A DNA stretch of 64,000 bases. Source: Saccharofermentans sp. (lineage in GTDB: Bacteria > Bacillota > Clostridia > Saccharofermentanales > Saccharofermentanaceae). Every line of letters begins with the position of its first letter. The stretch's first letter is position 1. The position numbers were made by a program, and so were the translations under genes. This document shows positions 1 to 64,000 of the stretch, piece after piece. The stretch covers positions 1 through 64,000 of the forward strand of contig JAIKZM010000196.1 in the NCBI GenBank assembly GCA_024682215.1, in the 5' to 3' direction. Under the pieces are notes generated by a model. The model was not told where the DNA came from. It saw only the letters and a list, made by a program, of their open reading frames with translations, and did not search any database.

Positions 1-1
1 C

Positions 2-472
2 TTCGGCAGCATGTTCACACCTGTACAGGATGAAGAATACGAAGAGAACTACTATGAGGAAGAGACAGGTTATGCTGATGAGCCTGAAGAAGCTTACATC
101 GAAGAGCCTATCGTAGAAGAGCAGCCTTACATGGCAGAGCCCCGTGCATATGTTCAGGAGCAGCCTGCTGTTACAACACCTGTTGTTGCTCAGAACGCTA
201 CAGTAATCATGCTCACACCTTATGACATCAGAACAAGCCAGATCGTTTGCGATCACATCCGTGACGGCCATATCGTAATCTGCAACCTCACCAACACAGA
301 TAAGAATCAGCGTGTTGTTGACTATATCTCCGGCGGCGTTTATGCACTTGGCGGAAGAGTTGAGCCTACACCTGTTAAGACAACATTCGTCTGCACACCT
401 AAGTCTGTTAACCTCGTAATCGAGAATTCAGATTCTGCAGAGCAGCAGGGAACAAGAGTTTCAGCTCTCTAA
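2..472 (+). CDS. sepF: Cell division protein SepF (DUF552), 5' end outside the window
   Basis: Open frame continues to the window edge upstream of the ATG at 11. The C-terminal domain 'ATVIMLTPYDIRTSQIVCDHIRDGHIVICNLTNTDKNQRVVDYISGGVYALGG' matches SepF. Confidence 0.88.
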   Translation, partial: FGSMFTPVQDEEYEENYYEEETGYADEPEEAYIEEPIVEEQPYMAEPRAYVQEQPAVTTPVVAQNATVIMLTPYDIRTSQIVCDHIRDGHIVICNLTNTDKNQRVVDYISGGVYALGGRVEPTPVKTTFVCTPKSVNLVIENSDSAEQQGTRVSAL

Positions 473-493
473 TAGATTTAAACGTATATTTAA

Positions 494-527
494 AGGAGTT
501 GCCTCAAACGAGACAACTCCTTTTTTT
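494..527 (+). terminator. Intrinsic terminator after sepF
   Basis: GGAGTTG(c)CTC..GAGACAACTCC hairpin followed by T7. Confidence 0.8.
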
Positions 528-632
528 ATGTATGTAAACGGTTGATGATTTATATGCCTTTTGCTTCTTCGATTATGTATAATTATTTTGATATTGGATA
601 TTTAACTCAAATAGTTATATGGGAGGGTAGGA

Positions 633-2534
633 ATGAAAACAAAGCGTATATTTGCAGTCTTTATTACTATCGCAATGATCGTCAGCATGGTACCGGCGAT
701 GGTTTTTGCGAATGAGTCCGGCTCCGAGGCAGATGAGATTGAGACGACAGAGAACGCTCAAGTTGAGGAAGAAGAAAATGAAGAGGAAGAGCCTGCCGGG
801 CCCGATGAAGACACGGTTGAGGATGAGGACGATGAAGATGAAGAGGATATCCCTGTTGAGGAATATATTCTCGAAGGAACAAAGCCTGAGCCAGAAGCTG
901 TTGATTCCAGGACAGCCGTAAACGGCCGTATCGGTAAGACAAAGTTATTCTGGTCGTTTAACGGAACATCTCTTACGATCTATGGAAACGGCAAGATGCC
1001 AGCATGGTCAAATGAGACACAGGTACCATGGCATGCATACAGAGATCAGGTTAAGAATATCTATGTCAAAGCCGGTGTCAGATCTATCGGTAATTTTGCT
1101 TTTAAGGAAATGAGGAACCTTAGCTTTGTATCTGTCCGTACATACACGAGGGGAAAGAAAGCCTTAAAGACATATGGAACATTTGCTTTTGCAGGTTCAA
1201 GCATTAGTAATGGAGCAATGGTAAAGACACTTACCACGATCGGTGCACATTGCTATGCAGGAAGCAATATAACTTCCGCAATACTTCCTTCCAAGGTTAA
1301 ATCGATCGGAGTATATGCCTTTGAGAGTTGCAATTATCTTAAGACAGTAAAGCTCACCTCAAAGATAAAAACGATCCCTGATTATTGTTTTGCCGGAAGC
1401 GCATTAACATCCATATCGATCCCTAAGAGTGTTAAGACAATTGGTCAGTATGCATTTGTGGTCACCCCTCTGAAGTCTGTTGTCATAAGTAAAAATGTCA
1501 AGACGATAGGTCAGTGTGCGTTTAATAACTGCAAAAGCCTGACTTCAGTCTCGTTTGGAAAGAATGTCAAAACGATCGGCCAGTACGCTTTTGCTCATAC
1601 AGGTCTTAAGAAAGTTGTCTTACCTTCTAAAATAAGAAATATTCAGGCTTATACATTTTCATACTGTCCGGCATTAACCAGTGTAAAGCTTCCGGCCAAG
1701 CTTGTTTCGATCGGATATGGAGCTTTCTATGACTCCGGTCTTACTAGTATTTCAATACCGGGCAAAGTGAGATCCATTGGTAATTATGCTTTTTCAACAA
1801 CCCCTATAGTGAGTGTAAGGATCCCTGCAAGTGTTAAGACAATTGGCGAGCGCGCTTTCAATAAATGCAGCGATCTTTCTTCTGTAACATTAGCCGGCGG
1901 GGTAAAGACTATCGGTAACAGTGCTTTCTATGATTGCACGAAGCTTCAGAGCATTGTAATCCCCGGGAGCGTTACGTCTATTGGGAACTACGCTTTTTCA
2001 GGGTGCCAGACTCTTTCGGACGTAACACTTAACTATGGTGTTAAAACTATCGGTAATGGAGCTTTTTCCAATACCGGTCTTAAGTCTATAGTTTTCCCGA
2101 GCAGTGTAACTTCTCTTGGAGAATCTGTTGTTTTTGGAGGTTCCGTAATTACAGTTACTCTTGCTAAAGAATTGAAAACTCAAAATCTCGCTGCCTGGGA
2201 AAATACGTTCGTAGATTTCATTGATCTGAAAGAAAACCAGATGACGGTTACGGGAAAGACTGCAACCGTAAAGGCAAAGAAGGTAAGGAAGAAGGCACAG
2301 AAGATCGCTGTTTCCAAGCTCTATACGTTTACTGAACCGGGTAAGGGGACTCATTTGTTTGCTAAGGTTTCCGGCAACAAAAAGATCACTGTTGCTTCCA
2401 ATGGTGTCATTACTGTAAAGAAGAAACTTAAAAAGGGTACTTATACCGTAAAAGTCAAGGTTTTGGCTACAGGCGATAAGGAATACCGGGATTCCGGATG
2501 GCAGACCGTTACTGTCAAGATCAAGGTTAAATAA
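633..2534 (+). CDS. BspA-type leucine-rich-repeat (LRR_5) surface protein, paralog A
   Basis: Signal peptide, acidic linker, many 'VKTIGxxAFxxCxxLxSVxxP' repeats, and a Lys-rich C-terminal Ig-like/cadherin-like domain. RBS gggaggg. Confidence 0.88.
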   Translation: MKTKRIFAVFITIAMIVSMVPAMVFANESGSEADEIETTENAQVEEEENEEEEPAGPDEDTVEDEDDEDEEDIPVEEYILEGTKPEPEAVDSRTAVNGRIGKTKLFWSFNGTSLTIYGNGKMPAWSNETQVPWHAYRDQVKNIYVKAGVRSIGNFAFKEMRNLSFVSVRTYTRGKKALKTYGTFAFAGSSISNGAMVKTLTTIGAHCYAGSNITSAILPSKVKSIGVYAFESCNYLKTVKLTSKIKTIPDYCFAGSALTSISIPKSVKTIGQYAFVVTPLKSVVISKNVKTIGQCAFNNCKSLTSVSFGKNVKTIGQYAFAHTGLKKVVLPSKIRNIQAYTFSYCPALTSVKLPAKLVSIGYGAFYDSGLTSISIPGKVRSIGNYAFSTTPIVSVRIPASVKTIGERAFNKCSDLSSVTLAGGVKTIGNSAFYDCTKLQSIVIPGSVTSIGNYAFSGCQTLSDVTLNYGVKTIGNGAFSNTGLKSIVFPSSVTSLGESVVFGGSVITVTLAKELKTQNLAAWENTFVDFIDLKENQMTVTGKTATVKAKKVRKKAQKIAVSKLYTFTEPGKGTHLFAKVSGNKKITVASNGVITVKKKLKKGTYTVKVKVLATGDKEYRDSGWQTVTVKIKVK

Positions 2535-2570
2535 ACCGATTCTGACCTGTTGGATCAAACTAACGAAATA

Positions 2571-2601
2571 AGGGGCTGCCTTAGAGGGACAGCCCCTTTG
2601 A
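2571..2601 (+). terminator. Intrinsic terminator
   Basis: AAGGGGCTGCC ttagaggg(A)CAGCCCCTTT hairpin. Confidence 0.7.
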
Positions 2602-2705
2602 ATTTGTAATATTTCATTTGTTGCTTATTTGTTTATTTTGTGTTTTTAGGTATGTATAATTTAAAAGATATTGATTATTACAATATCAAATTATAAAAAG
2701 GGAGG

Positions 2706-4742
2706 ATGAAGATGAAGATCAAACGTTTAATGGCATTTGTGATCAGTATCGCAATGATCGTAGGAATGGTTCCTACAATGGTTTTTGCGAGTGAAATCGA
2801 CTTTGAAGCTGATGAGCCTGAAACAACGGAAACGGCTGAAGCTGAGAAGGAAGAGAATGAAGGCAAAGAAGAGCCGGCAGAATCAGAGGATAAAGAAGAA
2901 CCCGCTGAGTCCGAAGAAGATGAGGACGATGAGGATTCTGATGATGAAGACGCTGATGATGCTGAAGAAGAGGAAGTTATTCCTACAGAAGAGAACATCA
3001 TGGAGGGCACAAAGCCTTCTCAGGAACCTGTAGACAGTGCTTCCAGAGCAGCTTTGAATGGTCGTATCGGCAAGTCCAAGGTTTATTGGAGTCTTGTCGG
3101 CAATACGCTTACCGTTTATGGTAACGGCAAGATGCCTGCGTGGTCAAAGGAGACACAGGTGCCTTGGTATGCATACAGAGATAGGATCGAATATGTATAT
3201 GTCAGAGCAGGTGTCAGATCTATCGGTAATTTTGCATTTAAGGACCTTAAGAAATTTAAAGGCGGCTCTGTTACTTCCTATGTCAGAGGCAAGAAAGCTT
3301 TAAAGTCTTATGGTAATTATGCTTTTGCGGGAACGCCGATCGGCAGATGCGTTATTTCCAAGACAGTTACTTCTATCGGTGCACATGCATTTGATGGTTC
3401 CGGTCTTGCGAGCATTGTCATCCCCGGAAAAGTTAAGAAGCTCGGTGCATATGCATTTTACAACTGCAATTATATGACCGCAGTTTCTATCGGTAAAAAA
3501 ATTAAGACAATACCCGCTTATTGTTTCTATAACTCTGCTCTGAAAGCAGTTTCAATTCCCAAGAACGTTAAGACTATCGGATCTTATGCTTTTGCTGGGT
3601 GCTACAATTTGAAAGCTGCTACGATAGGTAAAGGCGTAAAGACTGTCGGTACTGAGGCTTTTGCTGATTGCTATTATTTAGCTAAGGTAACGATGGGCAA
3701 AAATGTTAAAACATTCGGTAAATACTGTTTTGCAGGTTGCTACTCGCTTACAAGTATCGTTATCCCCAAAAAAGTAAAGACAATTCCTGAGGGAATGTTT
3801 GTATCCTGTGAGTCTCTTGTCAAAGCATCTCTTCCCAGCAAACTTACTACTATTGGCAAAGGTGCTTTTGCTGATTGTTTAAACATGACAAGCATAGCTA
3901 TACCGGGAAAGGTCAAGACTATCGGAGCTTTTGCTTTTGAATATTCCGGACTGAAGAGCATCAGGATTCCTGCGAGTGTTAAGACGATCGGGTCAGCTGC
4001 TTTTTCTAAATCTCAACTTACAAGTGTGGTCATCCCCGGTACCCTTAAGTCTATACCGGATGCAGCGTTTGCTGCTTGTAAAAATCTTTCCAGTGTTACA
4101 ATTGGCAGCGGAGTAAAATCAATTGGCAATAGCGCTTTTGATAGCACAAATCTAACAAGTGTTGTTATTCCTAGCAGCGTAACTTCAATTGGAAACAAAG
4201 CTTTTTATTATACAAAACTTACAGATGTTACACTTAACTATGGTCTGAAAGCGATTGGTGATTCTGCGTTTGCTTCAACAGCACTTAAGGCCATTTCAAT
4301 ACCTACGAGTGTAACAACTCTTGACAATGGCATATTGGCCGGTGCTAACGGTATCTCAATAACCATTGATGGAGATCTGTATAGTAAATATCCGGGTGCA
4401 TGGAACGGCTTAAACTCATTTTCTGTAAAAACTTTCATGGGTAATGACATGACAGTTGTCGGAAAGACTGCAACAGTAAAGGCTAAAAAGGTTAAGAAGA
4501 AGGCACAGAAGATCGCAGCTTCCAAACTTTATACTTTTACTGAGCCGGGTATTGGCACACATCTGTTTGCAAAGGTAGCAGGCAACAAGAAGATCTCTGT
4601 TGCGTCTAATGGTGTCATCACGGTTAAGAAGGGTCTCAAGAAGGGAACATATTCTGTAAAGGTCAAGGTTTTGGCTACAGGTGATAAGACTCATAGAGAT
4701 TCCGGATGGACCAACATTATCGTTAAGGTAAAGGTAAAATAA
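2706..4742 (+). CDS. BspA-type LRR_5 surface protein, paralog B (tandem duplicate of paralog A)
   Basis: Same signal peptide, acidic linker, LRR_5 and C-terminal architecture as 633..2534, e.g. shared 'VYGNGKMPAWS.ETQVPW.AYRD' and 'VTVKGKTATVKAKKV.KKAQKIA.SKLYTFTEPG.GTHLFAKV'-like blocks. The in-frame ATG at 2712 is also possible. Confidence 0.88.
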   Translation: MKMKIKRLMAFVISIAMIVGMVPTMVFASEIDFEADEPETTETAEAEKEENEGKEEPAESEDKEEPAESEEDEDDEDSDDEDADDAEEEEVIPTEENIMEGTKPSQEPVDSASRAALNGRIGKSKVYWSLVGNTLTVYGNGKMPAWSKETQVPWYAYRDRIEYVYVRAGVRSIGNFAFKDLKKFKGGSVTSYVRGKKALKSYGNYAFAGTPIGRCVISKTVTSIGAHAFDGSGLASIVIPGKVKKLGAYAFYNCNYMTAVSIGKKIKTIPAYCFYNSALKAVSIPKNVKTIGSYAFAGCYNLKAATIGKGVKTVGTEAFADCYYLAKVTMGKNVKTFGKYCFAGCYSLTSIVIPKKVKTIPEGMFVSCESLVKASLPSKLTTIGKGAFADCLNMTSIAIPGKVKTIGAFAFEYSGLKSIRIPASVKTIGSAAFSKSQLTSVVIPGTLKSIPDAAFAACKNLSSVTIGSGVKSIGNSAFDSTNLTSVVIPSSVTSIGNKAFYYTKLTDVTLNYGLKAIGDSAFASTALKAISIPTSVTTLDNGILAGANGISITIDGDLYSKYPGAWNGLNSFSVKTFMGNDMTVVGKTATVKAKKVKKKAQKIAASKLYTFTEPGIGTHLFAKVAGNKKISVASNGVITVKKGLKKGTYSVKVKVLATGDKTHRDSGWTNIIVKVKVK

Positions 4743-4764
4743 GCCTGATCCAATCTGAATCAAT

Positions 4765-4798
4765 GAGGGCAGTGAACAGTGAGTCACTGCCCTTTTCA
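4765..4798 (+). terminator. Intrinsic terminator
   Basis: AGGGCAGTGA acagtgag TCACTGCCCTTTT. Confidence 0.8.
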
Positions 4799-4874
4799 TT
4801 TGAGCTTCAAAATGATTATGTAAAAAACACGAGATAATGTATAATCTTCATATTGAGTAAAGGGGTGGTTAGAT

Positions 4875-5498
4875 ATGACTATAGAAGAAAAGAATTATCT
4901 GTTCGATCAGGCGCTTGCGCTTTCAAGCATACTTGAGCAGGAAAGTGTTGAGTTGCTCGGCATGATGGAGAATATCGATGACAGAGTAGCTATTTCCAAA
5001 GCTATATCTAAGCTCGAGTCTGAAGGTGATGACATTTTCCATGCAACGAATGAAAGACTCCAGAAGATGGAAATGGATGAAGAGACAAGGCTCAAGATCT
5101 TTCACATGATCCGTCACGTTGAAGATGTCACTGACATGATAGATGAGCTCAGCAAGACTATCGTAAGATACAATACCCGCACGGTTACAAACGGTTTCAA
5201 GGCGAGTGTCAACAGTATCAACGGTGCCATCAAGAAGCTTGTTGTTCTCATCAATGCCATGCGTGAATATGAGCCTGAAATGAAGGAGCACTTCACAAAG
5301 ACAGTCAACACATTTGATGCTTTCAAGGTTGACTATGAGAAGATGTACGATGTGCTTATTTTCGATCTCTTCTCGAAGCCTCATGATGTTGTGGATATCA
5401 TAAGATGCAAAGCCGTATATGATGCGATCAGAGACATTTTCGAGGCATTTGAGGTCAGCGCTGATGACGCTTACAAGTTTATAGTCTCAAGAGGCTGA
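4875..5498 (+). CDS. DUF47 / PhoU-like (Pit accessory) family protein
   Basis: 'ISKLESEGDDIFHATNERL' and 'IRHVEDVTDMIDELSKTIVRY', typical of DUF47 helical-bundle proteins. Confidence 0.8.
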   Translation: MTIEEKNYLFDQALALSSILEQESVELLGMMENIDDRVAISKAISKLESEGDDIFHATNERLQKMEMDEETRLKIFHMIRHVEDVTDMIDELSKTIVRYNTRTVTNGFKASVNSINGAIKKLVVLINAMREYEPEMKEHFTKTVNTFDAFKVDYEKMYDVLIFDLFSKPHDVVDIIRCKAVYDAIRDIFEAFEVSADDAYKFIVSRG

Positions 5499-5534
5499 GT
5501 ACTTCCGTTTTTTATTTAACGAGGTTCATGTTAA

Positions 5535-5565
5535 AATCCTTATAGTTCAGCTATAAGGATTTTTA
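5535..5565 (+). terminator. Intrinsic terminator
   Basis: AATCCTTATAG ttcag CTATAAGGATTTTT. Confidence 0.8.
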
Positions 5566-5611
5566 TATTCTGACCTTAGGAAACAGATGACTTACAGTCG
5601 AGGTGCGTAAG

Positions 5612-7921
5612 ATGAAAAGTAAGAGACTTAACATTGGATTGCTGATAGATGATTTCGATCACTATTTCTCCAGTCAGGCCTGCAAAGGCGCTGAGCTTGC
5701 CGCTAAAGCACTGGATGCAAATCTCTTTATATTTCCCGGTCATTATATAGGAAAGCCTGACAGCAGGTATTCTGACAAGGAATATGAGTATCAGTACAAT
5801 ACAGTCTTTGACCTGACGTCGAGGCGTAATGTGGACATCATCTATGTCGTTCTCGGAACCATCTGTTCCAGGGCGGATATGGAGATGCAAAAAGAATTCA
5901 TTGAATCATTTCCTGATGTTCCGATAGTATGTCTGTTTTCCAATTATGAGAACCTTCCTTCGGTAACTTTTGATAACAGGAGCGGACTCGAATCTGTCAT
6001 TGATCACCTGATAGAAAAGCACGGTGCCCGTGAGATAGGGTTTGTCTCAGGTCCTGTTACGAACCGTGATGCCAGGGAGCGCCTCGATGCATATGCGGAT
6101 ACACTCAAGAAACATGATATCCCTGTTGAAAAGAATAAGATCGTTTACGGTGATTTTACCGAAAACAGTTCCTTCGAAGTCAATAAACTCCTTAACGATA
6201 ACGAGAAGCTTGATGCTATCGTCTTTGCAAATGACTGTATGGCTTCCGGCGGATATAACACACTGAAGCACAGAGGCCTTCAGATAGGCAAAGATATACT
6301 TGTCACAGGCTTTGATGACGATGTTTTCTCGATCAATCTTGATCCGCCGCTTTCGACTGTTGAGGCAGGTTCAGCGGAACTTACATACAAAGCCGTATTG
6401 AATGCGGAAAACTATATCAACGGTTCCGCATTATCCGACATGACCGTTGAGACGAGACCGGTCATGAGAAACTCCTGCGGATGCAGGATGCTTGATGCTG
6501 AGGATATGAGCAAACGCCTTAAACTCGATAAGCTTGAGTCAGGAGATCTGTCTTTTGTCGAAGAGATCAAGAAATTCCTTTTCGGCATATTTGCTGAAGA
6601 TGCTCCTATACTTGAGATAAAAGGGCTGCTTGGTGAATTCTTCTATTCGTTTGCCGATTATGTGCTCGGAAATGATGAGACCTCAGAAAACATGGATGCT
6701 GCTTTTTCCGAAGTACTGAAGACTTCGATACTTATCTATACATCTCCTGAAAAAATGTTTAACGTTCTTCAGACGATGCAATATGAAGCTGAAAAGATCT
6801 TAACCGACAGCGAACGCTGCTTTTCGGTAATAAAGATATTTTCTGATTTCTACAGACGCATGTCTTTCGCCGGCATATCCGTTTCGAGCGAAAACGCTGC
6901 CCGTTCTGAAAGCCTGCCGCGACTTGTAAATCAGCAGTCTGGAGATATTTTCCTTCTTCCTCAAAACAGTGAGATACCGTATGAACATCTGCTGGACGGT
7001 TTGTATGCTTCCGGTTTTGACAGATCGTTGCTCTATATGTTTCAGGGAAATATCTCCAATGAGGGTGACAGGGATTGGAAGTGCCCTAAATCAATCCTCT
7101 TAAAGGCCATATCCGATAAGAACGGCGTACGCTCTCTAGCAGAAGAACAGCAGCTCTTAAGGACCGACCTGATGTTTACAAACGAGTTCATCGGAAACAC
7201 GGAACGTCGTACCATGGTGGTTTCGCCTCTGTTTGTGGGCGCTGACATCTACGGATTCCTCGTGAATGAATTGAATACCAAGAATCTTATGAATATCGCT
7301 CCGGTTGCCATACAGCTTTCCGTGACGCTTAAATCGCTTCTTATGATAGAAAGCCAGAACAGGATCAAGCAGAATCTGCAGAACTCGATCGAGCGCTTTA
7401 TCAGGGATAATACGATGCTTGATGAGATCGCAAAGCATGACGAGTTGACAGGGCTGTTCAACAGGCGCGGTTTTATCGCGAATGTCGAGCGTGTATTAAG
7501 TGATCCGGTCAACTATAACAAGGTGGCTATCCTTTGTTTCTCTGATATGGATAATCTGAAGATGATCAATGACAAGTTCGGTCATGATGACGGGGATTTC
7601 GCTCTCAGGACAGTAGCCGGAGTGCTGCGTGAAGCGTTCCGTGATACCGACATTATCGGCCGTCTGGGAGGAGATGAATTTGTCGTTCTTGCGATAACGG
7701 GAACAGACTGCAACATCTCAGGTATCAAGGACAGGATCGAAAGGGTAACCAAGCGTCACAATGAAAATGCGGGCAAACCTTATCCCATTGCCATGAGTAC
7801 CGGAATCTGTAAATTCAAATGCTCTGCCGATATAGATATTTACGACATACTGGACAAGGCAGACAGGCTGCTGTACGAAGAGAAGACCAGAAAAAAAGAA
7901 CAGTATGGTTCCTACAGATAA
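5612..7921 (+). CDS. LacI/periplasmic-binding-like sensor domain fused to a GGDEF diguanylate cyclase
   Basis: N-terminal PBP1-like fold ('LNIGLLIDDFDHYFSSQACKGAELAAKAL...', 'ILVTGFDDD') and C-terminal 'LTGLFNRRGF...GRLGGDEFVVL'. The ATG at 5612 with gaggtg SD is preferred over the GTG at 5603 in the ORF track. Confidence 0.88.
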   Translation: MKSKRLNIGLLIDDFDHYFSSQACKGAELAAKALDANLFIFPGHYIGKPDSRYSDKEYEYQYNTVFDLTSRRNVDIIYVVLGTICSRADMEMQKEFIESFPDVPIVCLFSNYENLPSVTFDNRSGLESVIDHLIEKHGAREIGFVSGPVTNRDARERLDAYADTLKKHDIPVEKNKIVYGDFTENSSFEVNKLLNDNEKLDAIVFANDCMASGGYNTLKHRGLQIGKDILVTGFDDDVFSINLDPPLSTVEAGSAELTYKAVLNAENYINGSALSDMTVETRPVMRNSCGCRMLDAEDMSKRLKLDKLESGDLSFVEEIKKFLFGIFAEDAPILEIKGLLGEFFYSFADYVLGNDETSENMDAAFSEVLKTSILIYTSPEKMFNVLQTMQYEAEKILTDSERCFSVIKIFSDFYRRMSFAGISVSSENAARSESLPRLVNQQSGDIFLLPQNSEIPYEHLLDGLYASGFDRSLLYMFQGNISNEGDRDWKCPKSILLKAISDKNGVRSLAEEQQLLRTDLMFTNEFIGNTERRTMVVSPLFVGADIYGFLVNELNTKNLMNIAPVAIQLSVTLKSLLMIESQNRIKQNLQNSIERFIRDNTMLDEIAKHDELTGLFNRRGFIANVERVLSDPVNYNKVAILCFSDMDNLKMINDKFGHDDGDFALRTVAGVLREAFRDTDIIGRLGGDEFVVLAITGTDCNISGIKDRIERVTKRHNENAGKPYPIAMSTGICKFKCSADIDIYDILDKADRLLYEEKTRKKEQYGSYR

Positions 7922-7940
7922 ATACAAATAACCGAAAATA

Positions 7941-7975
7941 AAAATCCCGCAGGAATTTCCTGCGGGATTTCTTTT
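7941..7975 (+). terminator. Terminator between convergent genes, possibly bidirectional
   Basis: AAATCCCGCAGGAA/TTTCCTGCGGGATTT near-perfect palindrome followed by a T-rich run. Confidence 0.75.
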
Positions 7976-7995
7976 GGACCTACCAGAGTCTGGTA

Positions 7996-9609
7996 TCAGT
8001 CTTTGTTTTCATCTTCAGGTTCGGTCTTTACTGCGTCAGCGATCGCGCCTGCGACAACTCCGTCTGCAACCTTGCCTTCGCCATCGAGGCCGGAAACATT
8101 GATGTTTCTTGTGACCTTTGCGTCATAGCCGCTGGCCTTGACGATGTCGGCGAGATCAACGCCTGTAGCAGCCTTAACTGTCTCAAACGTCTGAGCCATA
8201 ACGGTAGGTACGTTTGCGGAGATTCCGGAAACACCGCCGTTGCTGTCGTTGCCGCCGGCGAAGACTGTGACCTTGTCGATGGAAGCGAGCGGCTCTGCAA
8301 CTGCCTTGGCAACATCAGGGAGGACCTTAACGATCATCTCGAGGATAGCAGCCTGGCCGTATTTCTTCATTGCCTCAGCTTTCTTCTCCATTGCTTCAGC
8401 CTCAGCGAGACCCTTTGCCTGGATACCAGCAGCTTCTGCATCATACTTAGCCTTGATACCTGCAGCTTCCTGCTCGGCAGCATAGCGCTGTGCCTCAGCC
8501 TGAGCCTTCTTAGCTTCTGCGTCCTGAATTGCCTTGTACTTCTCAGTCTCGGCGATTACACGCTCAGCTTCGGACTTCTTCTGCTGGTTGTAGAGTGCAG
8601 CTTCTGCCTGCTTCTGCTTCTCGATGAGTTCAGCCTCGGCGAGTTTCTGCTTCTGGTACTTGTCTGCATCAGCCTTACGGTTGATCTCAGCTTCGAGTTC
8701 CTGCTGCCTTACGTCGACCATCTTCTGACGGAGAATAGCTTCCTGCTGCGTCTTTGCGATCTCAGCATCGGTAGCCTTGACTCCGATGACCTTCTGCTGT
8801 TCCTGCTTCTGGATCTCATAAGCAGCGTCAGCTTCAGCCTTCTTGGTGTCAGCCTGAACCTTGAGGTTAGCCTGCTTGATGGCGAGGTCATTGTTACGCT
8901 CTGCGATGATGATGTCAGACTGTACGGAAGCCTCGTTAGCTTTCTGCTTAGCTTCAGCGACTGCGATTGCGACGTCTCTGTCAGCCTGAGCCTTTGCGAT
9001 GGAAGCGTCCTTCTGGATCTGGGACATGTTGTCCTGACCCAAAGCGATGATCAAGCCGTTCTCATCATCGATCCTCTGAATGTTGCAGGAGATGATCTCG
9101 ATACCGAGAGCGTTCATGTCGGTCTGAGCCTTATTCTGCATCTCGTCACCGAACTTCTTACGGTCGGTATTGAGTTCTCTCAAACCAACGGTACCGATGA
9201 TCTCACGCATGTTACCCTGAAGGGAATCGGTGAGTGCTGCACAGATCCTTTCCTCGTTCATATTGAGGAAGTTCTTCATTGCAAGCTCGATGCCTTCCGG
9301 ATCGGTCTTTACACGTACTTTTGCAACTGCGTCGATGTCGACACCGATGAAGTCGTTCGTAGGTACGAAACCGTTTGTCTTGATATCGATGCTGATCTGC
9401 TTGAGAAGCAGGATATCCTTTCTTTCAATGAACGGAATCCTGACACCTGCGCGGCCGATGAGGATCTTCTTTTTCTTTCTGGGTCCTGAAATGATGAAAG
9501 CCACATCCGGCGGTGCCTTAACATAACCGGAAAGTACGATGACGATCACGAAGATCAGGATTGCAATTCCTATTCCAATCGGAAGTGCATACTGTGATAA
9601 ATCTGGCAT
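7996..9609 (-). CDS. SPFH-domain flotillin-like protein
   Basis: N-terminal TM, SPFH core, then a long Ala/Glu/Lys/Gln coiled coil ('AEAQRYAAEQEAAGIKAKYDAEAAGIQAKGLAEAEAMEKKAEAM') as in FloT/YuaG. Confidence 0.88.
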   Translation of the reverse strand: MPDLSQYALPIGIGIAILIFVIVIVLSGYVKAPPDVAFIISGPRKKKKILIGRAGVRIPFIERKDILLLKQISIDIKTNGFVPTNDFIGVDIDAVAKVRVKTDPEGIELAMKNFLNMNEERICAALTDSLQGNMREIIGTVGLRELNTDRKKFGDEMQNKAQTDMNALGIEIISCNIQRIDDENGLIIALGQDNMSQIQKDASIAKAQADRDVAIAVAEAKQKANEASVQSDIIIAERNNDLAIKQANLKVQADTKKAEADAAYEIQKQEQQKVIGVKATDAEIAKTQQEAILRQKMVDVRQQELEAEINRKADADKYQKQKLAEAELIEKQKQAEAALYNQQKKSEAERVIAETEKYKAIQDAEAKKAQAEAQRYAAEQEAAGIKAKYDAEAAGIQAKGLAEAEAMEKKAEAMKKYGQAAILEMIVKVLPDVAKAVAEPLASIDKVTVFAGGNDSNGGVSGISANVPTVMAQTFETVKAATGVDLADIVKASGYDAKVTRNINVSGLDGEGKVADGVVAGAIADAVKTEPEDENKD

Positions 9610-9776
9610 AATCTTAATCCATCCTTTCTTTTGTGTTGCTTAAATCTTAAAGATATTTGCGGTTAAAATCAATATAAATCGGAGCATATAACTTACCAAA
9701 CCGGATATGATATTTCTCATTTCCGATTTGGTTCAAACGCACAAATAGTTACGTTTGAGGGTGATTAATTAATAGG

Positions 9777-9805
9777 TTGACAATAATAATGTGATAGTAT
9801 AAAAT
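9777..9805 (+). promoter_or_regulatory. sigma-A-like promoter of the metal operon
   Basis: TTGACA (9777-9782), 17-nt spacer, TAAAAT (9800-9805). Confidence 0.6.
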
Positions 9806-9817
9806 TCAAACAGTTGA

Positions 9818-9839
9818 ACATATGAATAACTGTTCATGT
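9818..9839 (+). promoter_or_regulatory. Candidate ArsR/SmtB-family operator
   Basis: Imperfect inverted repeat ACATATGAATAACTGTTCATGT, resembling 12-2-12 SmtB/CzrA operators, just downstream of the promoter and upstream of the arsR-type gene. Confidence 0.65.
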
Positions 9840-9855
9840 GATAAAGGAGGTCAGT

Positions 9856-10185
9856 ATGCCGCGTGCAAGTAAAGCAGAAACTGAAAACACCAGACGTGAG
9901 ATGCCGCCTGAAGAACTGCTTCAGGATCTTGGTGACCTTTTCAAGGTTTTCGGTGATACCACAAGGATCAGGATCATGTATGCACTTTATGAAGGTGAGA
10001 TGAGTGTGAGCGCTATATCCGAACTGCTCGGAATGACACAGCCAGCCATTTCGCATCAGCTCAAGACACTGAAGGCTGCAAACCTCGTTGCCGGCAGAAG
10101 ACAGGGAAAGACGATATTTTACTATCTTTCCGATGAGCATGTTAAATCGATAATCGCTGCCGGATATGAACATCTAACGGAATAA
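9856..10185 (+). CDS. ArsR/SmtB-family metal-responsive repressor
   Basis: 'LFKVFGDTTRIRIMYALYEGEMSVSAISELLGMTQPAISHQLKTLKAANLVAGRRQGKTIFYYLSDEHV'. ATG at 9856 with aaggagg SD; the GTG at 9838 in the ORF track is unlikely. Confidence 0.92.
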   Translation: MPRASKAETENTRREMPPEELLQDLGDLFKVFGDTTRIRIMYALYEGEMSVSAISELLGMTQPAISHQLKTLKAANLVAGRRQGKTIFYYLSDEHVKSIIAAGYEHLTE

Positions 10186-10202
10186 ATAAAAGGAGAATAT
10201 AT

Positions 10203-10421
10203 ATGAAAAAGACATTTGAACTTGAAGATCTTGACTGCGCTAATTGCGCCATGAAGATGCAGGAAGCTATCGAGAAGATCCCCGGAGTGACTTCTTGCTC
10301 CGTAAATTTCATGACACAGAAGATGATCCTTGAAGCTGACGATGCTGAATATGACAAGATACTCAAACAGGCAGTAAAGGCAATTGCAAAGGTAGAACCT
10401 GACTGCACAGTGGTCCTCTGA
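10203..10421 (+). CDS. Stand-alone heavy-metal-associated (HMA) domain protein
   Basis: 72 aa with 'DLDCANCAMKMQEAIEKIPGVTSCSVNFMTQKMILE' (CxxC HMA). Confidence 0.88.
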   Translation: MKKTFELEDLDCANCAMKMQEAIEKIPGVTSCSVNFMTQKMILEADDAEYDKILKQAVKAIAKVEPDCTVVL

Positions 10422-10422
10422 T

Positions 10423-12312
10423 ATGAAATACAAGCTCACCAAAAAACAGAGGAAGATGCTGATACGCATAATCATAGCGTCAGCACTCCTGGCTGTGTGT
10501 GCAGCGGTTACTCATTTTGCCGCACTTCCGTGGTGGGCTGAACTGATTTTATTTGTAATTCCTTATTTGATCGCAGGCTATGACGTGCTGCGCTCGGCTG
10601 CGGTAAACCTCATACATGGTCGCGTCTTTGACGAGAAGTTCCTGATGATGGTTGCTACACTCGGCGCATTCGGAACGGGAGAATATCCTGAAGCATCGTT
10701 CGTTATGCTTTTCTATCAGGTAGGAGAACTGTTCCAGAGCATTGCAGTCGGAAGATCTAGAAAATCGATCGCGAAACTCATGGATATCAGGCCTGATTAT
10801 GCGGTCGTATTAAGAGACGGAAATGAAGAAACGGTTTCTCCTGATGATGTATCCGTAGGTGAGACCATAGTTATTCGTCCCGGTGAAAAGATCCCTTTGG
10901 ACGGTGTGATAACAGAAGGATCAAGTTCGGTTAATACGGCTGCTCTAACAGGTGAATCTGCGCCCGTCGATCTGAGTATCAGTGATACTGTTATTTCAGG
11001 TACTTTGAACCTCACCGGAGTGATCAAAGTTAAGACTACATCCACTTTCGGACAGAGTACTGTTTCTAAGATCCTCGAACTTGTTGAAAATGCTTCCGAT
11101 AAGAAAGCCAAAGTTGAAAACTTCATAACGAAGTTCGCGAGATGGTATACGCCTGCCGTTGTTATCGCAGCTGTTCTTCTTGCAGTCGTACCGCCATGCT
11201 TTTCAGGTATCACGGACCTTGCGGTATGGAAGGATTGGTTTACCAGAGCTCTTGTCTTCCTTGTTGTTTCTTGTCCATGCGCTTTGGTTGTCTCCGTTCC
11301 GCTTTCATTTTTCAGCGGCATAGGTGCGGCATCCAAAAAAGGCATCCTCATCAAGGGTGCAGGTTATATGGAAGTCCTTTCCAAGACCGGAACGGTTGTT
11401 TTCGATAAGACCGGTACGCTTACCAAAGGTGTATTTGCCGTTGATGACATTCATCCGAACATCATCAGCAAACCTGAACTGCTCGATATCGCAGCGGCAT
11501 GTGAGAGCTTTTCAAGCCATCCTGTCGCACAGTCCATAGTAAGGGCACATGAAGGCCATATCGATAAGGACCGCATCTCAAATGTTGAAGAGATGGCAGG
11601 AAAGGGTGTTAAAGCAGTTGTGGACAACCACACGTATTATGTGGGTAACGGTCAGTTAATGGACCTTTGCGGGGCCAAGTGGCATGAATGTCATCTTACG
11701 GGAACGATAATACACATAGCGCGTGAAAATGATAACGGTACGGAATACCTTGGCCACATCGTTATCAATGACGAGATAAAGGAAGATTCTGCAGCCGCAA
11801 TAAAGGAGCTTAAATCGCTCGGCGTAAAGGAACTTGTAATGCTTACCGGCGACAAGGCTAAGGTTGCTCAAAGCGTTGCCGAAAAGATCGGTCTTACAGG
11901 TCATCACGCTGAACTTCTTCCTGCCGACAAGGTCGCCAAGGTCGAAGAGCTGCTTCAGAAAAGCGGTGAAAAGCTTGCGTTTGTCGGCGACGGCATAAAT
12001 GACGCTCCGGTGCTTATGCGTGCGGACATAGGTATTGCAATGGGCGCAATGGGTTCTGATGCCGCTATCGAATCGGCAGACGTTGTTCTCATGGATGATA
12101 AACCGTCGAAGATCGCGACTGCCGTAAGGATATCAAGAAAGACCATGCGCATTGTTTGGGAGAATATCATTTTCGCGCTCGGCGTAAAGATCGTGATACT
12201 CATACTCAGTGCACTCGGAATAGCAAACATGTGGCTTGCGGTCTTCGGAGACGTAGGTGTGCTTATACTTGCGATACTCAATGCAGTAAGGTGTATGAGA
12301 GTTAAAGATTAA
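10423..12312 (+). CDS. Heavy-metal-translocating P1B-type ATPase (Zn/Cd/Pb class)
   Basis: 'SCPCALVVSVPLSFFSGIGAASKKGILIKG', 'FDKTGTLTKG', 'MLTGDKAKVA', 'GDGINDAPVL'. Confidence 0.93.
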   Translation: MKYKLTKKQRKMLIRIIIASALLAVCAAVTHFAALPWWAELILFVIPYLIAGYDVLRSAAVNLIHGRVFDEKFLMMVATLGAFGTGEYPEASFVMLFYQVGELFQSIAVGRSRKSIAKLMDIRPDYAVVLRDGNEETVSPDDVSVGETIVIRPGEKIPLDGVITEGSSSVNTAALTGESAPVDLSISDTVISGTLNLTGVIKVKTTSTFGQSTVSKILELVENASDKKAKVENFITKFARWYTPAVVIAAVLLAVVPPCFSGITDLAVWKDWFTRALVFLVVSCPCALVVSVPLSFFSGIGAASKKGILIKGAGYMEVLSKTGTVVFDKTGTLTKGVFAVDDIHPNIISKPELLDIAAACESFSSHPVAQSIVRAHEGHIDKDRISNVEEMAGKGVKAVVDNHTYYVGNGQLMDLCGAKWHECHLTGTIIHIARENDNGTEYLGHIVINDEIKEDSAAAIKELKSLGVKELVMLTGDKAKVAQSVAEKIGLTGHHAELLPADKVAKVEELLQKSGEKLAFVGDGINDAPVLMRADIGIAMGAMGSDAAIESADVVLMDDKPSKIATAVRISRKTMRIVWENIIFALGVKIVILILSALGIANMWLAVFGDVGVLILAILNAVRCMRVKD

Positions 12313-12412
12313 TACTGTGTCAGAGGCGGTGTATCTGTCCTGATAATCGTACCCTTAATTTGACCCCGGTGAGTTAGAATATACTCAAAGATTTCTATCG
12401 GGGTGTCAGCTG

Positions 12413-15400
12413 ATGATTAATATCTACAGATACGGCGGGATCGATTGCATTACTCCCGCAGTTATCAGGAAAGAATTGAGCAGGGAAGATCCGCGCGAGG
12501 TCATCTTTATCGTGCCTGAATTTGCCAAGGCACAGGTAGAACGTGAGATATTGTTTGAACTCGGGGGCGCCTGCAGACAGCGCGGAGCTTCGATCCGTTC
12601 TGAAGACCGCGAGATACCGGTCGATTCGTCATTTGTCGGCGGAGATGTATTGAGCTTCATCACTCTTTCCACAGCCATTCTTGATTCGGCCGGATATGAG
12701 TATGGCGGAGCGGGAAGCGATGTTGCATTAAGGTGTGCGATCTATTCGGTCCTTGCCAATTACAACAAAGACTTCAAGACGTTCGGAAAGCTCACCAGCA
12801 GATTCGAGTATATAAATATGCTCATCGATCTTTTGGGTGACTTTACAAGATACGGTATAGGCGTATCACAGCTTGAAGAAGCCATAGCTAATTCATCCGC
12901 ATTTTCCGCAGAGTACAGATGCAAACTTGAAGACATTAAACTGATGATGGAATCGATCGGTAAGATCAATGACCAGTATGGAATGTCTTTCCTTAAGAAC
13001 CGTATTGAAGCTGCGAGCCAGCTGCTTATGCAGGTTACATCAGACAAGCTTAAGAGCAGGAGGTTTTCCGGACTGAGAAAACTCTTAGCTTCGCGCTTTG
13101 TTTTTATCGGATTTGGATCAGGCAGAAATCTTACCCCGCAGGAATATCTTCTCGTAAATCTTCTTTCTGAAAAAGGGGCGGATATTTCTTTCTATGTCCT
13201 TTCAACTGATAAGGCACCTTTTTCCGGAAAGAATATTTATAAGGTCGGCAATGTGTTCACTGACCGGATGAAGGCACGCGGTGCTTCTGTTCATGAATTC
13301 GAAAGAGATGACGTGGGAGATGCGAAGTTTGCGGAATTCATCGGGCCGTTTGCATTAGATGCCCCTTACGAAGGTGAGACCACGGACAGGGTCAGGCTCG
13401 CAGCTGTTGCGGGTGCAGACAACCAGCTCGGATATGTTTTCTCCGAGGTGATAAGACTTACCCGTGATGAAGGTTACAGATACCGCGATATAAGGATCGT
13501 CTGCTGTGATGACGATCTTTCCGGAAGGATGAGGAGCAATGCGGAGCTTTTCGGACTAGATCTCTTTATCGACAGACGCATCGAACTATGGAGCACGCTT
13601 GTCCCCGTATTTGCCGTAACCGTACTGGAGCTCCCTGTACATAATTACAGGATCAGTGATGTTTTGAGAGCAATGAGATGCGGTCTGGTCAAAGTGCCGC
13701 CTGTCATCGTTGATATGTTTGATAACTACTGCAGGCGGATGAATATCACTGACGGCACAAGGCTTTTCAAGAGTTCCGTATATCTTAAAGCACGTAAAGA
13801 TGAGGACGGCAATCCTGCTAAGAAAGACAGGATTACTTTGCCGGATGCATATGAAGACATCAAGGCTGGTCAGATGATCGAGGAAGGTGAGTTTTACTGG
13901 AAATACATAGTTCAGTCAAAACTTATTCCTCTTAAAAGATCTGCCGATACGATCGCTGACGAGAAGCTTTTGAGCCGTAAGGCCATGCTTCTCAGAGAGC
14001 TTCTGATCGAGCACCGTGATGATGTCGTACTGTTGTCGGATGAACAGCAGAATGCCAAGGAAAGTGAAGCTGCTGCGGCACTCGTCCGCGGATTCGATGA
14101 GGTTATGAACCTGCTTACGCTGTTTACACATGAGATGAACGATGTGCCGATCACTCAGAGAGCATTCATTTCCCTTATCAGGACCGATATGAAAAACAGG
14201 ATCGAAGGCACTATCCCTCTTAAGGTCGATTCCATTGAGATAACGACACCGGACAGGGCTTTTGTCACGCCCTGCAAGGTGATGTTCATCCTTGGAGCAT
14301 CGCGCGAGAATTTCCCGCACAAAAAGGGTTCTGAAGGTCTCCTTAGTACAGGCGAATTAAGGAACCTTTCACAGTCGGTCACAGATTGTGAGCTTCCTGA
14401 TAAGAATGAGACGAGGACAAAGGAAGAATTCGTCACGTGCTGTCTTACACTGGGCACCGTGACTGACAGACTTTACATGATCCATAATTCCGATAAGAAC
14501 TTCACGAGCAGCGTGTACGATTATCTCAATACTGTTGCCGATCCCGGAAGATTTGTAAACGGATATCAGGCTCCCGTTACGGGTGTCTTCAGGAAACGGA
14601 ATCATATATTTGCCGATTCCTGCATTGACAGTGGGATCATGGAGGATATCCTTGTTCTTCCTGAGTCAGGGGAGAAGGGAATGCATCTGAGTGTAAGTGC
14701 TCTTGAGGAGTTCAATGCGTGCCATCTGAAGTACATGCTTAACCGTGTGCTCGGTATCAGGGACCGTGAAGACAATACGGATATAGATTCGAGATCTTAC
14801 GGAACGCTTATCCACAAGATGTATGAGATCGGACTTTCCGAAATCGGACGTGATGATTTCGGTTCTAAAGCAGGAGAATTGCTTGAAAATGAGGAACTTT
14901 ACAACAGTAAAGTCAACGATGTCTTTGAGCATGCCGTGCTGGCCGAGAGCATTCCCGGTACGGTCGATGATGACGGTGAGACAGAGAAGATCAATCACGG
15001 CTTTGATGCTGATACGGGTGTGAAGCTTCGCAGGATGTTCAAGCTTACTTTCAGGGGAATACTGAACGATATTTTGAATACTGGATTCTTACCTGCCGGA
15101 TATGAAGCACGGATAGGTGTGGTATCAAAGGATTTTAGCGGAAGAGAGATAAGTCTTTCGCTTGAGGATGAAGAACTTGAGAAAGAGACAGGTCTCAAGC
15201 TCAGATTTAACGGATTTATCGACCGTTTCGACATGAGGGAGCCCGGGCAGGGTGAAGAAGGCCTCAGAGTAATCGATTACAAGAGCGGTGATAAAAAGAT
15301 AAAGACAGCCGAACTCTTTAACGGTATACAGATCCAGCTTCCGCTTTATACCAGAGCGTTATGCGCAGGATATGGAATCGATCCTGCAGGATGTGATTAC

Positions 15401-15844
15401 GGTTATTTCAACGTTGGTTTGAAAGCTGCTTCAGGAAAGAAACCTCTGGCTTTTGAACCGAAAACCGCCAAGGCAGGTTCTGACTATAAGGATGAAGACA
15501 TAAAGCTTGCCCTTGAATATTCGAATTATATCGTAAAGAACTCCGTAAATGAGATCAAAGCGGGCAAAGCAGATGCGCTGGTATGTCCCGGATATCATTA
15601 TTGCGGCTTCTGTCCGTACGGAGGCGCTTGCGGCAATGTTCCGTCCAGACCCGCTGACCGTTTGGAGAATAAAAAGCCCGGTGATGTTTACTCCGGTTAT
15701 CTTGAGAAAGCGGCGGAAAAGACTGGCGGCAACAGTCACGATTCTGACGGAAAGCCTAACAGAAAGAGTATGGAAGAAGCATATAAGATGATGATGCGTG
15801 AAAAACTCGGAATAAAAAAAGACAGCGACGGAGGTGAAGCATAA
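12413..15844 (+). CDS. addB: ATP-dependent helicase/nuclease subunit B
   Basis: AddB-like inactivated helicase and C-terminal nuclease ('LRVIDYKSGDKKIKTAELFNGIQIQLPLYTRAL') with Fe-S Cys cluster '...CPGYHYCGFCPYGGAC'. Directly followed by addA. Confidence 0.88.
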   Translation: MINIYRYGGIDCITPAVIRKELSREDPREVIFIVPEFAKAQVEREILFELGGACRQRGASIRSEDREIPVDSSFVGGDVLSFITLSTAILDSAGYEYGGAGSDVALRCAIYSVLANYNKDFKTFGKLTSRFEYINMLIDLLGDFTRYGIGVSQLEEAIANSSAFSAEYRCKLEDIKLMMESIGKINDQYGMSFLKNRIEAASQLLMQVTSDKLKSRRFSGLRKLLASRFVFIGFGSGRNLTPQEYLLVNLLSEKGADISFYVLSTDKAPFSGKNIYKVGNVFTDRMKARGASVHEFERDDVGDAKFAEFIGPFALDAPYEGETTDRVRLAAVAGADNQLGYVFSEVIRLTRDEGYRYRDIRIVCCDDDLSGRMRSNAELFGLDLFIDRRIELWSTLVPVFAVTVLELPVHNYRISDVLRAMRCGLVKVPPVIVDMFDNYCRRMNITDGTRLFKSSVYLKARKDEDGNPAKKDRITLPDAYEDIKAGQMIEEGEFYWKYIVQSKLIPLKRSADTIADEKLLSRKAMLLRELLIEHRDDVVLLSDEQQNAKESEAAAALVRGFDEVMNLLTLFTHEMNDVPITQRAFISLIRTDMKNRIEGTIPLKVDSIEITTPDRAFVTPCKVMFILGASRENFPHKKGSEGLLSTGELRNLSQSVTDCELPDKNETRTKEEFVTCCLTLGTVTDRLYMIHNSDKNFTSSVYDYLNTVADPGRFVNGYQAPVTGVFRKRNHIFADSCIDSGIMEDILVLPESGEKGMHLSVSALEEFNACHLKYMLNRVLGIRDREDNTDIDSRSYGTLIHKMYEIGLSEIGRDDFGSKAGELLENEELYNSKVNDVFEHAVLAESIPGTVDDDGETEKINHGFDADTGVKLRRMFKLTFRGILNDILNTGFLPAGYEARIGVVSKDFSGREISLSLEDEELEKETGLKLRFNGFIDRFDMREPGQGEEGLRVIDYKSGDKKIKTAELFNGIQIQLPLYTRALCAGYGIDPAGCDYGYFNVGLKAASGKKPLAFEPKTAKAGSDYKDEDIKLALEYSNYIVKNSVNEIKAGKADALVCPGYHYCGFCPYGGACGNVPSRPADRLENKKPGDVYSGYLEKAAEKTGGNSHDSDGKPNRKSMEEAYKMMMREKLGIKKDSDGGEA

Positions 15845-18800
15845 TGGGACAGAAACCTTCGGTCGATCAGCAGGCCATCATCGATAATAAGACTGAGAAT
15901 ATACTGGTTCCCGCTGCAGCGGGTTCAGGTAAGACCACGGTAATGATCGAGAGGATCATTACCAAGATCATCGAGGATATCAAGGACGATTCCATTCCCG
16001 AAAATGAGAAGCATTCGCTCGACAGCATACTGGTCGTAACTTTTACCATAGCCGCAGCAGAACACATGCGCGAAAAGGCGGAAGATGCGATCAATAAAGC
16101 TATTTCTGACAACAGGGATGATCCCGCGCTCGTTGCAAAGCTTACAAGGCAAAAAGACCTGCTGCCCAATTCGTATATTCAGACGTTCGATTCGTTTTGC
16201 GCAAGGGTTATCAGGGAGAAAGGATATTGTGCTGCCGATTCGGAAGAGGCTGACGTTTTCGATCCTGCCAATATAGTACTGGATGAACACGAGAAGACCA
16301 TTCTCAAGAACGCGGCTGCAAAGCAGGCGGTCAAACAGATGTATGAGTCTGTAAAAGATGAGAGCGATCCTTTCATTAAGCTTACCCAGCGCTTCGGAGA
16401 CGGCCGTACCGACTCTTCGCTGATAACGGCGGCACTTGATATCTATGACAAACTTAGAAGTCTTCCGAGATATAAGGATGTCATTATTGCGGAAGTTGAA
16501 AAAAGAAAGCTCTGTGATGATTCAGGCAAACTCGCCTATGCCGATAAGATGACAGCGGTAATGGGTGATGTCATTGATTTTCTCGTCAGGAAAAAATCGG
16601 AGATCGAATCACAGGGAGGACTGACAGATCTGCTCAATACCAATCCCGAGCTGTACGTGATAAAGAAGGGTAAACTTAAGGACCATGAGGTCAATGAAAG
16701 ATCTCTTGAGTTTGTCGGCAAAGTCACGGAACTTATTGAAAGACATGAGAAGCTTTTCAGAGAGTCTGATTATGATGACATCTATGATCTTGCATTCATG
16801 ATGATCTCTGAATGGCAGGAGCTTAAAGATGCTTACGGTTTTGCACGCATGACGACCAGATCCAGTGTTCTGAAAGATGATCCGGGTCTTTACCGTGAGT
16901 ACGATCTTGAGGCTGATTCCGTAAGAGCAATCTTTAATCTCATTCTCGAAGACCCGAAGGACGGTTCGGCGGTAAAAAGATCCGCTCCGAAAGAGCTCGC
17001 CGATCTGTTTTCACTGCTTAAGAATAACGATAAGAACAAACTGCTTCAGCTGCAGAAGGAACGTACCGAAGTTACCGGTGCCATGGTCGGGCTTCTTCTT
17101 AAGATCGACAAGTGCTTTTCTGAACTGAAAGCAGGCGTTCACGGAATGGATTTTTCGGATCAGGAATATGCAGCTTACGATATCCTTGATACCGAGGATG
17201 CCGCGCATTTCTATCAGGATAAATTCGTGGAGATCTATATTGATGAGTATCAGGATAATACAAGACTGCAGGATGACATAATCAGCAAGATCTCACGTAA
17301 GGGAGGCAACGTTTTCAGGGTAGGAGACGTTAAGCAGAGCATTTACCGTTTCAGACATGCCGAACCGGGAATATTCAATGAGAAGATCGACAGATATAAG
17401 GCTGACTCTTCACTCGGCAAAGTTCTGCCTCTGACAGAGAACTTCAGAAGCAGTCCGCAGATACTTGCTTTCGTTAACCACATATTCGAACAGGCCATGA
17501 CGAGAGACGGTTCCGAGATCGATTACGGCCCTGATCAGCGTCTTAATCATCCGGAGAACGGAGGCTGTGAAGATCAAGGCGAGGCAGGACTTCCCAAGGT
17601 GATCGTCATTGATTCCGATGGCGCCGGAAGTTTTGACGGCATGAATATGGGAAAAGATCTTTCCGGTGATGCTGATGAGGATGACGGTTTTGATCAGTCT
17701 GACTATGGTGACGCTTACGGCAATCCATCAGGTGCCGGAGATCCCGGAGATAATGAGGAACAGCCGCTTAACGGTGAGATAAAAGCTCTTTGCCTCGGTG
17801 TGGAAAAAGAGATCAGAAACTATATGTCGCAGTTTGATCCTGCGGACCCGGAATACGAGTCACATTACGGTGATATCTGTGTTCTTACTTCGATCAAGAG
17901 CGAATCGGAAACAATATCCGATTTTCTCAACAGTCACGGGCTTCCTTCCGCCGGAAGATTTACCACAAGTATCTTCGGGGATCTTGATATCAGGGGCATC
18001 ATAAACTGCATCGTCTGTCTCGGTAATTCACTGAGGGATGAGTATCTTTGCGGCATGCTCCTGGCCCCTTACAGGAATACCAATTTTACGGTCAATGATA
18101 TCGCAACGGTTCAGGCGTTTATCGTTAAGAATGAACCCGCGCTCAGGAAGGAATATCTTTTAAGAAAGATAAAAAGGTACTGTGAGTGCTGTGACAACGA
18201 ACTGTCCGGGAGACTGGGTTCCTTTGTTGAATGGTTTGAAAATCTGAGAATGAAGGCCATGACTTGTGATATTGACGAGATAATCGAACTTATCTATAAG
18301 CGTACCGATATCAAGGCTACAGTTGCCCATAAGGAAGGTAACTTCAACAAGCTGATCATTTTCAAAGACTGGATGAGTGCGAATTTCAAGCGATTCGGTT
18401 GCGACATATCGGGAGTTGCAGGAGAACTCGAAAATATGAAGATCCAGATCGACACGGCATCGATCGAATCCGGTAAGAACGAGAATAATAAGATAACCTG
18501 CATGAACTTCCATAAGAGCAAAGGCTTGGAGTATCCGTTTGTCATCTTTGCGCTTAAGGACTGCAAAGGAAAAGGATCCGGTTCGGGTGCCGGTTTTGAT
18601 CCGCTCTTCGGATTCATCTTCGAAGATTACAATGCTGAAAATGTTACAAGGAACAGGTCTTTGGATCAGCTTATATACAGGTTTGACAGTGTTCTGGCCG
18701 AAAATGCCGAAGTCTTAAGGGATCTGTATGTTACTCTTACAAGAGCTAAGACCAGGCTTTCCATCGTTACATGGGATTGTGCGAATAAGAGGAACAAGGC

Positions 18801-19875
18801 TCTTGAAAAAGCAGCCGCTGTCACGGCACAGGCCGGAGGTGAAACGTTCAGGCGTATTGACTGGCTTTCAGGCGGAAGGAGCATGTGCTCTGATATGTTC
18901 ATGTGCCTTCTGAGGACTGACTCGGATGAAGCGCTGAAACTGCGCAGACTCTGTGAAACGGATCCGGCGGTTAATATCGGGTTTAAGGCATGTACCCAAA
19001 AGAATAACCAGGAACCGGGCTGCGTTCCGGGCAACAGGGGTTATATTGTGGAGATCGTGGATGAGGAAGCTGCCAGACAGCTTGATCTCGAATCAAGAGC
19101 GAACTTGAAAGAAACCGTCGCAAGCGAAGATCAGAAAGAGACATCCGATGACCTTTTTGACAGTGAGGGCAATATCATTTTCGATCAGTACAAATATGAG
19201 GCTGAGACGCGTATTCCTTTCAAGGTTTCCGTTACCGGTATCAGGCATGGCAATCTTGAGGAAACCCGTCATGTTGATCTGGAGGTTCCTTCGGCTTCTG
19301 ATTTTGAGAACTACGGAAAGAGCAAGCTTACGGCAGCATCTAAAGGTACTGTCCTGCATAAACTGATGCGATTTATGGATACTTCCAGGCTCAGGGAGGA
19401 ACCGGATTCGTTCGATGATGAGGTGGAGACGCTGATAACCGACAGGCTGTTTGCCGAATACAGTGCGGAGAATATAAGGGAATGCGCTTTGGAATTCAGG
19501 AAAGGTATTCTTGCGTTTGCATCAAGTGATGTATGTAAAGCTGCAGATAAAGCGGATGCCGAAGGGAAGACCGACAGGGAAAAACATCTTGTCTTTGCCG
19601 TGCCGGCAGATGAAGAAGCCGGTACTGACGTCGCTCTCGTTCAGGGTATTATCGACCTTGTATATGAAGGTGGTTCCGGTTGGGTGATCGTGGATTACAA
19701 GACTGACCGGTTTAGTGAGAATGAGGCTCCCGGAAAAGACGAACGTGCCGCTTTGGCTAAAGAGAAACATGCATTCCAGCTTAACTCCTACGCAGCGGCA
19801 TTTGAAGCTGCAGGGCGTAAGGTAACCGGCAGATATCTCTATCTGGTCAGATATGGTGAGTTTGTAGAGGTTTAA
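15844..19875 (+). CDS. addA: ATP-dependent helicase/nuclease subunit A (UvrD-family)
   Basis: 'LVPAAAGSGKTTVMIERI', 'IYIDEYQDNTRLQD', 'VGDVKQSIYRFRHAEP', C-terminal 'QGIIDLVYEGGSGWVIVDYKTDR'. Confidence 0.92.
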   Translation: MGQKPSVDQQAIIDNKTENILVPAAAGSGKTTVMIERIITKIIEDIKDDSIPENEKHSLDSILVVTFTIAAAEHMREKAEDAINKAISDNRDDPALVAKLTRQKDLLPNSYIQTFDSFCARVIREKGYCAADSEEADVFDPANIVLDEHEKTILKNAAAKQAVKQMYESVKDESDPFIKLTQRFGDGRTDSSLITAALDIYDKLRSLPRYKDVIIAEVEKRKLCDDSGKLAYADKMTAVMGDVIDFLVRKKSEIESQGGLTDLLNTNPELYVIKKGKLKDHEVNERSLEFVGKVTELIERHEKLFRESDYDDIYDLAFMMISEWQELKDAYGFARMTTRSSVLKDDPGLYREYDLEADSVRAIFNLILEDPKDGSAVKRSAPKELADLFSLLKNNDKNKLLQLQKERTEVTGAMVGLLLKIDKCFSELKAGVHGMDFSDQEYAAYDILDTEDAAHFYQDKFVEIYIDEYQDNTRLQDDIISKISRKGGNVFRVGDVKQSIYRFRHAEPGIFNEKIDRYKADSSLGKVLPLTENFRSSPQILAFVNHIFEQAMTRDGSEIDYGPDQRLNHPENGGCEDQGEAGLPKVIVIDSDGAGSFDGMNMGKDLSGDADEDDGFDQSDYGDAYGNPSGAGDPGDNEEQPLNGEIKALCLGVEKEIRNYMSQFDPADPEYESHYGDICVLTSIKSESETISDFLNSHGLPSAGRFTTSIFGDLDIRGIINCIVCLGNSLRDEYLCGMLLAPYRNTNFTVNDIATVQAFIVKNEPALRKEYLLRKIKRYCECCDNELSGRLGSFVEWFENLRMKAMTCDIDEIIELIYKRTDIKATVAHKEGNFNKLIIFKDWMSANFKRFGCDISGVAGELENMKIQIDTASIESGKNENNKITCMNFHKSKGLEYPFVIFALKDCKGKGSGSGAGFDPLFGFIFEDYNAENVTRNRSLDQLIYRFDSVLAENAEVLRDLYVTLTRAKTRLSIVTWDCANKRNKALEKAAAVTAQAGGETFRRIDWLSGGRSMCSDMFMCLLRTDSDEALKLRRLCETDPAVNIGFKACTQKNNQEPGCVPGNRGYIVEIVDEEAARQLDLESRANLKETVASEDQKETSDDLFDSEGNIIFDQYKYEAETRIPFKVSVTGIRHGNLEETRHVDLEVPSASDFENYGKSKLTAASKGTVLHKLMRFMDTSRLREEPDSFDDEVETLITDRLFAEYSAENIRECALEFRKGILAFASSDVCKAADKADAEGKTDREKHLVFAVPADEEAGTDVALVQGIIDLVYEGGSGWVIVDYKTDRFSENEAPGKDERAALAKEKHAFQLNSYAAAFEAAGRKVTGRYLYLVRYGEFVEV

Positions 19876-20405
19876 AGCTTCTTTATTTCAGCATTTCCGT
19901 TTTCGATAAGAATGTAAGACGGAGTGCTGTCTTCTTTCGGAATGGAGGGTGACCCCGGGTTCATGTAGCGTACGGTGACACCTGTCTCAGGATCAGTGAT
20001 CTCTTTGTCGCAGACCACATGGGTGTGGCCGGCAAGAAGAACTGCACCTTCCGGAAGAACGGCAGGAAGTTTCTGCGGCCCGAAATTGTGGCCGTGTGTT
20101 GTGAAAAAGGTCGTTTCGCCGGATACAAGATATATGTAGTCCGCCAGAATGGGGAACTTAAGGACCATCTGGTCGACTTCGGTGTCGCAGTTTCCACGTA
20201 CGGCAAGGATCTTCGATGCCATATCATTAAGCAGTGAAATGACTTTTTTAGGTTCGTAGTGCTGCGGGAGATCATTTCTCGGTCCGTGATAGAGAATGTC
20301 TCCCAAAAGCACGAGTCTGTCGGCTTTTTCGTCGGTAAAAGCCTGTAATACCCGTTCTGTCCAGTATGAATCCCCGTGAAGGTCCGATGCAACTAAAAAT
20401 CTCAC
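19872..20405 (-). CDS. YfcE/MJ0936-family phosphodiesterase
   Basis: 'MRFLVASDLHGDSYWTERVL...DRLVLLGDILYHGPRNDLPQHY...VRGNCDTEVD...LLAGHTH'. Confidence 0.88.
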   Translation of the reverse strand: MRFLVASDLHGDSYWTERVLQAFTDEKADRLVLLGDILYHGPRNDLPQHYEPKKVISLLNDMASKILAVRGNCDTEVDQMVLKFPILADYIYLVSGETTFFTTHGHNFGPQKLPAVLPEGAVLLAGHTHVVCDKEITDPETGVTVRYMNPGSPSIPKEDSTPSYILIENGNAEIKKL

Positions 20406-20941
20406 AGCAGTTCCCCTTTGTATTTTTTCTTCTTGCCCGCATCACGTTTCCTGATGTTGCGGAAAAAGTCCAGCATCATCTTTGAACATTCGGGTTCAAG
20501 GATTCCGCCTTCGAATTCGACTTTGTGATTGTGGCCGTGTGCCACATTGAAGATATCATTGCAGGAAACAACGGCGCCGCTCTTGGGTTCGTAAGCACCG
20601 AAATAGACTTTGCGTATCCTGGACTGGATCAGAGCTCCCGAACACATGGTGCAGGGTTCGAGCGTCACATACATGTCGCAGTTTTCCAGACGCCAGTCGC
20701 CAAGCTTTCTGCATGCTTTGTCGATGGCAATAACCTCGGCGTGGGCGAGTGAATTGCCTCTTGTAAGTCTGAGGTTATGTGCTCTGACAAAAACCTTGCC
20801 GTCTTTTACGATTACACACCCGATAGGGCATTCTCCGAGTTCGATCGCTTTCTCGGCTTCTTTTACGGCTTCGAGCATAAAGCGCTCGACGGTGTTGGAA
20901 GGCTTGAGATCCGGAAACAGTTTGGATTTTCTTGACGGCAT
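20402..20941 (-). CDS. tadA: tRNA-specific adenosine deaminase
   Basis: 'HAEVIAIDKACRKLGDWRLENCDMYVTLEPCTMCSGALIQSRI' zinc deaminase motifs. Confidence 0.92.
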   Translation of the reverse strand: MPSRKSKLFPDLKPSNTVERFMLEAVKEAEKAIELGECPIGCVIVKDGKVFVRAHNLRLTRGNSLAHAEVIAIDKACRKLGDWRLENCDMYVTLEPCTMCSGALIQSRIRKVYFGAYEPKSGAVVSCNDIFNVAHGHNHKVEFEGGILEPECSKMMLDFFRNIRKRDAGKKKKYKGELL

Positions 20942-21139
20942 AGGATCTCCTGTAATGTTTTTTGAAAGGATACACTAATGCCGCAGACGTTTCAAATGTC
21001 TGCCTTTTAAGGGGAAACGCCGGTTTTCCCCGGATAAGGAAAACAAATTGCCTAAATTAGACTATTGAAGATTTGCAGAACTCTTTATATTATATTTTTA
21101 TTATGGGGAATTAGGGATAAACAAAAGGAGGCCGAAAGT

Positions 21140-24034
21140 ATGACCTATAAGCGTTTGATGGCATTTTTGCTTGGTGCGGTAATGACCGTTGAGGCGGTTC
21201 CTGCTGCAGTTTTTGCAAAGGAGATCGAGTTTTCCTCCAAGGAAAGGATCGTCGCTGAAGAAGAGGAAGCGGGCGAAACCGAAGAAACTGACGTTGCCGT
21301 AAGTGAAACCACGGCGAAAAAGGAAAAGGAGACTTCTGAAACCAAAGATAAGGCTCCGTCCGTTACCGAAGAGGATAAAAACACTCAGAAGGAAGATAAA
21401 GAGCCTGAACAGACAGAGACTGAAGAGCCTATTCAGACTGAAGCTGAAAAGCCTTCTGAAACAGAACCTTCTCAGGAGCCGGAAAATAAAGAAGATGAAC
21501 AGGTGACGTCTGAAACCGGGGTCAAGGAAACGGATGCTGCCGATAAGGGCCCTGCCGTAACTGACAGGGATGAGGAAACCGGAAAAGACAGCAAGAATGC
21601 TGCCGGTTCTAATGAAGAGGAAGAAGCTGTCCTGAAAGACGGTGAGGTTATTTACGAAACCGGAGAGCGTCCCTTTGAGACCGATATCCCTTCGAAAAAG
21701 CCTGATAATAACGAACAGCTTGAATCTTATTTCAGGAAGAAGACTGAGGAACAGCTCGGAAAGACCCGTCCGGTTCTCCGTAAAGCAGCTCCTTCAGCCG
21801 GCAGCAGGCTGACAGGCAATAACAAGATCGCATATGACTGCTTTAAAGCAAAGGCTGCACTTGTCGCAAAAGGAGTTTTAACTTCAACGGAATTTGAGAT
21901 CCCCATCTCATCATTCGGGCTTGGCCTTGAGAATAAGACATGGACTGCTGCGGATCTTGGCGTATCGAGAGTCACATATACGGGCACGGATAACCAAAAA
22001 CATATTGATGAGCAGGCTGCCAAGGCACTCAGGGCACTTGTCGAGATCCCGATCAAGATCGGTCCTGTTGACGATGCTTTACTTGCCGATTGTCCGTTTG
22101 AACTCTATTGGTTCGATAAGACCCAGGGTGTGCGTCTGTATTCTTATGCAATCGGTGCAAAAAGCGTAGGCGGACAAAACTGTCTTTATATTGCATATGG
22201 ACCGACTGCATTATTTTATGTTTCGAATGATTATGCTGCAGCTCCGTATGCTACTGATGTTGCAAAGATCGGCCGTGTAAATACTGCTGTCAGTAAGGCA
22301 GCTTCCATTGTAACTGCGGCTTCCGGCAAGACAGATTATCAGAAGCTTGTATATTACTGCAATCAGATCATGAGCCTTGTGTATTACGACAATAATGCTG
22401 CAGGTACCGGTAATGTGAATTACGGGGATCCCTGGCAGCTGATAAGCGTTTTCGACGGCAATACGAAAACAAATGTTGTCTGTGAAGGTTATGCGAAAGC
22501 ATTCATGTACTTATGTATGCTTACCACATTCAAAGGTGATATTTCGTGTATTACGGCTACCGGTGACTGCGGCGGCGGACATATGTGGAACATCGTCAAT
22601 ATGGATGACGGAAAGAATTATCTCGTTGATATTACGAACATAGACGGCCGTGGCAATAATACAACAACTTTTTTTAATATGCTGTTCCTTTCAGGTTATT
22701 CTTCAAAATCGACAAACGCATATAGTTTCTCCAGTATTAAATATACCTACGATGAAGAAAGCCTCAATACTTACTCAAGTGATCAGCTCGAGATAAGCAA
22801 TACGAGATACTTGATCGGACGTTCGGTATCTGTAAGCGGAAATGGGAACGGCAATCCTTCAGTTGATAAGACTTCGGCAAAACCGGACGATCTGGTTACT
22901 GTTATTCCCAATCCTGATAAAGGTTATGAGGTGGCATCTATTTACGTTAACGGTGAACTGATCCCCGGAACAACATTCCTCATGACCGGTGTTCCCGCAG
23001 TTGTTAATGTAACCTACAGGCAAAAACTTCTCAAAGTTACTGTCACAACTTCTGAAGGCGGAAGTGCAAAAGCAACTCCTGAAACCGGCTATTGTGGCGA
23101 TGCTGTTTCATTGAATGTTACCCCGGACAAGGGTTACGAGCTTGATAACATAACCTGTAACGGAACTCCGTTGGGCGGATTAGCTTTCAAACTGGATATG
23201 GATGATGTTAACGTAGTTGTTAACTTCAAGAAGATTCTGTATCCGATTACGGTAAAATGCGGTGATCACGGTACTGCGACAGCTGATCCCGATAATGCCG
23301 GAATAGATGATACCGTTATGTTGAACATAGTTCCTGAAGAAGGATATTATGCAAACAGCATTAAGGTTAACGGTGAGCCTGTTGTTGGAAATACCTTTAA
23401 AATGCTTCCCGAAAAGGTTACGGTTGAGATCGGATTTGACCTTGTTTCTCAAGCAGCTGTCGGCGATATCCTGACTGACGGTATCAACAACTATAAGGTA
23501 ACCAATAACGCAATGAACGGAACCGGTACGGTAGCTTTTGCAGGTTCGGCAAATCATGCTGCGGCAGTTTCAATTCCTGCTGTTGTAACGTTGCGCGGGA
23601 TCAGTTATAAGATTACAAAGATCGCTTCTCTGGCATTTAACAGGAATCCTGATGTTGTTTCCGTATATGTCGGAAGCAATATCCTGGTGATCGAGAGCAG
23701 CGCCTTTGTTGCATGTCCGAAGCTTGTAAAGATCAACGGAGGCTTAAGACTTAAGACCATAAGTGCGAAGGCAGTCGTAAACTGCGCAAAGCTCAGTGCG
23801 TTCGTGATAACTTCTGCTACGCTTTCGAAGATCGGAACGTATGCTTTCTATGGCGATAAGAGCCTTAAGACGGTCTATATCAACAAGACTACAAAACTTA
23901 CCAAGAAGGGGGTTAAGAAGTCACTTAAGGGTTCTTCCGTAAAGACCGTAAAGGTCAAGAAATCAAAAGTGAAGAAGTATAAGAAATACTTCACCAAGAA
24001 GAATTGCGGAAGAAAAGTAAAAGTTAAGAAATGA
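21140..24034 (+). CDS. Surface protein: transglutaminase-like domain, InlB-B-like repeats, LRR_5, Lys-rich C-terminus
   Basis: ATG at 21140 with aaggagg SD (the ORF track start at 21065 is a TTG). Signal peptide, E/T/P-rich linker, 'VVCEGYAKAF..GGGHMWNIVNMDDGKNYLVDITNID', 3 B-repeat-like units, LRR, 'KKGVKKSLKGSSVKTVKVKKSKVKKYKKYFTKKNCGRKVKVKK'. Confidence 0.8.
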   Translation: MTYKRLMAFLLGAVMTVEAVPAAVFAKEIEFSSKERIVAEEEEAGETEETDVAVSETTAKKEKETSETKDKAPSVTEEDKNTQKEDKEPEQTETEEPIQTEAEKPSETEPSQEPENKEDEQVTSETGVKETDAADKGPAVTDRDEETGKDSKNAAGSNEEEEAVLKDGEVIYETGERPFETDIPSKKPDNNEQLESYFRKKTEEQLGKTRPVLRKAAPSAGSRLTGNNKIAYDCFKAKAALVAKGVLTSTEFEIPISSFGLGLENKTWTAADLGVSRVTYTGTDNQKHIDEQAAKALRALVEIPIKIGPVDDALLADCPFELYWFDKTQGVRLYSYAIGAKSVGGQNCLYIAYGPTALFYVSNDYAAAPYATDVAKIGRVNTAVSKAASIVTAASGKTDYQKLVYYCNQIMSLVYYDNNAAGTGNVNYGDPWQLISVFDGNTKTNVVCEGYAKAFMYLCMLTTFKGDISCITATGDCGGGHMWNIVNMDDGKNYLVDITNIDGRGNNTTTFFNMLFLSGYSSKSTNAYSFSSIKYTYDEESLNTYSSDQLEISNTRYLIGRSVSVSGNGNGNPSVDKTSAKPDDLVTVIPNPDKGYEVASIYVNGELIPGTTFLMTGVPAVVNVTYRQKLLKVTVTTSEGGSAKATPETGYCGDAVSLNVTPDKGYELDNITCNGTPLGGLAFKLDMDDVNVVVNFKKILYPITVKCGDHGTATADPDNAGIDDTVMLNIVPEEGYYANSIKVNGEPVVGNTFKMLPEKVTVEIGFDLVSQAAVGDILTDGINNYKVTNNAMNGTGTVAFAGSANHAAAVSIPAVVTLRGISYKITKIASLAFNRNPDVVSVYVGSNILVIESSAFVACPKLVKINGGLRLKTISAKAVVNCAKLSAFVITSATLSKIGTYAFYGDKSLKTVYINKTTKLTKKGVKKSLKGSSVKTVKVKKSKVKKYKKYFTKKNCGRKVKVKK

Positions 24035-24054
24035 CCTTATAATATAGTTCAGAA

Positions 24055-24085
24055 GATCTCCGGAGTAACATCCGGAGATTTTTGT
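24055..24085 (+). terminator. Intrinsic terminator
   Basis: GATCTCCGGA gtaaca TCCGGAGATTTTTG. Confidence 0.8.
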
Positions 24086-24238
24086 TGTTTTAAGATACTG
24101 ATTACTTTGTCAAATAAATGTGCAAAGTGTCAACAATCTTTCATAAAAATAAATTAATAATAGTGCATATTTGCCAAAGAAGTTGTAAAATACAAAATTG
24201 GGTGTTCTAAAATCGGGTTTCTATTCGGAGGTTAATTA

Positions 24239-27200
24239 ATGAAGCATCTCAAAGTAACGTCGGTCGTTTTGTCGATCGCCATTTGCATGTCCATGTTTAT
24301 GCCGACTGTATCCGTTCTTGCGGACGAAGCAGCTGCTCCTTCAGAGACACAAACTGAAGAAACTGAAAAGCAGACGCCGAAAGAGACGGAAAAGGCTAAA
24401 GAAACGGAAAAGCCTGCTGCTCCGAAGAATACGGAGAAAAAGGAAACCGAACCTTCTGAAAAGAAGGAAACCGAAGCAACAGAAAAAACTGTTCCTGAAG
24501 AAACCGTAAAGGAATCTGCCGAGACACAGAAGCCGGCTCCTTCCGAAACTGAAGATACGACTCCGGCGGAAACAGAGAAGCAGGAGCCTGAGTCAACAGA
24601 AACACAGATGCCTGCAGAGACTGAAAAGCAGGAACCCGAAGAAACTGAAAAAACAGAACCCGAAGAGACAGAAACACAGGTTCCTGAGGAAACTGAAGAA
24701 GAGGCTCCGGATGCTACGGATAAGCCTGTTCAGGAATCTGAAGATAAGAAAGACGCGAAATATGCCCAGTCCGGAACCTGCGGAAACAACCTGACCTTTA
24801 ATTTGGATAACAATGGTGTTCTGACCATATCAGGAACAGGCAACATGAATAACTCCAATCCCTGGCAGAATTACAGAGACAGCGTTAAGACCGTTGTTAT
24901 CGGAGAAGGAGTTACAAGGATTTCATATGCAGCTTTTTCAAATTGCAAAAATCTTACCAAGGTTACTCTCCCGAGCACTTTGATAACTATCGAAGGAAGT
25001 GCTTTTAACTATTGTACAAGTCTTACGAGCATTTCAATCCCCAGCAAGGTTACTACCATAGAATCCAGAGCTTTTTGTGGCAGCGGTCTTACCAGCGTTA
25101 ACATTCCTGAGGGAGTAAAGATCATCTATGACTATGTTTTCTCCGGAACAAAGATTTCCAGCATAACCATCCCGAGTACCGTTACGCAGATCTGTGACTA
25201 TGCTTTTTCCGAATGCAAAAACCTCACATCAATAACCATTCCTCAAAACGTAAATGAGATCGGAGCCTGTGCATTCAGTGAGTGCTCCAAACTGACAAAA
25301 GCTACTATGAACTGTACTGTCCTAGTGAACGGCAAGTTCGGTTCCGGTGTATTTAAGAACTGCACATCGCTTACAAGCGTTACCATTCCTAAGTGCTGTG
25401 AGCTGATCGAATACTTTGCATTCGAAGGATGCACAAGTCTTTCACAGATTACGATCCCTGACAAAGTTACTGCGATTCAGACCGGTGCGTTCAGAGGTTG
25501 TACGAGTCTTACGTCGATCACTATTCCTTCAGGTGTTACCAATATCGATGACAGCTGCTTTGAGGGCTGTGTGAAACTTCAGAGCATAAACATTCCGTCT
25601 GCTGCTGACAGGATCGGAGAAAGAACATTTAAGGGTTGTACTGGATTAACCAGCATCTATCTTCCTGTTTCTATTGAAAAAATCTGGCTCAGTGCTTTTT
25701 CAGGCTGTTCTGCTCTTGCAGATGTTTACTACACAGGTACTGAGACTCAGTGGAATAACATCCTGATCTATTCGGACAATGCACCTTTGATCAATGCCAC
25801 GCTTCATTCTGAAGGTGCTTCTTCATTTAACGGAGGCAGCGGAAGCTGCGGAGATAACCTTACCTGGAAACTGACCACAGACGGGACACTGACCATATCA
25901 GGTTCCGGTGCAATGGATAATTTCGAAAGCACACAGCTTGGCAATTACAGTTTCTACAAAGCTCCCTGGAATGATTATAAAAATAAGATAAAGAAAGTAG
26001 TATTTTCAGGCAGCATAACTTCAATCGGCAACGGCTCTTTTAACGGATGTACGGCTCTTACGAGCATTTCATTGCCCAGCAGCATTACTTCCGTCGGCAT
26101 TAATGCGTTTACAGATTCCGGAATTACTTCACTTACAATTCCTTCGGGAGTTACCAAGATTCCCGACAATGCTTTTGCATATTGTTCAAATATTAAGACA
26201 CTTACGCTTTCCGGTGTTAAGTCGGTCGGACAAAATGCCTTCCTCGAATCAGGCATACAGAAAGTTGTTTTTTCTTCTTCTCTCAAGACGATCGGCGATT
26301 ATGCCTTCCTGGATTGTGCCGATCTGAAGGAAGTATCTTTCGGCAGCGGCCTGACATCGATCGGCAGCGGTGCTTTTAAGAATTGTACTAAGCTTACAGG
26401 CGCAACTCTTCCGGATACCCTGACTTCTATCGGCATCAGTGCATTCAGTTCGACGGGAATTACGGAGATAACCATCCCCGGAAATGTATATTCTTTAAGC
26501 GGTAATTCATTTTACAATTGTCCTAATCTCGCCAGCGTAACCATTTCAAGCGGTGTGTACGAGATCGGATCAGATGCCTTCTTTGGCTGCGAGAATCTTA
26601 CAAGCGTTACTATTCCTTTTTCTGTACAGTTAATCGGCAATGCTGCGTTTGGCGGTTGTGATAAGCTTACAGATGTTTACTATGGAGGAAACGCAAATAA
26701 CTGGGACAATATCTGTTTCGACGGCAGCGGACATGGCCAGCTCTGGGATGCAAACATTCATTATGGCAGTTCCGGCGTAACTAAATATCTTGTTAAATTA
26801 GGCTATAACAATGGCGGCGGCAGTGTGACTTTTTCACCTTCCGCAGCTGCAGCAGGTCAGACTGTTACCATTGTTGCTACTCCTGAAGAAGGATATGCTT
26901 TTGATTATTTTGATCTCGACGGCACACGCAAGCAGGGCAACACGTTTACTATGCCGGCTGCTAATGTTGAAGTAGATGTTTACTTTAAAAAGACGCCTTA
27001 TACGATCACCGTTACTTCGTCAGAAGGCGGTACGGCTACATGCCGCTATAAGACTGCGGGTGTAGGAGATCTGGTAGAGATCTTAACGACTCCTGCTAGC
27101 GGTTACTCTGTAGGATCGATCAAAGTTAACGGTGAAATCATTCAGGGCAACACTTTTACGATGCCATCGCAGAATACTACCGTATACGTTACTTTTGTTA

Positions 27201-30200
27201 AGGGCGGATATCCCGTAAATCTGTCGGTCGGGTCTAACGGTACTGCTACTGTTTCCAAGACTCTTGCAAGCGCAGGAGATAAGATCACCGTTACGGTTTC
27301 ACCTTCAAGCGGTTATGTTTTGGATACAATTAAAGTTAACGGCGTGGCTTTGGCATCCGGAGTAATGGTATTTACCATGGGAGCCCAGGAAACTACCGTT
27401 GAGGTATCTTTCAAGAAACTCACTTATCCTGTCACGGTTTCCGTACCTCAGGGCGGAACGGCCAGTGCAAACGTTACGGCGGCTGCCCCCGGCGATCAGG
27501 TCAAGATAACGTATTCTGAAGCTGATGGCTATGAGTTTGACAAGATCACGCTTAACGGCAGTGAGATTGCCCGGACGACATTTACCATGCCGTCTGGAAA
27601 CGCGAAAGTAGTCGTTTACTTTAAGAAGATCCAGTTCGACATCAAGGTAACTTATTCAACAGGCGGTACAGCTTCCTGTGCCTTAAAGACTGCCGGCGTG
27701 GGAGATCAGGTCTCTATCACCACAACTCCTGAAACCGGTTATTCTGTTGAGTCGATAAAAGTCAACGGTGATGTTATTGAAGGCAGCTCTTTCCTGATGC
27801 CTGCGAGAGATACTACCGTATCTGTTACTTTTGTTAAGGGCGGATATCCCGTAAATCTGTCGGTCGGGTCTAACGGTACTGCTACTGTTTCCAAGAATGT
27901 GGCAGGTTATGGCGATACGATCACCGTTACTGCAAATCCTTCAACCGGTTATGTTTTGGATAAAATTACGGTTAACGGTACAGCTTTGGCTTCCGGCGTT
28001 ACAGAATTTACAATGGGGGCTGCTGCAGCTAATGTTGCGGTAACGTTCAAAAAAGCAACTTATACTGTTAGTGTATCCGTACCTCAGGGCGGAACGGCCA
28101 GTGCTAACGTTACGACGGCAGGATACGGTGATACTGTCAAGATCACATATAGTGCAGCTTCGGGTTATGCGTTTGATAAGATCACGCTTAACGGTACTGC
28201 TATTACCGGTACCTCATTTACCATGCCGGCAGAGAATGCTGCAGTAGTCGTTTACTTTAAGAAACTCGCTTACACGATCACTGTGACTGGTTCGACAGGC
28301 GGTACTGCTTCCTGCACACTCACCACAGCAAGTGTAGGTGATAAGATCACGATCAATACAACTCCCGAAACCGGTTATTCGGTTGGATCAATAAAGGTCA
28401 ATAGTGCGATCATCGAAGGCAACACATTTGAGATGCCTGCACAGAATACTACCGTATATGTTACATTTACCAAGACCGTTTACAACGTTAATCTGACGGT
28501 TGGAGCAAATGGTACTGCCACTGTTTCACAGACTACGGCAAACATGGGTGATAAGATCACCGTTACTGCTAAACCTGCAATCGGTTATGTCTTGGATGCC
28601 ATCAAAGTAAACGGCAGGGCTCTGGCTTCTGATGTAACTGAATTTACGATGGGAGCCGGCACGGCATCGGTTGTTGTAAGCTTTAAGAAGGCCGCTTACA
28701 CCGTCAACGTTTCCGTACCTTCGGGCGGAACTGCCAGGGCAAGCGCGACAACGGCAGCATACAGCGATACTATCTGGATAACTTACACGGCACTTTCCGG
28801 ATATGAATTCGATAAGATTACTGTAAACGGCGAAGCAATTACCGGTACGACATTCTATATGCCTGCTGAAGATGCGGCTGTAGTCGTATATTTCAAAAAG
28901 GCGAGTTATGCGGTTAACCTGAGTGTAGGAGAAAACGGTAAGGCATCTGTATCGAAGACATCTGCAGAATACGGTGAAACCGTTACCGTATCTGTAACGC
29001 CTGATGCAGGATATACTCTTGATACCATTAAGGTTAACGGTACCGCTTTGGCAGCCGGAACGATGGAATTTACGATGGGTACATTTGCAGCTAATGTTGT
29101 TGTATCTTTCAAAAAGGCACAGTACAGCATCACGGTTTCCGTACCGCAGGGCGGCAGTGCGAAGACGACTCCGACAAGTGCGAATGCAGGCGATTCCGTT
29201 ACGGTAGTTCCTTCACCTGCTACAGGTTATGAACTGGATAAGATAACTCTTAACGGTGAAACCATAAGTGGTACTAAATTTACAATGCCTGCTGAAGATG
29301 CGGCTGTAGTTGTATTCTTCAAGAAGATCGATTATGCCGTCAATTTAACTGTAGGCGAGAACGGTGCTGCCAAGGTTTCAAAGAATCCGGCAAATTACGG
29401 TGATGAGATCACGGTCACGGCAACTCCTTCAGCAGGATATGTTCTCGATACCATCAAGGTTAACGGTACTGCGCTGAAAGCAGGGGTAACATCATTCAAG
29501 ATGGGAGCTTCTGCAGCTAATGTTGTAGTAAGCTTTAAGAAAGCACAGTACACGATCAGCGTATCTGTTCCCGGAGGCGGCGGAACCGTTTCTGCAAAGA
29601 CAACTTCCACAGCAGGCGAACTGATCGAGTTGAACTGCAAGCCTGATACCGGTTATGTTCTTGACAAGATCCTGGTCAACAATGCAGCCATAACGGGCAC
29701 AACATTTACGATGCCTGCCAAGAATACAACTGTCGTCGTATCTTTTAAGAAGGCTGTTTACAGTGTAAGCATTAACAAGCCTGTAGGCGGTACAGCTTCA
29801 TTATCGAAGACATCTGCGTATTACGGTGATCAGATCACTGTCACAACAAAAGCAGCTACCGGTTATGCTCTCGATAAGATCTATGTAAACGGCACAGCTC
29901 TGTCTTCCGGTGCAGTATTTACGATGCCTGCACAGGATGCGGAAGTTGAAGTTACTTTCAAGAAGATCGACTATGCGATCACGGTAACATATGGTTCAAA
30001 CGGTACTGCAAAAGTATCGAAGAATCCTGCAAATTACGGTGACAAGATCGTTATCACGGCTACACCTTCCACAGGCTATACCGTAGATACGATCAAGGTT
30101 AACGGCACGGTATTGTCCGGAACGATGGAGTTCACTATGGGTAATGCTGCTGCTACTGTTGAAGTATCGTTCAAGAAAGCACAGTACACTATCAGCGTTT

Positions 30201-32245
30201 CTTATCCTCAGGGCGGCGGATCTGCTTCTGTGGTAAAGATGGCAAATGAAGGTGATATGGTCGCAATTAAGTGCACCCCGAACACCGGTTACACACTCGA
30301 AAAGATCATGGTTAACGGTTCCGCTATAACCGGTACGTCATTTAAGATGCCGGCGCAGAACACGGCTGTTCAGATATATTTCAAGAAGGCCGTTTATACG
30401 GTATCCGTTAATACTCCGACAGGCGGTACTGCAAAGCTTTCGAAAACGTCAGCAGGTTATGGTGAACAGATCACTGTCACTGCGACACCTTCGACCGGCT
30501 ATGAGCTTGACTCCATAACCGTTAACGGCAGGGCAATTGAAGTAAATGCATTCAGCATGCCGAACGAAAATGCTTCTGTTGTAGTTACATTTAAAAAGAC
30601 CGAATATAAGATAACGGTCAAACAGCCTGTCAACGGAACAGCTGGTGTATCTAAGAACCCGGCAAATTACGGTGACAAGATCACTGTAACGGCAACACCT
30701 GCCGAAGGATATACTCTTGAATCCATCAAGGTTAACGGCAATGTTCTGAGTTCAGGTGTAACTACTTTCACAATGGGTACCGCTGATGCTACGGTTGAAG
30801 TCAGCTTCAAGAAGATCCAGTACTCGATAACTGTTAAGTATTCAGCAGGCGGTACGGCATATGTCGATCCTAAGACAGCCGGTATTGATGACATGGTATC
30901 CGTTATCTGCACACCTGCAAGCGGATATGAGGTTGACAAGATACAGGTTAACGGAGTTTCATCAGAGGAATCTTTCCTGATGCCTGCAAAGAATACGGTC
31001 GTAAACGTTTATTTCAAAAAGACCGATTATGATATCGTTGTTGCTCCTGACGGCAACGGAACGGCAAGCGTATCAAAGAATCCGGCAAACCTCGGTGATA
31101 CGATCACTGTAACGGCTACCCCTAATCCGGGTTATGAACTTGATTCCATCAGGGTCAACGGCAATCCCATTACCGGTACCTCATTCAAGATGGAAGCCAG
31201 ATGGACAACTGTTGAGGTCTATTTCAAGCTTAAGGATCTCAAGGTAACAGTAAAAGCGTTGACCGGAGGAACTGCAAAAGCTGATGTGACAACTGCGAAG
31301 ATGGGTGATACGGTTACGATCACGGCAACACCTGAAGCAGGGTATAAGCTTGATTACATTATGGTAAACGGCAGATCACAGACTTCATTGACATTCAAGA
31401 TGGGTTCCGAAGCTGCTGAAGTAACCGTAGCTTTTGTAAAGATCACTTATACAGTCAAACTGACGGTAGGTCCTAACGGCACCGCAACAGTAGATAAAAA
31501 GACTGCCGTTGTGGGTGACGTGATCACGGTAGATGCAAAGCCTAACGATAATTACTATGCGATCATCAAGGTCAACGGAGAGGATATCGGAGGCAACACA
31601 TTCCTGATGCCTGCTACGAATGTAACGATCAATGTTACCTTCGATAAGGTTAAACCTCTGGATGTCGGTGAGAGCGCCAAGGTCGGCAGTTTCACATATA
31701 CTGTAACTGCCGCTGCTCCCGAAAACGGAACCGGTACTGTAAGGCTTGATAAGATCGAGGATGACGGAACGAAAGCAGTAGTTGTTCCTAATACAGTCGA
31801 TATCAAGGGCGTAACGTACAGGGTCATCAGCATCGGAAACAACGCACTCGCTGGTAACCAGTCGATGACATCGCTTTATATCGGCGCTTATGTAACCGTA
31901 ATCGGCAGCAAGGCTTGCTACGGATGTAAAGCTCTGGTCAAGGTATCAGGCGGATTAAGACTTAAAACGATAGGCAACATAGCTTTCGGAGGATGCCCGA
32001 GACTTGTGACATTCGTAATTACGTCAGCCGTACTTGCAAAGATCAGTCCATACACATTCTATGCGGACAAGAGCCTTAAGACCATTTACGTCAAGAACAC
32101 GAGCAAACTTTCCAAGAAGGGTGTCAAGAAGTCCCTTAAGGGTTCTAGGGTCAAGACAGTAAAGGTCAAGAAATCCAAGGTAAGGAAATACAAGAAGTAT
32201 TTCACGAAGAAGAACTGCGGCAGAAAAGTAAAAGTTAAGAAGTAA
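24239..32245 (+). CDS. Giant (2668 aa) BspA-type LRR_5 and tandem InlB-B-like repeat surface protein
   Basis: Signal peptide, TEKxEPEET low-complexity linker, two LRR_5 blocks, about 23 tandem ~70-aa repeats ('GY.LD.IKVNG.....FTMP....V.V.FKK'), terminal LRR and Lys-rich cap. Confidence 0.9.
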   Translation: MKHLKVTSVVLSIAICMSMFMPTVSVLADEAAAPSETQTEETEKQTPKETEKAKETEKPAAPKNTEKKETEPSEKKETEATEKTVPEETVKESAETQKPAPSETEDTTPAETEKQEPESTETQMPAETEKQEPEETEKTEPEETETQVPEETEEEAPDATDKPVQESEDKKDAKYAQSGTCGNNLTFNLDNNGVLTISGTGNMNNSNPWQNYRDSVKTVVIGEGVTRISYAAFSNCKNLTKVTLPSTLITIEGSAFNYCTSLTSISIPSKVTTIESRAFCGSGLTSVNIPEGVKIIYDYVFSGTKISSITIPSTVTQICDYAFSECKNLTSITIPQNVNEIGACAFSECSKLTKATMNCTVLVNGKFGSGVFKNCTSLTSVTIPKCCELIEYFAFEGCTSLSQITIPDKVTAIQTGAFRGCTSLTSITIPSGVTNIDDSCFEGCVKLQSINIPSAADRIGERTFKGCTGLTSIYLPVSIEKIWLSAFSGCSALADVYYTGTETQWNNILIYSDNAPLINATLHSEGASSFNGGSGSCGDNLTWKLTTDGTLTISGSGAMDNFESTQLGNYSFYKAPWNDYKNKIKKVVFSGSITSIGNGSFNGCTALTSISLPSSITSVGINAFTDSGITSLTIPSGVTKIPDNAFAYCSNIKTLTLSGVKSVGQNAFLESGIQKVVFSSSLKTIGDYAFLDCADLKEVSFGSGLTSIGSGAFKNCTKLTGATLPDTLTSIGISAFSSTGITEITIPGNVYSLSGNSFYNCPNLASVTISSGVYEIGSDAFFGCENLTSVTIPFSVQLIGNAAFGGCDKLTDVYYGGNANNWDNICFDGSGHGQLWDANIHYGSSGVTKYLVKLGYNNGGGSVTFSPSAAAAGQTVTIVATPEEGYAFDYFDLDGTRKQGNTFTMPAANVEVDVYFKKTPYTITVTSSEGGTATCRYKTAGVGDLVEILTTPASGYSVGSIKVNGEIIQGNTFTMPSQNTTVYVTFVKGGYPVNLSVGSNGTATVSKTLASAGDKITVTVSPSSGYVLDTIKVNGVALASGVMVFTMGAQETTVEVSFKKLTYPVTVSVPQGGTASANVTAAAPGDQVKITYSEADGYEFDKITLNGSEIARTTFTMPSGNAKVVVYFKKIQFDIKVTYSTGGTASCALKTAGVGDQVSITTTPETGYSVESIKVNGDVIEGSSFLMPARDTTVSVTFVKGGYPVNLSVGSNGTATVSKNVAGYGDTITVTANPSTGYVLDKITVNGTALASGVTEFTMGAAAANVAVTFKKATYTVSVSVPQGGTASANVTTAGYGDTVKITYSAASGYAFDKITLNGTAITGTSFTMPAENAAVVVYFKKLAYTITVTGSTGGTASCTLTTASVGDKITINTTPETGYSVGSIKVNSAIIEGNTFEMPAQNTTVYVTFTKTVYNVNLTVGANGTATVSQTTANMGDKITVTAKPAIGYVLDAIKVNGRALASDVTEFTMGAGTASVVVSFKKAAYTVNVSVPSGGTARASATTAAYSDTIWITYTALSGYEFDKITVNGEAITGTTFYMPAEDAAVVVYFKKASYAVNLSVGENGKASVSKTSAEYGETVTVSVTPDAGYTLDTIKVNGTALAAGTMEFTMGTFAANVVVSFKKAQYSITVSVPQGGSAKTTPTSANAGDSVTVVPSPATGYELDKITLNGETISGTKFTMPAEDAAVVVFFKKIDYAVNLTVGENGAAKVSKNPANYGDEITVTATPSAGYVLDTIKVNGTALKAGVTSFKMGASAANVVVSFKKAQYTISVSVPGGGGTVSAKTTSTAGELIELNCKPDTGYVLDKILVNNAAITGTTFTMPAKNTTVVVSFKKAVYSVSINKPVGGTASLSKTSAYYGDQITVTTKAATGYALDKIYVNGTALSSGAVFTMPAQDAEVEVTFKKIDYAITVTYGSNGTAKVSKNPANYGDKIVITATPSTGYTVDTIKVNGTVLSGTMEFTMGNAAATVEVSFKKAQYTISVSYPQGGGSASVVKMANEGDMVAIKCTPNTGYTLEKIMVNGSAITGTSFKMPAQNTAVQIYFKKAVYTVSVNTPTGGTAKLSKTSAGYGEQITVTATPSTGYELDSITVNGRAIEVNAFSMPNENASVVVTFKKTEYKITVKQPVNGTAGVSKNPANYGDKITVTATPAEGYTLESIKVNGNVLSSGVTTFTMGTADATVEVSFKKIQYSITVKYSAGGTAYVDPKTAGIDDMVSVICTPASGYEVDKIQVNGVSSEESFLMPAKNTVVNVYFKKTDYDIVVAPDGNGTASVSKNPANLGDTITVTATPNPGYELDSIRVNGNPITGTSFKMEARWTTVEVYFKLKDLKVTVKALTGGTAKADVTTAKMGDTVTITATPEAGYKLDYIMVNGRSQTSLTFKMGSEAAEVTVAFVKITYTVKLTVGPNGTATVDKKTAVVGDVITVDAKPNDNYYAIIKVNGEDIGGNTFLMPATNVTINVTFDKVKPLDVGESAKVGSFTYTVTAAAPENGTGTVRLDKIEDDGTKAVVVPNTVDIKGVTYRVISIGNNALAGNQSMTSLYIGAYVTVIGSKACYGCKALVKVSGGLRLKTIGNIAFGGCPRLVTFVITSAVLAKISPYTFYADKSLKTIYVKNTSKLSKKGVKKSLKGSRVKTVKVKKSKVRKYKKYFTKKNCGRKVKVKK
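26787..31650 (+). repeat. Tandem array of about 23 divergent InlB-B-like repeats (about 211 bp each)
   Basis: Counted directly in the translation; each unit has the pattern Y-x-(I/V)-x-V-x...GG/NGTA...GD.(I/V).(I/V)...P..GY..(D/S).I.VNG....F.MP...V.V.FKK. Confidence 0.9.
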
Positions 32246-32248
32246 ACA

Positions 32249-32282
32249 ATGCACCTGCAGTAAATTGCAGGTGCATTTCTTT
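32249..32282 (+). terminator. Intrinsic terminator
   Basis: ATGCACCTGCAg taaat TGCAGGTGCATTTCTTTT. Confidence 0.8.
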
Positions 32283-32331
32283 TGCTTTAAGGGTACAATG
32301 GATAACGATTTTTACCTTAGGAGTTACGCTG

Positions 32332-33261
32332 ATGATCTGCGATACGATATTGGATGCTGTCGGAAATACCCCTCTTATAAGGCTTCACCGCATGGTAAAG
32401 CCGGGCTTTGCCGAAGTACTCGTTAAGTTTGAGGGACTTGAAGTCGGAGGTTCGATCAAGACGCGTACGGCTCTGCGCATGATCGAGCAGGCCGAAAAAG
32501 ACGGAAAGATCAATAAGGACAGCATCATCGTAGAGCCGACCAGCGGCAATCAGGGAATCGGTCTTGCGCTTATCGGTGCAGTAAAAGGTTATAAGACAGT
32601 CATCATAATGCCTGACTCCGTAAGCGAGGAGAGACGTAAGCTTGTTCAGCATTACGGTGCTGAAGTTATCTTGACTCATGACGACGGCGATATCGGCAAG
32701 TCCATCCGTGACTGCATCGACATCGCAAATGACATGAAAGCCAAGGACCCCAAGGTGTTTATCCCACAGCAGTTCGAAAATCCCGCAAATCTTGACGCCC
32801 AGTATTACTGGACTGCCAAGGAGATCATCGAAGAAGCAGGGAAGAAGATAGACGGTTTTGTTTCCGGCATCGGAACGGGCGGCACCATTACCGGTATCGG
32901 CAGGGCTTTAAGAGAAGTCAATCCCGATGTTACCATCCTTGCGGTCGAGCCTGAACACGCGGCTATCCTTTCTGGCGGCAGCATCGGCACACATGTTCAG
33001 ATGGGAATAGGCGACGGCCTTATCCCTGCAATACTTGATACGAAGATCTATGACGGCATTGAGATAATCACTGACGAACAGGCGCTTAATACATCAAAGG
33101 ATCTGGCTCTTAAAGAGGGCATCCTCTGCGGTATCTCAAGCGGAACAAACGTTGCCGGCGCATTGAGGCTGGCAGAGCGTCTTGGTGAGGGACACACTGT
33201 TGTTACAGTGCTTCCTGATACTGCAGAACGTTATTTTACAACGCCTTTGTTTGATAACTGA
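32332..33261 (+). CDS. cysK: Cysteine synthase (O-acetylserine sulfhydrylase family)
   Basis: 'VGNTPLIRLHRMV...KFEGLEVGGSIKTRTAL...EPTSGNQGIGLAL...GIGTGGTITGIGRAL'. Confidence 0.9.
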   Translation: MICDTILDAVGNTPLIRLHRMVKPGFAEVLVKFEGLEVGGSIKTRTALRMIEQAEKDGKINKDSIIVEPTSGNQGIGLALIGAVKGYKTVIIMPDSVSEERRKLVQHYGAEVILTHDDGDIGKSIRDCIDIANDMKAKDPKVFIPQQFENPANLDAQYYWTAKEIIEEAGKKIDGFVSGIGTGGTITGIGRALREVNPDVTILAVEPEHAAILSGGSIGTHVQMGIGDGLIPAILDTKIYDGIEIITDEQALNTSKDLALKEGILCGISSGTNVAGALRLAERLGEGHTVVTVLPDTAERYFTTPLFDN

Positions 33262-33378
33262 ATTGATATTCACGAAAAATATATCGAAATACGATAATTT
33301 TCTCTTGCAATTCAATAATATGAGTGCTACTATATGCTCAAGAAATGCATTTTGAATCTACAAGGGAGGTACATCGGT

Positions 33379-33831
33379 ATGAAATATCAAAGCATTATCA
33401 TCAGATGGTCTAAGATCGCAACACTCTTATTTATCGCCATGGTCCTGGTAGGAGACATCTTCGGATTCATAATCACTCAGTATATTTGCTATATCTGGGC
33501 AGCTAAGTTTGATGCCGTAAGTCTCGCAGGTCTCTCAGTCGTTTATTATCTCGGTACCGTCGGTACTTACGTTATCCTTTTCAGTTTGCTCAAACTGCTT
33601 TCGAACATGGGGAAGGATATTGTTTTCGAAAGAACAAACATCAAACTGATGAACATCATCGCATATACATTTGTGGCAGTTGCTCTTGACTGTCTCGTTG
33701 GCGGGTTCATCTGGAGCGGTTCATTTATTCTCGCGGTACTGGCTCTTTTCCTGGCTCTCGTTGTACAGAGCGTCAGAGTCGTCTTTGATAAGGCGATCAC
33801 CATGAAGGAAGAGCTTGATCTTACAATATAA
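33379..33831 (+). CDS. DUF2975-like small membrane protein
   Basis: Four predicted TMs. SD gggagg before the ATG at 33379 (the ORF track start at 33334 is less likely). Immediately precedes a Cro/CI-type HTH gene, a common DUF2975 arrangement. Confidence 0.65.
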   Translation: MKYQSIIIRWSKIATLLFIAMVLVGDIFGFIITQYICYIWAAKFDAVSLAGLSVVYYLGTVGTYVILFSLLKLLSNMGKDIVFERTNIKLMNIIAYTFVAVALDCLVGGFIWSGSFILAVLALFLALVVQSVRVVFDKAITMKEELDLTI

Positions 33832-33851
33832 TGTAAAGGAGGCAGATTGAT

Positions 33852-34055
33852 ATGATCATAGTGAACATTGATGTCATGATGGCAAAGCGCAAGATCTCCT
33901 CCGGTGAGCTTGCCCAGAAGATAGGGATAACTCCGGCCAACCTGTCGATCCTTAAGAATCAGAAGGCCAAGGCAGTACGTTTCTCTACACTTAACGACAT
34001 ATGCAAGGCGCTGGATTGTCAGCCCGGTGACATACTCGAATACAAAGAGGATTAA
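33852..34055 (+). CDS. Xre/YozG-like helix-turn-helix transcriptional regulator
   Basis: 67 aa: 'MIIVNIDVMMAKRKISSGELAQKIGITPANLSILKNQKAKAVRFSTLNDICKALDCQPGDILEYKED'. Confidence 0.88.
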   Translation: MIIVNIDVMMAKRKISSGELAQKIGITPANLSILKNQKAKAVRFSTLNDICKALDCQPGDILEYKED

Positions 34056-34061
34056 TTCAAA

Positions 34062-35342
34062 ATGGACAATAAGATTTACTTCCGCAGGGCGGGCATTTTG
34101 CTCGCCTTCCCTTTGGCATACCTTTATGCAAGGCTGTTACTGGCCAACAATCTGTCCGGATGGGAGTTCTCGGCTGCATTAACGGCAATATCACTGGCTT
34201 TCATCCTTGTGTCTGAACTGGTCAGATGCGGCAGAAAGGCATTCGTAAACAAGAATACCGGTGAGACGGTCTTCTGGTATGTGATGATGATCCTTGCAGC
34301 GGTCACCTCATCTTTCGGACCGAGTGAGGCGCTTTCGACCTTTGCGGTGCATCTTTGCGCTGTTTATTCGGTACTGGTTTCAAATGATATCCTTTTAGGC
34401 GACAGGACCGGAGGATTTATCCTTGCGGATCTGATCCACGGATTCTATGTTAAGTCTTTTGCGGGTTTTCCGAATTTCGTGACCGATTGGTCAGCATTCA
34501 AAAAGGAAGGTGAGAGGAAAAAGCATAATCCTGCAGTGGTTATGCTGATAACAGGATTCATCCTCCTTATGATCATCTTTTTCATAATCTCGCTCGTTTT
34601 CATTTCGCGTATCGATGATGATATAGCTGCTGCGGTTATCTCATATTTGAGAACAATCTCGCATTATTTCGAAAACATGCAGCTTGACAGTATGATCGCC
34701 AGCTTTGTAATGGCTGTTCCCATCTGTTTTTATCTTTACGGTCTCATGGCAAGGAGTGCGAAGTCAGACGGAACAAGAGAGAAGAGGATCGGTTCGAATA
34801 TGGCCGCAGGCCTCGAGAAGGGAAGGAAAGTCCCTTGCGTGATTACCTGTATAAGCGCCGGCTTCTTCGTTGCCCTCTATATCTTTTTCTTCATTAAAAG
34901 AACCGCATATTTTACAGGCGGCTTCACGGGTATAGTCCCTGATGACAAGCTTGTAGCTTATTACGCAAGAGAAGGCTTCTTTGAGCTTGTCGGCATCATG
35001 GCCGTGAATATGTGCGTATACCTTACGATATATCTTTTCGAGAAAAGAAATAATGCAGGCCGCACAACACTCGGAGGAAGGATACTTGTTACTCTACTTA
35101 TGAGTGAGAGCATCATCTTCGCGGTCATCGCGATGAGCAAGCTCTGGCTTTACTTCAGCATTTACGGCTATACGCCTAAAAGGATGCTAGCCATGTGGGG
35201 AACCCTTGCGCTGGGCTTTGCCGCTCTGATGTCGATACTTACCGTAAACCGCGGTAAATCGCACTTCCGCCTCGGTGTTTTCTTTACCGCTGTATCTTAC
35301 ATTGCCGTTTCAATCCTGTCGTGGATCCTGAGTACAATCTAG
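34062..35342 (+). CDS. Multi-pass membrane protein (DUF4153/DUF4173-like)
   Basis: Many TM segments; 'DDKLVAYYAREGFFELVGIMAVNMCVYL' is characteristic of this family. Confidence 0.65.
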   Translation: MDNKIYFRRAGILLAFPLAYLYARLLLANNLSGWEFSAALTAISLAFILVSELVRCGRKAFVNKNTGETVFWYVMMILAAVTSSFGPSEALSTFAVHLCAVYSVLVSNDILLGDRTGGFILADLIHGFYVKSFAGFPNFVTDWSAFKKEGERKKHNPAVVMLITGFILLMIIFFIISLVFISRIDDDIAAAVISYLRTISHYFENMQLDSMIASFVMAVPICFYLYGLMARSAKSDGTREKRIGSNMAAGLEKGRKVPCVITCISAGFFVALYIFFFIKRTAYFTGGFTGIVPDDKLVAYYAREGFFELVGIMAVNMCVYLTIYLFEKRNNAGRTTLGGRILVTLLMSESIIFAVIAMSKLWLYFSIYGYTPKRMLAMWGTLALGFAALMSILTVNRGKSHFRLGVFFTAVSYIAVSILSWILSTI

Positions 35343-35431
35343 TGCATTAAAGAATACCTTTGTAAAAGTTCATAATATTTGATAATATATTTTGAAGTTT
35401 ATGTCCCATATGGAATAAGGAGGGGATTATT

Positions 35432-36220
35432 ATGGCAAAGGTAGTATGCCCGGATTGCGGCAAGGAAGTGGATCCTTCAGAGGGTTTTTGCGTTTACTGC
35501 GGTTACACGTTCGATGACGGCCAGACGAAGTCTCCGTTTGCATCGGCCTATAACCAGAATCAGGGAGCGGAACAGTTTGAAGAAACATCAGGAGGTGCAC
35601 CGGTACTCAGGTTTGACGGAAGCAGCGTGAATACGATGCCGCTTTCAAGCAGCCGGGGAGGTTCTGAACTGATGTTCGGTATCGGTATGTGCAGGATTCT
35701 TGCCATCTTTTTCGCAGCTTTGGTAATCGTATCAATGCTGCTGCCGTTTGTCTCGATGCGCATCGTTATCCCGAAGTCTTCGATCCCGGCAGGCGCTGAT
35801 GCATCTACTCTCGTTAGATCGGCAGCCGAGAAGGACTTCAAATACAAAGACGACGGAAAGCAGATCACGATCTCGAGAAATGTAAGCCTGATCAGTATGG
35901 TTAACAGATATGTTATCCTTATGATCGGTGCCTGCGTTGCCGGTATCGTGTTCGCCATCAAGGGCAAGCCGGCCGTTTATCTTATATGCGGAATAGGCGG
36001 AGCATTGCTTGGGCTTTTCAATTACTTTATTAACTTTTCGTCGATCGACGTAATTACAAAGTCAGCTCTTTTCGCCAGGCTTTACAAGGCTATGGAGAAA
36101 ACAGGAATTACTTTTAACATCGATAAGGGCGCAGGAGCATATTTGCTGATCATCGCTGCGGTCGGAATGATCGTATCCGCGATCTTCTTCGTTTACAATC
36201 ACGCAGCTTACGATGATTGA
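35432..36220 (+). CDS. Zinc-ribbon domain membrane protein
   Basis: N-terminal 'VVCPDCGKEVDPSEGFCVYCGYTF' and several TM helices. Confidence 0.75.
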   Translation: MAKVVCPDCGKEVDPSEGFCVYCGYTFDDGQTKSPFASAYNQNQGAEQFEETSGGAPVLRFDGSSVNTMPLSSSRGGSELMFGIGMCRILAIFFAALVIVSMLLPFVSMRIVIPKSSIPAGADASTLVRSAAEKDFKYKDDGKQITISRNVSLISMVNRYVILMIGACVAGIVFAIKGKPAVYLICGIGGALLGLFNYFINFSSIDVITKSALFARLYKAMEKTGITFNIDKGAGAYLLIIAAVGMIVSAIFFVYNHAAYDD

Positions 36221-36261
36221 TCTTATCAGGCGGGTAACTCCCGGAACATGACGATTCATAG

Positions 36262-36295
36262 AATGCCGGATAAAAAATCCGGCATTGCTTTTATT
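36262..36295 (+). terminator. Intrinsic terminator
   Basis: AATGCCGGAT aaaaa ATCCGGCATTgcTTTT. Confidence 0.8.
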
Positions 36296-36329
36296 TATTT
36301 GCGATTATTTGTAAAATCACTATAATGGT

Positions 36330-37358
36330 ATGGCTATGAAGATTTTATCGGTTTCAATTCCTTGCTATAATTCCGCGTCTTACATGGAGACGTGTATTAA
36401 GTCTTTGCTTCCGGGCGGAGACGATATCGAGATCCTCATAGTTGATGACGGATCCACAAAGGACAATACTTTTGAGATCGCTCAGAGATACGAAAGGGAA
36501 TATCCCGGGATAGTCCGCGCCATCCATCAGGAGAATGCGGGCCACGGAGGTGCGGTAAATACCGGCATCAAAGAAGCTACGGGAGTCTTTTTCAAGAACA
36601 TAGACTCTGATGACTGGGCAGATACGGATGTTCTCCTGAAGATCATCGGCCTGCTCAAAGACCTTGAAGCCAAGGGTACAAGGATCGATCTTTTCCTTGC
36701 AAATTATGTTTTCGACAGGGAAGACTCCGATAAGAAGACGGTAATGCGGTTTAAGGGAGCTTTCCCGAAGGGCCGCCCGTTCACCTGGGATGAGGTCGGT
36801 CACATGGGGCAGTCCCAGTTCATCATGATGCACACCATCATCTACCGCAGGGAAGTCCTGATAGCCAGCAAGACCGAGCTGCCCAAGCACGCTTACTATG
36901 TAGACAATATCTATGCTTTCCAGCCGCTTGCTTATACAAAGACGATCTATTACCTCGACGAGGCACTTTATCACTACCGCATAGGACGTGCGGACCAGTC
37001 TGTAAACGTACAGGTTCAGCTGAAGAACATCGACCAGCAGATAATGGTCGATAAGCTCATTACGAATATCTACGTTAACAGGCCCAAGGATCTTTCCGCC
37101 AGACTCGAAAAGTACCTGATCGCCTTTGTGAAACTGATGTACTGTGCCACGAGCGCTATATTGCTCGTCGGTGCCACTCCGGAGCACCTTGCAAAAAAGG
37201 ATGCGCTTTGGGATTACCTTAAGCAGGCTGATCCTGTTGCATATAAAAAGGTAAGGAGAAGCTTCATGGGTGGATGGATGAATATTCCCACTGCGCTCGG
37301 AAGGAAGATCTCCGTTGCGGGATACAAGCTCTCGCAGAAGATATTTGCTTTTAACTGA
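36330..37358 (+). CDS. Glycosyltransferase family 2
   Basis: 'LSVSIPCYNSASYMETCIKSLLPGGDDIEILIVDDGSTKDNTFEIA...NAGHGGAVNTGIKEATGVFFKNIDSDDW'. Confidence 0.9.
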   Translation: MAMKILSVSIPCYNSASYMETCIKSLLPGGDDIEILIVDDGSTKDNTFEIAQRYEREYPGIVRAIHQENAGHGGAVNTGIKEATGVFFKNIDSDDWADTDVLLKIIGLLKDLEAKGTRIDLFLANYVFDREDSDKKTVMRFKGAFPKGRPFTWDEVGHMGQSQFIMMHTIIYRREVLIASKTELPKHAYYVDNIYAFQPLAYTKTIYYLDEALYHYRIGRADQSVNVQVQLKNIDQQIMVDKLITNIYVNRPKDLSARLEKYLIAFVKLMYCATSAILLVGATPEHLAKKDALWDYLKQADPVAYKKVRRSFMGGWMNIPTALGRKISVAGYKLSQKIFAFN

Positions 37359-37366
37359 CGGGTTAT

Positions 37367-38470
37367 ATGGATAAATTTAAGACGATAGGAAAATACATAT
37401 TGAATTTTGTGATCATCCTTGCGATAGGATGTTTAGCGCTTTATCTGACGGTAGGTAAGGAGATAGGCTCTGTTTTCGAAGCGGTCAAGACGGCAAAGCT
37501 GCCGATCCTCGCGGTCATGGGCTGCGTAATGCTTCTTTACTACCTGATCGATGCGTTCATACTCTATCTGATCTGCAAGGCGAGAGGTTATAAGCTCAAA
37601 CTCAGACAGACATTCGTCACCAACATGACCGGCGTGCTGTTCAGCGATCTTACGCCTTCGGCTACCGGAGGACAGTTTGCTCAGGTATATGTTTTCCACA
37701 ACCAGGGAATACACGCGGGTCAGGCATCGGGAATCCTGGCGGTTGTATTCATTACTTATCAGATCGTCATCATTTCATATGCAACTCTTGCAATGCTGAT
37801 AAATGCGACTTCGATCTTCCAGAACCGTCAGAGCATTCTTATTGCTGTTATCGGTTTTGTCGTCAACGTAGTCATTACCGGCGGCATCTTTCTCGTTACG
37901 AGATCTGCCAAGGCGCATGATTTCTTTATCGTGAAGTTCATAGGTTTCCTTGCAAAGATCAGGATCGTAAAGGATTACGAGAAGACATCTGCCGAAGTAA
38001 GCGAGTCGTTCAAGGAGTTCAGAGACGAGTCGGCACAGCTCTTTTCGCAGAAAACGCTTTTCTGCGAGGTCTGCCTTTGCCATATCGTTAAGCTTACTTT
38101 GTTCTATACGCTTCCGTTTTTTGCGGCTATGTCACTCGGAGTTCCGGTCTATGCAGCAGAACTGCCGAAATATGTGTCTCTTGCCGCAGCAATAAGCCTT
38201 TTCAATACGTTCATGCCGCTCCCCGGCGCTTCCGGAGGAAGTGAGGCAAGTTTCGTCATGCTTTTCGGGTTCCTCGGAAAGACTATCGTTTCAACTGCGA
38301 TGCTTATCTGGAGAGTATTCACGTTCTACTTCGGACTCCTCATAAGCCTTAGTACCGTTGCCGTCGCCAAAGAAACCAAAGGCGGCATTGTTAAAGCCGC
38401 CTCAGGTAATAATGAAGTTTCTGATGAAGATGAGACTGAGGTCAATCCTCAGGAGGTATCGGAAGGGTAG
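37367..38470 (+). CDS. UPF0104 / lysylphosphatidylglycerol-synthase TM-domain (flippase-like) membrane protein
   Basis: 'LTPSATGGQFAQVYVFHNQGI' and 'LPGASGGSEASFVMLFG' motifs; follows a GT2 gene. Confidence 0.82.
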   Translation: MDKFKTIGKYILNFVIILAIGCLALYLTVGKEIGSVFEAVKTAKLPILAVMGCVMLLYYLIDAFILYLICKARGYKLKLRQTFVTNMTGVLFSDLTPSATGGQFAQVYVFHNQGIHAGQASGILAVVFITYQIVIISYATLAMLINATSIFQNRQSILIAVIGFVVNVVITGGIFLVTRSAKAHDFFIVKFIGFLAKIRIVKDYEKTSAEVSESFKEFRDESAQLFSQKTLFCEVCLCHIVKLTLFYTLPFFAAMSLGVPVYAAELPKYVSLAAAISLFNTFMPLPGASGGSEASFVMLFGFLGKTIVSTAMLIWRVFTFYFGLLISLSTVAVAKETKGGIVKAASGNNEVSDEDETEVNPQEVSEG

Positions 38471-39695
38471 CGCCTCCGAAAGGCATGCAGATTACCGAGC
38501 AGTCTTCGCCGTACTTTGCATAAGCCTCGTCAAATGCCTGCTGTGCAGAATGCATCGGTTCAAGGAATATGCTCCTGACGAAATCGTCATCCATTTCCGA
38601 TATAAGAACGATCTTTGCATGCTTTAATACCATTGCGATCGCAGCCGCCTTGTGTCCGCCGAGCTGGAAATCCTTTCCGACTCTTTCGATAAGCTCGTCC
38701 GGAGTGTTTGCGGTGGTGAGCCACTCTTCAAATTTGGCACTGCCGAGGCCTTCGTTGCAGGCACCGACCACGATGATCGTACCGCCGTCCCTTACGGCAT
38801 ACTTTGAGTTGTCGAGGGCTTTTTGCGTCTGGTAAAGATTAGCGTCCTTGGGCGCGCCTCCCTGAGAGACAATAACTATGTCAGCCCTTCTTTTGAGGGG
38901 CTTTCTGTACATCTTATCGAGATATCTGCAGCCTGCCCTGTGAGCTTCGGTAACATCGCCTGCGACGCAGTAAACGATGTGCTTATGCTCGTCAAGGACG
39001 GGGTTTACTATGAAGCTTAAGTGGCAGAAAGTCTCTGATTCCTCAATGTCAGCTCTGATCGGGTTGCCGTTGAGGTTGCCTGCGCAGGCTTTTTCATCGA
39101 CCATCATGCTGTGGTTGGCCTGGATCGCGGAAGGGGTGGAGACGCCGGGCATGAGAGCCTTTGCGCCGCCGGAATAACCTGCGAAGTAGTGGAACTCGAT
39201 GTTTCCGACACCGATCCTGAAATCAGCCTCTGCAACGCTCCTTGTGATGTCAACGGGAGTTCCTCTGGAAGTCGTTCCCATGTGGATGCAGTCGCCGGGG
39301 TCGCTGTCTACGCATTCGACTTCGCTGTAAACGCGCTCGCCTACGAGCTTTTTCTTTTCTTCCTCCGTATGGCAGCGGTGTGAACCGAGCGCAAAGACAA
39401 CTTTTATGTCCTTGGGGCTGCATCCGCCCTCATAAAGCTCATCAAGGATTGAAGGGATGACGTCAAAACTCGGAAGCGGCCTTGAGATGTCGCTCGTGAT
39501 GATCGCGATCTTCTGACCAGGTTTTGCGAGGTCTTTGAGCCTGGGAGATCCGATAGGATTCAACAGCGCATATTTAACGGCATCGGGACCGCGTCTCTCG
39601 TGTTCGATGTCAGTTGCCAAAAGTATGTCATCAAGATTCTTGTCGGGGATGTCCACGACCTGTGTCGATTTTCCGTAACCGAATTCTACTTTCAT
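38442..39695 (-). CDS. larA: LarA-family nickel-dependent lactate racemase (DUF2088)
   Basis: 'KVVFALGSHRCHTEEEKKKLVG' and 'HYFAGYSGGAKALMPGVSTPSAIQANHS' (H...K...H spacing as in LarA). Confidence 0.85.
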   Translation of the reverse strand: MKVEFGYGKSTQVVDIPDKNLDDILLATDIEHERRGPDAVKYALLNPIGSPRLKDLAKPGQKIAIITSDISRPLPSFDVIPSILDELYEGGCSPKDIKVVFALGSHRCHTEEEKKKLVGERVYSEVECVDSDPGDCIHMGTTSRGTPVDITRSVAEADFRIGVGNIEFHYFAGYSGGAKALMPGVSTPSAIQANHSMMVDEKACAGNLNGNPIRADIEESETFCHLSFIVNPVLDEHKHIVYCVAGDVTEAHRAGCRYLDKMYRKPLKRRADIVIVSQGGAPKDANLYQTQKALDNSKYAVRDGGTIIVVGACNEGLGSAKFEEWLTTANTPDELIERVGKDFQLGGHKAAAIAMVLKHAKIVLISEMDDDFVRSIFLEPMHSAQQAFDEAYAKYGEDCSVICMPFGGATLPIPPED

Positions 39696-39820
39696 AACGT
39701 ACCCTCCGTTATCGTGTCTACATTATAATAGCAGACCGGTTGGAGAGGATAAGTCTTTTTGTGTTTTTTATTTTTTTTTAGTATAATTTCTGACTGTAAT
39801 TGCACTAAAGGAGAGAATCG

Positions 39821-40603
39821 GTGAAAGTCTGTTTTACTGGAGACATAGTAGGTGCGGCAGGAAAGAGGGCATTTTGCTCCATAATGCCGCGCTTTAAGGC
39901 TGACAACGGAATAGACTGTCTTATCGTAAATGCCGAGAACTCCACTCACGGAATGGGTGTATCCCTTAATGTCATTAACGATCTTATGGCGGCCGGCGCT
40001 GACGGTTTTACTTTAGGCAATCACGCTTTTTCAAACAGGGATTTCATTACACAGGCTCCGAAGGTCAAAAACTGCGCGAGACCTGCGAATGTTACGCCTG
40101 CCTGGCCTGGTTACGATTATTTCGTCTTCGAGAAAGGGAATGAGCGCCTCGGCGTGTTCAATCTCCTCGGACAGGTGTTTTCCGGCGTAAATGCAGATGA
40201 TCCGTACTCAAAGGCGGATGCGATCATCGAAAAGCTCAGGAAAGAGGAACGCTGCACATCGATCTTCCTTGATTTCCATGCCGAACTGACTTCAGAGAAG
40301 ATAGTCATGGGCCGCTATCTTGACGGAAGGGTATCTGTTGTTGCGGGCACACATACACATGTTCCCACTGCCGATGAGAAGATCTTTCCGGGCGGAACGG
40401 GATATATCACCGATGCCGGCATGACGGGAGCTGAGGATTCTGTTCTCGGCATGAAGACTGAAACATCGATTACAAGGCTTGTTCACAAGATGTCTGCGCG
40501 TTATGAACCCGCAACGGGTCCTGCCTCTGTTTGTGGTATAGTCTTTAATACTGATGCCTCGGGAAGGTGTCTGGAAATAAGAAGGTTTTGCGAATATGAG
40601 TAA
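39821..40603 (+). CDS. ymdB: TIGR00282/YmdB-family metallophosphoesterase
   Basis: GTG start; 'VCFTGDIVGAAGKRAF...VNAENSTHGMGVS...DGFTLGNHAF...LDFHAELTSEKIVMGRYLDGRVSVVAGTHTHVPTADEKI'. Confidence 0.92.
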   Translation: MKVCFTGDIVGAAGKRAFCSIMPRFKADNGIDCLIVNAENSTHGMGVSLNVINDLMAAGADGFTLGNHAFSNRDFITQAPKVKNCARPANVTPAWPGYDYFVFEKGNERLGVFNLLGQVFSGVNADDPYSKADAIIEKLRKEERCTSIFLDFHAELTSEKIVMGRYLDGRVSVVAGTHTHVPTADEKIFPGGTGYITDAGMTGAEDSVLGMKTETSITRLVHKMSARYEPATGPASVCGIVFNTDASGRCLEIRRFCEYE

Positions 40604-41354
40604 AAAGAAGAATCACAGTTCCATAAGAGGTTTGGAACTTATGGTCCTGTATGTCTTTCTGATGCTGTTCCTCGTCGTTGCGGATCAGATCGTCAAGAGA
40701 GCCGTTGATTTCACGATCGAATACCAGTCTAACATTCCTGTTATCGAGAATTTCTTCTCTTTATATTATGTGCGCAATACCGGAAGCGCTTTCAGCCTCC
40801 TTGCCGACAAGGAATGGGGCATCACGGCGCTTACGGTCATATCATCAGTCATGGGCGCATTTGTCGTGATACTGATGGGCATAGCATGCAAGAAACAGCT
40901 CAAGCTCCTTGGATTTGCTTTCTGCCTTATTGCTTCGGGCGCATTTGGAAATCTCATCGACAGGGTTTACTGGAAATACGTGATCGACTATCTGAGATTT
41001 GATTTCGGTGACTATACTTTCCCGATCTTTAACCTTGCAGACATCTGTGCGGTCGTGGGAACCATAATCCTGATGGGCATCATCATATTCGGCTCCAAGT
41101 ATTTTGACAGATTCTGGGGTTCATCCGACAAGAAAAAGAAGGCAAAGAAGCAAGCGGCTGAAGAGGCTGTGCAGCCTGAACAGACAGAAGCCGGTGAAGA
41201 GGCAAACGAGCCTGATCAGGATACTTCTGATGAACAGGATGAGGAACTTGAAGAAGATACGGAAGATTATCCAGTAAAGGCCCCCGTACGTTCGGCTCCC
41301 TTATCATTAAGGCCCGGCAATCTGATTGATCACGATGGCGAAGATAGATCTTAA
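40596..41354 (+). CDS. lspA: Signal peptidase II with long acidic C-terminal extension
   Basis: 'NIPVIENFFSLYYVRNTGSAFSLL', 'GAFGNLIDRVYWKYVIDYLRFDFGDYTFPIFNLADI'. Confidence 0.9.
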   Translation: MSKKKNHSSIRGLELMVLYVFLMLFLVVADQIVKRAVDFTIEYQSNIPVIENFFSLYYVRNTGSAFSLLADKEWGITALTVISSVMGAFVVILMGIACKKQLKLLGFAFCLIASGAFGNLIDRVYWKYVIDYLRFDFGDYTFPIFNLADICAVVGTIILMGIIIFGSKYFDRFWGSSDKKKKAKKQAAEEAVQPEQTEAGEEANEPDQDTSDEQDEELEEDTEDYPVKAPVRSAPLSLRPGNLIDHDGEDRS

Positions 41355-42249
41355 CAGCAGCGAGTCAGGTATCAGACTCGACGTTTTCATTTCGGAAAAC
41401 TGCGGAAAAGACTATTCGAGGTCTTTTTACAAGAGGCTTATCACGACAGGCATGGTAACGGTAAACGGCATTGTTCCGTCAAAGGCCGGCATGATCCTTG
41501 AAAAAGGTGACCACATAGAGGTTACTTTCCCTGAACCCGAAAACAGTGACAACATTCCGCAGGACATTCCTCTCGATATCGTATATGAGGATTCCGATCT
41601 TCTGGTTATCAACAAGCCGCAGGGCATGGTAGTCCATCCGGCAGCTGGCCATCACGAAGGCACTCTGGTAAACGCACTGCTTGCTCATTGCGGAGGCGAG
41701 CTTTCGGACATCAACGGCGTTATAAGACCCGGCATCGTTCACCGTATCGACAAGGATACATCGGGACTGATGCTCGCATGCAAGAACAACGAGACACACC
41801 TCGCTCTCGCCGAAATGCTTTCAAAGCATGAGATCGTCAGGGAGTACCGCGCTCTCGTTTACGGTGTTATCTCTGAAGATCGTGGCAACATTGATGCACC
41901 TATCGGCAGATCATCATCCGACAGGAAGAAGATGGCCGTCGTGAAGGATGGCAAATCTGCCGTTACGCATTTCACAGTAGTTAAAAGATACGCTGAAGCG
42001 ACTGATCTTCTTCTCAGGCTTGAAACGGGAAGAACACACCAGATCAGGGTACACATGGGCTATATCGGTCATCCGGTCGTAGGCGATCCCGTATATGCGG
42101 CAAGGCGCGCTAAGTATGGCCTTGAGGGCCAGGCTCTTCACAGCTGTTCCGTAACTTTCGTCCATCCGAGGACAGGCGAGACCATGCATTTCGAAGCTCC
42201 GGTACCCGCGTATTACGAGGAAGCGCTCAGGCAGCTGAATCCGCTTTAA
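41335..42249 (+). CDS. rluD: RluD-type 23S rRNA pseudouridine synthase
   Basis: S4 domain and 'GIVHRIDKDTSGLMLACKN', 'LETGRTHQIRVHMGYIGHPVVGDPVYA'. ATG at 41335 (the ORF track start at 41326 is a TTG). Overlaps lspA. Confidence 0.92.
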   Translation: MAKIDLNSSESGIRLDVFISENCGKDYSRSFYKRLITTGMVTVNGIVPSKAGMILEKGDHIEVTFPEPENSDNIPQDIPLDIVYEDSDLLVINKPQGMVVHPAAGHHEGTLVNALLAHCGGELSDINGVIRPGIVHRIDKDTSGLMLACKNNETHLALAEMLSKHEIVREYRALVYGVISEDRGNIDAPIGRSSSDRKKMAVVKDGKSAVTHFTVVKRYAEATDLLLRLETGRTHQIRVHMGYIGHPVVGDPVYAARRAKYGLEGQALHSCSVTFVHPRTGETMHFEAPVPAYYEEALRQLNPL

Positions 42250-42286
42250 GATTGACGATAAGCTTAATTTGAAAGATAATTCAGTT

Positions 42287-43225
42287 ATGACGGAGAAATT
42301 GGACATTCAAGCCGCTTCTGACAGCGCTGTCGGCGTCTATTGGAAGAAGATCGCATTGGCATTCGGTGTTGGCATATCCCTGGACGGCGGCGGTGTCGCC
42401 ATCGCAGGTGATGACAGCCTGTCTGTTCACCGCGCAAAAAGCGTGCTTTCAGCTCTGTCGGATTTCGCCAAGGACGGCGAGATTGATGAGACACTCCCTG
42501 ACTATCTGATATTCCTTGCCCGTGAAGGCAAGCTCGAAGAGTTTTTGGAGCAGGGTGACAGGGTCTTCTACGCAACGCCCTCAGGACGGCCGATCAAGGC
42601 AAAGACTTTGGGCCAGCGTGTCTATATTGATGCGCTTGAGAGAAGCGAACTCGTTATCTGTTCGGGACCTGCGGGAACGGGAAAAACGTTCCTCGGCGTG
42701 GCAATGGCAGTTAAGGCTTTGAAGTCGCGTGAAGTTTCCAGGATAATCCTGACAAGACCTGCGATCGAAGCAGGCGAGAGGCTGGGCTTTCTGCCCGGTG
42801 ACATCGAGGAGAAGGTCGATCCTTACATGAGGCCGCTCTACGATGCCCTTTCAGTACTGTTGGGTACAGAATCTTTCGAAAAATACTACGATAAAGGACT
42901 TATAGAGGTATCACCCCTTGCGTTCATGAGGGGAAGAAACCTGGATGACTGTTTCGTTGTGCTCGATGAGGCACAGAATACCACTTGTGAACAGATGAAG
43001 ATGTTCCTTACGAGGATAGGCCTTAACTGCAGAGCTGTCGCTTGCGGTGACTTCACCCAGATAGATCTGCCGAGGGGAGTTGAAAGCGGACTCAAGGATT
43101 CGATCAACGTGCTGCGCGGAGTTGAGGGAATCAGCATCGTCAGCATGAATGACAGCGACATCATCCGCAACAGCCTTGTCCAGAGGATCGTAAGGGCTTA
43201 TGAGAAGGCAGGTCAGAACAAATGA
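42287..43225 (+). CDS. phoH: PhoH-family ATPase
   Basis: 'GPAGTGKTFLGVAMAVKALKSREVSRIILTRPAIEAGERLGFLPGDIEEKVDPYMRPLYDAL', 'VVLDEAQNTTCEQMKMFLTRIG'. Start uncertain: TTG 42269 or ATG 42287. Confidence 0.92.
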   Translation: MTEKLDIQAASDSAVGVYWKKIALAFGVGISLDGGGVAIAGDDSLSVHRAKSVLSALSDFAKDGEIDETLPDYLIFLAREGKLEEFLEQGDRVFYATPSGRPIKAKTLGQRVYIDALERSELVICSGPAGTGKTFLGVAMAVKALKSREVSRIILTRPAIEAGERLGFLPGDIEEKVDPYMRPLYDALSVLLGTESFEKYYDKGLIEVSPLAFMRGRNLDDCFVVLDEAQNTTCEQMKMFLTRIGLNCRAVACGDFTQIDLPRGVESGLKDSINVLRGVEGISIVSMNDSDIIRNSLVQRIVRAYEKAGQNK

Positions 43226-45300
43226 ACACTGATAAGAAAAAGGTTGGTAAGCCGTTACTTCATCACATACTCTCACTCGCTCTTGCGGCACTTTCCGTTG
43301 TGGCGATCGTTTATTACGGTTCGCTTCCGGTAAGTTACGATTACAAGATCGGTTCTATCGCTGTTTCCGACATATACGCGCCCAGAACTTTCACGGACAC
43401 TTTTGAGACTGAAAGAAAAGCGATCATAGCTAGAGAGAATGCAGAAGACATCTTCGTAAAGAGCCAGACTGTGTCTGACGAAAACATCAGCCGTACCAAG
43501 CAGTTCTTCGAACTCGCTGACCAGGTCAGGACAGACCTCATGAGGGAGAGGGTAACCAATCCGCAGCTTTCATCTTCCGAGGGCGCTAACAGGCTCGCAA
43601 AGAAAGTTTCACAGACTCTGAAAAAGGAGATTCCCGCAGCTAAGCTCCTCTCGTTCATAGACATGAGCTCCACGGCTTTCCCGTTCATCCGCGACAAGTC
43701 CGTTTCCATGGCGCAGCTTCTCATGACGGAAGAGATAGGACAGGATGACCTTTCTTCGAAGATCCAGGTCCAGATCAGCAGCTTCAAGCAGACTTCACCT
43801 TCATATTCCAGCTATGCCGATTCGATGTCTGCTGTACTTCACGCGGTGATCGAGCCTAATATCATCTACGATGAAACGGCCTCCGCTGACGCTGCCCAGA
43901 ACGCATACAACTCTGTAATGAACGATCCCGTTACCATCGATAAGGGTTCCAGACTCGTTGAGAGCGGAAGCAAGATCGATGAGCACATTTACCGTAACCT
44001 CGTTGATCTTGAGCTTATCCGTGACAACAAGTTCGATCTCGTGATCCTGCTGAAAGTGCTTCTCTATGTGGCGGTCCTTGTCATATGCGGTCTGTTCTAT
44101 CTGAATTCGGAGGTCAAGAGACTGTCGGTCGATAATCCTGTTTTCTACATGCTTATCATTACGTTCCTCGTGCCGATCGCAGCTTCGATATATCTGACCA
44201 GGCTTTCTTCCTTGTTCTGTATAGTCGTGTTCTTTACGGCCGTGTCATCGACATATTTGGGAACACACAACGGGATAATTCTTTCGCTCTTGAATTTCAT
44301 GCTCATCTGGCCGGTACACAATTTTGATACACAGCTCCTGTTCGTAAACATTATCGTTATCGTATTCTGTGCTATATTTGCAGGCAAATCTGCCAGGATA
44401 TCCTCCAACGCTTCGCTCATTCTTTATCCGACGCTCGCTGCCATTACGGCTTCGCTCTGTTACGGATTCCTGAACGGTGCAACGCGTGATGAATTTATCA
44501 GCTCGGGAGTTTTCGCGCTCATAAGCTGTATCGCTTCTCTCGTTGCTGCGGTAGGCCTTTCGCCGATCTACGATCTCCTCAGCAACGCGGCATCTCCGGT
44601 CAAGCTCATTTCGCTGAGCCAGCCCGGACAGCACCTGCTTAAGAGACTTTTCATGGAAGCGTCGGGAACATATTCCCACGTTATGATGGTAGCAAACCTC
44701 GCAGACGCAGCAGCTGAAGCTATCGGTGCGGATGCTCTCCTTTGCAAGGTTGCGTCATACTACCATGACATCGGCAAGCTCGAAGCTCCGATGTACTTTA
44801 CCGAAAACCAGACGGATGGCATCAATCCCCACGATGCGCTTCCTGTCATGGACAGCGTAAAGATAATCACCGCACATACCGAGGACGGTGTAAAGCTGGC
44901 CAAAAAGGAGCATCTGCCTTCCGCGATCATCAAGATCATCGATGAACACCACGGAAACTCCGTTCCCGCATATTTCTATTACAAGGCATGTGAAGAAGCT
45001 AAGGCAAAGGGATTGGAACCCCCGGACATCAACAATTTCAGATACAAAGGACATATACCTTCCTCAAGGGAATCTGCGGTCGTCATGCTTGCGGATACGA
45101 CTGAAGCAGCAGTCAGGTCAAAGAAGATCACCACTGCAGACGGAGCAGAAGAACTTATCAGGGTGTTGGTCAAGGATAAGATCGATCATGACCAGCTCAG
45201 CAATTCCGGTCTGTCTTTTGATGATATCGAGAATATCATCCGTTCTTTCAGACAGATCTACGAAGGTATGTTCCATGAAAGGATCAAGTACCCCTCATGA
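43222..45300 (+). CDS. pgpH: 7TM-HD family protein (PgpH-like c-di-AMP phosphodiesterase)
   Basis: Extracytoplasmic region, 7 TM helices, HD domain 'SYYHDIGKLEAPMYFTENQ...ITAHTEDGVKLAKKEHLP...IDEHHG'. Confidence 0.88.
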   Translation: MNTDKKKVGKPLLHHILSLALAALSVVAIVYYGSLPVSYDYKIGSIAVSDIYAPRTFTDTFETERKAIIARENAEDIFVKSQTVSDENISRTKQFFELADQVRTDLMRERVTNPQLSSSEGANRLAKKVSQTLKKEIPAAKLLSFIDMSSTAFPFIRDKSVSMAQLLMTEEIGQDDLSSKIQVQISSFKQTSPSYSSYADSMSAVLHAVIEPNIIYDETASADAAQNAYNSVMNDPVTIDKGSRLVESGSKIDEHIYRNLVDLELIRDNKFDLVILLKVLLYVAVLVICGLFYLNSEVKRLSVDNPVFYMLIITFLVPIAASIYLTRLSSLFCIVVFFTAVSSTYLGTHNGIILSLLNFMLIWPVHNFDTQLLFVNIIVIVFCAIFAGKSARISSNASLILYPTLAAITASLCYGFLNGATRDEFISSGVFALISCIASLVAAVGLSPIYDLLSNAASPVKLISLSQPGQHLLKRLFMEASGTYSHVMMVANLADAAAEAIGADALLCKVASYYHDIGKLEAPMYFTENQTDGINPHDALPVMDSVKIITAHTEDGVKLAKKEHLPSAIIKIIDEHHGNSVPAYFYYKACEEAKAKGLEPPDINNFRYKGHIPSSRESAVVMLADTTEAAVRSKKITTADGAEELIRVLVKDKIDHDQLSNSGLSFDDIENIIRSFRQIYEGMFHERIKYPS

Positions 45301-46847
45301 TAATCAAGACCGTATATTCAGACGAGAACTATCCGGAAGAAGCGCTCGGATCAGTCAGCGCTTACATCCCCAGACTTGCAGAAGCTGTCTGCTCTGAAAA
45401 ATTCCTTTCTCCTCAGGCTATCAGGACAATGAAGGAAGCGTACGTAACGCTTACATTTGTCTCTGCTGACGAGATCAGGGAAGTTAATTCCGAACAGCGC
45501 GGATTTGACAAGGAGACTGACTGTCTTTCTTTTCCGATGTTCGGCATGAAGGACGGCAGTTTTTTGGAGATCCCTTCGGCAGGCGATTACGAGACAGATG
45601 AAGACGGTAACGAGGCTCTTTGTTACGGTGATATCCTTATCAGTCTTTCTGCCGCGAAAACACAGAGCGAACAGTTCGGACATTCATTCGAGAGGGAAGT
45701 TGTCTTCCTTGCAGCTCATTCACTCCTGCATCTCTTCGGATATGACCACATCGAAAAAGATGACGAGAAACTAATGATCTCCAAACAGAAACGCTTAATG
45801 GCGGCATTGGGCCTTGCTTTTGACGATGAGCTTGAAGATGTTTACGAACTTGATGATCATTCGGACGAGAAGGACTCTGATGCTGAAGGCGAAGACGAAT
45901 TCATACCTGCGGGAACACCTTGCGCACACTGCGGAACGGTTGCTCTTCTCGGACGCCCTAATGTCGGAAAGTCAACGCTCTTAAACTGCATCGCGGGAAT
46001 GAAGATCGCTATAGTCTCACATAAGCCGCAGACAACGAGAACAAATATCAGATCGATCTACAATACTGAAGACACGCAGATCATCTTTACCGATACTCCG
46101 GGCGTACATAAGCCCGGAACCAAGATGGGCGGCTTTATGGTGGAGAGATCATTCAGGTCCGCTATTGCGGCTGACGTTGTTCTTCTCATTGCCGACGGCA
46201 GGTTCAAAGAACCCGGCAGTGTTGAAAAGCGTCTTATAACTCTCTGCCGTGAGAATAAGAAGAAAGTTGTCCTTGCGATCAACAGGGAGGATGAGGTAGG
46301 CAGGAATGCACTGCTTCCGATAACCGCGAACTATTCACAGCTCTATGATTTTGAGGATGTCGTTCCGATAAGCGCAAAGACCGGAAAAGGCGTTGATACG
46401 CTGCTTAAGGTACTTTCGGATCTTCTGCCCGAAGGCCCCCGGCTTTATGATGGTGAATACCTGACAGATCAGACCGAGCGCGAGATCGCAGGTGAAATGA
46501 TCCGCGAACAGATCCTTCATTACACGGATCAGGAGATACCTCACGGAACCGCTGTCATCGTTACTGAGTTTAAGGAAACAGCCGATGAAGACGGCAAGGA
46601 TGAGTATGACCGTTCTATCGTAGTCATCAAAGCCGATATCCTTTGCATGAGAAAGTCTCACAAGGGCATTCTTATAGGTGAAGACGGGAAGATGATCAAG
46701 CGCATCGGCACCGCTGCCAGAAAGAATATCGAGAGGATGCTCGGATGCAAGGTCTACCTTGATCTGTATGTAAAGGTCAGGGAAGACTGGCAGAACAATG
46801 ACGCCATCTTAAAGGAGACAGGTCTTTCCGATACGGAGGAAGACTGA
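45297..46847 (+). CDS. ybeY-era: Fusion protein: endoribonuclease YbeY (N-terminal) and GTPase Era (C-terminal)
   Basis: 'FLAAHSLLHLFGYDHIEKDDEKLM' (YbeY) and, in the same uninterrupted frame, 'VALLGRPNVGKSTLLNCIAGMKIAIVSHKPQTTRTNIRSIYN...DTPGVHKPGTKMGGFM' plus a KH domain (Era). Confidence 0.93.
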   Translation: MIIKTVYSDENYPEEALGSVSAYIPRLAEAVCSEKFLSPQAIRTMKEAYVTLTFVSADEIREVNSEQRGFDKETDCLSFPMFGMKDGSFLEIPSAGDYETDEDGNEALCYGDILISLSAAKTQSEQFGHSFEREVVFLAAHSLLHLFGYDHIEKDDEKLMISKQKRLMAALGLAFDDELEDVYELDDHSDEKDSDAEGEDEFIPAGTPCAHCGTVALLGRPNVGKSTLLNCIAGMKIAIVSHKPQTTRTNIRSIYNTEDTQIIFTDTPGVHKPGTKMGGFMVERSFRSAIAADVVLLIADGRFKEPGSVEKRLITLCRENKKKVVLAINREDEVGRNALLPITANYSQLYDFEDVVPISAKTGKGVDTLLKVLSDLLPEGPRLYDGEYLTDQTEREIAGEMIREQILHYTDQEIPHGTAVIVTEFKETADEDGKDEYDRSIVVIKADILCMRKSHKGILIGEDGKMIKRIGTAARKNIERMLGCKVYLDLYVKVREDWQNNDAILKETGLSDTEED

Positions 46848-47620
46848 TGGAACCTTTCTCCTGCAGGGGGATCATATTAGCTTCTCGTGAATTCAAGGAA
46901 AAAGACCGCCTGGTCTCAGTCCTGACTGCGGACAGGGGACTGGTCACGGTTTGCGCAAAGGGCGCGGGACGCCCCGGGAGCAAGTCCGCATTTGCCACCA
47001 TTCCGTTCATGGTCTGCGATCTTGTCATCAGTGTTTCTCACGGATATTACTATCTCAAGGAAGGCACGATAGTCGAAAACAACTCCGACATAATGAACAG
47101 TCTCGAGACGATGACATGCGCTTCTCATATTTCTTCTTGTCTCCTCGATTCAACGTTTCAGGGAGACATGGCACACGAAGCATATGAACTTGCCGCATAC
47201 GCATTCTATATGCTCGCAAAGCACCCGGGGGATTACCTCGTCATCTATTCCGCATTCAACTGGCGGCTGCTTACCGTTGCTGGATTTACCGTAAGATACG
47301 ATGTCACTAATAACGGCGGGGAGGCTGTAGTACCTGGAAGATCCTATCTAGTCAGCCTTACCGGCGGAACGATCGAGGTCGCGAAAAATACAAAGGCGGG
47401 ACGCCTTACCGGAAACGACTACAGGATCCTGTCGTTTGACTGCATCGAAGCCCTTAATTATTTCGCCGAATGTCCGGTAAACCGTTTGTTTACCGCAAAA
47501 GCTTCAGTGGAAGTTTTATCTGCTCTCAAGGATTTCACCACGGCATATCTTTCGGTCCAGTTTGACAAGGAATACGACGGTCTGAAACTGCTTGATGACA
47601 TTGCGTCTGGCATGAAGTAA
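46847..47620 (+). CDS. recO: DNA repair protein RecO
   Basis: 'GIILASREFKEKDRLVSVLTADRGLVTVCAKGAGRPGSK'; canonical position after era. Confidence 0.85.
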   Translation: MEPFSCRGIILASREFKEKDRLVSVLTADRGLVTVCAKGAGRPGSKSAFATIPFMVCDLVISVSHGYYYLKEGTIVENNSDIMNSLETMTCASHISSCLLDSTFQGDMAHEAYELAAYAFYMLAKHPGDYLVIYSAFNWRLLTVAGFTVRYDVTNNGGEAVVPGRSYLVSLTGGTIEVAKNTKAGRLTGNDYRILSFDCIEALNYFAECPVNRLFTAKASVEVLSALKDFTTAYLSVQFDKEYDGLKLLDDIASGMK

Positions 47621-47624
47621 GAAC

Positions 47625-50006
47625 TCAGATCCTCCAGTGGTCGGGGAACAGCATAACATATTCCGGGTTCTCGAGCCTTGAATCTATGAGCAGCGCAAAA
47701 CCTGTGTCTTCCTCGGTCCTGATAACTCGTCCTACGGCCTGAAGTACTTTCTGCCAGCCGGGGAATCTGTATGCGAAAGCGAATCCGTCTCCGAACTTTT
47801 CCGTGTAGTAGTTTAAAAGTATCTGTCTCTCGGGCGTTACCTTCGGTAGTCCCACACCTACGATTATTACGCCTGAAAGCCTGTCTCCGACAAGATCGAT
47901 CCCTTCTCCGAAATGGCCTCCCAATACCGCCGTGCCGATAAGCAGGCCTTTGGAGGCTTCAGCGAAGGATGAAAGGTATTCGGCTTTGTCACGCTCTGTC
48001 ATCTCAGGGAACTGGTTGACTATCCTGCAGGAGTCTTCTCCATTTCCTTTGCCGTCAGCTCCGAGCCTTTGGGAGACAAGCGGCATTATCTGGTTCATGT
48101 ATTCGAAAGAAGGGAAGAAGACCATGTAGTTTCCGGTCATGCCTTCCAATGCCGATACTATCTTTCCGGCAAGCTCGTTCCTGGTCGCATCGCGGTTTTT
48201 GTAAGCCGTGCTGATCCCGGCATCGATCATGATCTCGAGATTCTCTGGCGGGAACGGTGAGGGGAGCTGCAGCGTTGAGGTGTAGTCAGCGTCCCTGCCG
48301 ACAAGGCAGTTCTTGTAATATTCGAAAGGCGAAAGGGTAGCAGAGAAGAATATTACCGGGAGCTTGTCCCTGATTATATTGTCGAGCTTGGATGAGCAGT
48401 CGAGACAGTTTAGCGTGAGCACGATATCAGATCTGTCTTTGCCGATCGTCGTTATGTATGAATTATCGAAATAATGTTCCAGGACCGTCAGAAAATACCT
48501 GGCTTCAAAGAAGAATTTCATGGCAGTCCTTCTGGTCTGGCCCTGTTCGATGCCGTCTAATATGTCACCGAGGCATTTTACCGTGTACCACATCTTGGCG
48601 TAGAGTTTCCTCGGAGGCTGTCTCATCGCTTCCCATCCCTCAGTCCTTATGATCTTGCGTTCTTCGGCTTCCTCGAGCACGGCAAAGCATGAACTGTTGT
48701 TCATGAACATCTGGGATGCGGTTACGAAATACTGCCTGAGCTGGTGGATGAGAGCAGAGATCCTTGCATCCCTGTCCTGAAAATCCTTGATCATCTCGTC
48801 GATAAGGCTCAATGAGAAAGAGGCGGAGAACATGTCCCTGCCGCGGTCGATCATGTTGTGCGCCTCATCAACGAGGATCGCGCATCTCGGTTCGCCGGGG
48901 TCATCAGACATCAGCTTGACCCTGGGGTGGAAGATGTGGTTATAGTCTCCGATGACAACGGTGCAGAATGCCATGGTGTCTATCATGAACTCATGCGGGC
49001 ATATGCCGAAACGGCCGGCTATCTCAGTGACGATATCCGGAGTGATCTCATCCTTCGTAAGGATCTCTTCGAGTGCCGGTTTGAGCTTTCCGTAGTAGTT
49101 TTTTGCTAGCGGGCAGAACTTGGCATCGCATTCGGTCCCGAAAGGGCACATCTTTTCCTTGGACTGAAGGAGTATCGAGCGTATGAGGAGCCCCTTGGAA
49201 CGCATGTCGTTCAGTGCTTTGGAAGCAACTTCACGCGTTGCGGTCTTTGCAGTCAGGTAATATATCTTTTCATATCTTCCGCGCTGCAGGCCTTTAATTG
49301 CAGGGTAGAGAGTTGAGATAGTCTTGCCGATGCCTGTCGGCGCCTCCACAAAGAGCGTGTTGCCGGAAGTAAGCGACAGCAGGGCTTTCTTCATGAACTC
49401 CTTCTGACCGGAGCGGATAACATCGTACGGGAACGTGGCCTGTTTTACGGAAGCGGTCATCTCGCTGCCGTAATCCAAAAGCCGCTTGGCAAAAACTGCA
49501 TATTCCATGCAGACGGATTCAAAGAACGTCTCGGCTTCCTCATAAGACATCGCGTAACTCTCTTCATAAGCCTTAAAAGTGGTTACGGATACGTATCTGA
49601 GTGTCAGAGTGACATCCATGACATTGCTGTTGGAAAAGATATACATTGCGCCGTAAAGCTTGAGCTGTGTCAGATGCTCCGGCCTTACCAGGCTCTTGAA
49701 ACTGTCTCTTGCCGAGTTGAACGACTTGATCTCGAAGATCCTCGGAGCTTTGTTCTTCTCTTCGAGTATGGCATCAAACCGGCCCTGGACACGCAGGTTA
49801 AGACCGGGCTGTCCGTCATAGACCCATGAAAGTGATTCTTCGGTGGTGACGACATCGCCGTATTCCTTCTTCAGCTCCGAAAAGACCTTCTGGTGGAGCC
49901 TTGTGCCCTCGATCCCGCTGACAGACTGGTATGAACCGCCGGCAAGATCGCCCGCACGCGAAACATACTGGGAGAGGGATGTAACTGATACCGAGATTTC
50001 TTTCAT
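47625..50006 (-). CDS. DinG/Rad3(XPD)-like superfamily 2 helicase with N-terminal PD-(D/E)XK-like region and Fe-S cysteines
   Basis: 'EAPTGIGKTISTLYPAIKGL', 'CPFGTECDAKFCPLA', 'ILVDEAHNMIDRG', 'GRVIRTEEDTGFALLID'; N-terminal 'VQGRFDAILEEKNKAPRIFEIKSF'. Confidence 0.88.
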   Translation of the reverse strand: MKEISVSVTSLSQYVSRAGDLAGGSYQSVSGIEGTRLHQKVFSELKKEYGDVVTTEESLSWVYDGQPGLNLRVQGRFDAILEEKNKAPRIFEIKSFNSARDSFKSLVRPEHLTQLKLYGAMYIFSNSNVMDVTLTLRYVSVTTFKAYEESYAMSYEEAETFFESVCMEYAVFAKRLLDYGSEMTASVKQATFPYDVIRSGQKEFMKKALLSLTSGNTLFVEAPTGIGKTISTLYPAIKGLQRGRYEKIYYLTAKTATREVASKALNDMRSKGLLIRSILLQSKEKMCPFGTECDAKFCPLAKNYYGKLKPALEEILTKDEITPDIVTEIAGRFGICPHEFMIDTMAFCTVVIGDYNHIFHPRVKLMSDDPGEPRCAILVDEAHNMIDRGRDMFSASFSLSLIDEMIKDFQDRDARISALIHQLRQYFVTASQMFMNNSSCFAVLEEAEERKIIRTEGWEAMRQPPRKLYAKMWYTVKCLGDILDGIEQGQTRRTAMKFFFEARYFLTVLEHYFDNSYITTIGKDRSDIVLTLNCLDCSSKLDNIIRDKLPVIFFSATLSPFEYYKNCLVGRDADYTSTLQLPSPFPPENLEIMIDAGISTAYKNRDATRNELAGKIVSALEGMTGNYMVFFPSFEYMNQIMPLVSQRLGADGKGNGEDSCRIVNQFPEMTERDKAEYLSSFAEASKGLLIGTAVLGGHFGEGIDLVGDRLSGVIIVGVGLPKVTPERQILLNYYTEKFGDGFAFAYRFPGWQKVLQAVGRVIRTEEDTGFALLIDSRLENPEYVMLFPDHWRI

Positions 50007-50119
50007 AGGTTAATTATATATTTTTTGTGTTTTCATGAAAGGAGAAGACTGAAGGTTGTCCGCTGAGTCAAAAGCCGATATTGAAAAAAGAAAGACGTTG
50101 TTATAGAATTTACGGGCAC

Positions 50120-50206
50120 GCAGATGTGGTGGAATTGGCAGACGCGCTAGCTTCAGGTGCTAGTGAACGCAAGTTCGTGCGGGTTCAAGTCCCGCCATCT
50201 GCACCA
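50120..50206 (+). tRNA. tRNA-Leu (anticodon CAG), CCA encoded
   Basis: GCAGATG...CATCTGC acceptor, CTAGC-TTCAGGT-GCTAG anticodon arm, long variable arm, GGGTTCAAGTCCC T-arm, encoded CCA. Confidence 0.96.
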
Positions 50207-50212
50207 AATTCT

Positions 50213-50260
50213 AGAAACCTTCACACTATTTTGCCGAAATTTGGGGGTTTCTTTTTTTTT
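50213..50260 (+). terminator. Probable tRNA terminator
   Basis: AGAAACC...GGTTTCT stem followed by a T-run. Confidence 0.5.
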
Positions 50261-50313
50261 GCTTATGTGTATACTCAACGCATCTCAAATAAAAATTAGG
50301 GGGAAAGTTTTTT

Positions 50314-51213
50314 ATGCAGAGCATTAAAGTTAAGGTCTTAACGATGTTCATGTCATTGGTTATGGCTGTAGCAGCGTTACCGGCACTCAATTCAAATGCT
50401 GCCACAATCATTTCAGGTAAGTGCGGAGCAAACGCATCTTATGTCCTGTCTGATGACGGTACTTTGAAGATCAATGGTTCAGGTGCTATTGACGAGTACG
50501 TAACATATACTAATGGTCAGACATCAGCACCTTGGTATTCAAAGAGATCCTACATCAAGAGAGTCGTAATCGGTGACGGTATCACACGTCTCGGAAGCAA
50601 CGCTTTCTCATGGTGCACACAGATCGCAGAAGTTCAGTTCAGCAGCCAGAGGAATCTTACTTCCATCGGCACACAGACTTTCTATGAGTGCTATAATCTT
50701 AAGAGCATCACTCTTCCTGCAGGTCTTATCTCTGTAGGCAGAAATGCTTTCGTTTACAGCGGACTTACATCCGTTATCATCCCTAACACGGTTAAGACCA
50801 TCGCTTATGGTGCTTTCGCTAACTGCTACCTTACAAAGGTTTATATTCCTGCAAGCGTTGTAACGATCGGTGACTTTGCTTTCCGCGGCAACAAGCAGAT
50901 GGTTAAGTTCACTGGTGGTGCAGGCGTTGTTACAATCGGTATCCAGGCTTTCGAGCACTGCTGGAAACTGAGCAACTTCGTAATCACATCCAAGAAGCTC
51001 AAGAAGATCGGTAAGGCTTGCTTCCTTTGCGACTCCAAGCTCAAGACTCTCTACATCAAGCAGACAACAAAGCTCACAAAGAAGGGCGTTAAGAACTCTC
51101 TCTACCTCTCTTCCGTAAAGAAGGTTAAGGTTAAGAAGTCCAAGGTTAAGAAGTACAAGAAGTACTTTACTTACAGAAACTGCGCTAAGAGAGGCGTTAA
51201 GGTTAAGAAGTAA
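50314..51213 (+). CDS. Small BspA-type LRR_5 surface protein (299 aa)
   Basis: Signal peptide, LRR_5 repeats, C-terminal 'TKLTKKGVKNSLYLSSVKKVKVKKSKVKKYKKYFTYRNCAKRGVKVKK' shared with the two large proteins. Confidence 0.88.
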   Translation: MQSIKVKVLTMFMSLVMAVAALPALNSNAATIISGKCGANASYVLSDDGTLKINGSGAIDEYVTYTNGQTSAPWYSKRSYIKRVVIGDGITRLGSNAFSWCTQIAEVQFSSQRNLTSIGTQTFYECYNLKSITLPAGLISVGRNAFVYSGLTSVIIPNTVKTIAYGAFANCYLTKVYIPASVVTIGDFAFRGNKQMVKFTGGAGVVTIGIQAFEHCWKLSNFVITSKKLKKIGKACFLCDSKLKTLYIKQTTKLTKKGVKNSLYLSSVKKVKVKKSKVKKYKKYFTYRNCAKRGVKVKK

Positions 51214-51236
51214 TCCTTGATCTGACAAAGAACTCA

Positions 51237-51269
51237 AAGAGGCTGTCTTGCAAGACAGCCTCTTTTTTT
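51237..51269 (+). terminator. Intrinsic terminator
   Basis: AAGAGGCTGTCTTG/CAAGACAGCCTCTTTTTTT. Confidence 0.85.
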
Positions 51270-51321
51270 GTCCGTGGCATTTATTGTTATAATACCCGGT
51301 ATAAACCGCAAAAGGGAAACT

Positions 51322-52155
51322 ATGAACAGTAAGACCTTATATGTAACAGACCTTGACGGAACGCTCATGCATAACGATCTGTCCGTTTCTGATTATTCCG
51401 TCAGCACGATCAATGAACTTGTCGAAAAAGGCATGGCATTTACCTATGCGACTGCGCGTTCGATCAACAGCGCCAGAACGATCACGGGCAGATTGAATCT
51501 GAAACTTCCCGTGATTACCAGGAACGGGGCAGTCCTTGCAGACAATACCACGGGAGCCTGTCTGGAAAAATCCGTTTTTACAAAGGACGAGGTTAAGCTT
51601 TTGAAACAACTGATACCTGAATTGCCCAGGTGCGGCTTTGTCTCATGCTTTTTCGGAGACGAAATGATCAAGGCATATGTTCCGGTTGAGCATACCGTGT
51701 GTTTTCAGGGCTATCTCGATTACTATAAGAACGACCGCGCAAAGACTGAGGTTCCTGATCTCGAATCGATGTTTTGCGGCATCCCGGGGTATGTTACGCT
51801 CATCAGTTCCAAAGAAGACCTTGACCCGATCCATGAAAGAGTCAGATCTTATCCCGGCTGGGAATGCATATTCCAGAAAGATATCTATAGAGATGAATAC
51901 TGGCTTGAGATATGCCCTCAGAACTGCACTAAGGCCAAAGCGGTCTTGAAGCTCAAGGAGGAGTACGGCTTTGATAAGGTTGTCGTTTTCGGTGACTCAG
52001 TCAATGACATACCGATGTTTAACGCGGCCGACGAGGCCTATGCCGTATCCAACGCTATCGAAGAGGTGAAAAAGGCCGCAACAGAAGTTATAGGCAGTAA
52101 TGAGGAGGATGCGGTAGCGCAGTTTCTCAGGAGCCGCCTTGAAGAAAGCGACTGA
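51322..52155 (+). CDS. Cof-type HAD-superfamily hydrolase
   Basis: 'LYVTDLDGTLMHNDLSVSDYSVSTINELVEKGMAFTYATARS', 'VVVFGDSVNDIPMFNAADEAYAVSNAIEEVKKAATEVIGSNEEDAVAQFL'. ATG at 51322. Confidence 0.9.
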   Translation: MNSKTLYVTDLDGTLMHNDLSVSDYSVSTINELVEKGMAFTYATARSINSARTITGRLNLKLPVITRNGAVLADNTTGACLEKSVFTKDEVKLLKQLIPELPRCGFVSCFFGDEMIKAYVPVEHTVCFQGYLDYYKNDRAKTEVPDLESMFCGIPGYVTLISSKEDLDPIHERVRSYPGWECIFQKDIYRDEYWLEICPQNCTKAKAVLKLKEEYGFDKVVVFGDSVNDIPMFNAADEAYAVSNAIEEVKKAATEVIGSNEEDAVAQFLRSRLEESD

Positions 52156-52228
52156 CAACTCATGCTCTTAACCTGTATAATGGAAACAGGATTCAGACGG
52201 CTTAAGAAACATTTTATTAGGAGTCAGG

Positions 52229-52798
52229 ATGGCGAAAAAGACGAATGCTGTGTTAGGGCTTGCAATAATCGCACTGTTTCTGGTCCATATCATCTATGAG
52301 ATCTTTGCTTATCTGACTTTTTATTACAATCCCGTCGTAACCAAGCTGATCGCTTATTCTACTCTTGGAGCAGTTGCACTTCACGTTCTCATGAGTGTTT
52401 ATATCGTTTTCTTCGTTCATGACAGGGGAAACGGCATGAAATATCCGGCATTAAACGCCAGGACTGTGATCCAGCGCGTAAGTGCCGTCATCATGACTCT
52501 CCTCATGATCGTTCACATGAATACATTTAGCCTTCTGTCCGCGAACGCAAAGACCAACAGGTCTTTGTTTGTTCTTATACTGATCGTTCAGATCTTCTTT
52601 TATGCATCAGTGCTCCTGCATGTGGCAGTGTCCGCCGGAAATGCGCTGATAACTCTAGGACTTGTCACTTCCGGTAAGACCAGAAAGAAAATAGACATAG
52701 CAGTCTGGACAGTCTGCACCGTTTTGTTCCTGGCTGCCTCGGTCATCGTCGTTAAGACTCAGATAGCTATGTTCCTTGGCCAGGGAGGTGCATCATGA
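52229..52798 (+). CDS. Succinate dehydrogenase/fumarate reductase cytochrome-b-like membrane anchor
   Basis: Five TM helices with His residues in the TMs ('FLVHIIYE','VALHVLMS','MIVHMNTF','LLHVAVSAG'); overlaps the flavoprotein gene by 4 nt. Confidence 0.72.
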   Translation: MAKKTNAVLGLAIIALFLVHIIYEIFAYLTFYYNPVVTKLIAYSTLGAVALHVLMSVYIVFFVHDRGNGMKYPALNARTVIQRVSAVIMTLLMIVHMNTFSLLSANAKTNRSLFVLILIVQIFFYASVLLHVAVSAGNALITLGLVTSGKTRKKIDIAVWTVCTVLFLAASVIVVKTQIAMFLGQGGAS

Positions 52799-54420
52799 GC
52801 AGGGTGCTTATCATCGGCAGCGGAATATCCGGAATTGCCTGTGCGATAGAGGCCGCTTCCAAAGGATCAAAGGTGATCCTTGTTTCACCGTTCCCCTCGG
52901 AAAGGTCGCAGTCTGTACTTGCGGCCGGCGGGATCAATGCGGTCATGGATACGGAAAGCGGTGACAGCATTGAACGGCATATCGAAGATACCCTCAAAGG
53001 AGGATGCTTCATCGCTGGTGAAAAAGCTGTCAGAGGCCTTTGCAGTGCGGCTCCCGACATCGTCGGATGGCTGGAGAGCCTGGGTACGGTCTTCAGCAGG
53101 GATAAGAACGGAAAGATCGCAACCCGCGCGTTCGGCGGGCAGAGCTTCCCGAGGACTCATTATGCGGGAACATCAACCGGCAAACAGATAGTAACTGCGC
53201 TTGTCATGGAGGCGAGAAGGCTCGAAGGCATGGGCTTGATCGAAAGACGTTATTGGACTGACTTCCATTCAGGTCTTATAAGAGACGGGATATGCTATGG
53301 CGCAATGCTCTACAATGAGGCAAAAAGGACTGTGGAAGCCGTTGCCGCGGATGCCGTCGTAATAGCATCAGGCGGCCAGAACGCGCTTTTCGGGAAGACA
53401 ACGGGCTCAACGCAGTGCGACGGATATGCTATAGGAAAACTGTTTATGCAGGGGGCGGAACTCAAGAACCTTGAGTTCATACAGTATCATCCTACGACGA
53501 TCGTTACCGACCAGAAGAAGATGCTCGTTTCGGAGGCTGCAAGAGGCGAAGGCGGCAGGCTATTCTATGATGAAGACGGGAAGAGGGTCTACTTCATGGA
53601 AGACATGTACGGTCCCAAAGGCAATCTCATGCCGCGAGACATTGTTTCCAGGTGTATTCACGAGACCGGAAGGCAGGTGTACCTCGATGTCACATTCCTC
53701 GGAAAAGACAAGATACTTAAACGCATTCCTGAAATATATGAACTGTGCTTGAAATATAAGAATCTCGACATAACCCGCGTTCCAATCCCGGTCGTCCCGT
53801 CAGTTCATTTTTTCATGGGCGGACTCGCCGTGGATCTTAAGCACAGGACTAACATTAAGAACCTTTATGCGGTTGGCGAATGCGCCTCGATGTATCACGG
53901 CGCGAACAGGCTCGGAGGCAATTCGCTCCTTGCGGCGATATACAGCGGAAAGATAGCGGCTCAGACACTTTGCGGAACAAAGACCGATTCACCGGACTGG
54001 TCTGAAGAAGTCAAAACAGAAAATGAGAAGCTTGAACTTAAAAGGAGATCCGAAAGCAGATTCCCGGTCATGTATGTAAGGGGGCTTCTTGCCGACACCG
54101 TAAATGGTTCTTTGGGCATCGTCAGGGAGAAGAACGGGCTTCTTAACGGCATTTCATCCGTCGAATACTATATGAGTATTGCAGATAAGATCAATTACGA
54201 CAGGTCGGAACTAGAATATTTCAACTACAGTCTTGAAGGCATACTTTCGCTTGCAAAGGCGGTTCTCATTTCTGCTGAAAGCAGATGCGAGAGCAGGGGA
54301 TCGCATCTGAGGAGCGATTACCCTGAAAAGTCTGACGGATGCATGGCGGCAACGGTCATCAGTTATGAGGGCGGTGCTTATAAGACCAGATTGGTCAAAG
54401 AGGACGATTATGAAGGTTAA
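52795..54420 (+). CDS. Succinate dehydrogenase/fumarate reductase flavoprotein subunit
   Basis: 'VLIIGSGISGIACAIEAASKGSKVILVS', 'FIQYHPTTIV', 'LMPRDIVSRCIHETGRQVYLDVT', 'VHFFMGGLAVDLKHRTNIKNLYAVGECAS.YHGANRLGGNSLL'. Confidence 0.9.
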   Translation: MSRVLIIGSGISGIACAIEAASKGSKVILVSPFPSERSQSVLAAGGINAVMDTESGDSIERHIEDTLKGGCFIAGEKAVRGLCSAAPDIVGWLESLGTVFSRDKNGKIATRAFGGQSFPRTHYAGTSTGKQIVTALVMEARRLEGMGLIERRYWTDFHSGLIRDGICYGAMLYNEAKRTVEAVAADAVVIASGGQNALFGKTTGSTQCDGYAIGKLFMQGAELKNLEFIQYHPTTIVTDQKKMLVSEAARGEGGRLFYDEDGKRVYFMEDMYGPKGNLMPRDIVSRCIHETGRQVYLDVTFLGKDKILKRIPEIYELCLKYKNLDITRVPIPVVPSVHFFMGGLAVDLKHRTNIKNLYAVGECASMYHGANRLGGNSLLAAIYSGKIAAQTLCGTKTDSPDWSEEVKTENEKLELKRRSESRFPVMYVRGLLADTVNGSLGIVREKNGLLNGISSVEYYMSIADKINYDRSELEYFNYSLEGILSLAKAVLISAESRCESRGSHLRSDYPEKSDGCMAATVISYEGGAYKTRLVKEDDYEG

Positions 54421-55087
54421 GATATTGAGGCAGCAGCATCCGGGCGCGAAACCCTACTGGCAGACGTTTGAGTACGAAGGTGACACTGGCGCCTCAATAG
54501 CTGCTGTTCTGGACAGCATTAATTACAGGGATGATATCGTAGATTCGGACGGAAATCCGACTGACAGGATATCCTGGGAATGTTCGTGCGTTCAGGGCAT
54601 GTGCGGTGCTTGCGCGATGGTTATCAACGGTGTTCCTGCGCTGGCCTGCGACACTTTCGTTAAAGATCTCAAAGGCAGCTTCATCACGATAGAACCGCTC
54701 AGGAAATTTCCTGTCATCAGCGATCTTGTGGTTGACCGCGGGATCATACAGGAAAACCTCAGGAAGATAAATGCGTTCATAGGTGAATATCATAAAGAGA
54801 ACGAGAAGGACCATGAACTTGAATACCAGATAGGCAGATGCCTCAAGTGCGGACTTTGTCTTGAAGCCTGCCCGAACTATGTGAAGGGCGATAACTTCTA
54901 CGGTCCGCTGTTTGCAAATGACAGTTTCTTCGTCATGTCGCGCAGCAAGGGAGACTCGAAGCAGATAAAGAAGGATTACGGCGAGCATTTTGCCAAGGGC
55001 TGTTCCAAATCCCTGGCATGCGAAAAGGTATGTCCCGTGAATATACCTACGCTGGCTTCGATCGCAAAAATGAACAGAGGCAAATGA
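54410..55087 (+). CDS. Succinate dehydrogenase/fumarate reductase iron-sulfur subunit
   Basis: 2Fe-2S 'WECSCVQGMCGACAMVINGVPALAC'; cluster motifs 'CLKCGLCLEACP' and 'CSKSLACEKVCPVNIP'. ATG at 54410 overlaps the flavoprotein gene. Confidence 0.88.
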   Translation: MKVKILRQQHPGAKPYWQTFEYEGDTGASIAAVLDSINYRDDIVDSDGNPTDRISWECSCVQGMCGACAMVINGVPALACDTFVKDLKGSFITIEPLRKFPVISDLVVDRGIIQENLRKINAFIGEYHKENEKDHELEYQIGRCLKCGLCLEACPNYVKGDNFYGPLFANDSFFVMSRSKGDSKQIKKDYGEHFAKGCSKSLACEKVCPVNIPTLASIAKMNRGK

Positions 55088-55145
55088 TATAATTAAAAAA
55101 GGGTCGCTCCGGTTACCCGCGTCTTTTTGCAGGAGGGAATGAAAC

Positions 55146-56270
55146 ATGGAAAAGTCTAAAGTGTATTTCACTGATTTCAGAACCGGTCTGGGAGTGCCGC
55201 TCACATTAAAACTGCAAAAGCTCATTAAGCTGGCGGGTATCGGAAATATCGATTTCGAGAACAAATTCGTTGCCATAAAGATGCATTTCGGTGAACTCGG
55301 AAACCTTGCATATTTAAGGCCTAACTATGCCAAGGCGGTAGCGGATGTGGTCAAAGAGAACGGCGGAATGCCTTTCCTTACGGACTGCAACACTTTATAT
55401 CCCGGAAGCAGAAAACACGCGCTCGAACACATGGACTGCGCTAACATCAACGGATTCAACACGGTTACGACAGGCTGCCAGATAATCATCGCTGACGGTC
55501 TGCGCGGCACCGATGACATAATCGTTCCGGTACCTAACGGCGAATACTGCAAAGAGGCTTACATCGGCCGCGCCGTCATGGATGCCGATGTGTTCATTTC
55601 GCTTACGCATTTCAAAGGCCATGAACAGGCGGGTTTCGGCGGAGCCATTAAGAACATCGGAATGGGGTGCGGTTCGCGCGCCGGAAAGATGCAGCAGCAT
55701 CAGAGCGGTCATCCGCATGTTATCTATGACAGCTGCAGAGGCTGCAGAAGATGTGCGAAAGAGTGCGGCTCCGATGCGATCTACTATGAAGCAGGCAAGG
55801 CCTGGATCGATCCGGACAAGTGTAAGGGATGCGGACGTTGTATCGGTGCATGCGCTTTTGACGCCATCGAGAATGACAACTGGAATGCCGCTTCTCTCCT
55901 GGGATGCAAGATGGCCGAATATACCGCGGCTGTAATAAGCGGCAGGCCGAATTTCCATATATCGCTTATCACGGATGTTTCGCCGAACTGTGACTGTCAC
56001 GGCGAAAACGACGCTCCGATCCTTCCTGACATCGGTATGCTCGCATCATTTGATCCCGTTGCGCTCGATCAGGCATGCGTTGACCTGTGTTCCCATGCGG
56101 AACCTGTCAGAAACAGCCAGCTCGGTGATAATATGTCGCATCCTGATTTCCACGATCACGGCGATCACTGGCACAACAGCAATCCGAATGTTTCATGGGC
56201 TGAGACTCTTGAACACGCCGAGAAGATCGGTATCGGAACCCGTGAATATGAACTGGTCTCAATGAAATAA
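55146..56270 (+). CDS. DUF362 domain protein with 2x[4Fe-4S] ferredoxin motifs
   Basis: 'VAIKMHFGELGNLAYLRP', 'CRGCRRCAKECGSDAIYY', 'CKGCGRCIGACAFDAIE'. Confidence 0.88.
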   Translation: MEKSKVYFTDFRTGLGVPLTLKLQKLIKLAGIGNIDFENKFVAIKMHFGELGNLAYLRPNYAKAVADVVKENGGMPFLTDCNTLYPGSRKHALEHMDCANINGFNTVTTGCQIIIADGLRGTDDIIVPVPNGEYCKEAYIGRAVMDADVFISLTHFKGHEQAGFGGAIKNIGMGCGSRAGKMQQHQSGHPHVIYDSCRGCRRCAKECGSDAIYYEAGKAWIDPDKCKGCGRCIGACAFDAIENDNWNAASLLGCKMAEYTAAVISGRPNFHISLITDVSPNCDCHGENDAPILPDIGMLASFDPVALDQACVDLCSHAEPVRNSQLGDNMSHPDFHDHGDHWHNSNPNVSWAETLEHAEKIGIGTREYELVSMK

Positions 56271-56298
56271 AAAACCAAAAGCGGCAGGGGGCAGAATT

Positions 56299-57144
56299 AT
56301 GAAAGCCGTGTTAGCCGGAGCTTACGGCAATCTCGGAGCCGATATCTTCAGGACACTGACAGAACAGGGACATGAAGTGACCGCGCTCGACATGATGCAA
56401 AGAGATATCGGTATTGATTCGGGTTTTAAGTTCATCAAGGTCGATGTTACCGATCCGAAGACCCTGGAAGGCGTCTGCGACGGCGCGGATATCGTGATCA
56501 CAACGGTAGGACTTACAAAAGGCTCCGCAACTGTAAGCAATTACGACATTGATTATCAGGGCAATCTCAATCTGCTCAGCGAGGCGAAAAAGGCCGGGGT
56601 AAAGAACTTTGTATATATCTCCGTGATCAAGGCGGACACGGCTCCGGATGTTCCGATGGTACATGCGAAGTATCTTTTCGAGGAGGAACTCAAAAAGAGC
56701 GGCCTGACTTATGTCATTCACCGTCCGACCGGCTATTTCTACGACATCATAAAAGTCTTCAGGCCCATGATCGAAAAGGGCAAGGTAACTCTGCTTGGCA
56801 AGGAACCCGTCTATGCAAACATCGTTTCGACTGAGGATTTTGCAAAGTTCATAGTTGAACACATGACCGATGAGAACAAAACGTATTCTGTCGGAGGGAA
56901 AGAAAAGTATTCATATGAAGAGATCGCCAGGATGTGCTTTGAGGCAGCAGGCAAAGAGCCTGTGATAAAGAGGGCGTCACCCGGAATATTCGATATGCTG
57001 GCCTGGATCAACAAACTGAAGAAGAACGGCAAGGAAGCCATAATCAAGTTCTCTAAATGGACTCTGACGCATGACATGGTCGGTGACACCATAGCAGGCG
57101 GCATGAGCTTTGCAGAGTACATCAAAAAGAGCTTTTCAAAATGA
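56299..57144 (+). CDS. NmrA-like/atypical SDR NAD(P)-binding protein
   Basis: 'MKAVLAGAYGNLGADIFRTLTEQGHEVTALD...VKNFVYISVIKAD...YLFEEELKKSGLTYVIHRPTGYF'. Confidence 0.82.
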   Translation: MKAVLAGAYGNLGADIFRTLTEQGHEVTALDMMQRDIGIDSGFKFIKVDVTDPKTLEGVCDGADIVITTVGLTKGSATVSNYDIDYQGNLNLLSEAKKAGVKNFVYISVIKADTAPDVPMVHAKYLFEEELKKSGLTYVIHRPTGYFYDIIKVFRPMIEKGKVTLLGKEPVYANIVSTEDFAKFIVEHMTDENKTYSVGGKEKYSYEEIARMCFEAAGKEPVIKRASPGIFDMLAWINKLKKNGKEAIIKFSKWTLTHDMVGDTIAGGMSFAEYIKKSFSK

Positions 57145-57800
57145 TCGGCAGTATTGAGCAGAAGGCGGTCAGCTTCTTAAAGAACAGTAATGCGGTACTT
57201 CTTCCGGAGGACTGCTATACGGATATGAAATATCCGAAATTGCTGCCTTTGATGCGGTTCCATGTAGACCGTTACAGCGTTCCCGGCTTGGGGTATGTGA
57301 TGATAATGCACACGGTTACAAAGATGGGCATGGAACTGATCACGACGTCTTTCATGCCTTCAGAATGCGTTGACCTTCCTTATCTGCTCCTCGATGCGAT
57401 GAGCATGAAGAAGAAACGCTGTGTATTCGTTGAGTACTACGGATGCGGAATGGAGGAACTGTCGGATGATGCGTTGAAAGACGTATATGACGATTACTGC
57501 GGTCTGCCTGATTACGAGGAGAAAGAAAACTGGTATGTCAAAGAGCGGATGCCGTATTCACTCATAAAGACCGGCGATACTGATGATTTGGTCTGCATGG
57601 CGGCAGATTCCGTCCGTGCATACCTGGGATCGGCCGCAAGTGCCAGATTTATTCCCGGGTACGGGGAAAAACTCAGATCTTTCAGGGAACGGATGATAAC
57701 TGAGGGCAACCCGTCTAGCAAGACGCTCAACATGCTCCTTAAAGAGGATGGGGCAAGGGCTTTCATGGAAAGCGTGATAATGCCTCTTAAGGAGGACTGA
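57141..57800 (+). CDS. Uncharacterised 219-aa protein; candidate divergent ferredoxin-dependent bilin reductase (FDBR/HY2/PcyA)-fold protein
   Basis: ORF is clear (4-nt overlap with the upstream gene, 1-nt gap to the downstream gene). Family assignment is tentative, from manual resemblance of 'GMELITTSFMPSECVDLPYLLLDA' and the C-terminus to PcyA recalled from memory. Confidence 0.45.
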   Translation: MIGSIEQKAVSFLKNSNAVLLPEDCYTDMKYPKLLPLMRFHVDRYSVPGLGYVMIMHTVTKMGMELITTSFMPSECVDLPYLLLDAMSMKKKRCVFVEYYGCGMEELSDDALKDVYDDYCGLPDYEEKENWYVKERMPYSLIKTGDTDDLVCMAADSVRAYLGSAASARFIPGYGEKLRSFRERMITEGNPSSKTLNMLLKEDGARAFMESVIMPLKED

Positions 57801-57801
57801 C

Positions 57802-58563
57802 GTGGTATTTTACTTTTCGGGAACCGGCAACAGCAGGTTCGTCGCCAGGAACATAGCAAGAGCGATAGGGCAGGAGACTGCTGATATCACGTCATATACC
57901 AAAAACATGGAACGGCCGTCTTTTACCGAAACCGGCATATATGTTTTTGTCTGTCCTTCTTACATGTCCGCTCCCGCAAGGGCAATGACGGATTTCATCG
58001 AATGGGCGGGATTTCCTTCGGGCATAAGAGCATACTTTATCGTCACATGTGCCGCTTCAATGGGTATTACGCCCAGGGTCGCAAGTGAACTGTGTGAGAA
58101 GAAAGGCATGGAATACATGGGAGCCGCACAGATCGAAATGCCCCAGAATTACATTGCCCTGTTTACTACTAAGCAGGTAGAGGAAAACATCGACATCATT
58201 GAAAAAGCCGCGACCGAGATCGAAAGGATATCAGGTTTAATCAAAGACGGTAAAACGATCGGGACAAAGAAGATCGGAGCGGTCGAATATTCGGTTACCA
58301 AGTGGGTGAGGGATGTTTACTATAAAGACTTTATGAAAACGACTAAGTTCAAGGCAACCGACAAGTGCATCGCATGCGGAAAATGCGTCAGCGTTTGCCC
58401 GCTGTCCAATATCACGCTGAAGGATAAAAAGCCCTCATGGGGTAAGAAATGCACGCACTGTATGGCTTGCATAAACCAGTGCCCTGTTGACGCCATCGAA
58501 TACGGAAAGGGCACTGCGGGCAAGCCCCGTTACAAGGGCCCTGATTCGGCGTTGAAACAGTAA
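57802..58563 (+). CDS. EFR1-type flavodoxin-like plus 2x[4Fe-4S] ferredoxin protein
   Basis: GTG start with ggaggactgac SD; 'VFYFSGTGNSRFVARNIARAIGQE' and 'CIACGKCVSVCPLSNI', 'CTHCMACINQCPVDAIEYG'. Confidence 0.9.
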   Translation: MVFYFSGTGNSRFVARNIARAIGQETADITSYTKNMERPSFTETGIYVFVCPSYMSAPARAMTDFIEWAGFPSGIRAYFIVTCAASMGITPRVASELCEKKGMEYMGAAQIEMPQNYIALFTTKQVEENIDIIEKAATEIERISGLIKDGKTIGTKKIGAVEYSVTKWVRDVYYKDFMKTTKFKATDKCIACGKCVSVCPLSNITLKDKKPSWGKKCTHCMACINQCPVDAIEYGKGTAGKPRYKGPDSALKQ

Positions 58564-58655
58564 CTGACATTGTGTCCATATTTAATCTGCGTATTTAATA
58601 GCAAAAAATAGAACAATTGACTATAATACATGCGTCATTTTGAAAGAGGCATGTC

Positions 58656-59795
58656 ATGATTTATTTCGATAACAGCGCTACAACCTTTGTTTCTGAAGCT
58701 GTAAGGGCGAAGATCCTTGAGCTTACAGCCGATCCGGTCTCTGCAAATCCGGGCTCGCTTCATAAGCTCGGTACTAAAGCAGCTGAGCTCTATGAGGGCA
58801 TCAGGAGAGATACGGCATCGCTTCTTGGTGCCAAAAGTGAAGAGATATTTTTTACGTCATGTGCTACAGAAAGTGCAAATACCGCCATCAAAGGCTACAT
58901 GAGCCGTAATAAGAGGGCGGGAAATGCGGTCATATCTACAAGGACCGAGCATAAAGCGACTCTCGAGTGCCTCGAGTATCTGGCAAAGCTCGGATATGAG
59001 ATAAGATACGTTAAGGTGGGTTCAGACGGCAAGCCCGTTATGGAGAGCCTTGAGGAAGAACTCAAGAAGGGCAGTGTTGCTCTCACATGCTTCACGCTCG
59101 TAAATAACGAAACGGGCTCGGTGCTTCCTTTTGATCAGATATCCAATACTGTTAAGGCGCTGTCGCCATCAACGGCAATATATCTCGACTGCGTTCAGGC
59201 GCTGGGCAAGATGCCGATCAATCTTTATTCGTTTGGCGCTGACATGTGTTCGTTCTCAGGCCATAAGATCCATTCTGTCAAAGGCAACGGTGTCCTGTAT
59301 GTCAAAAAAGGCGTAAGGATCGATCCTTTGATCCTTGGCGGCGGCCAGCAGGAAGGCATGCGTTCAGGTACTCAGAGCCCTGTGCTCGCCGGTGCTTTTC
59401 TCGCCGCGCTCCAAGAGGTGTCTTCAGGCATTGAAGAGGCAGCGGCAAAGACAGCGGAGATCAATGCTTATCTTCGTAAGGAACTTGCTGAAAGAGACGC
59501 GATCATCCTTTCACCGGAAGATGCACTTCCATACGTGCTCAATGTCTCTTTCAAAGGCTTCGAATCCGAGACGATGCTTCATTGTCTTGAAATATACGAT
59601 ATATATGTCTCTACGGTATCTGCTTGTTCTTCCAAGGCTAAAAAGGTATCCTATGTGCTGCTCGAGTCAGGCGTTGACAGAAAAGTGGCAGCAAATGCCG
59701 TAAGGCTCTCCTTCTCGCGTTATAATACGATGGAAGAGGCGGAAGAATTCATCAGACGCGTTGACGAAATATACGAACAATTTCTTTTGAAGTGA
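58656..59795 (+). CDS. Cysteine desulfurase (NifS/IscS-like)
   Basis: 'MIYFDNSATTFVSEAV...CATESANTAIKG...TRTEHKATLECLEYL...SGHKIHSVKGNGVLYVKKG...STVSACSSKAKK'. Confidence 0.92.
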   Translation: MIYFDNSATTFVSEAVRAKILELTADPVSANPGSLHKLGTKAAELYEGIRRDTASLLGAKSEEIFFTSCATESANTAIKGYMSRNKRAGNAVISTRTEHKATLECLEYLAKLGYEIRYVKVGSDGKPVMESLEEELKKGSVALTCFTLVNNETGSVLPFDQISNTVKALSPSTAIYLDCVQALGKMPINLYSFGADMCSFSGHKIHSVKGNGVLYVKKGVRIDPLILGGGQQEGMRSGTQSPVLAGAFLAALQEVSSGIEEAAAKTAEINAYLRKELAERDAIILSPEDALPYVLNVSFKGFESETMLHCLEIYDIYVSTVSACSSKAKKVSYVLLESGVDRKVAANAVRLSFSRYNTMEEAEEFIRRVDEIYEQFLLK

Positions 59796-59805
59796 GGATC
59801 ATATA

Positions 59806-61008
59806 ATGGCAAACGTCCTTCTGGCAAGAATGGGTGAGATAACTCTCAAAGGGCTTAACAGAGGTTCTTTTGAAATACAGCTCAAGAGCAATCTTAAGTA
59901 CAGGCTTAAGAGATTCGGTCATCTGAAGATATATCAAAGCCAGAGCAGGATCTGGATCGAACCCAAGGAAGAGGATAATCCCAACTTCGAAAGCATGGAG
60001 GCGGCACAGGATATCATGAAGGCCGTCTGCCAGGTTTTCGGCATCGTTTCCGTAAGCCTCGCAAGAAAATTCGAGGGCGATTTCGAATCGATCAAGGAAA
60101 ACTCGGTCGAGTGCATCAAGGAGCTCCTTGCCCAGAATCCCGATTTTGTCACTTTCAAAGTCGAGAGCAAGCGCGGAAACAAGACGTTCCCGATGACTTC
60201 ACCCGAGATTTGCGAGGAGCTCGGAGGCTATATCCTCGATAATTTCCCCCAGCTCACGGTAAAGGTCAAGAATCCGGACTTCATCCTCAATGTTGAGATC
60301 CGTGAACATAACTATATCTATTCAGGCAAGATGATGGCTCACAGAGGTCTTCCGGTCGGCTCATGCGCAAAGGGCATGCTCCTTTTGTCAGGCGGTATCG
60401 ACAGCCCTGTGGCTGGTTTCATGATGGCATCCCGCGGAATGCCTCTTGATGCCGTGTATTTCCATTCATATCCTTACACGAGCGATCTCGCAAAGCAGAA
60501 GGTAATCGACCTTGCAAAGATAGTTTCCGGTTACTCCGGACGCATGACGCTTCATGTCGTTAACTTCACGCAGATCCAGCTCGATCTTTACAAGAATTCA
60601 CCTCAGGACATGCTCACCGTCACAATGAGAAGGATAATGCTCCAGATCGCAGAGCGCCTTGCACAGAAGAACGACTGCAAGTGCCTTATCACCGGTGAGA
60701 GCCTTGGACAGGTTGCATCACAGACCATGGAAGCCATCGCTGCAACCAACGAAGTCGTTAAGATGCCTATCATGAGACCTCTCATCGGCATGGACAAGCA
60801 GGCCACATGTGATATTTCACGTGACATCGGTGCTTTTGAGACATCGATCCTTCCTTATGAGGACTGCTGCACTGTGTTTGTTGCAAAACACCCCAAGACA
60901 CATCCTCATCCGGAAGACATCGTCGAGGCGGAAAAGAACCTCGATATTGAAGCTATGGTTGAAGCCGGTGTTGCCGGAACAGAAGATATTGAGATAACCC
61001 CGTTCTGA
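59806..61008 (+). CDS. thiI: tRNA 4-thiouridine synthetase ThiI (no rhodanese domain)
   Basis: THUMP domain and 'MLLLSGGIDSPVAGFMMASRGMPLDAVYFHSYPYTSDLAKQKV', 'CLITGESLGQVASQTMEAI'. Confidence 0.93.
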   Translation: MANVLLARMGEITLKGLNRGSFEIQLKSNLKYRLKRFGHLKIYQSQSRIWIEPKEEDNPNFESMEAAQDIMKAVCQVFGIVSVSLARKFEGDFESIKENSVECIKELLAQNPDFVTFKVESKRGNKTFPMTSPEICEELGGYILDNFPQLTVKVKNPDFILNVEIREHNYIYSGKMMAHRGLPVGSCAKGMLLLSGGIDSPVAGFMMASRGMPLDAVYFHSYPYTSDLAKQKVIDLAKIVSGYSGRMTLHVVNFTQIQLDLYKNSPQDMLTVTMRRIMLQIAERLAQKNDCKCLITGESLGQVASQTMEAIAATNEVVKMPIMRPLIGMDKQATCDISRDIGAFETSILPYEDCCTVFVAKHPKTHPHPEDIVEAEKNLDIEAMVEAGVAGTEDIEITPF

Positions 61009-61009
61009 T

Positions 61010-62038
61010 ATGAAGATAGGCAAACTTACAGACGAACAGCTCCAGTCACTGGTAATAAGCAGACTGCCGGCACTTTCCGCCACGACCCTTTCGGGAGCGG
61101 GAATAGGCGCCGACTGCGCTTGGATCAGGGCAGGAGAAGACCTTATGGTCACGTCTTCTGATCCGATCACTGCAGGTGGGACCGAGTCGGGAACGCTTGC
61201 CATTCATGTTTCGTGCAATGACATCGCCGCATGCGGCGTAAGACCCTCTGGAATACTGATAGTTATAATCGCGCCGCCTTCTGTCACTGAAGATGATATA
61301 AGGATGACGGTAGATCAGGCCAGCCATGAGGCACAGGCACTTGGCGTTGATATCGTCGGAGGCCATACTGAGGTTTCTGATGCCGTCAACAAGATGATCG
61401 TTGTATCCACCGCATTCGGGCTTATTAAAAAGGGTGGATGTGTTCCCAGCGGAAAAGCAATGCCCGGAGACAGCCTTATAATTACCAAGACAGCGGGGAT
61501 AGAGGGAAGCTTCATTGCCGCCAATGAACACAGGGAAAAACTTGCCGGAAAAGTCAGCGAGGAATGCATCCGTGAAGCGCTTTCCTATAAGAGTCTGGTC
61601 TCTGTCGTAAAAGAAGGGGCAACTTGCGGAAGCCTGATAGCAAGAAATGTAAAATACAGAGAAGACGGTTTTGCGTTGAGCGCCGTAAATCTCATGCATG
61701 ACGTTACCGAAGGAGGCGTGTTTGGAGCGGCCTTTGAGATGGCTGATTTCTCCGGGACAGGTGTCGTTATCGATAAGAGACTGGTCCCTTTTACAGAGGC
61801 AACGACAGCAATATGTGATGCACTCGGACTCGATCCGTTCAGGCTCATCTCATCCGGATCTCTTATGATCGCAACGCCTGAACCTGAAAGAGTCATTGAA
61901 GAACTTAAGGCTCAAGGCGTTCCGGCAACCGTTGTCGGTTCGTTTACGGACAAGTCCGAAGGCGTTTTTTATATTGAAAACGACGGTTCTTATGTCAAAT
62001 TGTCGCCTCCCGGGGCTGATGAGATATATAGTATTTGA
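61010..62038 (+). CDS. AIR synthase-related protein (HypE/ThiL/SelD superfamily)
   Basis: 'GADCAWI...VTSSDPITAGG...VSCNDIAACGVRP...VDIVGGHTEV...MHDVTEGGVFGAAFEMA'. Confidence 0.83.
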   Translation: MKIGKLTDEQLQSLVISRLPALSATTLSGAGIGADCAWIRAGEDLMVTSSDPITAGGTESGTLAIHVSCNDIAACGVRPSGILIVIIAPPSVTEDDIRMTVDQASHEAQALGVDIVGGHTEVSDAVNKMIVVSTAFGLIKKGGCVPSGKAMPGDSLIITKTAGIEGSFIAANEHREKLAGKVSEECIREALSYKSLVSVVKEGATCGSLIARNVKYREDGFALSAVNLMHDVTEGGVFGAAFEMADFSGTGVVIDKRLVPFTEATTAICDALGLDPFRLISSGSLMIATPEPERVIEELKAQGVPATVVGSFTDKSEGVFYIENDGSYVKLSPPGADEIYSI

Positions 62039-62187
62039 TATTTTGTCAAAAATTGCGAAACGCGGTTCTATTTTTCAAACTTTAATAATATAATTTGACA
62101 AATTGCTAAAGACGGTATGGGATACATCGTCCCGGACCGGTTTGGCATTTAACTAAGACAATTTCTTAAAGCCAGAAATTTAAAGAT

Positions 62188-62229
62188 GGCTGCGTGGTTA
62201 CTGTCAGGACCGTGCAGCCTTTTTCTTTT
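62188..62229 (+). terminator. Intrinsic terminator in the intergenic/leader region before glyA
   Basis: GGCTGCg(TGGT)...(ACC)gtGCAGCC followed by TTTTTCTTTT. Confidence 0.75.
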
Positions 62230-62321
62230 GGGCATTTTGTCCTCTTATACAAGTTTACTAATCTATATTTTTAATATAAAATACCTTCGTTGATTTCATT
62301 ATCCCAAGGAGGATGTTATAT

Positions 62322-63563
62322 ATGTACGACCACATCAAGTTCGAGGATCCCGAAGTTTACTCCGCTATCATGCAGGAGATCGGCCGTCAGCGCGACAAGA
62401 TCGAGCTGATCGCTTCTGAGAACACAGTATCTGAGGCAGTTCTTGAGGCAGCAGGTTCTCCGCTCACCAACAAGTATGCCGAAGGTTATCCGGGAAAGCG
62501 TTATTACGGCGGATGCGAGTATGTCGACATCGTAGAGCAGCTCGCTATCGACAGGGCAAAGCAGCTTTTTGGTGCAGAGCATGTTAACGTCCAGCCTCAT
62601 TCCGGAGCTCAGGCTAATACAGCAGTTTACTTTGCCGTTCTTGAACCCGGCGATAAGATCCTGGGTCTCGACCTTTCACACGGCGGTCATCTCACACACG
62701 GCATGAAGCTCAATGTTTCAGGAAGAACATATGAATCCGAGTTCTATCAGGTCGATCCCGAGACACAGATGCTCAACTATGAGACCATCCGTCAGAGAGC
62801 TCTTGAAGTTAAGCCTAAGATCATCGTTGCAGGCGCTTCAGCATACCCCAGGATCATCGATTTCAAGAAGTTCAGAGAGATCGCTGATGAAGTCGGCGCA
62901 TATCTCTTCGTAGACATGGCTCACATCGCAGGCCTTGTTGCCGCAGGTCTTCACCCGAATCCGGTTCCTTACGCTGATTTCGTTACTACAACCACACATA
63001 AGACACTCCGCGGACCCCGTGGCGGTATCATCATGTGCAAGGAAGAATACGCTAAGAAGATCAATTCCGCAGTATTCCCCGGCCAGCAGGGCGGCCCTCT
63101 CATGCACATAATCGCTGCTAAGGCTGTTGCTTTCAAGGAAGCTCTTTCACCTGAGTTCAGACAGTATGCTGCTCAGATCATCAGCAATGCAAAGGCTATG
63201 AGCGAAGTTCTCCTCGCCAGAGGCGTCAACCTCGTATCCGGCGGTACAGACAACCACCTCATGCTGATCGACCTCAGAGGCACAGGCGTTACAGGTAAGG
63301 ATCTCCAGGAGAGACTTGACGACTGCAACATCACCGCAAATAAGAACACGATTCCTTTCGATCCCGAGAAGCCTATGGTTACATCCGGCGTACGTATCGG
63401 CACACCTGCCGTTACCGCAAGAGGCTTCAAGGAAGAAGACTGCAAGGTCGTTGCTGACTGCATCGCTGATTGCATCTTCGACTACGAGAACAAGAAGGCT
63501 GATGTTATCGCCAGAGTCAAGACTCTTACCGATAAGTATCCCATCTATCCTGACATTAAGTAA
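62322..63563 (+). CDS. glyA: Serine hydroxymethyltransferase
   Basis: '[43 protein letters not shown]...[14 protein letters not shown]'. ATG at 62322 gives proper spacing to AAGGAGG; the ORF track start at 62313 does not. Confidence 0.95.
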
Positions 63564-63574
63564 GGAATTGCGAT

Positions 63575-64000
63575 TTGGCTGACTTAAGCAAAGGGAAAAA
63601 AGAGCCCCTCGCTTTTAGGATGTCTCCCCGCACGCTCGATGAGTATGCAGGGCAGGAACACATAGTAGGCAAGGGCAAGATGCTCAGAAGAATGATCGAG
63701 GCAGACCGTCTGTCCTCGATTATCCTTTTTGGGCCTCCCGGAGTCGGCAAGACCGCACTTGCGAGAGTCATTGCAAATACAACGGAATCCCGTTTTGAAA
63801 GAATGAATGCCGTTACTGCAGGAGTGGCCGATATCAAGAAGGTCACGGAAGATGCGCGTAATCCGATCATCTCCGAAGGCAGGAAGACCGTCCTGTTCAT
63901 CGATGAGATACACAGGTTCAATAAACTCCAGCAGGATGCGCTCCTTCCTTTCGTGGAGGACGGTACTGTCATACTGATCGGAGCCACGACAGAGAATCCC
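63575..64000 (+). CDS. rarA: Replication-associated recombination protein A (AAA+ ATPase), 3' end outside the window
   Basis: Translation from the TTG at 63575: 'LADLSKGKKEPLAFRMSPRTLDEYAGQEHIVGKGKMLRRMIEADRLSSIILFGPPGVGKTALARVIA...VLFIDEIHRFNKLQQDALLPFVEDGTVILIGATTENP'. Confidence 0.93.
   Translation, partial: MADLSKGKKEPLAFRMSPRTLDEYAGQEHIVGKGKMLRRMIEADRLSSIILFGPPGVGKTALARVIANTTESRFERMNAVTAGVADIKKVTEDARNPIISEGRKTVLFIDEIHRFNKLQQDALLPFVEDGTVILIGATTENP

Follow-up and report, generated by a model that had tools for sequence, protein, structure and literature searches.

Ferredoxin-dependent bilin reductases (FDBRs) hold their tetrapyrrole in a cofactor-free pocket and act by successive single-electron transfers from ferredoxin; in PcyA and PebS the protons are supplied by active-site acids. 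Red chlorophyll catabolite reductase (RCCR) also receives its electrons from ferredoxin.

FDBR homologues have been described in many heterotrophs, among them the pre-PcyA groups pre-1, pre-2 and pre-3 of heterotrophic bacteria, and in the same 2023 study all PcyA relatives were argued to depend ultimately on O2 (PMC10151467). Chloroflexi, Proteobacteria, Acidobacteria, Planctomycetes and Myxococcales are named there, and the words "Firmicutes" and "Clostrid" do not occur in its text. Two additional clades related to the FDBRs, both uncharacterised, were reported in 2026 (PMC13193486) and, the supplements of that paper aside, no description of FDBR homologues in Firmicutes was found in the literature searched. 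In the gut, bilirubin is reduced by BilR, which has a flavodoxin-like partner; in R. gnavus, domains of the flavodoxin-like and of the NADP(H)-binding type are part of BilR itself (PMC10769871). Our analysis of a 64,000-nucleotide stretch of DNA from Saccharofermentans sp. (the window) suggests that Clostridia possess an undescribed, anaerobic and far diverged branch of the FDBR family with a likely electron donor encoded alongside.

The gene and its relatives

The ORF listed first in Table 1 is a real gene. When compared to the related locus L001, 104 of 152 differences were located in the third codon position, and this predominance of third-position substitutions indicates that the ORF is coding; across 21 relatives of its product, 46 columns are invariant. 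As the initial annotation had stated, the 219-residue protein has no obvious common family, and scans with Pfam, NCBIfam, PHROGs and PADLOC were all empty and thus gave no match to a characterised non-bilin family. The C-terminal segment quoted in that annotation occurs in the ORF as given. No relatives were found in phage records or viral contigs, and a phage or viral origin of the gene was rejected for this reason.

A scan of 84,980 species yielded 18 loci with identities of 56-84%. These relatives are Clostridia, mostly from the ruminant gut, as judged from most of the 18 record titles, for which there is no background rate. Together with members from a further genome search they make up a 21-member alignment (A1). 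For distant homologues, a search of 391 Clostridia genomes led to ten more genomes, with L029, L033, L034 and L038 forming clade B and L030-L032 and L035-L037 forming clade C, whereas the window protein belongs to clade A. Divergent FDBR/RCCR members occur in anaerobic, mostly ruminant-gut Clostridia and in Erysipelotrichia. Two more divergent copies of clade A, L026 (50% identity) and L027 (43%), are found in the genus of the window itself; NmrA and EFR1 genes are not alongside them within the DNA examined.

Table 1. Positions of the gene, of its active-site codons and of neighbouring genes in the window.
Feature	Position	Strand	Basis or remark
FDBR-superfamily protein, divergent (clade A)	57141..57800	+	ORF, 219 aa
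Segment GMELITTSFMPSECVDLPYLLLDAMSM, residues 63-89, aligned with PcyA 83-109	57327..57407	+	gap-free alignment
Thr68 codon, PcyA His88 position	57342..57344	+	alignment
Asp85 codon, position of the PcyA/PebS catalytic Asp105	57393..57395	+	invariant in clades A, B, C
Asn190 codon, PebS Asp206 position	57708..57710	+	PebS alignment
Succinate dehydrogenase/fumarate reductase-like set	52229-55087	same strand	
DUF362 protein, two [4Fe-4S] motifs	55146..56270	+	PF04015 E 1e-57; 28 bp before the NmrA gene
NmrA, NAD(P)H-binding atypical SDR	56299..57144	+	PF13460 3.7e-20, PF05368 2.7e-17
EFR1, N-terminal flavodoxin-like and C-terminal 2x[4Fe-4S]	57802..58563	+	NF038196 E 2.6e-72, Fer4 at 186-232
NifS-like, ThiI-like, AIR-synthase/HypE-like genes after EFR1	58656-62038	same-strand run (NifS-, ThiI-like)	

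Fold and homology to FDBRs

The AlphaFold model of the window protein, calculated from close relatives only (A1) and without templates, had a pLDDT of 93.3 and a pTM of 0.91. When it was compared to the PDB with Foldseek, all of the top 46 matches were PcyA, PebB, PebA, HY2, PcyA1, RCCR, PebS or PcyX, with E values ranging from 1.6e-9 to 7e-3. The match to PcyA (2g18) had an E value of 1.6e-9 and a TM score of 0.78, and RCCR (E 2.3e-6) was matched more weakly than the FDBRs. PcyA, PebS and RCCR, the structures that the initial annotation had named for comparison, are all among the 46, and no unrelated fold was matched with confidence. The next meaningful match was coproporphyrinogen oxidase (E 0.72), a known fold cousin of FDBR/RCCR, and the ranking is the order expected from the relations of the fold as published (PMC13193486). 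The Pfam family of coproporphyrinogen oxidase did not match the window protein at E values up to 5. The model predicts for the window protein an FDBR-type alpha/beta/alpha fold with a central antiparallel sheet.

The relationship had initially been proposed from an ungapped match to a segment of PcyA. This segment was quoted correctly, and the full-length Synechocystis PcyA sequence to which it belongs has 100% identity with PDB 2d1e. The alignment is indeed free of gaps and, over its 27 residues, contains 5 identities; however, the best ungapped 27-mer score, which falls on the diagonal of the initial annotation, was reached by 133 of 300 shuffled sequences, and the Smith-Waterman score of the window protein against PcyA was under the shuffled mean. 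The proposal was right, but its pairwise grounds could not decide homology. Identities between the window protein and known FDBRs amount to about 9-16%, with a value of about 10% across the fold, and neither the window protein at E values up to 5 nor the search of the host genome gave a match to Pfam Fe_bilin_red (PF05996). The RCCR family of Pfam, suggested at the outset as another profile to try, matched none of 16 members at E values up to 5.

The FDBR signal emerges only with profiles and structure. Although PF05996 missed the window protein, the clade C member L030 exceeded its cut-off of 31 with 31.9 bits (E 1.4e-7), and L031, L033, L037 and L038 matched it under the cut-off; clade C is thus already within the reach of Pfam, whereas clades A and B mostly are not. 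A profile of clades B and C, with clade A held out, found the window protein at E 2.4e-16. In the other direction, a profile of authentic FDBRs reached clade C (E 4.6e-11) and clade B (E 4.3e-9) and did not reach clade A directly, and a clade C profile found both PebA (E 8e-8) and the window protein (E 8.6e-9). With hhalign, the alignment of the Clostridia members against ten FDBR references gave a probability of 96.9% (E 1.6e-10), as compared to 73% for clade A alone. The profile alignment is full-length and takes in the C-terminal NDKTRRVL / NPSSKTL region. In a tree, Clostridia members and known FDBRs were split with full support, and clades B and C were placed in separate parts; since branches are very long and there is no outgroup, neither a root nor an order of clades is claimed.

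If the similarity had arisen by chance and the fold were unrelated, a pairwise PcyA score not above shuffles and the lack of a family match for the protein alone would be expected. Such a reading is scarcely credible in view of a Foldseek E value of 1.6e-9, of 46 of 46 top matches within the superfamily and of held-out profile searches that were significant in both directions; for practical purposes, the fold and the held-out profiles refute it. Homology to the FDBR superfamily, as proposed initially, is near certain: it is secured through intermediates, and direct detection from the window protein alone is weak. In searches of the PDB, phmmer matches to coronavirus nsp1 were chance matches only and were rejected. 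With the A2 profile a bromodomain protein came out on top (E 0.05) and PebS followed at E 0.2; from that search only the PebS alignment was used, and solely as support for the position of the Asp.

Active site and operon

The Asp that the initial annotation had placed opposite the catalytic Asp105 of PcyA was retained there in three separate alignments, one being the PebS profile alignment and two obtained with hhalign. P80 and D85 are invariant and P73 is nearly so across the three Clostridia clades, and these residues correspond to the FDBR-invariant P93, P100 and D105; Glu98, Trp131 and other residues are also invariant across clades. At the position of PcyA His88 there is a Thr, as had been noted, and every Clostridia member aligned has Thr or Ser. 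This position was correctly described as variable among FDBRs, being Thr in pre-3 and Asn in pre-2 pre-PcyA (PMC10151467). The position of PcyA Glu76 is taken by an invariant Met (Met56), so that the triad Glu76/His88/Asp105 of PcyA proper is replaced by Met56/Thr68/Asp85 and is incomplete. The second acid, Asp206 in PebS, is not conserved either: clade A has Asn at this position, and clades B and C have Gly. The general proton-donor Asp has thus been kept, and the residues by which PcyA and PebS position the substrate and determine regiospecificity have not. Since Glu76, His88 and Asp206 are not conserved, the product, and perhaps the substrate, probably differ.

The NmrA gene stops within the start of the FDBR gene (4-bp overlap, ATGA), and the GTG start of EFR1 is preceded by its ribosome-binding site, an AAGGAGG located within the end of the FDBR gene, which indicates that NmrA, FDBR and EFR1 are probably translated together. 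EFR1 is the flavodoxin/ferredoxin fusion that had been recognised in the next gene, and two other EFR1 genes are present in the host genome. L001-L011 have the order NmrA-FDBR-EFR1 within a number of differing neighbourhoods, and L012 and L018 have FDBR-NmrA-EFR1. EFR1 is not beside the FDBR gene in the Erysipelotrichaceae loci L014 and L015, in L013, L016 and L017, or in clades B and C, and is therefore not an obligatory neighbour. From its place in the operon, EFR1 is likely the electron donor of the window protein.

An NmrA protein at E 1e-50 or better occurred in 5 of the 391 Clostridia genomes, all five of them within the twelve that have an FDBR homologue, and in each it lies beside that homologue (hypergeometric probability about 1e-8, a value that ignores kinship). 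In clade B, NmrA is 74% (L054), 74.7% (L056) or 55% (L051) identical to that of the window, whereas the FDBR proteins share only about 18-21% identity with the window FDBR. The association with NmrA therefore predates that with EFR1 and is the stronger of the two. The window NmrA protein also matches 3Beta_HSD, and SimC7 and triphenylmethane reductase are among its relatives of known structure. With a pLDDT of 70, the model of this NmrA protein is mediocre; it matches extended SDRs generally and thus does not fix the substrate of this partner.

The DUF362 gene is found upstream in L001, L003, L004 and L010 and is missing from the other neighbourhoods; it is a possible extra operon member in part of the genus only. 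A DUF362 copy with 87% identity also occurs in L054 (clade B), where about 5 kb separate it from the FDBR gene. The order of the NifS-like, ThiI-like and AIR-synthase/HypE-like genes is kept in L003, L004 and L010, and these genes probably constitute a separate set related to sulphur or selenium.

Several catalytic FDBR residues have been lost, and Chlamydomonas PcyA1 (8xqw), a component of the Ycf2-FtsHi protein-import motor, demonstrates that the FDBR fold can lose its enzymatic role. The window protein could likewise be a non-catalytic relative that retains the fold as a tetrapyrrole-binding sensor, a carrier or a structural protein. We regard this as very unlikely, given the invariance of Asp85, Glu98, Trp131 and other residues across clades and an operon with two redox proteins whose gene order changes. 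On balance we favour an enzyme: judging from sequence and gene context, the window protein is somewhat more probably than otherwise a low-potential reductase of a tetrapyrrole that acts outside the haem-oxygenase pathway, by an FDBR-like mechanism and together with EFR1 and NmrA. A tetrapyrrole would be bound in the cofactor-free alpha/beta/alpha pocket, single electrons would be delivered by EFR1 as a low-potential iron-sulphur/flavin protein, and Asp85 would donate or relay protons, resulting in a radical-type reaction that reduces a double bond of the tetrapyrrole by two electrons net. The NmrA-type protein would most likely act on this substrate as well, in a step that uses NAD(P)H. The substrate is probably an imported tetrapyrrole or some other one, for example one derived from chlorophyll or haem in the ruminant gut.

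Substrate, oxygen and comparison with known systems

Haem oxygenase (PF01126) was not found in the host draft genome (2.63 Mb), where absence alone is no proof at a completeness of 85%; the absence recurs in many relatives, and of 25 genomes with an FDBR homologue PF01126 was undetected in 23. The remaining two, L078 (G303) and L079 (G416), belong to clade C and do encode it, with scores of about 122-124 bits, and their haem oxygenase genes do not adjoin the FDBR homologue. HutW/ChuW gave no match over the cut-off in the host or in 25 related genomes; rSAM matches in the host were judged by length and sequence to be HemW- and HemZ-like and were rejected as ChuW/HutW. Biliverdin made by the cell itself is an improbable substrate, because neither haem oxygenase nor a ChuW-type ring-opener was found in the host genome.

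A bilin reductase that acts, like PcyA, HY2 and pre-PcyA, on biliverdin-type bilins would then depend on the haem oxygenase of neighbours or of the animal host. The Thr shared with pre-3 at the His88 position, the retained D105, the activity of pre-PcyA enzymes on biliverdin (PMC10151467) and the haem oxygenases of two clade C genomes are compatible with such a role. It is nevertheless doubtful, considering that haem oxygenase was undetected in the host and in nearly all of the FDBR-bearing genomes, that equivalents of Glu76, His88 and Asp206 are missing and that a very long branch leads to known FDBRs.

Breakdown of chlorophyll to phylloerythrin has been described for the ruminant gut (PMC13030745) and, in combination with the ruminant-gut record titles of the relatives, this makes chlorophyll-derived pigments an attractive candidate substrate. 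In the Erysipelotrichaceae loci L014:5953-10506 and L015:2015-6481, the FDBR gene is followed by genes for an MgtE (divalent cation) transporter and for the iron transporters FeoA-FeoB, which might point to a metallated tetrapyrrole that gives up its metal.

Other clades have other partners. A second operon type, present in other Clostridia families (L054:5128-8081, L056:5054-8056 and L051:7275-10339), is that of clade B. It begins with NmrA, continues with two membrane proteins, the first DUF1295/steroid 5-alpha-reductase-like and the second small and with no match in Pfam, and ends with a divergent FDBR homologue. In clade C (L030, L031, L032, L035, L036, L052; genus g40), the FDBR gene lies divergent beside an FAD-dependent oxidoreductase gene in five genomes. 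In L055 a short remnant, similar to the C-terminal part of this FAD-dependent oxidoreductase, lies close to the FDBR gene, which is divergent from a MarR-like regulator gene.

The steroid-reductase-like protein of clade B could mean that the substrate is not a tetrapyrrole. An FDBR-fold reductase might instead act on a conjugated hydrophobic molecule that is sterol-, terpenoid- or polyketide-like, in concert with the SDR and, in clade B, with the membrane enzyme; the gene composition NmrA-DUF1295/Steroid_dh-membrane protein-FDBR, the relation of NmrA to 3Beta_HSD, SimC7 and triphenylmethane reductase and the FAD oxidoreductase next to clade C would all suit it. We consider this unlikely, because the catalytic Asp is invariant and because all characterised families that have this fold, namely FDBR, RCCR and coproporphyrinogen oxidase, act on tetrapyrroles (PMC13193486).

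Going further than the favoured tetrapyrrole reductase, one may tentatively imagine a strictly anaerobic FDBR/RCCR lineage that reduces a tetrapyrrole of O2-free origin, such as a chlorophyll-derived one in the ruminant gut, and that has a flavodoxin-ferredoxin protein as its dedicated donor and an NAD(P)H-using protein as partner. Since Clostridia homologues without a detected haem oxygenase come with a low-potential donor of their own, the proposed O2 dependence becomes directly testable. If O2-free tetrapyrrole reduction were true, it would break the published generalisation on FDBR relatives and leave room for an origin that did not follow oxygenic photosynthesis. If the enzymes are active, they would also stand for an unrecognised tetrapyrrole route of the gut, alongside BilR and BilV, with relevance to the chlorophyll pigments of grazing animals, phylloerythrin among them (PMC13030745), and they could supply oxygen-independent bilin-modifying enzymes.

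In comparison with known systems, the window protein has its fold in common with the FDBRs (PcyA, PebA, PebB, HY2, PebS and PcyX; PF05996), and a ferredoxin-like partner gene is next door; in contrast, the operon is a different one, the branch is strongly separated and haem oxygenase was not detected in the host. RCCR has the same fold and offers a plausible ecological link to chlorophyll, although the window protein has no match to the RCCR family of Pfam. ChuW/ChuY process a tetrapyrrole anaerobically with the help of a reductase that uses NAD(P)H, as the window set is proposed to do, but ChuY is not known to share the FDBR fold. The pre-PcyA enzymes also come from non-photosynthetic bacteria, pre-1 and pre-3 clusters include an Fe-S protein, and pre-3 has the same combination of Thr at the His88 position and retained Asp105 as the window protein (PMC10151467). 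Whereas pre-PcyA clusters contain bilin-binding globins, in many cases also haem oxygenase, and in pre-1 and pre-3 V4R proteins (PMC10151467), the window operon is without bilin-binding globin, haem oxygenase and V4R and has DUF362, NmrA, EFR1 and NifS-like neighbours. BilR and BilV are TIM barrels of the Old Yellow Enzyme family, a fold unrelated to that of the window protein. In anaerobic gut Firmicutes, BilR/BilS (PMC10769871) and BilV (PMC13252198) nevertheless pair a tetrapyrrole reductase with components that are flavodoxin-like or bind NADP(H), as would the window set if its central protein is indeed a reductase.
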